Shown here one piece after another: positions 1-36,736 of a stretch of 36,736 bases of DNA. Below the pieces are notes generated by a model. That model was not told the DNA's origin, ran no database searches, and saw only the letters and a program-made list of their open reading frames with translations. The translations under genes and the position numbers were made by a program. Numbering within the stretch: position 1 is the first letter of the stretch; every line of letters starts with the position of its first letter. The stretch is from assembly GCA_015068025.1 (NCBI GenBank), contig SVLH01000018.1, positions 1-36,736 of the forward strand, in the 5' to 3' direction. Source of the DNA: Oscillospiraceae bacterium. GTDB taxonomy: Bacteria; Bacillota; Clostridia; Oscillospirales; Oscillospiraceae.

Positions 1-382
1 CCAGCATCTCCATCCACATGCCCGCGGTTTCACTGACAGTCTGCTCCTTCAAGGAAAGGGAGGTGTCAATGCCGAGCAGGGGGGCATACTGGGAAGCGGT
101 GCTCATGAAAGTGAGGTAAGCATCCTGGTAATAGAAGCCCACTTCGGCCGCGGTATACGCCTCGCCGTCAATGGTCACGGCGGTGGCTTTTTTCTGGATG
201 ATGTTGGATCGCCAAACCACGGTGGCGGCGAGAGCCACTACGAATGCGGCGGCAATCACGCCGTACAGAATGCGGCTGCGCTTTTCCTTGGCGCGCTGTT
301 CGGCTTCGCGAACAGACTTGGGATCGATGTGGCCGGAGTTGGCCAGCTCCTGACGGTTCTTCTTTTCTCTAGATGCGCTCAT
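1..382 (-). CDS. Foldase-like membrane-anchored protein, N-terminal part (runs off window)
   Basis: The reading frame opens with ATG at 382 on the minus strand and continues through the window edge, giving 127 codons. The visible protein has a charged cytoplasmic N-terminus (about residues 1-36, rich in Lys/Arg/Glu), one hydrophobic segment at about 38-57 (VIAAAFVVALAATVV) and then an extracytoplasmic part beginning VTIDGEAYTAAEVGFYYQ. That pattern, a single anchor followed by a SurA/PrsA-like N-terminal helix, is common in clostridial peptidylprolyl isomerases that fold exported proteins. The catalytic domain would lie outside the window, so the function is inferred from the N-terminus only. 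An AGAGGA sequence lies about 11 bases before the ATG and a strong promoter lies upstream at 445-473. Confidence 0.6.
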   Translation of the reverse strand, partial: MSASREKKNRQELANSGHIDPKSVREAEQRAKEKRSRILYGVIAAAFVVALAATVVWRSNIIQKKATAVTIDGEAYTAAEVGFYYQDAYLTFMSTASQYAPLLGIDTSLSLKEQTVSETAGMWMEML

Positions 383-444
383 TTGTTGTTCAGTCCTCTC
401 AAGTATTCAAATGCATAAAAATGTACAGTATAACGCACTCGACT

Positions 445-473
445 ATTATACCGAAAAACGGGGCATAGTGCAA
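445..473 (-). promoter_or_regulatory. Sigma-A promoter of the foldase-like gene
   Basis: On the minus strand, TTGCAC (468-473) and TATAAT (445-450) are separated by 17 bp. The site lies about 65 bases before the ATG at 382, so the gene has its own promoter independent of the RNA locus upstream. Confidence 0.8.
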
Positions 474-554
474 GTATAATTATTATAGGTGCCGTTCCTG
501 AAAATTACCTGAAAACCACCTCGAAAGGCGGAGAAATCTCCTGCGGTTTTGCGC

Positions 555-757
555 GCAAGGAAACCCCGCGATGGCCGTGTAGATCTCGTTATAACCTGCA
601 CCCAAAGCACAGGTGGGTCGCCTCCGGTTTGCTTTACCGCTTCCAACATCCAGCCGCAGACGGCAGCCGGGAGGCCTGCGAACCACGAACCGATCCGGCA
701 TCCCATATAACGAAATGTGGGTTAAAAAAAGACCTATCACGAACCCCGCAGGGTATC
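555..757 (-). ncRNA. ssrS: 6S-like RNA (candidate)
   Basis: The 400-base stretch between the foldase and DUF1292 genes has no convincing ORF but folds well when read on the minus strand. ACCCUGCG (747-754) pairs with CGCGGGGU (563-570) as an 8-bp closing stem. After a 6 x 6 internal loop, GUGAUAGGUC pairs with GAUCUACAC with one bulged A. Then comes a large open region with a small CCCA/UGGG hairpin on the 5' side and an ACCUGUGC/GUGCAGGU hairpin on the 3' side, topped by a long G+C-rich stem (GGUUCGC..CCUCC with GGAGGCGACC). A roughly 190-nt rod with a central bubble is the 6S RNA architecture; 6S RNA binds sigma-A RNA polymerase and tunes transcription in stationary phase. I see no strong separate promoter, so it may be processed from the DUF1292 transcript. 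Ends are approximate. Confidence 0.6.
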
Positions 758-784
758 AACAGTTTGCAAAATTGGCGGAGAGGC

Positions 785-1069
785 TTACTCCTCGTCCTCC
801 AGAAGCAGTTCCATGAACAGGTCATAGACCGCGTCCATTTCCTCCTCGGAGTCCAGCGTGGAGAGCATATCCTCGCCATCCACATGGATGACTTTCAGGA
901 TGATCAGACCCATATCGTCCTCGTTTTCCTCTTCGCCTTCCACGGCGGCGGGGAAGAAGGCCTGATAGACCTGGCCGTTATGTTCCAACGCATCCACAAA
1001 TTCCAGAACGATCTCGTTGTCGTCCTCATCGGTGATGGTGATAAAAGTAGGGCCGAAATCTTCGCTCAT
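785..1069 (-). CDS. DUF1292 (YrzB-type) small acidic protein
   Basis: This 94-residue, strongly acidic protein matches the DUF1292 family in length and pattern: an N-terminal strand-rich half (ITITDEDDNEIVLEFVDALE), a middle YQAFFPA segment, and a Glu/Asp-rich C-terminus. In many Bacillota yrzB sits near yrrK and the IreB gene, and its biochemical role is not established; here the IreB gene is elsewhere, at 21475-21720. The ATG at 1069 is preceded by AAAGGAG seven bases away, and the promoter at 1100-1128 drives it. The candidate 6S RNA starts about 30 bases after the stop, so the two may share a transcript. Confidence 0.85.
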   Translation of the reverse strand: MSEDFGPTFITITDEDDNEIVLEFVDALEHNGQVYQAFFPAAVEGEEENEDDMGLIILKVIHVDGEDMLSTLDSEEEMDAVYDLFMELLLEDEE

Positions 1070-1099
1070 AACGATTCTCCTTTGTTCTTGATGGCATCC

Positions 1100-1128
1100 A
1101 TTTTACCTGAATGCTGGACGGATTGCAA
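1100..1128 (-). promoter_or_regulatory. Sigma-A promoter of the DUF1292 gene
   Basis: On the minus strand, TTGCAA (1123-1128) and TAAAAT (1100-1105) are separated by 17 bp, about 30 bases before the ATG. Confidence 0.75.
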
Positions 1129-1238
1129 GAGAAGCAAAGGTAAAAAAGACGAAAAGCAAGAACGATTTGGCATCTATATATTGCGCAATTCCAAAAAAAA
1201 TATACAAAATAATGATTTTTTCTCGGGAAAAAGCGACA

Positions 1239-1266
1239 TTTTGAATGTTGACAAGGATGGTACAAT
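1239..1266 (+). promoter_or_regulatory. Probable promoter of the penicillin-binding protein gene
   Basis: TACAAT at 1261-1266 is preceded by TGG, an extended -10, with a partial -35 TTTTGA 16 bp upstream. It lies 90 bases before the TTG start in the divergent intergenic region with the DUF1292 gene. Confidence 0.5.
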
Positions 1267-1355
1267 AGTACATATCATGGTGTATTTTAGGCTTTTGCTG
1301 TGCAGGGAAATGCAGGGCAAGGCATTTTGGATTTTCTTAAGCAGGAGGGATCCTT

Positions 1356-4034
1356 TTGGAAAACAAGAGAAGAGAGCGGCCGGCATCCAGGCCACCTCGC
1401 CATTTCAAAAAGAAAAAACAGGGGCGCAGAGTGGCCGGTATTATGGCCGGTATTTTTGGTACGCTGCTGTTGATTGGCGTGTGTACGACTGTGATGCTGT
1501 TCGTTATTTTTATGCAGTATGTGGAATCGCTGAAGCCTGTTTTGCAGGTGGACGCGAATGACTATACCATGAACCTGAGTTCCATGATCTATTACCGGGA
1601 CAGCGACACCGGGGCATGGAAGGAACTGCAGAGAGTTCACGGTACGGAAGACCGCATCTGGGTGGATATTCAGGACATGCCCGAGGAAATGTGGCAGGCT
1701 GCCGTGGCCATCGAGGATGAGCGGTTCTTCCTGCATGAGGGCGTGGACTGGTGGCGCACCGGCGGCGCGGTGGTGAATATGTTTGTGGGCATGAAAAACA
1801 CCTTCGGCGGCTCTACCATCACCCAGCAGACGCTGAAAAACATCACGGAAGACGACGATCCGTATGTGAACAGAAAGGTGCGTGAGATCTTCCGCGCGCT
1901 GGAATTTGAAAAGAACTACACCAAGTGGGAGATCCTGGAGCTGTACCTCAACAACATCTATCTGGGTGCTGGCTGCTACGGCGTGGAAACGGCGGCGGAA
2001 TACTATTTTGGCAAGGAAGTTTCCGAGCTGAATGCTGCGGAATGCGCCAGTCTGATCGCCATTACCAACAACCCCTCCCGCTACGGCCCCATGAACGAGA
2101 TTGAGATCACCGTCACGCTGGAGGACGGAACCAAGGAGATCCGCACGCCCCGGGAACTGAACAAGCAGCGTCAGGAAATGATCCTGACAAAAATGAGTGA
2201 AGTGGGTGCGGACGGCGAGGCGAAGGACGGACACGAACCCTTCCTGACCGCCGAAGAAGCCGCCGCGGCCAAGGCCTATGAGCTGCCCTTCACCGACGGC
2301 AGCGCAGACGTGGACGAGATCGTCGCCGCCGCGAACAATTCCACGACGGTGAATGACTGGTTCGTGGAGCAGGTCATCAAGGAGGTCGCCCGTGATCTGG
2401 CGGAGGCCAGAGGTGTTTCCGTCAATGCCGCCCAGAGAATGCTGAACAACGGCGGCTATCAGATCTATACCACCATGGATTACGAGATCCAGAAGATCGC
2501 GGAGAAGGCCTATGAAAATCGCGCCAATCTGGATGTAACGAGTGCCGGCGGAGAACCGCTGCAATCCGGCATCACCATCATGGATCCCGGAACGGGCCAC
2601 ATCGTTGCCATGGTAGGCTGTGTGGGTCCCAAGGAGGGCAACCTCTGGACGAACTACGCAACGGAGCAGTTCCAGGTGGGCTCCTCCATCAAGCCCCTGA
2701 CCTGCTACGCGCCCACGCTGGATGCGGGTACCATCACGCCTGCCACGGTGTTTGACAACTATCCCGTCCGGCTGCTGAACGAAACACCGTGGCCCAAGAA
2801 CTCGCCCAACACCTATACGGGCCGCACGATGGTCAGCACCGGCGTTCAGAACTCCATCAACACCGTTGCCGTGCAGACGCTGGAAACGCTGGGCTATGAG
2901 GATGCTTACGCCTTTGCCACGGAGAATCTGCATTTGAGCCTTGTGAATGCGGACATGGATGCCAGCCCTCTGGCCATGGGTGGTCTTACCTACGGTTTGA
3001 GTACTGTGGAGATGACGGCGGCGTACTCCGCATTCGTCAACGAGGGCATCTATACGGAGCCTGTGATGTATCTGGAGGTCAGGGATGCCAGCGGCAACAC
3101 GATCCTGACCAACGACGGAGAAAGCCACATCGCCATGAAGGAGACCACGGCCTACTTCATCAACGATATGCTGACCAAGGCTGTTCAGTACGGTACAGGT
3201 ACCGCCGCGCAGCTGAAGAACATGACGGTGGCTGGGAAGACCGGTACTACCACCGATAACCGCGCCCGCTATTTCGTGGGCTATACGCCCTATTACTGCG
3301 CTGCGGTGTGGACGGGTTATCGCACCAACGAAAAAATCTCTTACAGCGGAAACCCCGCCATCACCATGTGGAAGCTGGTCATGGAGGAAGTTCACGAAAA
3401 CCTGCCCAATAAAAAGTTTGCCGTTCCGGCCACGGGATTGACGGAAGTGACGGTCTGCAGGGACAGCGGCCTGCTCCACACCGGAGTCTGTGCTTCTGAT
3501 ATGCGCGGCTCCCGGGCGATCACCGTGACCGTTCCGGCCAACCTGATCCCCACGGAGACCTGCGATGTGCATGTGATGAAAGATTACTGCACCGAGGGCA
3601 AGTGCCTGGCCACTGCGGATTGCCCCGCCGAAGCGGTGAAGCAGGTGGCGTTCATGGACGTGGACCGGCCGGACTATTATAATGAGAACGGCTACAAGAT
3701 TACGGCCACGGATGACGCCTATACCCTCGTCTACCGCGAAAAGCAGATCGGCCTGCGGCCCACCATCAAGGCGGACGGCACAAAGAGCTATCCCAACGGC
3801 GTCGGCTGTCCCGCCCACTCCGAGGTTATCTGGATGGAGGATGAAAAGCCGCCCGAAGCGGAGATCGAAGAACCGGAGGAACCGGAGCTACAGGATCCTG
3901 AGATTACGGATCCCGAGCATCCAGAGCCGGAGGAGACAGATCCCGAGGCGCCTGTGATCACGGAGCCGGAAGACCCCGAAATTTCCGAGCCGGACGAGCC
4001 GTTCTATGAGGACGAGTGGGGTGCCTTCGACTGA
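1356..4034 (+). CDS. Class A penicillin-binding protein (PBP1A type)
   Basis: This bifunctional peptidoglycan synthase polymerises lipid II and cross-links the glycan strands at the outer face of the membrane. The 892-residue protein has a basic cytoplasmic N-terminus (1-25), a membrane segment (about 28-52), a GT51 transglycosylase domain with the catalytic Glu120 in EDERFF and the GGSTITQQ motif, then a transpeptidase domain with SxxK at Ser443-Lys446, SIN further on, and KTG at Lys628. The last ~60 residues are a Pro/Glu/Asp-rich tail, possibly a wall-spanning spacer. The start is TTG at 1356, preceded by AGGAGGG at good spacing; no ATG with a ribosome site is nearby. It is followed by its own terminator, so it is probably monocistronic. 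Confidence 0.95.
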   Translation: MENKRRERPASRPPRHFKKKKQGRRVAGIMAGIFGTLLLIGVCTTVMLFVIFMQYVESLKPVLQVDANDYTMNLSSMIYYRDSDTGAWKELQRVHGTEDRIWVDIQDMPEEMWQAAVAIEDERFFLHEGVDWWRTGGAVVNMFVGMKNTFGGSTITQQTLKNITEDDDPYVNRKVREIFRALEFEKNYTKWEILELYLNNIYLGAGCYGVETAAEYYFGKEVSELNAAECASLIAITNNPSRYGPMNEIEITVTLEDGTKEIRTPRELNKQRQEMILTKMSEVGADGEAKDGHEPFLTAEEAAAAKAYELPFTDGSADVDEIVAAANNSTTVNDWFVEQVIKEVARDLAEARGVSVNAAQRMLNNGGYQIYTTMDYEIQKIAEKAYENRANLDVTSAGGEPLQSGITIMDPGTGHIVAMVGCVGPKEGNLWTNYATEQFQVGSSIKPLTCYAPTLDAGTITPATVFDNYPVRLLNETPWPKNSPNTYTGRTMVSTGVQNSINTVAVQTLETLGYEDAYAFATENLHLSLVNADMDASPLAMGGLTYGLSTVEMTAAYSAFVNEGIYTEPVMYLEVRDASGNTILTNDGESHIAMKETTAYFINDMLTKAVQYGTGTAAQLKNMTVAGKTGTTTDNRARYFVGYTPYYCAAVWTGYRTNEKISYSGNPAITMWKLVMEEVHENLPNKKFAVPATGLTEVTVCRDSGLLHTGVCASDMRGSRAITVTVPANLIPTETCDVHVMKDYCTEGKCLATADCPAEAVKQVAFMDVDRPDYYNENGYKITATDDAYTLVYREKQIGLRPTIKADGTKSYPNGVGCPAHSEVIWMEDEKPPEAEIEEPEEPELQDPEITDPEHPEPEETDPEAPVITEPEDPEISEPDEPFYEDEWGAFD

Positions 4035-4061
4035 CGGAAAACAAAATAAGCACAAGGCAAA

Positions 4062-4099
4062 GCCGCCGGAAATGGAGTGTTTCCGGCGGCTTGTTTTTT
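4062..4099 (+). terminator. Rho-independent terminator after the PBP gene
   Basis: An 11-bp perfect stem (4062-4072 with 4080-4090, GCCGCCGGAAA) with a 7-base loop is followed by TTGTTTTTT. It also marks the end of the convergent mod-mogA operon, whose last gene stops at 4102. Confidence 0.9.
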
Positions 4100-4101
4100 C
4101 T

Positions 4102-4599
4102 TCACTTGGAAAGGGAAGCGCAGTCGGCAGGAACGCCGGAGAGCATCTCCAATCCGTGGGAAATGGCGGGCAGAACGGCTTCCAGATTTTCCCGTGCTGC
4201 CTTGGGCGAGCCGGGCAGGTTGATGATCAGCGTGCCCTTGCGGATGCCTGCCTGCGCCCGGGACAGCATCGCCCTGTTCGTCACCTGCATGGAGGCATAG
4301 CGCATGGCTTCGGGGATGCCGGGGGTCAGGCGGTCGCAGACGGCGATGGTGGCCTCCGGCGTTACATCTCTGGGGGCAAAGCCGGTGCCGCCGGTGGTTA
4401 CCAGCAGCTGCACGTCCGTTGCATCTGCAATGCGGCACAGGGCGGCTTCGATCTGCGGTTGTTCGTCCGGCACGATGGCGGTGCAGGCCACCTCGTACCC
4501 GGCCTGTTTCAGAATTTCTGCTACCAGCGGGCCGCCGGCGTCCGGGCGTTCACCCCGGAAACTACGGTCGCTTACGGTCAAAACAGCGGCTCGATACAT
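4102..4599 (-). CDS. mogA: Molybdopterin adenylyltransferase-like protein (MogA/MoaB family)
   Basis: The protein belongs to the MogA/MoaB family, which adenylates molybdopterin before molybdenum insertion. At 165 residues it has the family's size and motifs: N-terminal AAVLTVSDRSFRGERPDAGG, the pterin-binding TTGGTGFAPRDVTPEAT segment, and LIINLPGSPKAARENLEA near the C-terminus. It is the last gene of the modABC-mogA operon: its ATG at 4599 follows the modC stop by 12 bases, with GAGG before the start. Its placement behind the molybdate transporter supports a role in molybdenum cofactor synthesis. MogA and MoaB cannot be told apart with certainty from sequence alone. Confidence 0.9.
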   Translation of the reverse strand: MYRAAVLTVSDRSFRGERPDAGGPLVAEILKQAGYEVACTAIVPDEQPQIEAALCRIADATDVQLLVTTGGTGFAPRDVTPEATIAVCDRLTPGIPEAMRYASMQVTNRAMLSRAQAGIRKGTLIINLPGSPKAARENLEAVLPAISHGLEMLSGVPADCASLSK

Positions 4600-4611
4600 G
4601 ACGTTTCCTCC

Positions 4612-5655
4612 TTATTTCAGCGGCAGAATGTCCCGCGGCTGTATGGCCACGGTCACACGGGTCTTGTCGGGGACGGCGTACCATACCTCCCGGGAAAGCT
4701 CCATGCGCAGAGGGGGCGTATCGGGGGCAGCACCCTCCGGACGCAGGAGAACAATGGTGGTAAATACATCCTGTATGACACGAACAACTGTACAGGTAAA
4801 TGCGTTTACAGCGGTTGCGTCACAGAGGGAAATGTGGTTTGCGCGGATGCCAATGCACCGTGCGCCATCGGGGACGGCCTTTCCGCAGAGGAGAGTAAGC
4901 CCCAGAGCGGGAAGGATGATATGATTACCGTCAAAAATGGCTTCAGCATAATTTTTGCAGCCGGAAAGCCGCGCGGCGGCCTCGGTTTTCGGTTCGTGGA
5001 ACAGTTCACGCAGGGTAAAGACGCCCTCGGAATGGCCGCTGTTCAGCACGCAGACTCGCTTGCAGTTGCGGAACACCTCACCCCGGTCATGGGAGACCCA
5101 GAGGACGGTGCCGGGGAATTGCTCCAGTGTTTCTGCAAGCTCCAGTTCCAGCTGGTGCTGCAGATAGCTGTCCAGTGCGGAAAAGGGCTCATCCAAAAGA
5201 ATGGTTTTAGGCTCGGACGCAAGGATGCGCGCCAGCGCCGTTCGCTGCTGCTGCCCGCCGGAGATCTGGGCAGGGCGAAGGTCTGCCACATCCTCCAGAC
5301 GGAAGCGGCGCAGGAGCTGCGCTGTGATGTCGTTCCGCTGTCCCCGATTCCGCACGCCGGCGGCAATGTTCTGCCGCACAGTCATGTTGGGAAACAGGGC
5401 GTACTGTTGGAAAAGATAGCCGATCTGCCGCTTTTGCGGCGGAAGATCGATGTTTGCTTTGCTGTCGAACAGGGTCACGCCGTCCAAAACGATTTTTCCC
5501 TCGTCCGGCGTCAGGATCCCTGCAATGCACCGCAGCGTCATGGATTTTCCGCAGCCGGAAGCGCCCAGCAGCGCCATGACCTCATTTTCGGCGTCGAACC
5601 GAACATCCAACTGGAAGTTACCCAGTTTCTTTCGAATATTCACAGAAAGTGCCAT
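4612..5655 (-). CDS. modC: Molybdate ABC transporter ATP-binding protein
   Basis: ModC powers molybdate import by the ModABC transporter. The 347-residue protein has Walker A GASGCGKS (31-38), the signature ISGGQQQRTALARIL, Walker B ILLDEPFSALD and the switch histidine in LWVSHDRGEV. The C-terminal ~120 residues form a TOBE/Mop-like domain, which in this family can bind molybdate and regulate transport. The start chosen is the ATG at 5655, which overlaps the modB stop as TGATG; a longer upstream frame runs into modB and would lack the family's N-terminus. Translational coupling with modB is likely. Confidence 0.93.
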   Translation of the reverse strand: MALSVNIRKKLGNFQLDVRFDAENEVMALLGASGCGKSMTLRCIAGILTPDEGKIVLDGVTLFDSKANIDLPPQKRQIGYLFQQYALFPNMTVRQNIAAGVRNRGQRNDITAQLLRRFRLEDVADLRPAQISGGQQQRTALARILASEPKTILLDEPFSALDSYLQHQLELELAETLEQFPGTVLWVSHDRGEVFRNCKRVCVLNSGHSEGVFTLRELFHEPKTEAAARLSGCKNYAEAIFDGNHIILPALGLTLLCGKAVPDGARCIGIRANHISLCDATAVNAFTCTVVRVIQDVFTTIVLLRPEGAAPDTPPLRMELSREVWYAVPDKTRVTVAIQPRDILPLK

Positions 5656-6326
5656 CAGTGTGCGCCTCCTTTCTGCTTCCTGGATTCCAGCAGATTCACC
5701 GCCAGCAAAAATACGGCGGAAATGGCCAGATTCACCAGCACCCACTTCATAGCGCCTGCGTCGTCGTTGGTGCGCCAGAGCTGATAGACGGTGGTGGAGA
5801 TGGTGGCGGTACGGCCGGGGGTATAGCCGGCGATCATGGAGGTGGCACCGTATTCACCCAGTGCCCGGGCAAAGGCCAGTACTGTGCCGGCGAGAATTCC
5901 CTGTTTACACACGGGCATCTGCACCCGCCAGAAGACCCACGCATTGGATTTTCCAAGTGTCCGGCCTGCATCTGCCAGCGTTTGGTCGAAACTTTCGAAC
6001 GCGCCCCGTGCCGTGCGGTACATCAGGGGAAAGGCCACCACCACCGTGGCAAAGATGGCAGACCACCAGGTCATCACCAGCCGTATGTCAAAGGTCTCCA
6101 GAGCCCATGCACCGAGGGGGCGCCGGGGCCCCAGCAGCATTAACAGTAGCCAGCCCACCACGGTAGGAGGGAGAACCAGCGGCAGCGTCAGCACCACATC
6201 CAGCACGCCTTTGATCAGGCGGGGCAGTTTGGCGATGGAATGGGCGGCAAAGATGCCGAGGAAAAAGACGATCACTGTGGAAATGGCCGCAATGCGCAGT
6301 GAGTTGTAAAGAGGAAACCAATCCAT
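5655..6326 (-). CDS. modB: Molybdate ABC transporter permease
   Basis: ModB is the membrane channel of the molybdate importer. The 223-residue protein has about five hydrophobic segments, starting with one at roughly 10-30, and the EAA loop that docks ModC (DAGRTLGKSNAWVFWRVQMP), followed by ARALGEYGATSMIAGYTPG, the sequence typical of molybdate and tungstate permeases. It follows modA by 64 bases and ends overlapping modC by one base, so it sits in the modA-modB-modC-mogA operon. Confidence 0.93.
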   Translation of the reverse strand: MDWFPLYNSLRIAAISTVIVFFLGIFAAHSIAKLPRLIKGVLDVVLTLPLVLPPTVVGWLLLMLLGPRRPLGAWALETFDIRLVMTWWSAIFATVVVAFPLMYRTARGAFESFDQTLADAGRTLGKSNAWVFWRVQMPVCKQGILAGTVLAFARALGEYGATSMIAGYTPGRTATISTTVYQLWRTNDDAGAMKWVLVNLAISAVFLLAVNLLESRKQKGGAH

Positions 6327-6390
6327 AGGGATACCTCACAATCGGGAAATGGGGGCGCACCGGAGGGGTACGCACCCGTCGAGATTATAT

Positions 6391-7215
6391 TCAGGCGAGG
6401 GGAGAGAAGCCGACCGCCTCAAAGCAGGCTGTGGCCTCTGCGGAGGAAAGGTAGTCCAGAAATGCCTGTGCGGCCTTGGGCTGGCTGCCGCTGTTGATGA
6501 CGGCGGCGGGATAGATGACCTGTCCGCACATGTCTGCCGTGGCGCTGTCCGCCACCGTCAGGCCGGCGGAATGGGCGTCTGTGCCGTAGATGATGCCGCA
6601 ATCTACCGTGCCTTCGGAAACCTGCGTGGCGACCTCCTTGGCGTTGGAGCCGTAGGTAAGGTTGGCGGCAATGGAGGCTTCGTCAATGCTGTAATAGGTG
6701 AAGATCTTCTGTGTATACTGTCCCACCGGCACGTCGCTGTTGCCCATAGCCAGCATCACTTCACCGTTTTTCAGCAGATCAGCCAGTTGGTCAAAACTCT
6801 CGATGCCGGCAGGATTGCCGGCAGGAACGGCCAGCGTCACCTTGTTTTCCAGCAGGTCGATCCGGCTGCCCTGTACGACGAAGTCCAGACCGTCGGGGTT
6901 CTTGTCGGTATCGTCCTGCAAAGCGCCGTCCAGCGCATTCATCTGTCTGGGGGCGGCAGAGATGAAGATGTCGCAGGGTGCGCCCTCCTGAATTTGCGTT
7001 TTCAGCGTGCCGGAGGAGTCATAGGTAGCCGTCACGGTCACATCGGGGGCGACGGACTTGTAGCCCTCGATGGCGGCGTTGAGAGATTCCTGCATGGAGG
7101 CGGCGGCAAAGACGAGGATTTCCGTACTTTGCCCGGTGGGATCTTGTTTCTCACCGCAGGCAGACAGGGAGAAGGTCAGCGAAAGCACTGTCAGCACCGT
7201 AAACAGTTTTTTCAT
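6391..7215 (-). CDS. modA: Molybdate-binding lipoprotein
   Basis: ModA captures molybdate (or tungstate) outside the cell and delivers it to ModB. The 274-residue precursor begins MKKLFTVLTVLSLTFS and has the lipobox LSAC with Cys20 as the lipid anchor. The mature part has the ModA pattern: ILVFAAASMQESLNAAIEGY, a YDSSGTLKTQIQEGAPCD segment, and VDCGIIYGTDAHSAG near the hinge. The start is the ATG at 7215; the frame stays open further upstream but that extension has no signal peptide, crosses the promoter, and lies outside the family's length. GAAAGGA precedes the ATG. Confidence 0.93.
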   Translation of the reverse strand: MKKLFTVLTVLSLTFSLSACGEKQDPTGQSTEILVFAAASMQESLNAAIEGYKSVAPDVTVTATYDSSGTLKTQIQEGAPCDIFISAAPRQMNALDGALQDDTDKNPDGLDFVVQGSRIDLLENKVTLAVPAGNPAGIESFDQLADLLKNGEVMLAMGNSDVPVGQYTQKIFTYYSIDEASIAANLTYGSNAKEVATQVSEGTVDCGIIYGTDAHSAGLTVADSATADMCGQVIYPAAVINSGSQPKAAQAFLDYLSSAEATACFEAVGFSPLA

Positions 7216-7231
7216 CGTGATTTGTCCTTTC

Positions 7232-7260
7232 AATATACAATATTTATCTTGACTCCGCAA
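7232..7260 (-). promoter_or_regulatory. Promoter of modABC-mogA
   Basis: On the minus strand, TTGCGG (7255-7260) and TATATT (7232-7237) are separated by 17 bp, 17 bases before the modA ATG. The shared 24-bp site at 7272-7295 lies just upstream of this -35 box. Confidence 0.7.
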
Positions 7261-7271
7261 GGAGGAAAGGT

Positions 7272-7295
7272 CGTGATACTCGATTGAGGTTAACG
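7272..7295. promoter_or_regulatory. Conserved 24-bp quasi-palindrome upstream of modA (copy 1)
   Basis: The site is centred on CTCGATTGAG and flanked by GTGATA and GTTAACG. It matches the copy at 9802-9825 in 23 of 24 positions. Two near-identical sites at the two molybdenum operons point to a common operator. Here it sits upstream of the -35 box, roughly at -46 to -70, a position usual for activators. The binding protein is unknown. Confidence 0.7.
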
Positions 7296-7308
7296 GTTGA
7301 CGAAAGAC

Positions 7309-7328
7309 CGCGCCGGGTATCCGGCGCG
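7309..7328 (-). terminator. Hairpin after the molybdopterin-binding protein gene (weak terminator)
   Basis: An 8-bp perfect stem CGCGCCGG/CCGGCGCG with a 4-base loop begins six bases after the stop codon at 7334. The tail on the minus strand is only GTCTTTCG, so read-through into modA is possible. Confidence 0.5.
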
Positions 7329-7333
7329 TATCT

Positions 7334-8353
7334 TTATTTTCCAAAGGGGCAGTTGGGCCAATGGCAGGGCTTGCAGCCAAGGCACAATCCGCCTTCACCC
7401 AGCATGACCAGATCCTTTTTGGTGACCTCCACGCCTGCCGCCACACGGGGCAGCACCAGATCGAATACAGTGGCGCCGGCATACATCACGCAGCCGGGCA
7501 GCCCCATGACGGCGGTGCCGTCCTCAAAGTAGCCCAGCAGGAACATGGCACCGGGCAGGACAGGCGCACCGTAGGTCACGATGCGGGCGCCGGCGGCCTT
7601 GATCCCGCCGGGAGTATTGTCGTCCGGATCGACGCTCATGCCGCCGGTGCAGAGAATGATGTCCGCACCGGTCTTGCGAGCCTCCGCTACTGCGTTGGCC
7701 ACATTTTCTACGCCGTCGCCGGAATAGGTCACGGATAGAGTTTCGATGCCGTAGGTGGCCAGTTTGTCCTTGACCACGGGGGTAAAGGTGTCCTGAATGA
7801 GGCCCTTTTTCACTTCGCTGCCGGTGGCGATGATGGCGGCGGTCTTTTTCACATAGGGCAGCAGCTCCAGCAGCGCTTCGCCGCCGGCTGCTTTTTCTGC
7901 CGCAAGCAGCTTTTCCTCCTCGATGATGAGGGGGATGACCCGCATGCCGGCCAGCTTGTCGCCCTTTCGCACGGCGGTGTTGCCGTGGCGGGTGGCGATC
8001 ATGATGTCATCCGTAGTGTTGACGGCAATGAGCTTTTCGGAGTTCACCCGAAACAGGCCGTCACAGGCGGCAGTCAGCTCGATCTTGCCCTCTTTGACTT
8101 CGCTGCGCCCCATGTGGTCGGCGGCACACAGGGCATAGAGCCGCTCGGCCGCTTCGTTTTCGTGGAGCATGCCGGGGGTCATTTCCCAGACGTAGAGGTG
8201 CTCCTTGCCCATGCTGAGCAGCACGGGGATGTCTTCCTCGCGCACCACGTGTCCCTTGCGGAAGCGGGCGTCCTTATATTCTCCTTTGATGATCTGTGTC
8301 ATGTCGTGGCACAGCACATGTCCCACGGCCTCTGTGGTTTGGATCAGTTTCAT
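7334..8353 (-). CDS. Molybdopterin-binding protein with Cys-rich tail (MoeA-related)
   Basis: The 339-residue protein contains a MoCF-type molybdopterin-binding domain in its C-terminal half ([15 protein letters not shown], then [19 protein letters not shown]), as in MoeA and MogA, but lacks the full four-domain length of MoeA (~400). The N-terminal ~150 residues ([20 protein letters not shown]) resemble those of the clostridial molybdopterin-binding proteins found beside selenium-dependent molybdenum hydroxylase genes. The end is distinctive: [16 protein letters not shown], four cysteines and a histidine that could bind a metal or Fe-S cluster. The ATG at 8353 overlaps the moaC stop by four bases. 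It probably acts in molybdenum insertion or cofactor delivery; the exact step is inferred. Confidence 0.85.
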
Positions 8354-8835
8354 ACGATTTCCTCCGCCTGATAGTCACCGCTTTTTCCGCCCGACTTTTT
8401 CAACAGGCGGATGTTGGTGATCTGCATATCTTTCTGAACGGCCTTGCACATATCATAGATGGTCAGCGCCGCCACGGAAACGGCGGTCAGCGCCTCCATC
8501 TCCACACCGGTGACGCCGGTGCAGGACACCGTGGCGGAGATCTTCACCATGCAGGGGGCGTCATTCAGAGCAAAGCGGATATCCACGCCGGTGAGGGGAA
8601 GGGGATGGCACATGGGGATCAGCTCCCAGTTGTGCTTGGCGGCCTGAATGCCGGCCACCTGTGCCACAGCCAGAACATCCCCTTTTTTCATGGTTCCGCT
8701 GCGGATCATTTCCAGCGTTTCCGCTGCCATGCGGATCTCACCGGCGGCGGTGGCCTGCCGATGCGTTACGGCTTTTTCGGTCACATCCACCATTTTGGCG
8801 CGACCCTGTTCATTGAAGTGGGTAAACGAAGACAT
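8350..8835 (-). CDS. moaC: Cyclic pyranopterin monophosphate synthase
   Basis: MoaC closes the pyranopterin ring: it converts the MoaA product, 3',8-cyclo-7,8-dihydro-GTP, to cyclic pyranopterin monophosphate. All family marks are present in 161 residues: [18 protein letters not shown] at the N-terminus, [14 protein letters not shown], the [20 protein letters not shown] segment split over the active site, MCKAVQKDM, and the C-terminal KSGGKSG loop. It lies four bases after moaA, with GGAGG before its ATG, and overlaps the next gene, so moaA-moaC-molybdopterin-binding protein form one operon. Confidence 0.96.
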
Positions 8836-8839
8836 GTCT

Positions 8840-9784
8840 TCAGCCTCCGATCTGATTCATATTTCTTGGGGTGTCGCTGGGACGCTCTGCCAGATAATGC
8901 CGTGCCGGCTTTTGCAAAATGCCCTGTCGGAAGGCCTCCACCAAGTCCTCGCCGTGGAGACCCTTGAGGGAGATCTCCTGCCGGCTGTGCAGGCAGCCTT
9001 TCAGTTTTCCGTCCGCCGTCACACGGATGCGGCGGCAGCGGTCACAGAAGTCATGGCTGATGGGGGAGATCAGTCCCACTGTGCCCGGAGCGCCGGGCAG
9101 GCGATAGCGCCGTGCCACGCCGTTGGGTTCGATTTCTTCCAGGTCTGGGAACTGCTCCAGAATTGTTCCTACCGGCAGGAAGCAGCTCCGATCCCATTCG
9201 GCGCAGGGGCCCATGGGCATCAGTTCAATAAAGCGGACTTCCCAGTTGTGTTCTTTCGTCAGGGTGAGGAAGTCGCCCACCTCATCATCGTTGAAACCGC
9301 CGATGTACACCGTGTCCAGCTTCAGTCTTTGAAAACCGGCTTCTTCTGCGGCGCGGATGCCGGCAAGCACCGCGTCCAGCGAGCCGATGCGGGTGATGTC
9401 CCGGAAGCGGTCGGGGCGCAGGGTGTCCAGACTGATATTCAGTCGATCCACGCCGGCTTCCCGGAGGGGCTTTGCCAGTTCCGGCAGCAAACTGCCGTTG
9501 GTGGTCAGGCACAGCTCCTCCAGACCGGGGATGGCGCGCAGCGCACGGCAGATGTCCACGATGCCGCGGCGTACCAGCGGTTCTCCGCCGGTGAGCCGAA
9601 TCTTTTTTACACCCAGACCAACGGCGACTTCGGCGACCTCGATGCAATCCTCAATGGTCAAAATCTCGTGATGAGGGCGCTTGCAGATGCCGTCCTCCGG
9701 CATGCAATAGCGGCAGCGGTAGTTGCACAGGTCTGTGACAGACAAGCGCAGATAATCAATATTCCGTCCGCAGAGATCCTGCAT
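8840..9784 (-). CDS. moaA: GTP 3',8-cyclase (radical SAM, molybdopterin step 1)
   Basis: MoaA cyclises GTP in the first step of molybdenum cofactor synthesis. The 314-residue protein has the radical SAM cluster motif CNYRCRYC (Cys20, 24, 27), the GGEPLVR SAM-binding segment, and the second cluster site near the C-terminus (DFCDRCRR followed by a GC 14 residues later). It ends RNMNQIGG; the family requires the terminal double glycine for activity. The ATG at 9784 follows AAAGGGTGG. It is transcribed from the promoter at 9834-9861 across the conserved site at 9802-9825. Confidence 0.96.
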
Positions 9785-9801
9785 GAAACCACCCTTTCGA
9801 C

Positions 9802-9825
9802 CGTGATACTCAATTGAGGTTAACG
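9802..9825. promoter_or_regulatory. Conserved 24-bp quasi-palindrome in the moaA leader (copy 2)
   Basis: The centre CTCAATTGAG is a perfect palindrome, flanked by GTGATA and GTTAACG, and the site matches 7272-7295 at 23 of 24 positions. It lies immediately downstream of the moaA -10 box, about +2 to +25, a position that would block transcription when occupied. Confidence 0.75.
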
Positions 9826-9833
9826 CTGTCTGT

Positions 9834-9861
9834 ATTATACCATTCTTTGTCGGAAAGTCAA
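9834..9861 (-). promoter_or_regulatory. Sigma-A promoter of moaA-moaC operon
   Basis: On the minus strand, TTGACT (9856-9861) and a perfect TATAAT (9834-9839) are separated by 16 bp. Confidence 0.85.
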
Positions 9862-9884
9862 GGAGGACAGGGAATGTGCCGCAC

Positions 9885-9913
9885 TTGACGGTATCCTTGC
9901 AGAAGTGTTATTC
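9885..9913 (+). promoter_or_regulatory. Probable promoter of yqeC-yqeB-selD
   Basis: TTGACG (9885-9890) and TTATTC (9908-9913) are separated by 17 bp, about 33 bases before the yqeC start. It is divergent from the moaA promoter, with the two -35 boxes 23 bp apart. Confidence 0.5.
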
Positions 9914-9945
9914 TATGAAAAAAAGAACGGGGGGAGGGGATCGAT

Positions 9946-10614
9946 TTGGTCCTTGCGAACCTGCTGGAGATCAAGCCGGGCGTCACCGCGGTGATCGGCG
10001 GCGGAGGGAAGACTTCTCTGCTGCTGCGGCTGGGTCAAGAACTGTCTGTGCGGCACACCGTGCTGCTTTGCACCACGACAAAAATCTATCCGTTCCCCGG
10101 CTTGCCCTGTGCCCGCAGCAGGGAGGAACTGGAACGGCTGCGGCAGCAGCACCGGCTGCTGTGCGGCGGAACGCCGCTGGAAAACGGCAAGCTGACGGCG
10201 CCGGAATGTTCCATGGCAGAGTTGGCAGAGAAGTTTGACTATGTGCTGGTGGAGGCGGACGGTTCAGCACAGCGTCCGCTGAAGGCACATGCCCCCCATG
10301 AGCCGGTGATCCCTTCGGAGACGCAGCAGACCATCTGTGTGGTGGGCGCATCCGGTTTTGGCCGACCGATTGCAGAGGCGGCGCACCGACCGGAGCGCTA
10401 TGCGGCTCTGGCGGGGATCACGGTGCAGGCGGATGCCACCGTGGAAACGGAGGCGGCGGTGCTGCGTGCGGAGGGACTGCATGAAAAGATTTATGTAAAC
10501 CAAGTGGAAACGCTGTCGGAGCTGGCGGATGCGAAAGCGCTTGCAGCATTGCTTCATACGCCGCTGGTGGCAGGCAGTTTGCAAAGGGGGGAGTATTTTC
10601 CGTGCTCGTTTTGA
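9946..10614 (+). CDS. yqeC: Selenium-dependent hydroxylase accessory protein YqeC
   Basis: YqeC-family proteins occur with SelD and YqeB in genomes that make selenium-dependent molybdenum hydroxylases; the molecular step is not established. The 222-residue protein has a P-loop-like GGGGKTSLLLRL (18-29) near the N-terminus, LCTTTKIYPF, the VLVEADGSAQRPLKAH segment typical of the family, and a middle VVGASGFGRPI. The start used is TTG at 9946, preceded by GGGGGGAGGGG seven bases away; no ATG is placed as well. Its last 13 bases overlap yqeB, a sign of translational coupling. Confidence 0.9.
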   Translation: MVLANLLEIKPGVTAVIGGGGKTSLLLRLGQELSVRHTVLLCTTTKIYPFPGLPCARSREELERLRQQHRLLCGGTPLENGKLTAPECSMAELAEKFDYVLVEADGSAQRPLKAHAPHEPVIPSETQQTICVVGASGFGRPIAEAAHRPERYAALAGITVQADATVETEAAVLRAEGLHEKIYVNQVETLSELADAKALAALLHTPLVAGSLQRGEYFPCSF

Positions 10615-11399
10615 TTCGTGGCGCCGGTGATCTGGCGTCTGGTATTGCTTTGCGGCTGTGGCGCGCCCACATTCAAGTGGTGATGACAGACGTGGAACGA
10701 CCGACTGCTATTCGGCGGACGGTATGTTTTTCGCAGGCTGTTGTTTACGGCGAGGCAACCGTAGAGGATGTGACCGCCCGCTTGGCCCATGATGCCAATG
10801 AGGCAAGAACCGTTCTGGCACAGGGATGGATCCCGGTACTGGCAGACCCGGAAGGGACGTGTATTGCGCAGTTGAAACCCGATGCGGTGGTGGATGCTAT
10901 TCTTGCCAAGCGGAATCTGGGAACGGAGATCACCATGGCGCCTATCGTCATTGGTGTTGGCCCCGGTTTTACGGCCGGCGTGGATTGTCACGCCGTGGTG
11001 GAAACCATGCGGGGACATACGCTGGGGCGTGTGATCCGACAGGGAAGTGCCATCCCCAATACGGGGATCCCCGGTCTGATCGGCGGCTTTGCGGGAGAGC
11101 GTGTTCTCCGCGCACCGGCTGACGGCGTGTTCCATCAACTGTTGGAGATCGGTACGGCGGTGAAGGTCGGAGATGTGGCCGCCACGGTGGACGGTGTTCC
11201 CATGGTTTGCACGCTGGATGGTGTGCTACGGGGGATTCTGGCCGACGGAACGCCGGTTTTCAAGGGGATGAAGGCAGGCGATATTGACCCGCGCTGTAAA
11301 GTGGAACACTGTTACACCGCCTCAGATAAAGCGCTTGCCGTCGGCGGCGGTGTGCTGGAAGCCATTTTGAGCCTGAGCGGCGTGTTGGAGGAGGCTTGA
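10602..11399 (+). CDS. yqeB: Selenium-dependent molybdenum hydroxylase system protein YqeB (EF2563 family)
   Basis: This protein of 265 residues belongs to the YqeB/EF2563 family, a marker of selenium-dependent molybdenum hydroxylase systems. A Rossmann-like N-terminus (LIRGAGDLASGIALRL) is followed by the conserved middle APIVIGVGPGFTAGVDCHAV and GSAIPNTGIPGLIGG, and a C-terminal lipoyl/biotinyl-like fold (VKVGDVAATVDGVP). It probably helps make or insert the labile selenium ligand of the molybdenum site; this is inferred from genome co-occurrence. The start is GTG at 10602 inside the end of yqeC, with AAAGGGGGGAG upstream. The stop at 11397-11399 lies two bases before the selD ATG. Confidence 0.92.
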   Translation: MLVLIRGAGDLASGIALRLWRAHIQVVMTDVERPTAIRRTVCFSQAVVYGEATVEDVTARLAHDANEARTVLAQGWIPVLADPEGTCIAQLKPDAVVDAILAKRNLGTEITMAPIVIGVGPGFTAGVDCHAVVETMRGHTLGRVIRQGSAIPNTGIPGLIGGFAGERVLRAPADGVFHQLLEIGTAVKVGDVAATVDGVPMVCTLDGVLRGILADGTPVFKGMKAGDIDPRCKVEHCYTASDKALAVGGGVLEAILSLSGVLEEA

Positions 11400-11401
11400 C
11401 C

Positions 11402-12439
11402 ATGGAACAGGATGTAAAACTGACCAAACTGGCCAAGTGCGCCGGCTGCGGTGCAAAGGTCGGCGCCGGTGTGCTGGCGCAACTGCTGGAAGATATTAAG
11501 GTTCACCACGATCCCAAATTGCTGGTGGGCTTTGACAAGAGCGACGATGCCTCGGTGTATCAGCTCTCCGAGGATCTGGCGTTGGTGCAGACGGTGGATT
11601 TCTTTCCGCCCATTGCCGATGATCCGTATCTGTTCGGGCAGATCGCAGCCACCAACGCGCTGTCGGATGTATATGCCATGGGCGGTGAGCCGAAGCTATG
11701 CCTGAACATCATGGCGATCCCGGCGGATATGCAGAAGGAAGCGGTGCATCAGCTGCTCAAAGGCGGATACGACAAGGTCTACGAAGCGGGCGCTCTCATC
11801 ACAGGCGGGCACAGTATTCTGGACGAAGAACCGAAATACGGTCTTGCGGTGACTGGTTTCGTCCATCCTGACCGGGTGCTGACAAACTCCGGCGCAAAGC
11901 CCGGTGACGTGCTGCTGCTGACCAAGCCGCTGGGCATCGGCGTGCTGACCACCGCCGCCAGAGCGGACATGGTGTCCGACGAGAGCATGGAGCTGGCGTA
12001 CCGCCTGATGACCACGCTGAACCGGACAGCAAGAGATGCCATGGTGAAGTATCGTGTCCACGCCTGCACGGATGTGACGGGCTTTGGCCTGCTGGGTCAC
12101 GCCTTTGAGATGGCACAGGGCAGCGATGTGGAACTGGAAATTGCCGTGGATGGCATTGATTTCATTCCCGAGGCGCTGGAACTGGCGCGAATGGGCATCC
12201 TGCCCGAGGGAATGTACCGCAACCGCACCTTTGCGGAACCCGGTGTGGATGCGGGAGATACGGAGTTATGTAAACAAGATATTCTCTACGATCCACAGAC
12301 GGCCGGTGGTTTGCTGATGGCAGTGGATCCTGCGGATGCCGATACCCTGTTGGAGGAGTTGAAGGGCTGCGTGCCCAGCGCCCAGTGTATCGGCACGGTG
12401 CGGGAGTATCAAGGCGGAAAGCGGATCTTTCTGCGATAA
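11402..12439 (+). CDS. selD: Selenide, water dikinase (selenophosphate synthase), Cys form
   Basis: SelD makes selenophosphate from selenide and ATP. In the 345-residue protein the active-site motif reads AGCGAK: Cys16 and Lys19 correspond to the essential Cys17 and Lys20 of E. coli SelD, while the non-essential Cys19 is Ala18 here. Further marks are VGFDKSDDASVYQ, the ATP-binding TVDFFPPIADDPYLFGQIAA, ITGGHSI, and TDVTGFGLLGHA. I chose the ATG at 11402 because GGAGGAGG lies seven bases upstream; an in-frame TTG six bases earlier is less well placed. As third gene after yqeC and yqeB it probably feeds the molybdenum hydroxylase pathway. No selA, selB or selenocysteine tRNA is in the window. 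Confidence 0.96.
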   Translation: MEQDVKLTKLAKCAGCGAKVGAGVLAQLLEDIKVHHDPKLLVGFDKSDDASVYQLSEDLALVQTVDFFPPIADDPYLFGQIAATNALSDVYAMGGEPKLCLNIMAIPADMQKEAVHQLLKGGYDKVYEAGALITGGHSILDEEPKYGLAVTGFVHPDRVLTNSGAKPGDVLLLTKPLGIGVLTTAARADMVSDESMELAYRLMTTLNRTARDAMVKYRVHACTDVTGFGLLGHAFEMAQGSDVELEIAVDGIDFIPEALELARMGILPEGMYRNRTFAEPGVDAGDTELCKQDILYDPQTAGGLLMAVDPADADTLLEELKGCVPSAQCIGTVREYQGGKRIFLR

Positions 12440-12442
12440 AAA

Positions 12443-12468
12443 GAACACCCCCGATGTGGCGGGTGTTC
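12443..12468 (+). terminator. Hairpin after selD (weak terminator)
   Basis: The stem GAACACCC (12443-12450) pairs with GGGTGTTC (12461-12468), four bases after the selD stop. There is no T-run on the plus strand, so termination is uncertain; the A-run lies on the 5' side. Confidence 0.45.
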
Positions 12469-12479
12469 ATAAGACAGTT

Positions 12480-12518
12480 AACAGGCACGGCACCTTTATT
12501 TAATACGCTGTGCCTGTT
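12480..12518. repeat. 12-bp inverted repeat at edge of AT-rich island
   Basis: AACAGGCACGGC (12480-12491) and GCTGTGCCTGTT (12507-12518) are complementary with one G-T position and enclose a 15-base AT-rich loop. Base composition shifts to AT-rich just after it. It could be a second selD terminator (a short T-rich stretch follows) or an end of the inserted segment. Confidence 0.5.
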
Positions 12519-12708
12519 CTTGTATATTCAGTTTTGCCGCGCGACCGGCAAAAGGTGTAGGCTCATATTTCAAATGCCTTTATCCAAAATCAACTTTAGA
12601 AGACGGAGCCTGTTGAATTGTAGTGTATAATATGATAGTTTTAAAAAGGTTTTTGATAAGGCGGCTGTCCATCGAACCTATTGGAAAATAAGGAAAAGGA
12701 GGCAGTGC

Positions 12709-13449
12709 ATGGATAATAAGGCTGAGAACAAATGGAAAGTCTGCCCGCGTTGTGGGTTTAAAGATATTTTTGGTAACAAAATAAATTGTCCATATTGTCA
12801 GTTTAAACTTATTGGCCTAGAATACAATTTCTTCAGTGTAGCTTTTGCGCCATTGAAGAAAGATAAAGAAACACTAACAGTTGAAGAGATAGAAAAGAAA
12901 TATGTCAAAGACAGCCCTTTCTTCTCTCAAGAGCTTTGGGACAGGCGAGTGAAATTGGAATTTGAGCAACAGCAAAGCGCAGAAGAGCAAAAAAGAACTC
13001 AACAAGAAAAACTTAACGCGCGCAACATGTCAATCTGTCAAATTTGTGGTTGTCTATATAAAGGAAATCCTATTTCATGTGAATGCTGTAATTCATCACA
13101 AATTACAGCATTAGATATTACAGGCATATTCTGGGATGGGCTTTCTCCAAAAGACCGCAAGAAAAAAAGGCGCGAACTATTAGTCGAACATTGTTATACA
13201 TGTGATAAATTTGATAGAGAAAAATGGAGGCAACGCGTAGTTAAACGAGAAAACCGTTGCATCAATGAACCGGCAAATATATTTGTTTCAAATCAGAAGC
13301 CGCACACGGAAGAGTACCGCGATTTGATGATTACAGAAGGGAAACGATGTCCAGCCTGTGGTTCAGATCAAATTCAAGTTACCAAGCAAAGCGGGCGTTT
13401 TCTCGTAGTAACGAAACTGATGTGCATAAAATGCAAAAAAATTTTCTGA
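12709..13449 (+). CDS. Multi-zinc-ribbon protein of unknown function in an AT-rich island
   Basis: I do not recognise a family. The 246-residue protein has paired CxxC knuckles at Cys12/15 with 27/30, Cys110/113 with 124/127, and Cys214/217 with 239/242, plus an extra CYTC at 162-165. Such pairs usually bind structural zinc in nucleic-acid-binding or scaffold proteins. Residues ~65-83 (DSPFFSQELWDRRV) and ~162-178 (CDKFDREKWRQRV) look like an internal duplication. A charged helix rich in Gln/Glu/Lys lies at 84-104. AAGGAGG precedes the ATG. The gene is far more AT-rich than its neighbours (two 60-base lines I counted gave 28% and 38% G+C), which points to recent transfer. Confidence 0.75.
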   Translation: MDNKAENKWKVCPRCGFKDIFGNKINCPYCQFKLIGLEYNFFSVAFAPLKKDKETLTVEEIEKKYVKDSPFFSQELWDRRVKLEFEQQQSAEEQKRTQQEKLNARNMSICQICGCLYKGNPISCECCNSSQITALDITGIFWDGLSPKDRKKKRRELLVEHCYTCDKFDREKWRQRVVKRENRCINEPANIFVSNQKPHTEEYRDLMITEGKRCPACGSDQIQVTKQSGRFLVVTKLMCIKCKKIF

Positions 13450-13606
13450 TACTATCAGTTGATTTGCAAAGGTGACTATACCATATAGAATATAGAGATT
13501 TTTCTTAACGATTGTTCTCGTGTGTTGAGGCGCCGAACAATTGGGCTACAACACGCCAAAGAAGCGAGACGATAAATTTAAAATTTGTCAAAAAGGAAAA
13601 AGAGCG

Positions 13607-13678
13607 CACTTCTATACGCCACTAGGCGTATTGTGCGGCGCACAGCACTTCGCTGCTCCAAAACCCTTGTATGAAGTG
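13607..13678. repeat. Palindrome-rich, cloverleaf-like element (possible interspersed repeat)
   Basis: A closing arm CACTTC (13607-13612) / GAAGTG (13673-13678) encloses three consecutive small hairpins: ATACGCC-ACTA-GGCGTAT (13614-13631), TGTGC-GGC-GCACA (13632-13644) and AGCA..TGCT (44-57 of the same stretch). No gene in the ~335-base region 13450-13784 is convincing; this element and the panE terminator fill most of it. The shape suggests a REP/MITE-like repeat, but only one copy is in the window. Confidence 0.5.
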
Positions 13679-13702
13679 AGTCTTTCCGATGCTTACACAT
13701 AT

Positions 13703-13741
13703 TGCAAAAACCGACCTATGAACAAAACCATAGGTCGGTTT
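13703..13741 (-). terminator. Rho-independent terminator after panE
   Basis: A 13-bp perfect stem (AAACCGACCTATG, 13708-13720, with 13729-13741) and an 8-base loop lie 44 bases after the panE stop. On the minus strand it runs into TTTTT. It also ends with TTTAA on the plus strand and may work in both directions. Confidence 0.8.
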
Positions 13742-13784
13742 AACTGTTTTATGAACACCGCTTATGAGTCGGGGGTGTTTGCTT

Positions 13785-14702
13785 TCAGTAAGCCGATTCC
13801 ATCTTTTGTACCTGCGCATAGAGCCAGTCGTTGACGGGGACGGAAATGCCGTGCTTTTGTGCCAGCGTCCGGATGGTGCCGGCAAACAGTTCCACTTCGC
13901 TTTTGCGGTGGGCGCGGGCGTCCTGCCGCATGGAGGGCTCGCCGTCGGCGGGGAGGGTGTCGATGATGGCCGTCCAGCTCCGCACATCCTCTTCCGACAG
14001 GGGAATTCCCTCGGCGTTGGCTACTGCGACTACCTCTCGCATGGCGCCCTGCATGGTATCTCTTGCGGGACCGTTCTGGTGGAGCAGGCCGTAGCCGCAC
14101 TCATAGACCATGGCGGTCTGATTGCAGCCGGTGTTGCACAGCAGTTTGCCCCACATATGGGTGCGGATGTCAGCAGGCAGGGAATACGGGAAGTTCACGC
14201 TCTCAAAGAACGCGGTCAGACGGCGCAGATGGGCATCGTCCGCACCGACAGGAACGCCCAGCGCCAGGTCGCCGTAAGGCTCTACCCAAACGTCGGTGTT
14301 CTTTTTGACGGCGGACATCTTCTGCGCCACGCACCAGACCACCTGCTTTGGCGAGAACGCTTCGGCAAGCATGGGCTCGCTGGCGACGCCGTTGAGAACG
14401 GCGATCAGCGTGGTCTCCGGCCCCACCAGATGACGGCAGGTCTCGATGGCACCCGGCAGCCCGCCGAACTTGACGGCGAACAGCAGCAGATCCACCGGCT
14501 CTGTCACCTCGGCAGCGTCCGCATAGTGGAAATCGCAGGTCTCGCCGTTGAAGGTGAAGTGCTGGCTCTGATAGCGGCTGATACGATCCTTGTCCGCCAG
14601 AACGAGGGTGTTTTCCCGGCCGTGACCCTTTGTCAGCAGCTGTGCATACAGGACGCCCAGCGCGCCCAGCCCGATGATGCCGACGGTTTTGATGGGTTTC
14701 AT
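13785..14702 (-). CDS. panE: 2-dehydropantoate 2-reductase family protein (ketopantoate reductase)
   Basis: PanE reduces ketopantoate to pantoate with NADPH in pantothenate synthesis. The 305-residue protein starts with a Rossmann motif (TVGIIGLGALGVLYAQLL) and continues with LLLFAVKFGG, TLIAVLNGV and a C-terminal ApbA domain containing MWGKLLCNTGCNQTAM, whose Lys is the catalytic position of the family. The start is the ATG at 14702 with TTAGGAG before it; the open frame upstream belongs to the leader and would cross a terminator hairpin. No other pantothenate gene is nearby; members of this family also act on other 2-keto acids. Confidence 0.88.
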   Translation of the reverse strand: MKPIKTVGIIGLGALGVLYAQLLTKGHGRENTLVLADKDRISRYQSQHFTFNGETCDFHYADAAEVTEPVDLLLFAVKFGGLPGAIETCRHLVGPETTLIAVLNGVASEPMLAEAFSPKQVVWCVAQKMSAVKKNTDVWVEPYGDLALGVPVGADDAHLRRLTAFFESVNFPYSLPADIRTHMWGKLLCNTGCNQTAMVYECGYGLLHQNGPARDTMQGAMREVVAVANAEGIPLSEEDVRSWTAIIDTLPADGEPSMRQDARAHRKSEVELFAGTIRTLAQKHGISVPVNDWLYAQVQKMESAY

Positions 14703-14726
14703 GGTATTCACTCCTAATTGAAAATG

Positions 14727-14757
14727 AAAGGCGGCAGGGAGACTCCCTGTCGCCTTT
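14727..14757 (-). terminator. Hairpin between the radical SAM gene and panE
   Basis: A 14-bp stem with one mismatch (AAAGGCG.CAGGGA, 14727-14740 with 14744-14757) lies seven bases after the radical SAM stop and is followed on the minus strand by TTTCATTTTC. It probably limits read-through into panE. Confidence 0.6.
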
Positions 14758-14763
14758 GAGGGT

Positions 14764-15648
14764 TCAGACACGCTCCAGCCACTTCAGGTCATAGGGCTCG
14801 AACACGACCTTCTCGTAGGCATCTACATCCATCATAACGCCGGTCCAGTCGGAATGGATATCACCGTTCTGCTTGATGAGGATATCGTACAGAATGTCGT
14901 AGGTCACGCCGTCAACGGGGTCGGTCTCAACGATGGTGGAGTAGGGCAGCGTTTTGTGGTAGGTCAGCTCCATGCCCTTGTAATCGAAATGGAAGCCGTT
15001 TCGCATCCGGCAGCCGTCCAGACCGGTGTAGCGGGCGATCTTCTTCAGGTCGGAGAGGATCCTGTCACCCTTCTCCTGATAGAGGTTTTCCGGGGTGGTG
15101 GCGGTATAGTCGAAGCGGAACTGGATGGAAGCGCCGGGGACTTTCAGGAAGCGCTCCAGAAATGCGGGGATGTTTTCCGCGGGATAGTTCTTGTACAGCA
15201 CGCAGTTGATGCGGAAGGGGACGGGCAGGCGGGAGAGCAGGTCATCGTTGGATTCCACCACGTACTTCTGCATGTGGCGGGAAACGTTGATGCAGGTGAT
15301 CTTGTGCTTGTTCCGCTCTGCAAAGGCAAGGATGTCCTCCTCGGTCTGGTTCTTGGAAACGGGGAGGGTGGTATTGATATAGACCTTGTGGGTGGTCGGA
15401 ACCTGATCCAGCATGATCTGCAGTTTTTCAATGTCAGCAAAGGGCTCGCCGCCGGTGAAGACAAAGTCGCAGTATGGGGTGATGGCATCCATGCGGCGAA
15501 TGCTTTCGCAGATCTTTTCCAGAGAGAACCCCGTCAAATCGGCGTATTCGCCCTTGTTGACGCAGAAGGGGCAGTGGTTGTTGCAGTCGTAGGGCACGAA
15601 AACCGTGACCGTGGCGCCGCCTTCCCGGGTTTTGTAGGGATGTTTCAT
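14764..15648 (-). CDS. Radical SAM protein of unknown substrate
   Basis: The 294-residue protein has the radical SAM cluster motif CNNHCPFC (Cys22, 26, 29), GGEP (FVFTGGEPFAD) and a partial TIM barrel like that of MoaA-type enzymes. There is no SPASM or other C-terminal cysteine-rich extension; the C-terminus (GDIHSDWTGVMMDVDAYEKV) is unlike MoaA. Substrate and product are unknown. The start at 15648 is supported by the position of GAAAGG upstream and by a strong promoter at 15722-15750; a longer open frame would begin inside the promoter. panE follows on the same strand after a terminator-like hairpin. Confidence 0.85.
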   Translation of the reverse strand: MKHPYKTREGGATVTVFVPYDCNNHCPFCVNKGEYADLTGFSLEKICESIRRMDAITPYCDFVFTGGEPFADIEKLQIMLDQVPTTHKVYINTTLPVSKNQTEEDILAFAERNKHKITCINVSRHMQKYVVESNDDLLSRLPVPFRINCVLYKNYPAENIPAFLERFLKVPGASIQFRFDYTATTPENLYQEKGDRILSDLKKIARYTGLDGCRMRNGFHFDYKGMELTYHKTLPYSTIVETDPVDGVTYDILYDILIKQNGDIHSDWTGVMMDVDAYEKVVFEPYDLKWLERV

Positions 15649-15721
15649 GGTATCGATCGGCCTTTCGTATATGAGTTTGATGACAGAATCATCGCATTTT
15701 AAGCATAATACACAAACATAT

Positions 15722-15750
15722 ATTGTAATGGATTTTTGACTTTTGGTCAA
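15722..15750 (-). promoter_or_regulatory. Sigma-A promoter of the radical SAM gene
   Basis: On the minus strand, TTGACC (15745-15750) and TACAAT (15722-15727) are separated by 17 bp. The leader is about 65 bases. Confidence 0.8.
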
Positions 15751-15808
15751 GTATTATTCAGGAATTTCGATGATTTTCCCGCCACATTCCGGATGGTGCC
15801 TTCAAGCC

Positions 15809-15837
15809 TGTACACAAGAGGGAAATCGTGCTATACT
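15809..15837 (+). promoter_or_regulatory. Promoter of the small membrane protein gene
   Basis: TGTACA (15809-15814) and TATACT (15832-15837) are separated by 17 bp, 35 bases before the ATG at 15873. Confidence 0.65.
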
Positions 15838-15872
15838 GCGGAGTAGATCAAACGGGAAAGAGAGGGTATCCC

Positions 15873-16175
15873 ATGGAAGAAAATAAGAAACCTCATCGCC
15901 CTGTGACAGCGAAGCGGCTGAACAAGGGCTCCGGCATCGGCGCCGCATGCTTTCTGCTGTATCTGGCAGCCATGGCGCTGCAATGGGCTGCTGTAGCAGG
16001 CATCATTGCTGCGGCGGGAACCGTCATTGCGGGCTGGACCTGTGTTTGTGCGGGAGAACTGCGGCAGAAGGACAAGGAGGCGGTCAGCTATAATCTCCTC
16101 TGGGGTTCCGGTGCGCTGACGCTGCTGCTTATCGCCTGCGCGGCGGCGGGCTTCAAGGTGGCGCTGGGTCTGTAA
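15873..16175 (+). CDS. Small membrane protein of unknown function
   Basis: The 100-residue protein has a basic N-terminus (MEENKKPHRPVTAKRLNKG) and three hydrophobic stretches, at about 23-34, 36-52 and 75-97. I see no catalytic or binding motif and do not recognise a family. The ATG at 15873 is supported by AGAGAGGG upstream; an in-frame ATG 45 bases earlier overlaps the -10 box and is rejected. It stands alone between the divergent radical SAM gene and the convergent MATE gene. Confidence 0.65.
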   Translation: MEENKKPHRPVTAKRLNKGSGIGAACFLLYLAAMALQWAAVAGIIAAAGTVIAGWTCVCAGELRQKDKEAVSYNLLWGSGALTLLLIACAAAGFKVALGL

Positions 16176-16208
16176 AAAAGAAGCTGCACACCTCAAAAGG
16201 TGTGCAGC
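16174..16208 (-). terminator. Terminator of the MATE exporter gene
   Basis: An 11-bp perfect stem (GCTGCACACCT, 16183-16193 with 16198-16208) is followed on the minus strand by TTCTTTTTT. The MATE stop codon lies within its loop and left arm. Confidence 0.85.
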
Positions 16209-17572
16209 GGTGTTCCGGTTTCCAGGTGGCGCTTCAGCCGTTTCATTGCCCAGATGCAGAAGCAGGTCTGGATCGCAAAGGTGATGAGCCAGGAGATCGG
16301 GTAAGACCAGTAAAGCGTCCGGATCGAGTGGAGCGAGGGGATCTGGAAGATCGTCGCCAGCCACAGAAGCCGCAGACCGCAGGCACCGAACAGGGACACC
16401 AGCATGGGCAGCGTGATGTAGCCCAATCCGCGGAGTGCGCCCATCATGCAGTCCATCATGCCGCAGAGGGCGTAAAACGCGCAGACGATGGTCAGCCGAT
16501 CCATACCGGCGGCAATGACGTCGGGGCTGCTGGAATAAATACCCAGAAGCGCTTTTCCGAACAATACGGTAAGATTACCAAGTCCCGTGCCTACGACCAG
16601 CACACAGCACAAGGCGCGCAGGATGATGGGGCGGATGCGCTCAAAGCGTCCCGCGCCGTAATTCTGGCTGACGAAAGTCATATTTGCCTGATAGAACGCG
16701 TTCATGGAAACGTAGATAAAATGCTCGATGTTGACCGCTGCGGCGTTTCCTGCCATCACCACGTCGCCGAAGGTATTGACGGAGGACTGGATCAGAACGT
16801 TGGAGATGGAGAACAGCACGCCCTGCAGACCGGCGGGGAGACCCACCTGAAGGATCTGCTTCAGATAGCCCTTGTAGAGCCGCAGCGCGTTCAGATCCAG
16901 ATGGATGGCGCCGGAATTGCGGGTCATACACCGCACGACCAGTGCGGCGGAAATGTACTGGGAAATGATGGTGGCGAGGGCAACACCGGCCACGCTCATA
17001 TCCAGCACGATGACGAAATACAGATTCAGCAGCACATTCACAACGCCTGCCAGTGTGAGGAAGTACATGGGACGTTTGGTGTCGCCTGTGGCGCGCAGCA
17101 GTGCGGCGCCGAAGTTATAGAGCATCGTGGCGGGCATACCGAGGAAATAGATCCGGAGATACAGGGCGGCCAGATCCAGAATGTTGTCCGGGCAGTTCAT
17201 CCAGATAAGGATCGTTTTTGCCCCGAAGCAGCCCACCACACTTAACATAAGACCGCCGATCATACTCACCAGCATGGAGGTATGGACGAGCTGGTGCAGG
17301 CGATCCTGCTCCTGTGCCCCGTAAAAGCGGGCAGCCAGAATGTTGGAACCCACGGAACAGCCCATGAACAGGTTGGTAAGCAGGGAGATCAGGTTGGTGT
17401 TGGAGCCAACGGCGGCCAGAGCGGTGTCGCCGGCAAAGCGGCCGACAACGACCACATCCGCCGCGTTGAACAGCAGCTGCAGGATGCTGGAAAGCATTAG
17501 GGGAAACGCAAAACGCAGCAGTTTGGACAGGATCGTCCCGCTGCACATATCGATTTCATAACGGCTTCTCAT
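16193..17572 (-). CDS. MATE family efflux transporter
   Basis: This is a polytopic membrane protein of 459 residues with about twelve hydrophobic segments in two homologous halves, the MATE pattern. The N-terminus (ILSKLLRFAFPLMLSSILQL, then FNAADVVVVGRFAGDTALAAVG) is the signature of the DinF/NorM-like branch found in many Clostridia. Such proteins export cationic drugs or metabolites using sodium or proton gradients; the substrate cannot be read from sequence. The ATG at 17572 follows GGGAGGG. It has its own terminator and no operon partner. Confidence 0.9.
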   Translation of the reverse strand: MRSRYEIDMCSGTILSKLLRFAFPLMLSSILQLLFNAADVVVVGRFAGDTALAAVGSNTNLISLLTNLFMGCSVGSNILAARFYGAQEQDRLHQLVHTSMLVSMIGGLMLSVVGCFGAKTILIWMNCPDNILDLAALYLRIYFLGMPATMLYNFGAALLRATGDTKRPMYFLTLAGVVNVLLNLYFVIVLDMSVAGVALATIISQYISAALVVRCMTRNSGAIHLDLNALRLYKGYLKQILQVGLPAGLQGVLFSISNVLIQSSVNTFGDVVMAGNAAAVNIEHFIYVSMNAFYQANMTFVSQNYGAGRFERIRPIILRALCCVLVVGTGLGNLTVLFGKALLGIYSSSPDVIAAGMDRLTIVCAFYALCGMMDCMMGALRGLGYITLPMLVSLFGACGLRLLWLATIFQIPSLHSIRTLYWSYPISWLITFAIQTCFCIWAMKRLKRHLETGTPLHTF

Positions 17573-17810
17573 CGCGCAAGACCCTCCCGCATTTTCTGAA
17601 ACTGACGGTTGCTATTGACAATGTAGCACCGGAACGTGTTGGTTTCAATAGCCCTTTGCCCCAAAAGTTTGCAAAAAGGCGGGGACTTTTTTGGGGAAAG
17701 CTTCGCTCGCAGGAAAAAGCGGTGCTGACCGCCTTAAATTGAAAGTATCGAATTCTGTGGGGCGGGAAAGACTGCTACCGTTGCCCATTTCAAAGAAAGG
17801 AGCGGTTGGC

Positions 17811-18641
17811 GTGAGCTTGCCAAAAGACCGGAACTTTGCGCTGCGCTGGCTGCGGGATCTGCTGTGCGGCATCCTGATCGGCGCGGGCGCCATTCTGCCC
17901 GGCGTGTCCGGCGGCGTGCTGGCGGTGGTGTTCGACATTTACCGCCCTATGATGGAGGTGCTGACCAGCCCCCGTACCGCGATCCCGAAGTACTGGATCT
18001 GGTTCCCGCCCATTGCCATCGGCTGGGCGGCGGGCTTTCTCGGCTTTGCCAAGGGGATCGCTGCGGCCATCCGCCTTTCCGATACCATCACCACATGGCT
18101 GTTTGTGGGCTTGATCGTGGGAACGCTGCCTTCTCTGTTCCGGGAGGCAGGGAAGGAAGGCCGCGGAAAGCGGGCGTGGATCAGTTTGGCACTGTGCGCT
18201 GCCGCGGTGTTTTCCGGGCTGTTCTATGTCAGCCGCATCGCAGATGTTTCCGTTACGCCGAACTTCTGGTGGTATAATTTCTGCGGTGTCCTGTGGGGGA
18301 TGAGCGTGGTCATTCCGGGCATGACATCCTCCTCGGTGCTGATGGCGCTGGGGCTCTACCAGCCGCTGCTGGAGGGTCTGGCCGATCTGGATTTCCTTGT
18401 TCTGTCCGCCAGTATCCCGGGACTGGTGCTGACGGTTCTGCTGCTGGCGCGGCTGGTAAACTGGTTTTTCCGGCGATACTATGCCGTGGCCTTTCACGGG
18501 ATCCTGGGCATCGTGCTGGCATCCACCGTGGTCATCATTCCCACCCAATATGCGCAGGGAGAGGCGCTCTGGTCGGCGCTGTGCTGCGCAGGCGGCTTTC
18601 TGCTGGCGTTCCTGCTGGCAAAGCTGGATACGAAGGTGTAA
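17811..18641 (+). CDS. popT: DUF368 protein, undecaprenyl-phosphate translocase (PopT type)
   Basis: DUF368 proteins have been shown in other bacteria to flip undecaprenyl phosphate back across the membrane so that the lipid carrier for wall synthesis can be reused. The 276-residue protein has the family's two related repeats, each with a conserved Gly/Pro turn: GAGAILPGVSGGVLAVVFDIY near residue 22 and GMSVVIPGMTSSSVLMALGLY near 165, and about eight hydrophobic segments. The start is GTG at 17811 with AAAGGAG seven bases before it; the longer open frame has no ribosome site. Confidence 0.88.
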   Translation: MSLPKDRNFALRWLRDLLCGILIGAGAILPGVSGGVLAVVFDIYRPMMEVLTSPRTAIPKYWIWFPPIAIGWAAGFLGFAKGIAAAIRLSDTITTWLFVGLIVGTLPSLFREAGKEGRGKRAWISLALCAAAVFSGLFYVSRIADVSVTPNFWWYNFCGVLWGMSVVIPGMTSSSVLMALGLYQPLLEGLADLDFLVLSASIPGLVLTVLLLARLVNWFFRRYYAVAFHGILGIVLASTVVIIPTQYAQGEALWSALCCAGGFLLAFLLAKLDTKV

Positions 18642-18645
18642 AAAG

Positions 18646-18675
18646 AAAGCGCTCTGCCAAGCAGAGCGCTTTTTC
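18646..18675. terminator. Bidirectional terminator between popT and the PLP enzyme gene
   Basis: A 12-bp perfect stem (AAAGCGCTCTGC, 18646-18657 with 18661-18672) with a 3-base loop is followed by T-rich tails on both strands. It separates two convergent genes. Confidence 0.88.
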
Positions 18676-19962
18676 TTATGCGGGAAGGGTCACCAGACCG
18701 GCCTCCACCAGCTTTTGCAGGCTCATCAGGATACCCAGTTTGGCGTGATACCAGGTCAGGCCGCCCTGAAAATAGACGGCATAGGGCTCGCGGATGGGGC
18801 CATCGGCGGACAGTTCGATGCTGCTGCCCTGCACGAAAGCACCGGCGGCCATGATGACATCAGAATCATAGCCAGGCATAGCCCAGGGCTCGGGGGTCAC
18901 ATAGCTGTCCACAGGGGCGGCAGCCTGAATGCCCCGGCAGAAGGCCACCATCTTTTCCCGGCTGCCCAGCGTCACGGCCTGAATGATGTCGTGGCGGCTT
19001 TCCGTGGCGGTGGGGACGCAGGCAAAGCCCAGTTTTTCATAAATATTGGCGGCGAACACAGCGCCTTTCAGGGCGCCGGAAACCACGGTGGGGGAGAGGA
19101 ACAGACCCTGATACAGGGCGGGCATCAATCCCAGATTCGCGCCAACCTCCTGCCCCAGACCGGGGGCGGAGAGCCGGTAGGCGCAGCGCTCCACGCATTC
19201 CTTTGTGCCGCAGATGTAGCCGCCGATGGGAGCAAGCCCGCCGCCGGGATTCTTGATGAGACTGCCTACTACCATGTCGGCACCCACATCAGAAGGTTCC
19301 AGCGTTTCCACGAACTCGCCGTAGCAGTTGTCCACCATGACCTTCACATCCGGCTTCACGCCCTTGCAGAAGGCGATCAGTTCACCGATCTGCTGCACAG
19401 AGAAGGAAGGGCGGGTGGCATAGCCCTTGGAGCGCTGGATGGTGATGAGCTTGGTGCGCTCGTTAATGGCGGCGCGGATGGCGTCATAGTCGAAGGTGCC
19501 GTCGGCTTTCAGATCGGCCTGCGCGTAGGTCACGCCGTATTCTTTCAGGGAGCATTTGCTCTCCCGGATGCCGATGACCTCCTCCAGCGTGTCGTAGGGC
19601 GCGCCCACAGGGGAGAGCAGCTCGTCCCCGGGCAGGAGATTGGCGGAGAGGGCCACGGCCAGCGCATGGGTGCCGCAGGTGATCTGGGGCCGCACCAGCG
19701 CCGCCTCGGTATGGAACACGTCGGCATAGACGCGCTCCAGATTGTCACGGCCTTCGTCATCGTAGCCATAGCCGGTGGTGGCGGCGAAGTGGGTGGCATT
19801 CACTCTGTTTTTCTGCATGGCGGAAAGCACCTTGCCCTGATTATACTCCGCCTTTCGGTCGATCTCGTCGAATCGTTCCCGCAGATCCCGCAGAACGTTT
19901 TCTCCGAATTCATACACAGCCCGGCTGACGCCCAGCTGCTCGTACATCGTGTTCAATTCCAT
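18676..19962 (-). CDS. ynbB: PLP-dependent YnbB / methionine gamma-lyase family protein
   Basis: The 428-residue protein belongs to the aspartate-aminotransferase-fold family once called 'aluminium resistance' and now methionine gamma-lyase family. Marks are AATTGYGYDDEGRDNLE in the N-terminal part, PQITCGTHALAVAL, VMVDNCYGEFVE with the PLP-binding aspartate, and SLIKNPGGGLAP with the Lys that should carry PLP. The reaction is not firmly established. The start is the ATG at 19962 with AGGGAG before it; upstream frame rejected. It is a single gene with a terminator shared with popT. Confidence 0.88.
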   Translation of the reverse strand: MELNTMYEQLGVSRAVYEFGENVLRDLRERFDEIDRKAEYNQGKVLSAMQKNRVNATHFAATTGYGYDDEGRDNLERVYADVFHTEAALVRPQITCGTHALAVALSANLLPGDELLSPVGAPYDTLEEVIGIRESKCSLKEYGVTYAQADLKADGTFDYDAIRAAINERTKLITIQRSKGYATRPSFSVQQIGELIAFCKGVKPDVKVMVDNCYGEFVETLEPSDVGADMVVGSLIKNPGGGLAPIGGYICGTKECVERCAYRLSAPGLGQEVGANLGLMPALYQGLFLSPTVVSGALKGAVFAANIYEKLGFACVPTATESRHDIIQAVTLGSREKMVAFCRGIQAAAPVDSYVTPEPWAMPGYDSDVIMAAGAFVQGSSIELSADGPIREPYAVYFQGGLTWYHAKLGILMSLQKLVEAGLVTLPA

Positions 19963-20050
19963 GTGGTTCTCCCTTGCTGTATTTCTTACACAAGGGGGAA
20001 TTATAGCACTCTTGGGGCAAATAGGCAAGCAAATACGGAAAAAGGATGCA

Positions 20051-20084
20051 AAAAGGTTCGGTACACAGGGTGTACCGAACCTTT
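20051..20084 (-). terminator. Terminator of the NlpC/P60 gene
   Basis: A 14-bp perfect stem (20052-20065 with 20071-20084) with a 5-base loop runs into TTTTT on the minus strand, six bases after the stop at 20090. Confidence 0.9.
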
Positions 20085-20089
20085 GCCTG

Positions 20090-20986
20090 TCAGACGTGGC
20101 GGCCGCCGATGAAGTAGCGGTTGTAATAGCCGGAGGTCAGAGAACTGACGATCACGCCCTCCTTGGCGGAGGATGCGTGGATAAACTGTCCGTTTCCGAT
20201 GTAAATGCCCGCATGGGAACAGGCCTTGCCGTTGTTGCGGCTGGGGTCGTTGAAAAAGACCAGATCGCCGCTTTGCAGGGCGCCGATGCTCCATACTTTG
20301 CTGCCCGGCCCGTAGAGCCACTGGGCAGAGGCAGAGTGGGAGAGGGAGTAACCGTGCCGGCGGTAAACATACTGGGTAAAGCCGGAGCAGTCGAAGCCGC
20401 TGGGGGATGCGCCGCCCCAGACATAGCGGACGCCCAGATACGATCTTGCGGTGGCGGCGATGCCGCTGCCGGAAGTGGAGGAACGCGTGCCGGTCATATC
20501 CAGAAAATCGCTGCGGATGTAGCCTTTGGTGCCGTACCGGCAGGTCACGGCGTACCAGCCGTTGGTCAGGCCGGTGATGGTGACCTCTGTGCCGGTGTTC
20601 AGAAGTGCCAGCATCGGAGCGTCCACCGATGCACCGGAACGGACAGGGACACAGCTTGCGTTTACGCGGCCTGCGGTCTCAAAAATGCCGTCTTCGTCCA
20701 GCCGCAGATAGGCGGAGGAAACATAGCCGGTCTTTCCACCGACGGAGATGTGATACCAGTCGCCGCTCTTGCCGAGGACGGCGGTATACACATTCTTGTC
20801 CAGATGTGTCACAATGCCGGAAGAAGTGGAGGGTGCCTCCCGCAGCCGCAGGGAGGAGCCTGTGGTAATGCCTGCCGCGGTGGTCAGCGGGGGCTGCGCG
20901 GCAAAAGCAAAGACGGTCAAAAGCGCAATGGTCACGAAGAGCATGACCAAAGGCTTGACCGCCCTGCCTGCGAAGTGGTGTGCCAT
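20090..20986 (-). CDS. Secreted SH3-domain NlpC/P60 peptidoglycan endopeptidase
   Basis: The enzyme cuts peptide stems of peptidoglycan, usually between gamma-D-Glu and the diamino acid. The 298-residue precursor has a signal peptide (about 1-30), two bacterial SH3 domains (about 38-95 and 105-163, each ending in a GYVSSAYL or GYIRSDFL strand) that bind the wall, and a C-terminal NlpC/P60 domain with Cys200 (GFDCSGF), His258 (CSHAGIYIG) and His270 (FIHASS) as the expected catalytic triad. It lies 44 bases after the gene at 21031-21324 on the same strand, probably cotranscribed. Confidence 0.93.
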   Translation of the reverse strand: MAHHFAGRAVKPLVMLFVTIALLTVFAFAAQPPLTTAAGITTGSSLRLREAPSTSSGIVTHLDKNVYTAVLGKSGDWYHISVGGKTGYVSSAYLRLDEDGIFETAGRVNASCVPVRSGASVDAPMLALLNTGTEVTITGLTNGWYAVTCRYGTKGYIRSDFLDMTGTRSSTSGSGIAATARSYLGVRYVWGGASPSGFDCSGFTQYVYRRHGYSLSHSASAQWLYGPGSKVWSIGALQSGDLVFFNDPSRNNGKACSHAGIYIGNGQFIHASSAKEGVIVSSLTSGYYNRYFIGGRHV

Positions 20987-21030
20987 AGAGATAGTCCTTT
21001 CGTATGTGGCGCAAGGGGTGGAAAGGGGAT

Positions 21031-21324
21031 TTACTTGCCTGCCAAAGCACGCTCCAGCCAGATGGCTGCCACGTCCATCGCGGCATACAGACTGGATTTT
21101 TCGCTCTTTTTGACCACGCGATCCCGGGATTTCAGGTTGGGGTCGGTCAGCTGAAGCTGCACGGAGACCTTGGTGGCGACATCCAGATCCTGCTCTTTTT
21201 TGGTTTCCAGAATCTGCATCATGATGATGTATTTTTCAGCCATCGTGCCATAATAGATCAGATTATCGATCCGGCGAAGAGGGTGGCCTTTGTAAATCAG
21301 ACCTTCCGGTTTTTTCTCTGCCAT
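21031..21324 (-). CDS. Small conserved-looking cytoplasmic protein, function unknown
   Basis: The 97-residue protein has no signal peptide or membrane segment. It starts MAEKKPEGLIYKGHPLRR, contains IDNLIYYGTMAEKYIIMMQIL and a charged middle, and ends in a short helix AAMDVAAIWLERALAGK. I do not recognise a family. The ATG at 21324 has AAAGGAG upstream, and a strong promoter at 21355-21383 drives it, so it is a real gene. It heads a likely two-gene operon with the NlpC/P60 hydrolase. Confidence 0.75.
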   Translation of the reverse strand: MAEKKPEGLIYKGHPLRRIDNLIYYGTMAEKYIIMMQILETKKEQDLDVATKVSVQLQLTDPNLKSRDRVVKKSEKSSLYAAMDVAAIWLERALAGK

Positions 21325-21354
21325 GAAAACACTCCTTTGAAAAACTGTACCCAG

Positions 21355-21383
21355 ATTGTAACAGCTTTTTCAAGTGTTGTCAA
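21355..21383 (-). promoter_or_regulatory. Sigma-A promoter of the 21031-21324 gene
   Basis: On the minus strand, consensus TTGACA (21378-21383) and TACAAT (21355-21360) are separated by 17 bp. Confidence 0.85.
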
Positions 21384-21434
21384 CGGCGGCAGCCCTTGAA
21401 CGGACTGCCAAATCCTTCCGGTCAAAATAGAAAG

Positions 21435-21462
21435 CGCCCTGCGGACGCAAGTCCGCAGGGCG
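21435..21462 (-). terminator. Terminator of the IreB gene
   Basis: A 12-bp perfect stem (CGCCCTGCGGAC, 21435-21446 with 21451-21462) with a GCAA loop on the plus strand is followed on the minus strand by TTTCTATTTT. Confidence 0.8.
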
Positions 21463-21474
21463 GGGGGAAACCGT

Positions 21475-21720
21475 TTATTGTCCCAGATACCGGCGCACCA
21501 GAACCTGCAGCAGCTCGTCCCGATCGATCTTGCGGATCAGAGTGCGTGCATTGTTGTGGTTGGTGATATAGGTGGGATCTTCAGACAGGATATAACCCAC
21601 GATCTGGTTGATGGGGTTGTAGCCCTTCTCTTCCAGCGCCTGATAAACGGTCGTCAGAATGAGATGGATCTCTGCGTCCTTATCCCTGGCAATACTGAAT
21701 TTGCGGGTAAAATCGTCCAT
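21475..21720 (-). CDS. ireB: IreB family regulatory phosphoprotein (UPF0297)
   Basis: IreB is a small substrate of the PASTA kinase IreK; in Enterococcus it modulates cephalosporin tolerance. The 81-residue protein fits the family in length and sequence: [60 protein letters not shown]. The phosphorylated threonines in the Enterococcus protein lie in the N-terminal tail; here the tail MDDFTRKFS has one Thr (position 4). In many Bacillota it neighbours yrrK and DUF1292 genes, but here it stands alone with its own promoter and terminator. Confidence 0.93.
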
Positions 21721-21761
21721 ACAGACACCACCTTTTCGTGTTCCGGATTCATGTTGGGAAT

Positions 21762-21790
21762 AGTATACTCGGTTTTTAAAACGCTGTAAA
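21762..21790 (-). promoter_or_regulatory. Sigma-A promoter of the IreB gene
   Basis: On the minus strand, TTTACA (21785-21790) and TATACT (21762-21767) are separated by 17 bp, about 40 bases before the ATG. Confidence 0.8.
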
Positions 21791-21874
21791 GAGCTTCCAT
21801 GGAAAATTCATGAAAGATTTGCGTTTTCTTGCCTCGATTTTTTGCAAGGGCAGGAAAACGGCTTCCGTCTCCGA

Positions 21875-24559
21875 TCAGCGCAGAGTGGCGTTGAGCTCGG
21901 ACTCCAGCAGTGCCAGAATGCTCTTCACATCGGCATCGGCCTCTTCGGCGGTCAGGCTGCGGTCGTCGGCGCGGAGGGTCAGGTTGAAGGCCACGCTCTT
22001 CTTGCCCTCGGGGATGCCGGTGCCGGTGTAGATGTCGAACAGGGAAACATCTTTCAGCAGACCCTTGGCGCCGCGGCGGATGCAGTCCTCCAGTGCGCCC
22101 ACGGTGATGGTCTTGTCGCACACCACGGCGATGTCGCGGGTAACGGCAGGGAACTTGGGCAGGGGCTGGTAGACGGGATCGGCACCGCGGACGGCGAACA
22201 GCGCGTCAAAGGACAGCTCAGCGCAGTAGAACTCTGCGTCCACGCCGTAGTTCTGGGCCACCAGAGGATGAATCTGACCGAACACACCGATGCAGGTGTC
22301 ACCGCTCCACACGGTGGCGCAGCGGCCGGGATGGTAGGAGGGGTTGTCGCTGCAGGGAGCAAAGCGCACATCGGCGGCACGGATCTCGGAGAGCGCTGCC
22401 TCCACAATGCCCTTGAGGGTGAAGAAGTCACAGTCAGCGCCGTAAATACCCAGAGACAGAACCTTGGACTCCACGGCCAGACCGTCCTCCCCGCCCATGG
22501 CATAGGTGCGGCCAATTTCATACAGGCGGGCGGCCTTGTTGCGGTAGTTGTAGTTGCGGGTCAGGATCTCCAGCATGGAGGGCAGCACGGTGGTGCGCAT
22601 GATGGAGGTGTCCTCGCCCAGAGGATTCAGGATCTTGAAAGATTCGCGGCGGGGATCGTTCTCTGCCCAGCGGATCTTGTCGTAATAGGTGGGGGAGATG
22701 AAGGAGTAGGTGATGATCTCATCACAGCCGCAGGTGCGGCACACACTGCCCAGCAGCTGCTCCAGCTTCTGTGCGGGAGAGTAACCGCCGCGGGTGGTCT
22801 CGCCGGAAACCAGCGTGCAGGGGATGTTGTTGTAGCCGTAGAAACGTGCCACTTCCTCGGCAAGGTCTGCCATCCGCAGCACGTCGCCGCGCCAGGAGGG
22901 AACGCCCACCTGATCGCCGTCCACGGTGAAGCCCACGCTCTTGAGGATGCGCACCATCTCATCGGCGGGAACGTCGGTACCCAGCAGATCGTTGATCTTT
23001 TCAGGTTCCAGCGTCAGGGTAGTGGGCTGGGGCACATAGTTGAGGATATCAATGACGCCATCCACCACTTCGCCGGCGCCCAGCAGCTCCACCAGCTCGC
23101 AGGCACGGTTGACGGCGGGCAGGGTGTTGAGAATATCCAGACCCTTTTCGAACTTGGCGGAAGCCTCGGTGCGCATACCCAGAGCCAGCGCGCCCTTGCG
23201 GATGCAGGTGCCGTTGAAGTTGGCGGACTCAAAGACCACGTCCACGGTATCTTCAACGATTTCGGAGTTCAGTCCGCCCATGATGCCGGCAAGGCCCACG
23301 GCACGGGTGTCGTCGGCGATGACCAGATGGTCACGGGTCAGCTTGCGGACGTTGCCGTCCAGCGTGGTCAGTTCTTCGCCCTCCTCGGCACGGCGGACGA
23401 TGATCTTTCCGCCCTTGACATAGCGGTAGTCGAAGGCGTGCATGGGCTGACCGTATTCCAGCATGACATAGTTGGTGATGTCAACGATGTTGTTGATGGG
23501 GCGCACACCCATGGCGCGCAGGCGCTCACGCATCCACTTGGGGGAGGGAGCGATCTTCACGTTGCGCACCATACGGGCGGTGTAGCGGGGGCAGAGGTCC
23601 TCGGCGGGAGTCTCCACATCCAGCAGTTCCATCAGGTTGCCATCTGCGCCGCCCTTGACCACGGGCTCGTGGAGCCGCAGTTCGGCGTTGAAGGTGGCGG
23701 CAGCCTCACGGGCCAGACCGATGACGGACAGGCAGTCGGGGCGGTTGGGGGTAATCTCAAACTCCACCACGCTGTCATCGGCGCCGATAATGGGTTTGAT
23801 GTCGTCGCCGCAGGCAATGCCATCCTCGTGGAGGATGAAGATGCCGTCGGGGATGCAGTGGGGGAACTCGCGCTGCTCAGCATGGAGGTCAGCCAGGGTG
23901 CAGATGGTGTTGGTCTTGGTGTTGTAAGCCACCAGATCGCCCTCGTGGAGGTTCTGGCAGGGGGTGATGACCTCGGTCTTGCCGTCCAGCGTGATCTTCC
24001 ACAGGTTGACGCCGGCGTTTTCCACAGCGGTGACCTTGGCAGCCACCACGGGACCGTAGATCTTGTCACCGGCGGCGATGTCGGCGGGGATGGAGGGCTT
24101 TTCGGGGTCGATGGCCTTGTAGTCGCCCAGGATGGCGGCGGCGGAGATCACGGCGTAGGGGAAGTCACGCTCGTCCAGACCCAGTTCGGAAAGACCGCAC
24201 AGCATACCGTTGGACTCCACGCCGCGCAGTTTGCCTTTTTCGATTTTCTTGCCGCCGGGCAGGACGGATTTGTGCTTTGCCACGGGCACCATATCGCCCA
24301 CATGGACGTTCCATGCGCCGGTGACGATCTGGATGGGCTCGTCGGGGTTGCCCACGCAGATTTTGCATACCCACATATGGTCGGAGTCGGGGTGGCGCTC
24401 CAGAGACAGTACCTTGCCCACGACGACATTGACGATTTCGGCGCCCAGATCCTCGGTGACTTCCACCTTGGAGCCGGACAGGGTCATTGCTTCTGCGAAG
24501 TCTTTATCATTCGCCTCAACGGTCACAAACTCGTTGAGCCACTTTCTGCTTAAATTCAT
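21875..24559 (-). CDS. pheT: Phenylalanyl-tRNA synthetase beta subunit
   Basis: PheT pairs with PheS in the alpha2-beta2 synthetase that charges tRNA(Phe); the beta subunit carries the editing and tRNA-binding parts. The 894-residue chain has the N-terminal LSRKWLNEFV start, an EMAP-like tRNA-binding module (about 40-125, HPDSDHMWVCKICVG), the B3/B4 editing region (HAFDYRYVKGGKIIVRRA), the B5 domain, and the C-terminal anticodon-binding FDX-ACB domain (PLPKFPAVTRDIAVV). It is about 90-100 residues longer than usual; the extra stretch lies at about 131-232, between the tRNA-binding module and FILHEDGIACGDD. It follows pheS by 17 bases. Confidence 0.97.
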   Translation of the reverse strand: MNLSRKWLNEFVTVEANDKDFAEAMTLSGSKVEVTEDLGAEIVNVVVGKVLSLERHPDSDHMWVCKICVGNPDEPIQIVTGAWNVHVGDMVPVAKHKSVLPGGKKIEKGKLRGVESNGMLCGLSELGLDERDFPYAVISAAAILGDYKAIDPEKPSIPADIAAGDKIYGPVVAAKVTAVENAGVNLWKITLDGKTEVITPCQNLHEGDLVAYNTKTNTICTLADLHAEQREFPHCIPDGIFILHEDGIACGDDIKPIIGADDSVVEFEITPNRPDCLSVIGLAREAAATFNAELRLHEPVVKGGADGNLMELLDVETPAEDLCPRYTARMVRNVKIAPSPKWMRERLRAMGVRPINNIVDITNYVMLEYGQPMHAFDYRYVKGGKIIVRRAEEGEELTTLDGNVRKLTRDHLVIADDTRAVGLAGIMGGLNSEIVEDTVDVVFESANFNGTCIRKGALALGMRTEASAKFEKGLDILNTLPAVNRACELVELLGAGEVVDGVIDILNYVPQPTTLTLEPEKINDLLGTDVPADEMVRILKSVGFTVDGDQVGVPSWRGDVLRMADLAEEVARFYGYNNIPCTLVSGETTRGGYSPAQKLEQLLGSVCRTCGCDEIITYSFISPTYYDKIRWAENDPRRESFKILNPLGEDTSIMRTTVLPSMLEILTRNYNYRNKAARLYEIGRTYAMGGEDGLAVESKVLSLGIYGADCDFFTLKGIVEAALSEIRAADVRFAPCSDNPSYHPGRCATVWSGDTCIGVFGQIHPLVAQNYGVDAEFYCAELSFDALFAVRGADPVYQPLPKFPAVTRDIAVVCDKTITVGALEDCIRRGAKGLLKDVSLFDIYTGTGIPEGKKSVAFNLTLRADDRSLTAEEADADVKSILALLESELNATLR

Positions 24560-24576
24560 AGTTATTTCTCCTCCTA

Positions 24577-25602
24577 TCAGAACTGTTCGAGGAAGCGGAC
24601 ATCGTTCTCAAAAATGAGCCGCAGGTCGGAGATCTTGAAGCGGCGCATAGCGGTACGCTCCAGACCCATGCCGAAAGCCCAGCCGGAGTAGACCTCGGGA
24701 TCGATGCCGGCCATTTCCAGCACGCGGGGATGGATCATGCCGGCACCCAGCAGCTCGATCCAGCCTTCGCCCTTGCAGGTGGGGCAGCCCACGCCGCCGC
24801 ACTTGTGGCACTGAACGTCCATCTCGCAGGAAGGCTCGGTGAAGGGGAAGTGGTGGGGACGGAAGCGGGTCTTGGTGCCCTCGCCGTAGAGCTGCTCCAC
24901 CACGGTGTTCAGAGTGCCCTTCAGATCGGCCATGGTAACATGCTTGTCAATGACCATACCCTCCACCTGATGGAACATGGGGGAGTGGGTGGCATCCACC
25001 TCGTCCTTGCGGTAGACGCGGCCGGGAGCCAGAATGCGGATGGGCAGTTCCATGGAGTCCATGGCGCGCACCTGCATGGGGCTGGTCTGGGAGCGCAGCA
25101 TCACGCGGCTGTCCTCATCGAAGTAGAAGGTGTCGGACCAGTCACGGGAGGGGTGGCCTTCCTCGGCGTTCAGGCGGTCGAAGTTATTCTCCGCCAGTTC
25201 GACTTCGGGGCCGTCCAGAATGGTGAAGCCCATGCCTACGAAGATGTCCTTGATCTCGTCCAGCGCCAGATACATGGGGTGCTTGTGGCCGATCTTGACA
25301 TCCTTGCCGGGGATGGTCACGTCCAGCGTTTCGGCGGCCAGGCGGTCGGTCAGCGCCTTTTCGGCCAGAACGGCGGACTGTGCCTCAATGGCGGCTTCCA
25401 GCGCTGCGCGGACGTCGTTGGCCATCTGACCCATAATGGGGCGCTCCTCGGCAGACAGTTTGCCCATCTGTTTGAGGACGGCGGTCAGTTCACCCTTCTT
25501 GCCCAGATACTGCACGCGCACGGCGTCCAGTTCGCTGCCGTTTGCGGAGGCGTTGATGGCCTCCAACGCAGCGGAGCGAATTGCTTCCAGTTGTGCTTTC
25601 AT
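24577..25602 (-). CDS. pheS: Phenylalanyl-tRNA synthetase alpha subunit
   Basis: PheS is the catalytic subunit that activates phenylalanine. The 341-residue protein has an N-terminal coiled coil (about 1-90), class II motif 2 (ILAPGRVYRKDEVDATHSPMF), a small Cys pair cluster (CHKCGGVGCPTCKGEGW) common in bacterial PheS, and motif 3 (GWAFGMGLERTAMRRF). The ATG at 25602 has AAAGGAG upstream. No separate leader or promoter is visible in the 69 bases between this gene and the deacetylase gene before it, so expression probably depends on the T-box at 26783-27013. Confidence 0.97.
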   Translation of the reverse strand: MKAQLEAIRSAALEAINASANGSELDAVRVQYLGKKGELTAVLKQMGKLSAEERPIMGQMANDVRAALEAAIEAQSAVLAEKALTDRLAAETLDVTIPGKDVKIGHKHPMYLALDEIKDIFVGMGFTILDGPEVELAENNFDRLNAEEGHPSRDWSDTFYFDEDSRVMLRSQTSPMQVRAMDSMELPIRILAPGRVYRKDEVDATHSPMFHQVEGMVIDKHVTMADLKGTLNTVVEQLYGEGTKTRFRPHHFPFTEPSCEMDVQCHKCGGVGCPTCKGEGWIELLGAGMIHPRVLEMAGIDPEVYSGWAFGMGLERTAMRRFKISDLRLIFENDVRFLEQF

Positions 25603-25671
25603 ATGCTTGTAACTCCTTTACTTGGATAATAGATGATGAAACGCATAGCCCGGCAGAGCCGGCTGATGGGG

Positions 25672-26748
25672 TTAACTTTTCAGAATGGAGGAGAGGTGCG
25701 TATTCATGGTGACGGTCCAGCGGGGCATATTTTTCACGCCGTTGGAAAGGTCCGCCGTTCCGGCGAGGGTCACCACGGTGACGGGGAACAGCTCTTCGAT
25801 CAGGGGTTCGGCGTCCGGTTCCCGAATGCCGAAGGGATAGGCAAAGAAGGTGACTTCCCGTTCCAGCTTTTCCTCCAGCAGCTCGTGGCTGCTCCGGATA
25901 TCGCCCAGCACACGGGTCTGGAAGTCGGCGTCGGATTCCTCGGGCTTGCGCTGGATTCCGTTGATACCGCCCGGCGTAAAGCCGCCGTTCCGATCGTCCA
26001 GATTATGCAGGCGGCAGGTATGAGAACCGATCTCCACCAGACCGGAATCGGACATCTCGCGGCACATCTCCCAGCTCAAAAAGGAGGAGGCGTTCACCTG
26101 CTGCATAAAGACCATGATGGAGATGACGGCCTTGGTCTGATACTTCTGCAGCAGCGGATAGGCCAGCTCGTAGTTGCTGCGGTAACCGTCGTCAAAGGTG
26201 ACGAGAATGGGCCGCTCCGGAAGCGGTGTGCCGGCGGCCAGATCCCGCGGCAGAACCGCGGTGTAGCCGTGGTCGGCGAGCCACTGCAGATCCGATTCCA
26301 GTTTGCTGACGGTGATGGTCATGTCGTTGCACGCCGTGCCGTCCGGTACCACATGGTGATACATCAGGATGGGGAGCGCAGCGAAACTTTTCTCTGGCTC
26401 CGGCTCAGGCTCCGGTTCGGGCTCAGGCTCAGGCTCAGGCTCCGGTTCGGGTTCGGGCTCAGGCTCCGGCGTCGGTTCCGGTTTGGGCTCAGGCTCAGGC
26501 TCAGGCTCCGGTTCGGGTTCGGGCTCAGGCTCCGGTTCGGGTTCGGGCTCAGGCTGCGGGACAGGATCCGCGGGGGATTCCGCCTCGGGCTGCCCGGATT
26601 CGGAGGCGGGGGGGCTTTCCGGCTTTGTGTCCTCTTTCGAAACGTGATCCTGCTCCGGTGAAGTCGTGACGCTATCAAATTGTTGTGCGCCGCATCCGCT
26701 CAGTACCAGAACCAGTATCAGGAGCAGACTCACGACAGCTTTTTTCAT
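25672..26748 (-). CDS. Polysaccharide deacetylase lipoprotein with Pro-Glu spacer
   Basis: The protein should remove acetyl groups from a cell-surface glycan, probably peptidoglycan. The 358-residue precursor has a lipoprotein signal with lipobox LSGC (Cys19), a Ser/Pro/Glu-rich stretch, then about 60 residues of nearly pure Pro-Glu repeat (about 62-122), and a NodB-type catalytic domain. Metal and catalytic motifs are [11 protein letters not shown] and GSHTCRLH, plus FFAYPFGI. The repeat looks like a stiff spacer that lifts the enzyme from the membrane into the wall. The start is the ATG at 26748 with GGAGG upstream. It lies 35 bases after the tRNA(Phe) T-box terminator and precedes pheS-pheT, an unusual position. 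Confidence 0.92.
26397..26560. repeat. Low-complexity repeat encoding the Pro-Glu spacer
   Basis: Read on the plus strand it is built of GGCTCA, GGCTCC, GGTTCG and GGTTCC hexamers in higher-order units; on the coding strand these are Pro-Glu codon pairs, interrupted by PKPEP and PTPEP. Such arrays slip readily and length should vary between strains. Confidence 0.85.
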
Positions 26749-26782
26749 TGCCTTGCCTCCATGGTAAAAACATCCGGAAAAA

Positions 26783-27013
26783 ATAAAAAACCCTCCCGTC
26801 CCAACACTTGGGACGAAAGGCTGTGTCCTTCCGCGGTACCACCCAAATTCGCGCCTTGCGGCACGCACTTGCAGCCCCTGTAACGGAGGGCAGTCGGTCA
26901 TGTCTCCATGACGGCTCCGGAGCGAACCAAACCGGGCGTTCCGCAGTCTGGCTTTCAGCCGGTGACCAGACCTCTCTTGGCGGTGTTTCACGGTTATTTT
27001 CTCCTTCATAGCC
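26783..27013 (-). promoter_or_regulatory. T-box riboswitch, tRNA(Phe) specificity
   Basis: The leader RNA senses uncharged tRNA(Phe) and switches between a terminator and an antiterminator. On the minus strand it has the AGAGAGG of stem I (26971-26977), a UUC codon at 26924-26926 followed by the CUCCGGAG segment, which lines up with the Phe specifier loop of the B. subtilis pheS leader as I recall it, the T-box sequence GGGTGGTACCGCGG (26831-26844), and a terminator CGTCCCAA-GTG-TTGGGACG with a T6 tail (26785-26820). It lies directly before the polysaccharide deacetylase gene, then pheS and pheT. Confidence 0.95.
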
Positions 27014-27026
27014 GATAACGGATACA

Positions 27027-27055
27027 TATATAACACAAAAAACGCACAAAAGCAA
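27027..27055 (-). promoter_or_regulatory. Sigma-A promoter of the T-box operon
   Basis: On the minus strand, TTGCTT (27050-27055) and TATATA (27027-27032) are separated by 17 bp, just before the T-box leader. Confidence 0.75.
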
Positions 27056-27101
27056 GAGGAAATCGCGTTTTCCGGCGGCAAAAAGCAGGGGAGGGCAGCC
27101 G

Positions 27102-27130
27102 TTGCCAACAAAAGCCGCGTATGGTATACT
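27102..27130 (+). promoter_or_regulatory. Sigma-A promoter of the CPBP-nnr operon
   Basis: TTGCCA (27102-27107) and TATACT (27125-27130) are separated by 17 bp, 25 bases before the ATG at 27156. It is divergent from the T-box promoter. Confidence 0.8.
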
Positions 27131-27155
27131 GAACCAAAAGGAAAGGCGGGTGCGT

Positions 27156-27899
27156 ATGCAGAAACTTTATCAGAAAAGCGAACTGGGCTTTGCACTGGCG
27201 TGGATCGGAGTTTACGTGGCAGGTACCAGTCTTGCCGACCGTCTTTCGGAGATGGCGGGCACAGAAAAGGTGTTTTCCTTCCCGTTCCTGCTGCTGTTGA
27301 GCCTGCTGACTCTGGGTTGGGTGAGGAAGAACAATTTGCTTCGAAAATACGGACTCTGCCCCACGGAGATCCCGCCTGTGAAATTTATGTATTATCTCCC
27401 GCTGCTGGTGCCGGTTACCTGCAACTTCTGGTATGGCGTGCGGATGAATCTGTCCCCGGCGGAGACTGCCCTGTATGTGGGCAGTATGCTCTGCGTGGGC
27501 TTTCTGGAAGAACTCATTTTCCGTGGCTTCCTGTTCCGGGCGATGTGCCGGGACGGTATGCTGAGCGCTATTGTAGTTTCCTCCGTTACTTTTGGGTTCG
27601 GGCACATCGTGAATCTGCTCAACGGCAGCGGGATGGGACTGATTGCAAATCTTTGTCAGGTGTGCTATGCCACGGCGGCCGGCTTTTTGTTTGTGATCCT
27701 GTTTTACAGAGGCGGCAGCCTGCTGCCCTGTATTGTCGTTCACAGTGCGATCAATGCCGCCAGCGTCTTTGCTGATGAAGCAGGCAGAACGGCAAAAACG
27801 GAGATCGTGACGGCAATGATCCTCACAGCGGTGTCGATTTTGTACGCGCTGGCGCTGCTGAAAACACTTCCCCGGGCGGCGAAGGAGGAGAGAATATGA
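27156..27899 (+). CDS. CPBP family intramembrane metalloprotease
   Basis: CPBP (Abi/CAAX-like) proteins are intramembrane glutamic/metal proteases; some mature peptides or give self-protection to bacteriocin producers, others are of unknown role. The 247-residue protein has several membrane segments and the three family motifs: EELIFRG with Glu118-Glu119 and Arg123, FGFGHIVN, and VVHSAINA. The ATG at 27156 is placed after GGAAAGGCGGG. An in-frame ATG at 27102 would fall in the -35 box. Its stop overlaps the nnr start by four bases, so the two are coupled. Confidence 0.88.
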
Positions 27900-29440
27900 A
27901 GCTGGCCACGGCGGCACAGATGAAAGAACTTGACAGGCAGGCCATAGAAGAACGGGGCATCCCTTCCATCGAATTGATGGAGCGGGCGGCAGAGGGCGTG
28001 GCGGCAGCCGCGCTGGAGCTGCTGCCGGAGGATCCGGCCGAATGCCGGGTGGCGGTGTTTTGCGGCAGCGGAAACAACGGCGGCGACGGCATCGCCGCGG
28101 CACGTCTGCTGCACTGCAAAGGGGTGAATGTCCGGGTGTTTCTGGCCGGCAGCAAGGAAAAGCTGACGCCGGATGCACAGGAGGAGACACGCCGCCTGGC
28201 CGAGTGCGGTGTGGAGATGGAGCGATTTGACCCCGAAAATGCCGGGCAGACCGACTGGATCCGGACTTGCCACGTACTGATCGATGCCCTGTTCGGCGTG
28301 GGATTGTCCCGCCCCATCGATCCGGCGTCCCGTTATGCTGCCGCCATCCGGCTGATGAACGGGTGTGCCGCACCTGTGGTGGCGGCGGACATTGCCAGCG
28401 GCGTAGAGGCGGACAGCGGGCGCGTTCTTGGCTGCGCTGTAAAGGCTGACAAGACGGTTACCTTTACATTTGCGAAGGCGGGGCAGGCAGTGGGAGACGG
28501 CGCGCTTTGCTCCGGAGAGGTGCGGGTCTGGGACATTGGAATCCCCACCGACCTGAAACAGGGCGTGCGCTCGCATCTGCATACTGTGGATGAGGCATTT
28601 GCGCGAGATGCGCTGCCGCCCCGGAAAGCGGACGGACATAAGGGCGACTTCGGCAAGGTGCTGATCGTTGGCGGCGCGGTGGGCTATACCGGCGCACCGT
28701 ATCTGACGGCGCTTGCTGCGGTGCGCAGCGGTTGCGGACTGGTTTCTCTGGGCGTGCCCCGTGCCATCTGGGCGGTGGAGGCGGTGAAATGTGTTTCCGC
28801 TATGCCCTTTCCTTTGCCGGATACCGGCGGGATGCTGAATCTCGATGCCCTGCCGGAAATTGAAAAGAAGCTTTCTGCCTGCGATGTGCTGGCGCTGGGT
28901 CCCGGCCTTGGCCGCAGCCCGGAAACGGAACAGTTGGTTTGCCGTCTGCTGGAGACAGAAAAGGCGGTGGTGCTGGATGCCGACGGCATAAACGCGCTGG
29001 CCGGGCATATAGATGTGTTGGACCGGCGGCGGGATCGGATCACGATCCTCACGCCCCATGACGTGGAATTTGCCCGCCTTGGCGGAGATCTGTCCCACGG
29101 AGACCGTATCCGTGCGGCACGGGACTTTGCCGTGGAACACGGCTGCATCCTGGTGCTGAAAGGATACCGCACCATCACTGCCACACCGGAGGGAACGATT
29201 CTGGTGAATACCACCGGCAGCAGCACCCTTGCCAAGGGCGGCAGCGGCGATGTGCTCACCGGCGTGATTGCGTCCTTGCTGGCGCAGGGGGCTGCTCCTG
29301 TGCAGGCGGCGGCGCTGGGTGTGTGGCTCCACGGACGTGCGGGGGATCTGGCTGCCCGGCGGTTGAGCGCCTATGCCGCCACGCCCGAGGATGTGACGGC
29401 GGCGCTGGGCGAGGCGTTTCTCTCCCTGCAAAACTCCTGA
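27896..29440 (+). CDS. nnr: Bifunctional NAD(P)H-hydrate epimerase / ADP-dependent dehydratase
   Basis: The enzyme repairs damaged NAD(P)H: the N-terminal domain epimerises the hydrate, the C-terminal domain dehydrates it with ADP. The 514-residue chain is full length for the fused form. The epimerase (about 1-215) shows VFCGSGNNGGDGIAAARLL, DALFGVGLSRPI and ADIASGVEADSG; the dehydratase (about 225-510) shows KVLIVGGAVGYTGAPYL, LALGPGLGRS, ILTPHDVEFARL and KGGSGDVLTGVIASLLAQG. It sits between the CPBP gene and a GerS-like lipoprotein gene, followed by alr, an arrangement shared by many Bacillota. Confidence 0.96.
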   Translation: MKLATAAQMKELDRQAIEERGIPSIELMERAAEGVAAAALELLPEDPAECRVAVFCGSGNNGGDGIAAARLLHCKGVNVRVFLAGSKEKLTPDAQEETRRLAECGVEMERFDPENAGQTDWIRTCHVLIDALFGVGLSRPIDPASRYAAAIRLMNGCAAPVVAADIASGVEADSGRVLGCAVKADKTVTFTFAKAGQAVGDGALCSGEVRVWDIGIPTDLKQGVRSHLHTVDEAFARDALPPRKADGHKGDFGKVLIVGGAVGYTGAPYLTALAAVRSGCGLVSLGVPRAIWAVEAVKCVSAMPFPLPDTGGMLNLDALPEIEKKLSACDVLALGPGLGRSPETEQLVCRLLETEKAVVLDADGINALAGHIDVLDRRRDRITILTPHDVEFARLGGDLSHGDRIRAARDFAVEHGCILVLKGYRTITATPEGTILVNTTGSSTLAKGGSGDVLTGVIASLLAQGAAPVQAAALGVWLHGRAGDLAARRLSAYAATPEDVTAALGEAFLSLQNS

Positions 29441-29458
29441 TGATTCGGAGGTGTTTCG

Positions 29459-30055
29459 GTGCGCAGATGGATGTGCGTACCAATGATAGCCCTCTGTGTG
29501 CTGCTGACAGGCTGCGGCAGCGCGGAGGAACCAATGACCGCGGCGCAGCTGCGCAGACCCTATCAGGAGATGTCCGGCTGCGTGATGGAGGCGCAGGTCA
29601 CTTGTGACCAATCCGGCGCTGAATGGACGGCGGAGCTGCGGTGTGAATACATCCCCGACGGCGACTGCACGGTAGAGGTATTATCTCCGGAGAGCATCGC
29701 GGGCGTCAAGGCGGTATTCCGCGGCACAGAGCAGAGCCTTGAATACGAAGGGGCGATCCTGAACGCCGGAACGCTGGGCGGGGAGGAGATCAGTCCCGCG
29801 GTCTGTCTGATCCGACTGATGGAGGCGCTGCGCGGCGGCTGGCTGCTGGAGGAGAACGCAGAGAACTGGCAAGACGTTCCCTGTCTGCGCCTTACCGTGG
29901 ATCAAAGCGGAAGCCGGGGCGGCAAGATCCTCTCTACCCTTTGGCTGCGGGCGGAGGACGGAACGCCTCTGCGGGGTGAGATTGCGGTGGAGGATGAAAT
30001 AATTTTAACTGCGGAGTTTACGAGTTTTGAATTTTATGATAAAATGATTCAGTAG
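29459..30055 (+). CDS. Lipoprotein, GerS/YdcC-like (LolA-like fold inferred)
   Basis: The 198-residue precursor has a short signal and lipobox LTGC (Cys19). The mature part begins with residues that fit a LolA-type start (YQEMSGCVMEAQVTC) and has strand-rich segments ending in LRGEIAVEDEIILTAEFTSFEFYD, as in LolA-like proteins. Identification rests mainly on position: B. subtilis has lipoprotein ydcC, and C. difficile has gerS, directly before an alanine racemase gene. GerS in C. difficile is needed for cortex modification and germination. The start is GTG at 29459 with GGAGG upstream. Sequence similarity alone would not prove the name. Confidence 0.65.
   Translation: MRRWMCVPMIALCVLLTGCGSAEEPMTAAQLRRPYQEMSGCVMEAQVTCDQSGAEWTAELRCEYIPDGDCTVEVLSPESIAGVKAVFRGTEQSLEYEGAILNAGTLGGEEISPAVCLIRLMEALRGGWLLEENAENWQDVPCLRLTVDQSGSRGGKILSTLWLRAEDGTPLRGEIAVEDEIILTAEFTSFEFYDKMIQ
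30017..30045 (+). promoter_or_regulatory. Possible internal promoter of alr
   Basis: TTTACG (30017-30022) and TAAAAT (30040-30045) are separated by 17 bp within the last codons of the preceding lipoprotein gene. The alr ATG lies 39 bases further on. Confidence 0.5.
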
Positions 30056-30083
30056 ATCGTTTCCCGGCAAAGGAGACAGTACG

Positions 30084-31259
30084 ATGGAAGAAGGCATCCT
30101 GCGGCGGACCTGGGCGGAGATCGACCTGGACGCGCTGGCGCACAACTATCATCAGGTTCGCCGACTGGCGGGGCCGGATGTGAAATATCTGGGCGTGGTC
30201 AAAGCGGATGCGTACGGCCACGGCGCGCTGCAGATCTCCCGCAAGCTGGAGGAGCTGGGCGCCGATTATCTGGCGGTGTCCAGTCTGGACGAGGCACGGG
30301 AGCTGCGCTGCGGCGGCATCCGTGCGCCCATTCTGATTTTGGGGCATACCCCGCCGGAGATGGTGCCGCAGCTGCTGCGCTATGACATTACCCAGACCGT
30401 TTCCGCTCTTGCAAAAGCCGAGGAGTACGACGCCGCGGCAGCAGCGGCCGGCGGCGTACTGAAAGTCCATATCAAAGTGGACACCGGAATGTCGCGGCTT
30501 GGCTTTCTGGTGGCCGGACGCCATTTCGAAGGCGGTGTGCAGGCGATATACAGGTCTTGCGGCTTGCCCAATTTGAAGGCGGAGGGCATCTTCACCCACT
30601 TTTCTGCCGCCGACGAGGACGATGACGAAAGCGAAGCCTATACCCGGGAGCAGTTTGCCCTGTTTACCGCGGTGCTGGAACGATTGGAGGCGGCCGGTGT
30701 GCGGTTCTCTGTCCGGCACTGTGCCAACAGCGGTGCGCTGGCCCGCTACCCGGAGATGTATCTGGATATGATCCGTCCCGGCATTGCGCTTTACGGCGCA
30801 GGAGCAGACCGGGACCGGCTGGGGCTGCGGCCTGTGATGGCGCTGCGCTCCTGCGTTTCCACCATCAAGGTCTTTGACCCCGGAACGGATTTGAGTTACG
30901 GAAGGACGTACCGCACGGCGGACAAGACCCGGGTGGGCGTGCTGCCCATCGGCTATGCGGACGGGCTGTTCCGCGGCCTGTCCGGACGGATGTCCGTGCA
31001 GACGGACTTTGGCCCTGCACCGATCAGGGGGCGGATCTGCATGGATATGACCATCGTGGATCTCACGGATTTGCCGGATGTCCATGTGGGCGACGCCGTG
31101 GAGCTGTTTGGCCCCGATCAGCCGGCGGATTTGCTGGCGGAAATGCTGGGTACGATCCCCTATGAACTGTTTTGTGCAGTGAGCAAGCGGGTCCCGAGAG
31201 AATATCTGGAAGGCGGAGCGGTGATCGAGCGCAGCCTGCGGCTGCTGCAATCACCTTGA
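30084..31259 (+). CDS. alr: Alanine racemase
   Basis: Alr interconverts L- and D-alanine for peptidoglycan and, in spore formers, can influence germination. The 391-residue protein is of usual length with the PLP lysine at Lys40 (VVKADAYGHG), HIKVDTGMSRLGF, the second catalytic base Tyr272 (DLSYGRTYRT), and RGRICMDMTIVDLT near the C-terminus. The ATG at 30084 follows AAAGGAG. It sits in the order nnr, lipoprotein, alr, mazF. Confidence 0.97.
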   Translation: MEEGILRRTWAEIDLDALAHNYHQVRRLAGPDVKYLGVVKADAYGHGALQISRKLEELGADYLAVSSLDEARELRCGGIRAPILILGHTPPEMVPQLLRYDITQTVSALAKAEEYDAAAAAAGGVLKVHIKVDTGMSRLGFLVAGRHFEGGVQAIYRSCGLPNLKAEGIFTHFSAADEDDDESEAYTREQFALFTAVLERLEAAGVRFSVRHCANSGALARYPEMYLDMIRPGIALYGAGADRDRLGLRPVMALRSCVSTIKVFDPGTDLSYGRTYRTADKTRVGVLPIGYADGLFRGLSGRMSVQTDFGPAPIRGRICMDMTIVDLTDLPDVHVGDAVELFGPDQPADLLAEMLGTIPYELFCAVSKRVPREYLEGGAVIERSLRLLQSP

Positions 31260-31311
31260 AACAAGCACACTTCCCCTGATCCGGGCATAGGATAGCGCGG
31301 GCAGGGACGCC

Positions 31312-31401
31312 GGAATTTTATCAGCGTGCCTGTTGGGCAGGCGTATAAATTCCGAAACTGCGTGGGAGAATGAAAGTGGCCTCACCGAAATGTCTTCGGT
31401 G
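31312..31401. other. Hairpins in the alr-mazF gap
   Basis: The 165-base gap between alr and mazF has no convincing ORF but two hairpins: GGAATTTTAT (31312-31321) with ATAAATTCC (31345-31353) around an inner GCCTG/CAGGC stem, and CACCGAA (31383-31389) with TTCGGTG (31395-31401). Neither has a T-run. They could shape mRNA processing or translation of mazF. Confidence 0.45.
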
Positions 31402-31424
31402 GCGGGTACTTCTTTCGGCGGAGT

Positions 31425-31802
31425 GTGAACTTTGTGGATACGAGTGTCAAGCGCGGCGATATTTACTATGCCGATCTCTCCCCGGTGGTGGGAAGCGAGC
31501 AGGGCGGTGTCCGGCCGGTTCTGATTATCCAGAATGACACCGGCAACCGTTACAGCCCCACCGTGATCGCGGCGGCCATAACCTCCCAGACGGGCAAGGC
31601 CAGGCTGCCGACACATATTGACCTTCCGGTGGATCAAAGCTGCGGATTGAGCCGGGATTCCATCGTCCTGCTGGAACAGGTGCGGACGCTGGACAAAAAG
31701 CGGCTGCGGGAGCGGATGGGACACGTGGAAGAGCATGTGATGAACAAGGTGGATCTGGCCATAGCGGTCAGCTTTGGCTTGCCCCACGACCAGTTGGTGT
31801 GA
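31425..31802 (+). CDS. mazF: Type II toxin endoribonuclease MazF (NdoA)
   Basis: MazF cuts mRNA at a short recognition sequence, UACAU in the Bacillus enzyme. The 125-residue protein is very close to Bacillus NdoA in pattern: [46 protein letters not shown] and [17 protein letters not shown]. The catalytic Arg and Thr correspond to Arg30 and Thr53. The start is GTG at 31425 after GGCGGAG; a GTG nine bases later is an alternative. In Bacillus the antitoxin gene ndoAI lies between alr and ndoA; here no such gene is visible. Confidence 0.93.
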
Positions 31803-31810
31803 TGAGCGTG

Positions 31811-31844
31811 CCTTTCGGAAAGGAGCGGTCTCCTTTCCGAAAGG
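31811..31844. repeat. 15-bp perfect hairpin after mazF
   Basis: CCTTTCGGAAAGGAG (31811-31825) and its exact complement (31830-31844) enclose a CGGT loop. It starts nine bases after the mazF stop. The following bases are GCGGTTTCCC, so it is not a standard terminator; it may be one of low efficiency or an mRNA-stability element. Confidence 0.6.
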
Positions 31845-31883
31845 GCGGTTTCCCAGAGTACGAAAGACGACGGAGGTACATAC

Positions 31884-32396
31884 ATGAAAAAGAATAGATG
31901 GCTGCTGCGGATGGTGGGTTTACTGCTGGTTTCCGCTGTGATGACGCTGACGGTGTCCGTAGCTGCAGCGCCCGGCACGGATCAGGATCCGCTGGTGACG
32001 TTGAGTTACCTTTCCCAGAACTTCATGAACGAACTGCTTGGCCGCGTGGACGAAAAGATCGCCCAGCGCAACGACCAGGTCGTTCAGAAACTGAACGAAA
32101 AGTCGGAACTGGAAGGGAATGTTACCTCCAACGGCACCTTTGCCGTGGTTCGGCTGAATCAGGGACAAACCCTCACCGGTGATATGGGGTGCGAGGTGCT
32201 GCTGCGCGGCGGAGATGTGACCTGCGTTGCCGATTCCTATCCCGGTCTGGTGGATCAGACCACCTCCGAGGTGCTGGGCAACGGCGGCGCGCTGGTGGTG
32301 AACCATCTGTATATGATGACCGTTGCGGGCCGTGCCGTGACCTCTGCGGCGGACAATGCCGTGCTGCTGGTGCGCGGCACCTACACCATCGACTGA
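31884..32396 (+). CDS. Secreted protein of unknown function
   Basis: The 170-residue precursor has a signal peptide (MKKNRWLLRMVGLLLVSAVM and on to AAAP at about 26-30). The mature part has a predicted helix (SYLSQNFMNELLGRVDEKIA, then a Glu/Gln/Lys-rich stretch) and a strand-rich Gly/Val C-terminal half (LNQGQTLTGDMGCEVLLRGG), ending RGTYTID. I do not recognise the family, and there is no catalytic motif. GGAGG lies nine bases before the ATG, and a terminator follows the stop, so the gene is real. Confidence 0.72.
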   Translation: MKKNRWLLRMVGLLLVSAVMTLTVSVAAAPGTDQDPLVTLSYLSQNFMNELLGRVDEKIAQRNDQVVQKLNEKSELEGNVTSNGTFAVVRLNQGQTLTGDMGCEVLLRGGDVTCVADSYPGLVDQTTSEVLGNGGALVVNHLYMMTVAGRAVTSAADNAVLLVRGTYTID

Positions 32397-32408
32397 ACTG
32401 CATATTGC

Positions 32409-32446
32409 AAACTGCCTGTGCATAGAGTGGCACAGGCAGTTTTTTT
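32409..32446 (+). terminator. Terminator after the secreted protein gene
   Basis: A 13-bp perfect stem (AAACTGCCTGTGC, 32409-32421 with 32430-32442), an 8-base loop and a run of T form a standard terminator. Confidence 0.92.
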
Positions 32447-32462
32447 GTGAGGAGGCGATGGT

Positions 32463-32993
32463 GTGGACAAGTTTCCGCTGCTGCGAAACGGCAGCGCGGC
32501 CGGAGAACTGACGGTGGAACGGGAGGCGCTGTATACCTGCTTTTCTGTCAGCTGCCGGGAGAGTGCGGAGGGGCTGTGGTGTGCCTGGGCAGTCGGCGAG
32601 CGAGGAGAACTTCGGCTGGGCGTCCTTGTGCCCGCCGACGGGAACCTTGTGCTTTGCCGCCGCTTTTCCGGGCGGTTGACCGCTCCCATCGGGCGGATCC
32701 TGCGGGGAGAGGTACGGGCGGTGGGAGAGACGGCGGAATCGGAGTGGAAGCCCCTCTGTCAGCCTGAACGCCTGTTCCGGACGCCGTGGCTGTGCCGGCA
32801 GCTGCGCGGCATGCAGGGTGTCCTTTGCAACCGGGCGGAATCCTGCCGGCTGGCCATCCCCTACGACCCCCGACGTCCCTTTCCGCTGGCGGCCATGTTT
32901 TGCTTTGCGAAGATCTGCCGCATCGGGAGCAAACAGTATGCCGTTTATTGCTTCGATGCCGGCGAGTGGCCCGTGATGCCCGAAAAAAATTAA
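32463..32993 (+). CDS. Cytoplasmic protein of unknown function
   Basis: The 176-residue protein has no signal peptide or membrane segment. It is rich in Arg and Cys (nine cysteines, including CNRAESC and CFAKIC) and contains a repeated LCR motif (VLCRRFSG, WLCRQLRG). No family is recognised. The start is GTG at 32463, preceded by GAGGAGG; an ATG at 32458 is in another frame. It follows a terminator by about 16 bases, so its promoter may overlap that terminator or transcription may read through. The next gene, nrdR, has its own promoter. Confidence 0.65.
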   Translation: MDKFPLLRNGSAAGELTVEREALYTCFSVSCRESAEGLWCAWAVGERGELRLGVLVPADGNLVLCRRFSGRLTAPIGRILRGEVRAVGETAESEWKPLCQPERLFRTPWLCRQLRGMQGVLCNRAESCRLAIPYDPRRPFPLAAMFCFAKICRIGSKQYAVYCFDAGEWPVMPEKN

Positions 32994-33017
32994 AAAACTT
33001 GTATTTTTTGTATACCA

Positions 33018-33041
33018 AATCTAGCGTTTGTGTGTTATAAT
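33018..33041 (+). promoter_or_regulatory. Probable promoter of nrdR
   Basis: A perfect TATAAT at 33036-33041 lies in an AT-rich gap. The -35 region is poor; a candidate TACCAA at 33013-33018 is 17 bp upstream, so an activator or a weak basal level is possible. Boundaries cover only the clearer part. Confidence 0.5.
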
Positions 33042-33057
33042 GCACACAAGAACTGGA

Positions 33058-33145
33058 GCAGGAGGATAAATTGTCCTGCCCATGGGGATCGGCGGGTGTG
33101 TGCCGCCATCCGCACAAAAGAGAATGCTGCCATGTTGTGCGGCAG
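33058..33145 (+). other. Structured leader of nrdR
   Basis: Between the likely transcription start (~33048) and the nrdR ribosome site there are three hairpins in a row: GCAGGA/TCCTGC (33058-33079), GGAT.GGCGG/CCGCC.ATCC (33086-33111) and CTGCC/GGCAG (33127-33145). I do not recognise a known riboswitch class. Confidence 0.45.
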
Positions 33146-33165
33146 ACAGTAGGAGGACCCAGGTT

Positions 33166-33621
33166 ATGAAATGCCCGTTTTGTGGTTACAGCGAAAGCAA
33201 GGTCATCGACTCCCGTCCCGCAGAGGAGGGAACCAGCATCCGCCGCCGGAGAGAGTGCCTTTCCTGCGCAAAGCGCTTCACTACCTATGAAACGGTGGAA
33301 AGCCTGCCCATGGTGGTGGTGAAAAAGGACGGCAGCCGTCAGAGCTTCGACCGGCGGAAGGTTCTGGGCGGTATGATCCGCGCCTGTGAGAAGCGGCCTG
33401 TGGCGCTGGCAGATCTGGAGCGCATTGCCGAGGAGATCGAGCAGGATCTGCAAAACTCCATGGAACGCGAAATCAGCACGGAAGCCATCGGCGAGCGCGT
33501 GATGGATCGTCTGCGCACGGTGGATCAGGTGGCGTATGTCCGTTTTGCCTCCGTTTACCGCCAGTTCAAGGACATCGATACCTTCATGGCAGAGCTGAAT
33601 AAGCTGCTGAAAGAGAAATAA
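33166..33621 (+). CDS. nrdR: Transcriptional repressor NrdR
   Basis: NrdR represses ribonucleotide reductase genes and senses ATP/dATP through an ATP-cone. The 151-residue protein has the N-terminal zinc ribbon (Cys3, Cys6, Cys31, Cys34), the [17 protein letters not shown] segment that is nearly invariant, and the ATP-cone (about 49-139: [20 protein letters not shown] to [15 protein letters not shown]). The start is the ATG at 33166 with AGGAGGA upstream; an in-frame ATG at 33082 would add residues before MKCPFC, which is the family's start. No nrd genes are in the window. Confidence 0.96.
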
Positions 33622-33642
33622 GCGGGGATTCCCGAAAAAAGA

Positions 33643-33674
33643 AGTGCGTTGGTGCAGACCAACGCACTCTTTTT
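33643..33674 (+). terminator. Terminator after nrdR
   Basis: An 11-bp perfect stem (AGTGCGTTGGT, 33643-33653 with 33658-33668) with a GCAG loop is followed by CTTTTT. Confidence 0.92.
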
Positions 33675-33721
33675 ATCATTAAAGAGCGGGGAGATACATT
33701 GAGAGGTGAACGGAAGAATCC

Positions 33722-34105
33722 TCAAAGAATGTTTTTCAGAGAAAACCGTTCCATTTCCGCCAGAAGCTGCAGCTGCGTGCGGAGGTCGGCCAGCTCGGCG
33801 CGGAACTCGCTGTCCTCCTGCACGGCGGCAAAAGCCATGGCCCGTTGGTACATGGATTCCGCGTCATCCACGACATCATGTTCTGTGACAATGTGCAGGT
33901 AGACCTGCCGGGAAGTCCAGTCCCGGTAGGAATCTTGCAGTGTTTCTGCGGCGGACTCCCAGTCCTCCGCCCAGGCAAAGACTTCCGCCTTGTGCAGTTG
34001 TGTCTGCCAGCGGTCGGTTTCCGCGCCCATATAGCGGCCGTTTTGGAGGGCAAAAGCGAACATGGCGAGCAAAACCGCCAGCGGAGGGAGAAGCGTCTTG
34101 CTCAT
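33722..34105 (-). CDS. DUF4363 family protein
   Basis: The 127-residue protein has an N-terminal membrane segment (about 5-20, PPLAVLLAMFAFALQN) and an extracytoplasmic helical part with TDRWQTQLHKAEVFAWAEDW and LRTQLQLLAEMERFSLKNIL, as in DUF4363 proteins. Function is unknown. The ATG at 34105 overlaps the stop of the DUF421 gene by four bases; DUF421 and DUF4363 genes are often paired in Clostridia, so they probably work together at the membrane. The longer frame upstream lies inside the DUF421 gene. Confidence 0.8.
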   Translation of the reverse strand: MSKTLLPPLAVLLAMFAFALQNGRYMGAETDRWQTQLHKAEVFAWAEDWESAAETLQDSYRDWTSRQVYLHIVTEHDVVDDAESMYQRAMAFAAVQEDSEFRAELADLRTQLQLLAEMERFSLKNIL

Positions 34106-34785
34106 GGCTGTTCCTCCTTTTTGATGCACAGGATGTTCCCTTGTCCGTCCAACGTGAGCAGAAACGCCTCGCGGGGAGAGGAGAGCTTTTGCTTGGCGAG
34201 GGTCTTTTGCAGCCATGCCATGTCCTTGCCACAGTCGGTCAGGTTTTGTTTTAAAACTCTGCCGTCATTGACCAGTACGGTAGGCAGAACGGCGGTATCC
34301 TGGATCTCCAGATTCAGCGCTTCGGCGGTGGGAGGCTGACAGCGGCTCCACGGCAGAACGGACAGATGGCCGGAGTTTTCCAGAATGGCATATTTTACGT
34401 CTTGAATGCTGAAATATCCCTGTTCACGCAGCTCCTCCAGCAGTTCGTCCAGTGTATAGCGGTTTTTCCGCATAGCGGATTGCTGAAGGACGCCGTTACG
34501 GATCAGCACAGAAGGTGTCCCGCATACCAGCGCACGGAACCGCAGACTGGAAAGGGAGATCTGACTGAGCAGCATCGACAGCGCCAGCAGCGTCAGGATG
34601 GGGATGACCCCCGCCAGCAGCGGAGTCCCGAAATTCTGCATAGGGACGGTGGCGAGGTCGGAGAGCATCAGAGTAAGCACCAGTTCGCTGGGTTCCAGTT
34701 CGCCGATCTGGCGTTTTCCCATCAGGCGAAGCCCCACCATAATGAGAAAATAAAGAATCACGGTGCGCACAAAAGCAGTCATCAT
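34102..34785 (-). CDS. DUF421 (YetF-like) membrane protein
   Basis: The 227-residue protein has three hydrophobic segments in the first ~75 residues and a C-terminal cytoplasmic YetF-type domain with the family's VLIRNGVLQQSAMRKNRYTL, LREQGYFSIQDVKYAILE and LPTVLVNDGRVLKQNL segments. In Bacillus, YetF relatives are spore-associated in some cases, but the activity is unknown. The start is the ATG at 34785 (a second ATG follows directly), with GGGAGGG upstream. It is coupled to the DUF4363 gene. Confidence 0.88.
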   Translation of the reverse strand: MMTAFVRTVILYFLIMVGLRLMGKRQIGELEPSELVLTLMLSDLATVPMQNFGTPLLAGVIPILTLLALSMLLSQISLSSLRFRALVCGTPSVLIRNGVLQQSAMRKNRYTLDELLEELREQGYFSIQDVKYAILENSGHLSVLPWSRCQPPTAEALNLEIQDTAVLPTVLVNDGRVLKQNLTDCGKDMAWLQKTLAKQKLSSPREAFLLTLDGQGNILCIKKEEQP

Positions 34786-34898
34786 CGTCAGTCCCTCCCA
34801 TTGCAGCAGTATTTGCCGCATTTGGCGGTTTATTCATGAACGGGCGATTGCGCAGTCTGCTTTTTTCTGCGATGAAAGTGCGGCGGAGAAACCGTAGC

Positions 34899-34932
34899 AA
34901 AAGGAGGGACGGCTCACATGAGCCGCCCCTCC
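34899..34932 (-). terminator. Terminator of the SASP gene remnant
   Basis: A 14-bp stem with one mismatch (34903-34916 with 34919-34932, GGAGGG.CGGCTCA) lies 18 bases after the SASP stop codon and runs into TTTT on the minus strand. The terminator is still intact although the gene is broken. Confidence 0.8.
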
Positions 34933-34950
34933 TCCGGTTCCAGCGGGAAG

Positions 34951-35067
34951 TTACAGGTTCTTCTCGTAGGACTCGATCATCTTCTTGACCATCTGGCCGC
35001 CGACAGAGCCGGCCTCGCGGGAGGTCAGGTGACCGTTGTAGCCTTCCTTCAGGTTGACGCCGACTTC
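34951..35067 (-). pseudogene. Alpha/beta-type small acid-soluble spore protein, 3' part only
   Basis: Alpha/beta SASPs coat and protect spore DNA. The last 38 codons are clear: EVGVNLKEGYNGHLTSREAG, then SVGGQMVKKM and IESYEKNL with a TAA stop at 34951-34953. A full protein has about 60-70 residues. Reading further upstream, homology ends at the Glu codon 35065-35067, and after seven unrelated codons an in-frame TAA occurs at 35089-35091. The lost part is the N-terminal third, with the break at or next to the GPR protease site that family members carry just before E-x-GV. The serine recombinase gene begins its 3' end 80 bases away, so the break is likely an integration junction. Confidence 0.85.
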
Positions 35068-35099
35068 CCTTGATGTTCCTTCTCCATCTTACGATTTTG

Positions 35100-35122
35100 A
35101 AACCCTTGCGCCGCAAGGGTTT
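35100..35122. repeat. 11-bp inverted repeat next to the integration junction
   Basis: AAACCCTTGCG (35100-35110) and CGCAAGGGTTT (35112-35122) are exact complements around one base. It lies between the recombinase stop (35147) and the SASP remnant and lacks a T-run on the minus strand, so it could be part of an attachment site or of the element's end. Confidence 0.6.
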
Positions 35123-35146
35123 GCGGGAACGAAATTTTCTAACAAC

Positions 35147-36676
35147 TCAGGCTGGCGTATCATTTGCCTCGTTCCCGGACATCGCTGGAAGCTCCCGAAC
35201 AGGCTCCTCAGCCACCTCTCCGATGAACTTGTAGACGATGCGGATGCTCTGCCGATAGGGCTGATTCCGGTGTGTTGCCTTGACCGTTCCTTCGGGATAT
35301 TTCTTGGGACCGATCTCAATACGCTCCACAAAGGTCAGCAGGGTCTCACGATCCAACTCCTGAATTTGCGTGTACTCCCGGGCCAGAGAAAAGAAGTTGG
35401 CATAGCTGGACTCAATCTCCTCCGCCGACCTTGAAATGGTCAGCGAATCCAATGCGGCCTGCAGACCGGCGGACTCCTTTTCCAAATCCGCCACCATGCG
35501 CCGCAGCCGGTCATCGTCCAGATCGCCCGCTGCATTGTCGGTGTAGAGTTTGGTGACGATCTTGTCGATAGTGCCGATCCGAGCTTCGATCTTCTCCCGC
35601 TTCTGCCGCAGCACCTTCGGGTTTTCGTTGGCGCCTGCCCGCCGCAAAGCCTCTTTGACCAGAGCTTCCACCTGCTTATCTGTCAGCACCAACAGACTGT
35701 TCAATTCCTGCCGCACGATCTCCAATAAGTCGGCGTACCGCACCCGGACGCCGGTGCAGGGATCGGCGATATCCTGCCGCTGATGGGTGCAGGAAAGATA
35801 CCAGTATTTCTCCCGCTCCCCCTTGTAGACTGTCCCGCAGGAACACAGGGAATAGCCGCACTTGGAGCAGACAGCGATGCCGGAGAAGATGCTCTTGCGC
35901 ACATGGTCGTAGGCCCGGTAATCCCGAGAGCCACGTCCAAGATTGGCCTGTGCCCGCCCGTAAAGAGCGTTGGACACCAACGGCGGATGGGTATTTTCCG
36001 TCACCGCCCAATCCTCCCGGGGAACCGGGACTTTTTTCTTGGACTTGACGCTGACCTTCTTACTCTTTCCCAGAAGGGTATGACCCAGATAGACCGGGTT
36101 TTTCAAAATGCGCTTGACCGTCGTATAGTTCCACAGATCTGATGCCCGGGCCGCTCCTTCCTCGCTGAACTCATCCCGGTACAGTACCCGATACTTCAAG
36201 GGCGGAATAACGCCGTCCTCGTTGAGGTCCAGAGCGATCTTTCGGGAAGAATCTCCCTTGGCCGCCTGCTCAAAAATGCGCAGCACCACGGGAGCTGTCA
36301 TCTCATCAGGAGCCAGTCGGTGCTTGTCCTGGGTGTCCTTCCGGTAGCCGTAGGGAGGGCAGGCACAATACTGGCCATTCTCCCGCTTGCTGCGCAGCAC
36401 ATCCTTGACCTTGCGTGAGCCGTCCCGCAGGTAGACCTCGTTCATGGCGAAGAGGAAGGGGGCCATGATGTTCTCCCGCTCGGTGTCGAAGTTGTCCGAG
36501 ATGGCAATATAGTGGATGCCGTGCTCTGGGAAGAACTGCTCCGCGTAGTAGCTGGCCTCCCGCATATCACGGCCCAAACGAGACAGGTCTTCTTGTGTCA
36601 AGTAGGAACAAAAAAATATAAGGATTTTTTGCAAAGAGTCCACAGTTTGTTCAAGAACTGCGGACTCTTTACTCAT
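35147..36676 (-). pseudogene. Large serine recombinase lacking its catalytic N-terminus
   Basis: The frame encodes the middle and C-terminal parts of a large serine recombinase (site-specific integrase of mobile elements). From about residue 30 homology is good: DLSRLGRDM, FFPEHGIHYIAISDNFDT, APFLFAMNEVYLRDGSRKV, PPYGYRKD, a recombinase domain, a zinc ribbon (CSKCGYSLCSCG, with YLSCTH further on), and a coiled coil (about 355-425). In complete enzymes some 60-90 residues with the catalytic serine precede DLSRLGRD; here they are absent. The first 27 codons of the open frame come from a terminator hairpin (36610-36682) and have no relation to the family. The piece is thus cut at about 36590. 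Its 3' end is next to the SASP junction. Confidence 0.8.
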
Positions 36677-36682
36677 CCTTAT
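36610..36682 (-). terminator. Strong terminator at the right edge
   Basis: A two-part stem, ATAAGGAT with ATCCTTAT (36618-36625 and 36675-36682) and AAAGAGTCC.CAGTT with its complement (36633-36647 and 36656-36670, one mismatch), runs into A-T7 on the minus strand (36610-36617). It overlaps the stop of the partial gene at 36679 and belongs to that gene. Confidence 0.8.
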
Positions 36683-36736
36683 GGAACGACCTTGCTGTTT
36701 TCTGCCTCATCGAAGATGTCACCAAACTTCCAGACT
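36679..36736 (-). CDS. 3' end of an unidentified gene (enters from outside the window)
   Basis: The last 18 codons before TAA at 36679-36681 read VWKFGDIFDEAENSKVVP. I cannot assign a family from so little. A terminator directly overlaps the stop codon, which supports a real gene end. Its position against the cut recombinase suggests it belongs to a second inserted element, possibly a transposase; this is inference. Confidence 0.4.
   Translation of the reverse strand, partial: VWKFGDIFDEAENSKVVP

Follow-up and report, generated by a model that had tools for sequence, protein, structure and literature searches.

In Oscillospirales, a family of elements that bear a large serine recombinase (LSR) splits the gene for an alpha/beta spore DNA-protection protein (SASP) at a GA dinucleotide and probably restores it on excision. 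Comparison of sequences across genomes shows the specificity of insertion, the structure of the attachment sites, the recurrence of the junction and the loss of the only SASP copy found. We infer that excision restores SASP often enough for selection to act on the two halves. An initial annotation of this DNA had left restoration by excision open; the selection data favour it.

A split SASP gene at the end of the window

The window is the stretch analysed here, the entire 36,736-base contig C21 of a 1.54-Mb genome assembled in 39 contigs and estimated to be 71% complete. Near its end lies the 3' half of an alpha/beta SASP gene (34951..35067, minus strand), which forms the chromosomal side of attR. 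Translation gives 38 codons, EVGVNLKEGYNGHLTSREAGSVGGQMVKKMIESYEKNL, followed by TAA at 34951-34953, and positions 20-59 of PF00269 match window 34954-35073 on the minus strand (E 2.4e-18 in a genome search, 3.7e-19 in a peptide search). SASP codons cease at dinucleotide 35066-35067, GA on the minus strand. From the attL and attR rows and the intact genes, this dinucleotide is the likely crossover, comprising bases 1 and 2 of a Glu codon. Upstream of the 3' half in the SASP sense come the 25-base element-side arm of attR, GTAAGATGGAGAAGGAACATCAAGG (35068..35092, minus strand), which by comparison with relatives mirrors their attL arm, then a hairpin (35100..35122, minus strand), then a same-direction LSR from 35147.

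This layout bears out the junction coordinates of the initial annotation, which had SASP homology lost at about 35067 and the recombinase stop 80 bases away. Its 38 C-terminal codons and stop also hold, while the terminator it described past the SASP stop, a terminator-like hairpin at about 34905-34936 (minus strand), is visible by eye only and absent from the list of a simple scan. The 11-bp inverted repeat that it noted is present between the recombinase stop and the junction (35100-35110 / 35112-35122), but we rejected this repeat as attachment core: it lies outside the GA junction and forms a hairpin past the end of the recombinase gene, whereas the GA at 35066-35067 is the likely core.

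The chromosomal neighbour of the SASP 3' half is an ORF at 34102..34821 (minus strand, from the ORF list), and its DUF421 family name is that of the initial annotation. Among the fetched loci, DUF421 adjoins a C-half only in the window and in G021, which is likewise split. An intact SASP gene beside DUF421, which the annotation had proposed to look for in related genomes, did not turn up within the ~1.5-kb flanks of the intact loci. More broadly, what lies upstream of SASP (L004-L033 and the split loci of the genus) is common to few genomes and falls mostly into single clusters; downstream, one neighbour is common to 21 of the flanks compared.

The recombinase ORF (35147-36676, minus strand) contains the Pfam domains Recombinase, Zn_ribbon and DUF4368 and the second part of Resolvase. 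Domains, DNA similarity and tree position identify 35147..36591 (minus strand) as the C-terminal ~480 residues of a DUF4368-type, TnpX-like LSR. TnpX-like recombinases combine Resolvase, Recombinase, Zn ribbon and DUF4368, and the window copy has this set without the first Resolvase part. The contig stops at 36736, so that first part, the LSR N-terminus and the rest of the element fall outside the window. At the DNA level, resemblance to the fetched relatives breaks off at about 36591-36597; the contig end (36592..36736) matches none of them: the last ~140 bases match only the window itself among the fetched sequences. This segment is unrelated to the expected LSR N-terminus and carries a AAAGAGTCC...GGACTCTTT hairpin; it may be a chimera, strain variation or a further insertion.

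The missing 5' half appears to lie elsewhere in the same genome. The sole other PF00269 match there covers positions 1-21 at C37:4-66 (minus strand), at the very end of its contig and beside glmM. As far as the assembly reaches, this is the SASP 5' fragment that the initial annotation had suggested searching for at the far end of the element. The fragment terminates in GCCGCCGAC. The crossover codon is GAG or GAA in 37 of 38 genus copies (CAG in L059), and the final C of the C37 N-half therefore looks like the opening base of an attL arm. Two intact SASP genes (L008, L015) likewise have glmM as their upstream neighbour, as does the N-half of G028. We infer that C37 and C21 flank one element whose intervening part is unassembled; the assembly lacks attL past one base, the element body and the LSR N-terminus.

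Attachment sites, recurrence and cargo

Alignment of 50 attR and 32 attL rows, in which L104 and L191 represent the same junction, defines the two attachment sites. The consensus is tTaagaTGgag.agG.ACAcCAAGG-GA-GGT.GGCGTc for attR and ATGGAgGC.GC..cc-GA-..TtG.TGT..Ct...cCATcTTaA for attL, with the two element arms mirroring each other around GA. GA occupies the same codon in 32/32 attL rows and in 48/50 attR rows (CA in L078 and L094), and 37/38 rows of intact genes have GAG or GAA there. We take this to be the second of the acidic codons in the stretch that GPR recognises. The initial annotation had already proposed, from the window alone, that an element used an alpha/beta SASP gene for attachment, close to or at the codons of the GPR site; the recurrence in one LSR clade, with GA at one codon, supports that proposal. 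The element interrupts the coding region of a sporulation gene, at the GA of a Glu codon, and encodes a serine recombinase at one end.

Joining the halves in silico regenerates the gene. All 19 genomes in which a script found half pairs have GA on both sides, and the joined SASP has no lost or doubled codon and no stop, with the script itself fixing the frame; its filter passed over a 20th genome, G083, and the halves of G089 are inverted. In the latter (G089:C59:39673-46627; L191, L104) about 6.8 kb separates the inverted halves and the LSR adjoins the N-half. This arrangement suggests a later inversion, and plain excision would not join such halves. In G005 (L045, ~4130-4225) two tandem attR-like arms precede the SASP C-half, as if the end of an earlier element had been left behind.

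Split SASP genes recur, and because the same junction is found in dozens of genomes, the one in the window is not due to chance. SASP was found in 167 of 197 genomes in an order-wide scan, among the matches listed. The sample of the window's genus comprised 61 genomes, 50 of them with SASP: 34 are full-length, 5 have a changed C-terminus only and 11 have halves only (both halves in five, the C-half in three, the N-half in three). A full-length SASP was found in none of these 11 split genomes, in assemblies that are often incomplete; G028 is ambiguous, since its contig stops at the junction and the gene may be cut by the contig end. The genus of Agathobaculum massiliense (n=25) has 13 full-length genes, one changed C-terminus, 10 with halves and one genome without SASP. 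Halves without a full-length SASP occur in 40/45 genomes reached via LSR loci, a set selected mostly for having a C-half (9/54 loci, mostly without one, were omitted).

Recombinases beside these halves group in one clade. Six LSR queries against the genome collection returned 74 loci, 48 of which have SASP C-terminal codons at most 700 bp downstream; in two of the 48 (L125, L133) an LSR fragment lies ahead of a joined SASP gene. After six loci shorter than 450 aa were dropped, the tree held 69 sequences, 68 loci plus the window. One clade of 62 (support 100/99) has a SASP half adjoining 58 of its LSRs, 47 by the C-half, window included, and 11 by the N-half in reverse orientation. For the other four, the L081 contig ends 288 bases past the LSR, and L066, L112 and L121 are located elsewhere. 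The initial annotation had named a truncated gene without any recombinase in relatives as the pattern that would speak against an element; with 58/62 clade LSRs beside a SASP half, and recombinase presence checked for part of the halves, that pattern did not emerge as the rule.

Tree positions suggest that the elements have moved. The six LSRs known from the window's genus (L063, L064, L065, L076, L089, L123) are scattered in the tree, and the closest neighbours of the window's LSR are not among them but are L067, L117 and L071; we read this pattern as a sign that the elements have passed between hosts repeatedly. Pseudoflavonifractor capillosus An827 and Oscillibacter valericigenes An411 have almost identical LSRs. 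Near-identical LSRs in two genera (L085, L123) mark recent elements and are uninformative on restoration. Very similar LSRs adjoin the C-half in one pair (L102/L116) and the N-half in another (L111/L114), so the element can occupy either orientation. At L066 (Flavonifractor sp. An306), a clade LSR, the arm and GA are followed by unrelated DNA in a genome with a full-length SASP, possibly a secondary attB.

Element size and cargo vary widely. Half-to-half distances on one contig are 4.0 (G091), 9.3, 12.7, 16.1, 16.3, 19.7 (A. massiliense, on a 3.2-Mb contig), 23.1, 23.2, 23.5, 75.8 and 120 kb (O. valericigenes An411). The An411 element (G046) encodes a TraG/VirB4-type ATPase, a T4SS coupling protein and a C39-type peptidase, and its conjugation genes make it ICE-like. 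It also carries a 1865-aa ORF (L038:9012-14609) with Imm68, Imm33, SUFU, DUF4261, DUF7832 and DUF4253, which looks like a poly-immunity protein. Inspection of the ORF lists of nine shorter elements by eye recognised no conjugation genes. The G091 element has an LSR and little else, apart from one protein whose weak resemblance to HipA stays under the cut-off; a sugar ABC transporter and galactose genes are found in four Agathobaculum species (from ORF lists, with Pfam for one species); and the A. massiliense element has genes that resemble, by eye, those of type I restriction. In 20/40 loci the stop of a small ORF lies exactly 36 bases ahead of the LSR, with similar ORFs near several others. 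Two examples searched gave no Pfam match, and the conserved ORF is by its position a candidate accessory factor. Reading the elements as prophages was rejected: viral contigs gave no close LSR relative (one locus, 30% identity), and two attP patterns were unmatched there.

A second insertion site affects the end of the same gene. Seven genomes of the window's genus, together with the C-halves found in G005 and G025, have a SASP that is normal to KKM or similar, after which a conserved tail, xPVRTASxxRADRTAxGH..., replaces IESYEKSL. Another LSR ends, in frame, with the missing SASP codons ('...RTGHTFKKMIESYEKSL'). Nine distinct LSRs with the site-2 motif end in SASP codons; six of them were fetched by searching for those codons, so the independent cases are only L071, L084 and L133. 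The two site-2 ends lie 14-39 kb apart on one contig in G052, G048, G007 and G005. On integration near the SASP 3' end, SASP and recombinase thus swap their C-terminal codons, and the site-2 LSR would carry one C-terminus when free and another when integrated. The site-2 loci are L055-L058, L060-L062, L138, L140-L143 and L146 (in G048, G052, G051, G007, G054, G058, G055, G005 and G025). Both SASP sites are occupied in several genomes.

Selection on the halves and competing explanations

The halves were compared in four Agathobaculum species (G083, G085, G086, G090), all with the same galactose-operon cargo between them. Across four pairs compared, pS is 0.25-0.50 for flanks, 0.13-0.58 for cargo and 0.29-0.61 for the LSR. 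Flank, cargo and LSR divergence are alike within each pair, which suggests that the element was already present in the Agathobaculum ancestor. The 59 SASP codons (17 in the N-half, 42 in the C-half) differ by 0-1 amino acids in all six pairs. In two independent pairs, 10/78 synonymous and 1/270 nonsynonymous sites differ (Fisher p 1.8e-6), while neutral simulation at d 0.35 produced a stop in 76% of runs, and the median run changed 31 amino acids. Halves this well preserved suggest that the gene is rejoined when needed.

Other features of the halves weigh on both sides. Counting against restoration, at least one near-invariant position deviates in 23/50 C-halves, mostly through conservative changes (R to K, D to H) or site 2, and L103 is the sole C-half among the 50 that looks decayed. 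Separate translation of the C-half was considered and rejected: an in-frame ATG, GTG or TTG after the upstream stop is absent in 41/50, the window's included. Ahead of SASP stands a promoter block, nGCATATTCccnnnntTTCGAGtCAAACTATG (consensus of 40 loci, split ones included), presumably SigG-like; it precedes 7/8 N-halves of the window's genus, and the eighth (G000) has a variant. A promoter common to SASP and LSR was also sought, and no such block was found near the LSR in six Agathobaculum elements and eight genus loci; this too counts against restoration, but is a weak negative given a loose genus matrix whose own members score down to -16.

We propose a mobile element family of Oscillospirales in which one member has conjugation genes and others are islands down to 4 kb. 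The attB of its TnpX-like DUF4368 LSR is the GPR-site Glu codon of the host alpha/beta SASP, single-copy in most such genomes. On integration at GA, the 5' half retains its promoter and gains a short tail, and the 3' half stands after an in-frame stop. The recombinase, perhaps aided by the small upstream ORF, may then remove the element precisely, either when cells sporulate or in a fraction of the population, which would restore SASP much as excision of skin does for sigK. Since the forespore is where SASP acts, the element would have to survive as a circle and insert again once the spore has germinated, or be regained; forespore excision risks loss of the element, which counts against restoration. 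A bolder version, which we put forward tentatively and hold to be less than an even bet, is that many gut spore-formers have their single alpha/beta SASP gene split and rejoined by a programmed, reversible recombination, with the element leaving in the forespore lineage, staying in the spore as a circle and reinserting on outgrowth.

The main rival, which strikes us as rather unlikely, holds that these are plain mobile elements with a conserved gene as attB. SASP would be broken in carriers, most cells of each species would be intact as the element comes and goes, and the preserved halves would owe their state to selection on the intact cells. Species with intact and with split genes are indeed mixed within a genus, and near-identical LSRs across genera indicate recent transfer. 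The excised form was also not seen: an attP pattern searched in 49 genomes matched 32 places, all attR, and viral contigs contained no attP. Synonymous divergence of the SASP halves in the four Agathobaculum species (2-8/39 sites) falls below that of flanks and cargo, which fits such turnover and could reflect codon bias, more recent insertion or intact alleles taking the place of the halves. G120, a relative with an intact gene, groups among the split species with low support (0.245), and at that support we do not claim a nested loss of the element. Against the rival, however, four related species are all split by the same cargo co-diverging with its flanks, so that carriage looks old, and their LSRs have remained under constraint (pN/pS 0.09-0.16 in the four pairs).

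Permanent, tolerated knock-out is improbable. Carriers would sporulate without alpha/beta SASP, or not at all, and the halves would be pseudogene pieces. Bacillus subtilis mutants without major SASP still form spores, albeit sensitive ones, and one C-half, that of L103, looks decayed. Yet purifying selection acts on the 59 codons of the halves in four species, and gpr, the SASP protease gene, is kept in 10/11 split genomes of the window's genus, the exception being G035 (71% complete). An assembly artefact of a metagenome bin, although the window stops inside the LSR with its last ~140 bases unmatched and the 5' half sits at a contig end, is highly improbable for the window and rejected for the family, as the same junctions occur in records not labelled MAG (An411, An827, Flintibacter muris DSM 110149, Agathobaculum massiliense, D16-76) and also where both halves share one contig.

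Restoration by excision remains the reading we prefer, and it carries consequences. Programmed rearrangement in sporulation would extend beyond a doomed cell, and the element would need to last in the spore lineage or find its way back there. To our knowledge, reversible excision here would be the first case of an intervening element in a forespore gene and would break the mother-cell-only rule. If SASP is not restored, a considerable part of some gut genera, 11/50 SASP-bearing genomes in one sample and 10/24 in another, would form no spores or form them devoid of alpha/beta SASP, with implications for how spores survive and spread. In both cases, a DUF4368 clade that has almost a single target, a 2-bp core and ~25-bp arms is a useful integrase set.

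Relation to known intervening elements

We found no description of an element inside a SASP gene in the full-text journal literature searched, which took in few subscription titles and no preprints. The passages drawn on name sigK, spsM, spoVFB, spoVR, gerE and yabG as known intervened genes. Like the SASP element, skin (in sigK) and SPbeta (in spsM) are elements with a serine recombinase that reside in a sporulation gene, as the relevant part of PMC4191935 describes. Their precise excision restores the reading frame, while joining of SASP is known in silico. According to the same passages, skin and SPbeta excise in the mother cell only and the spore retains the element, whereas a SASP gene must be whole in the forespore. 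Intervening elements described so far, the class of skin, gin, yin and vfbin, leave the chromosome of the mother cell only; SASP departs from this as a forespore gene, alpha/beta SASP being a SigG forespore product in the section of PMC8270828 on B. subtilis sspC.

Two other intervening elements offer closer parallels. The gin element in gerE of Bacillus cereus ATCC10987 is non-phage, has serine recombinases and a restriction system, and splits a very small sporulation gene, as here (PMC5595907, in the portion describing gin). Rejoining restores the gerE ORF, with excision shown in vivo and in vitro, whereas the SASP element is a candidate for excision. That account gives gin three recombinases and a mother-cell target, in contrast to one DUF4368 LSR at the junction, a forespore gene and many host genera for the SASP element. 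The yin element likewise splits a sporulation gene, yabG, and its integrated and circular forms coexist in culture (PMC10747680, in the part on yin). It is described there as prophage-like and from one strain, whereas SASP elements are found in many genera and have no close viral relatives.

The recombinase itself belongs with the TnpX / Tn4451-type LSRs, sharing Resolvase, Recombinase, Zn ribbon and DUF4368, and TnpX (2mhc) is the nearest solved catalytic domain by sequence. DUF4368 has been linked to multi-targeting LSRs in the relevant section of PMC10083194, whereas the SASP clade is almost single-target. Site 2 resembles the integration-dependent repressor of mycobacteriophage BPs, in which attP lies within a gene and integration alters the C-terminus (PMC4557955). 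In BPs the phage repressor is truncated; at site 2, by contrast, recombinase and SASP swap codons in frame.
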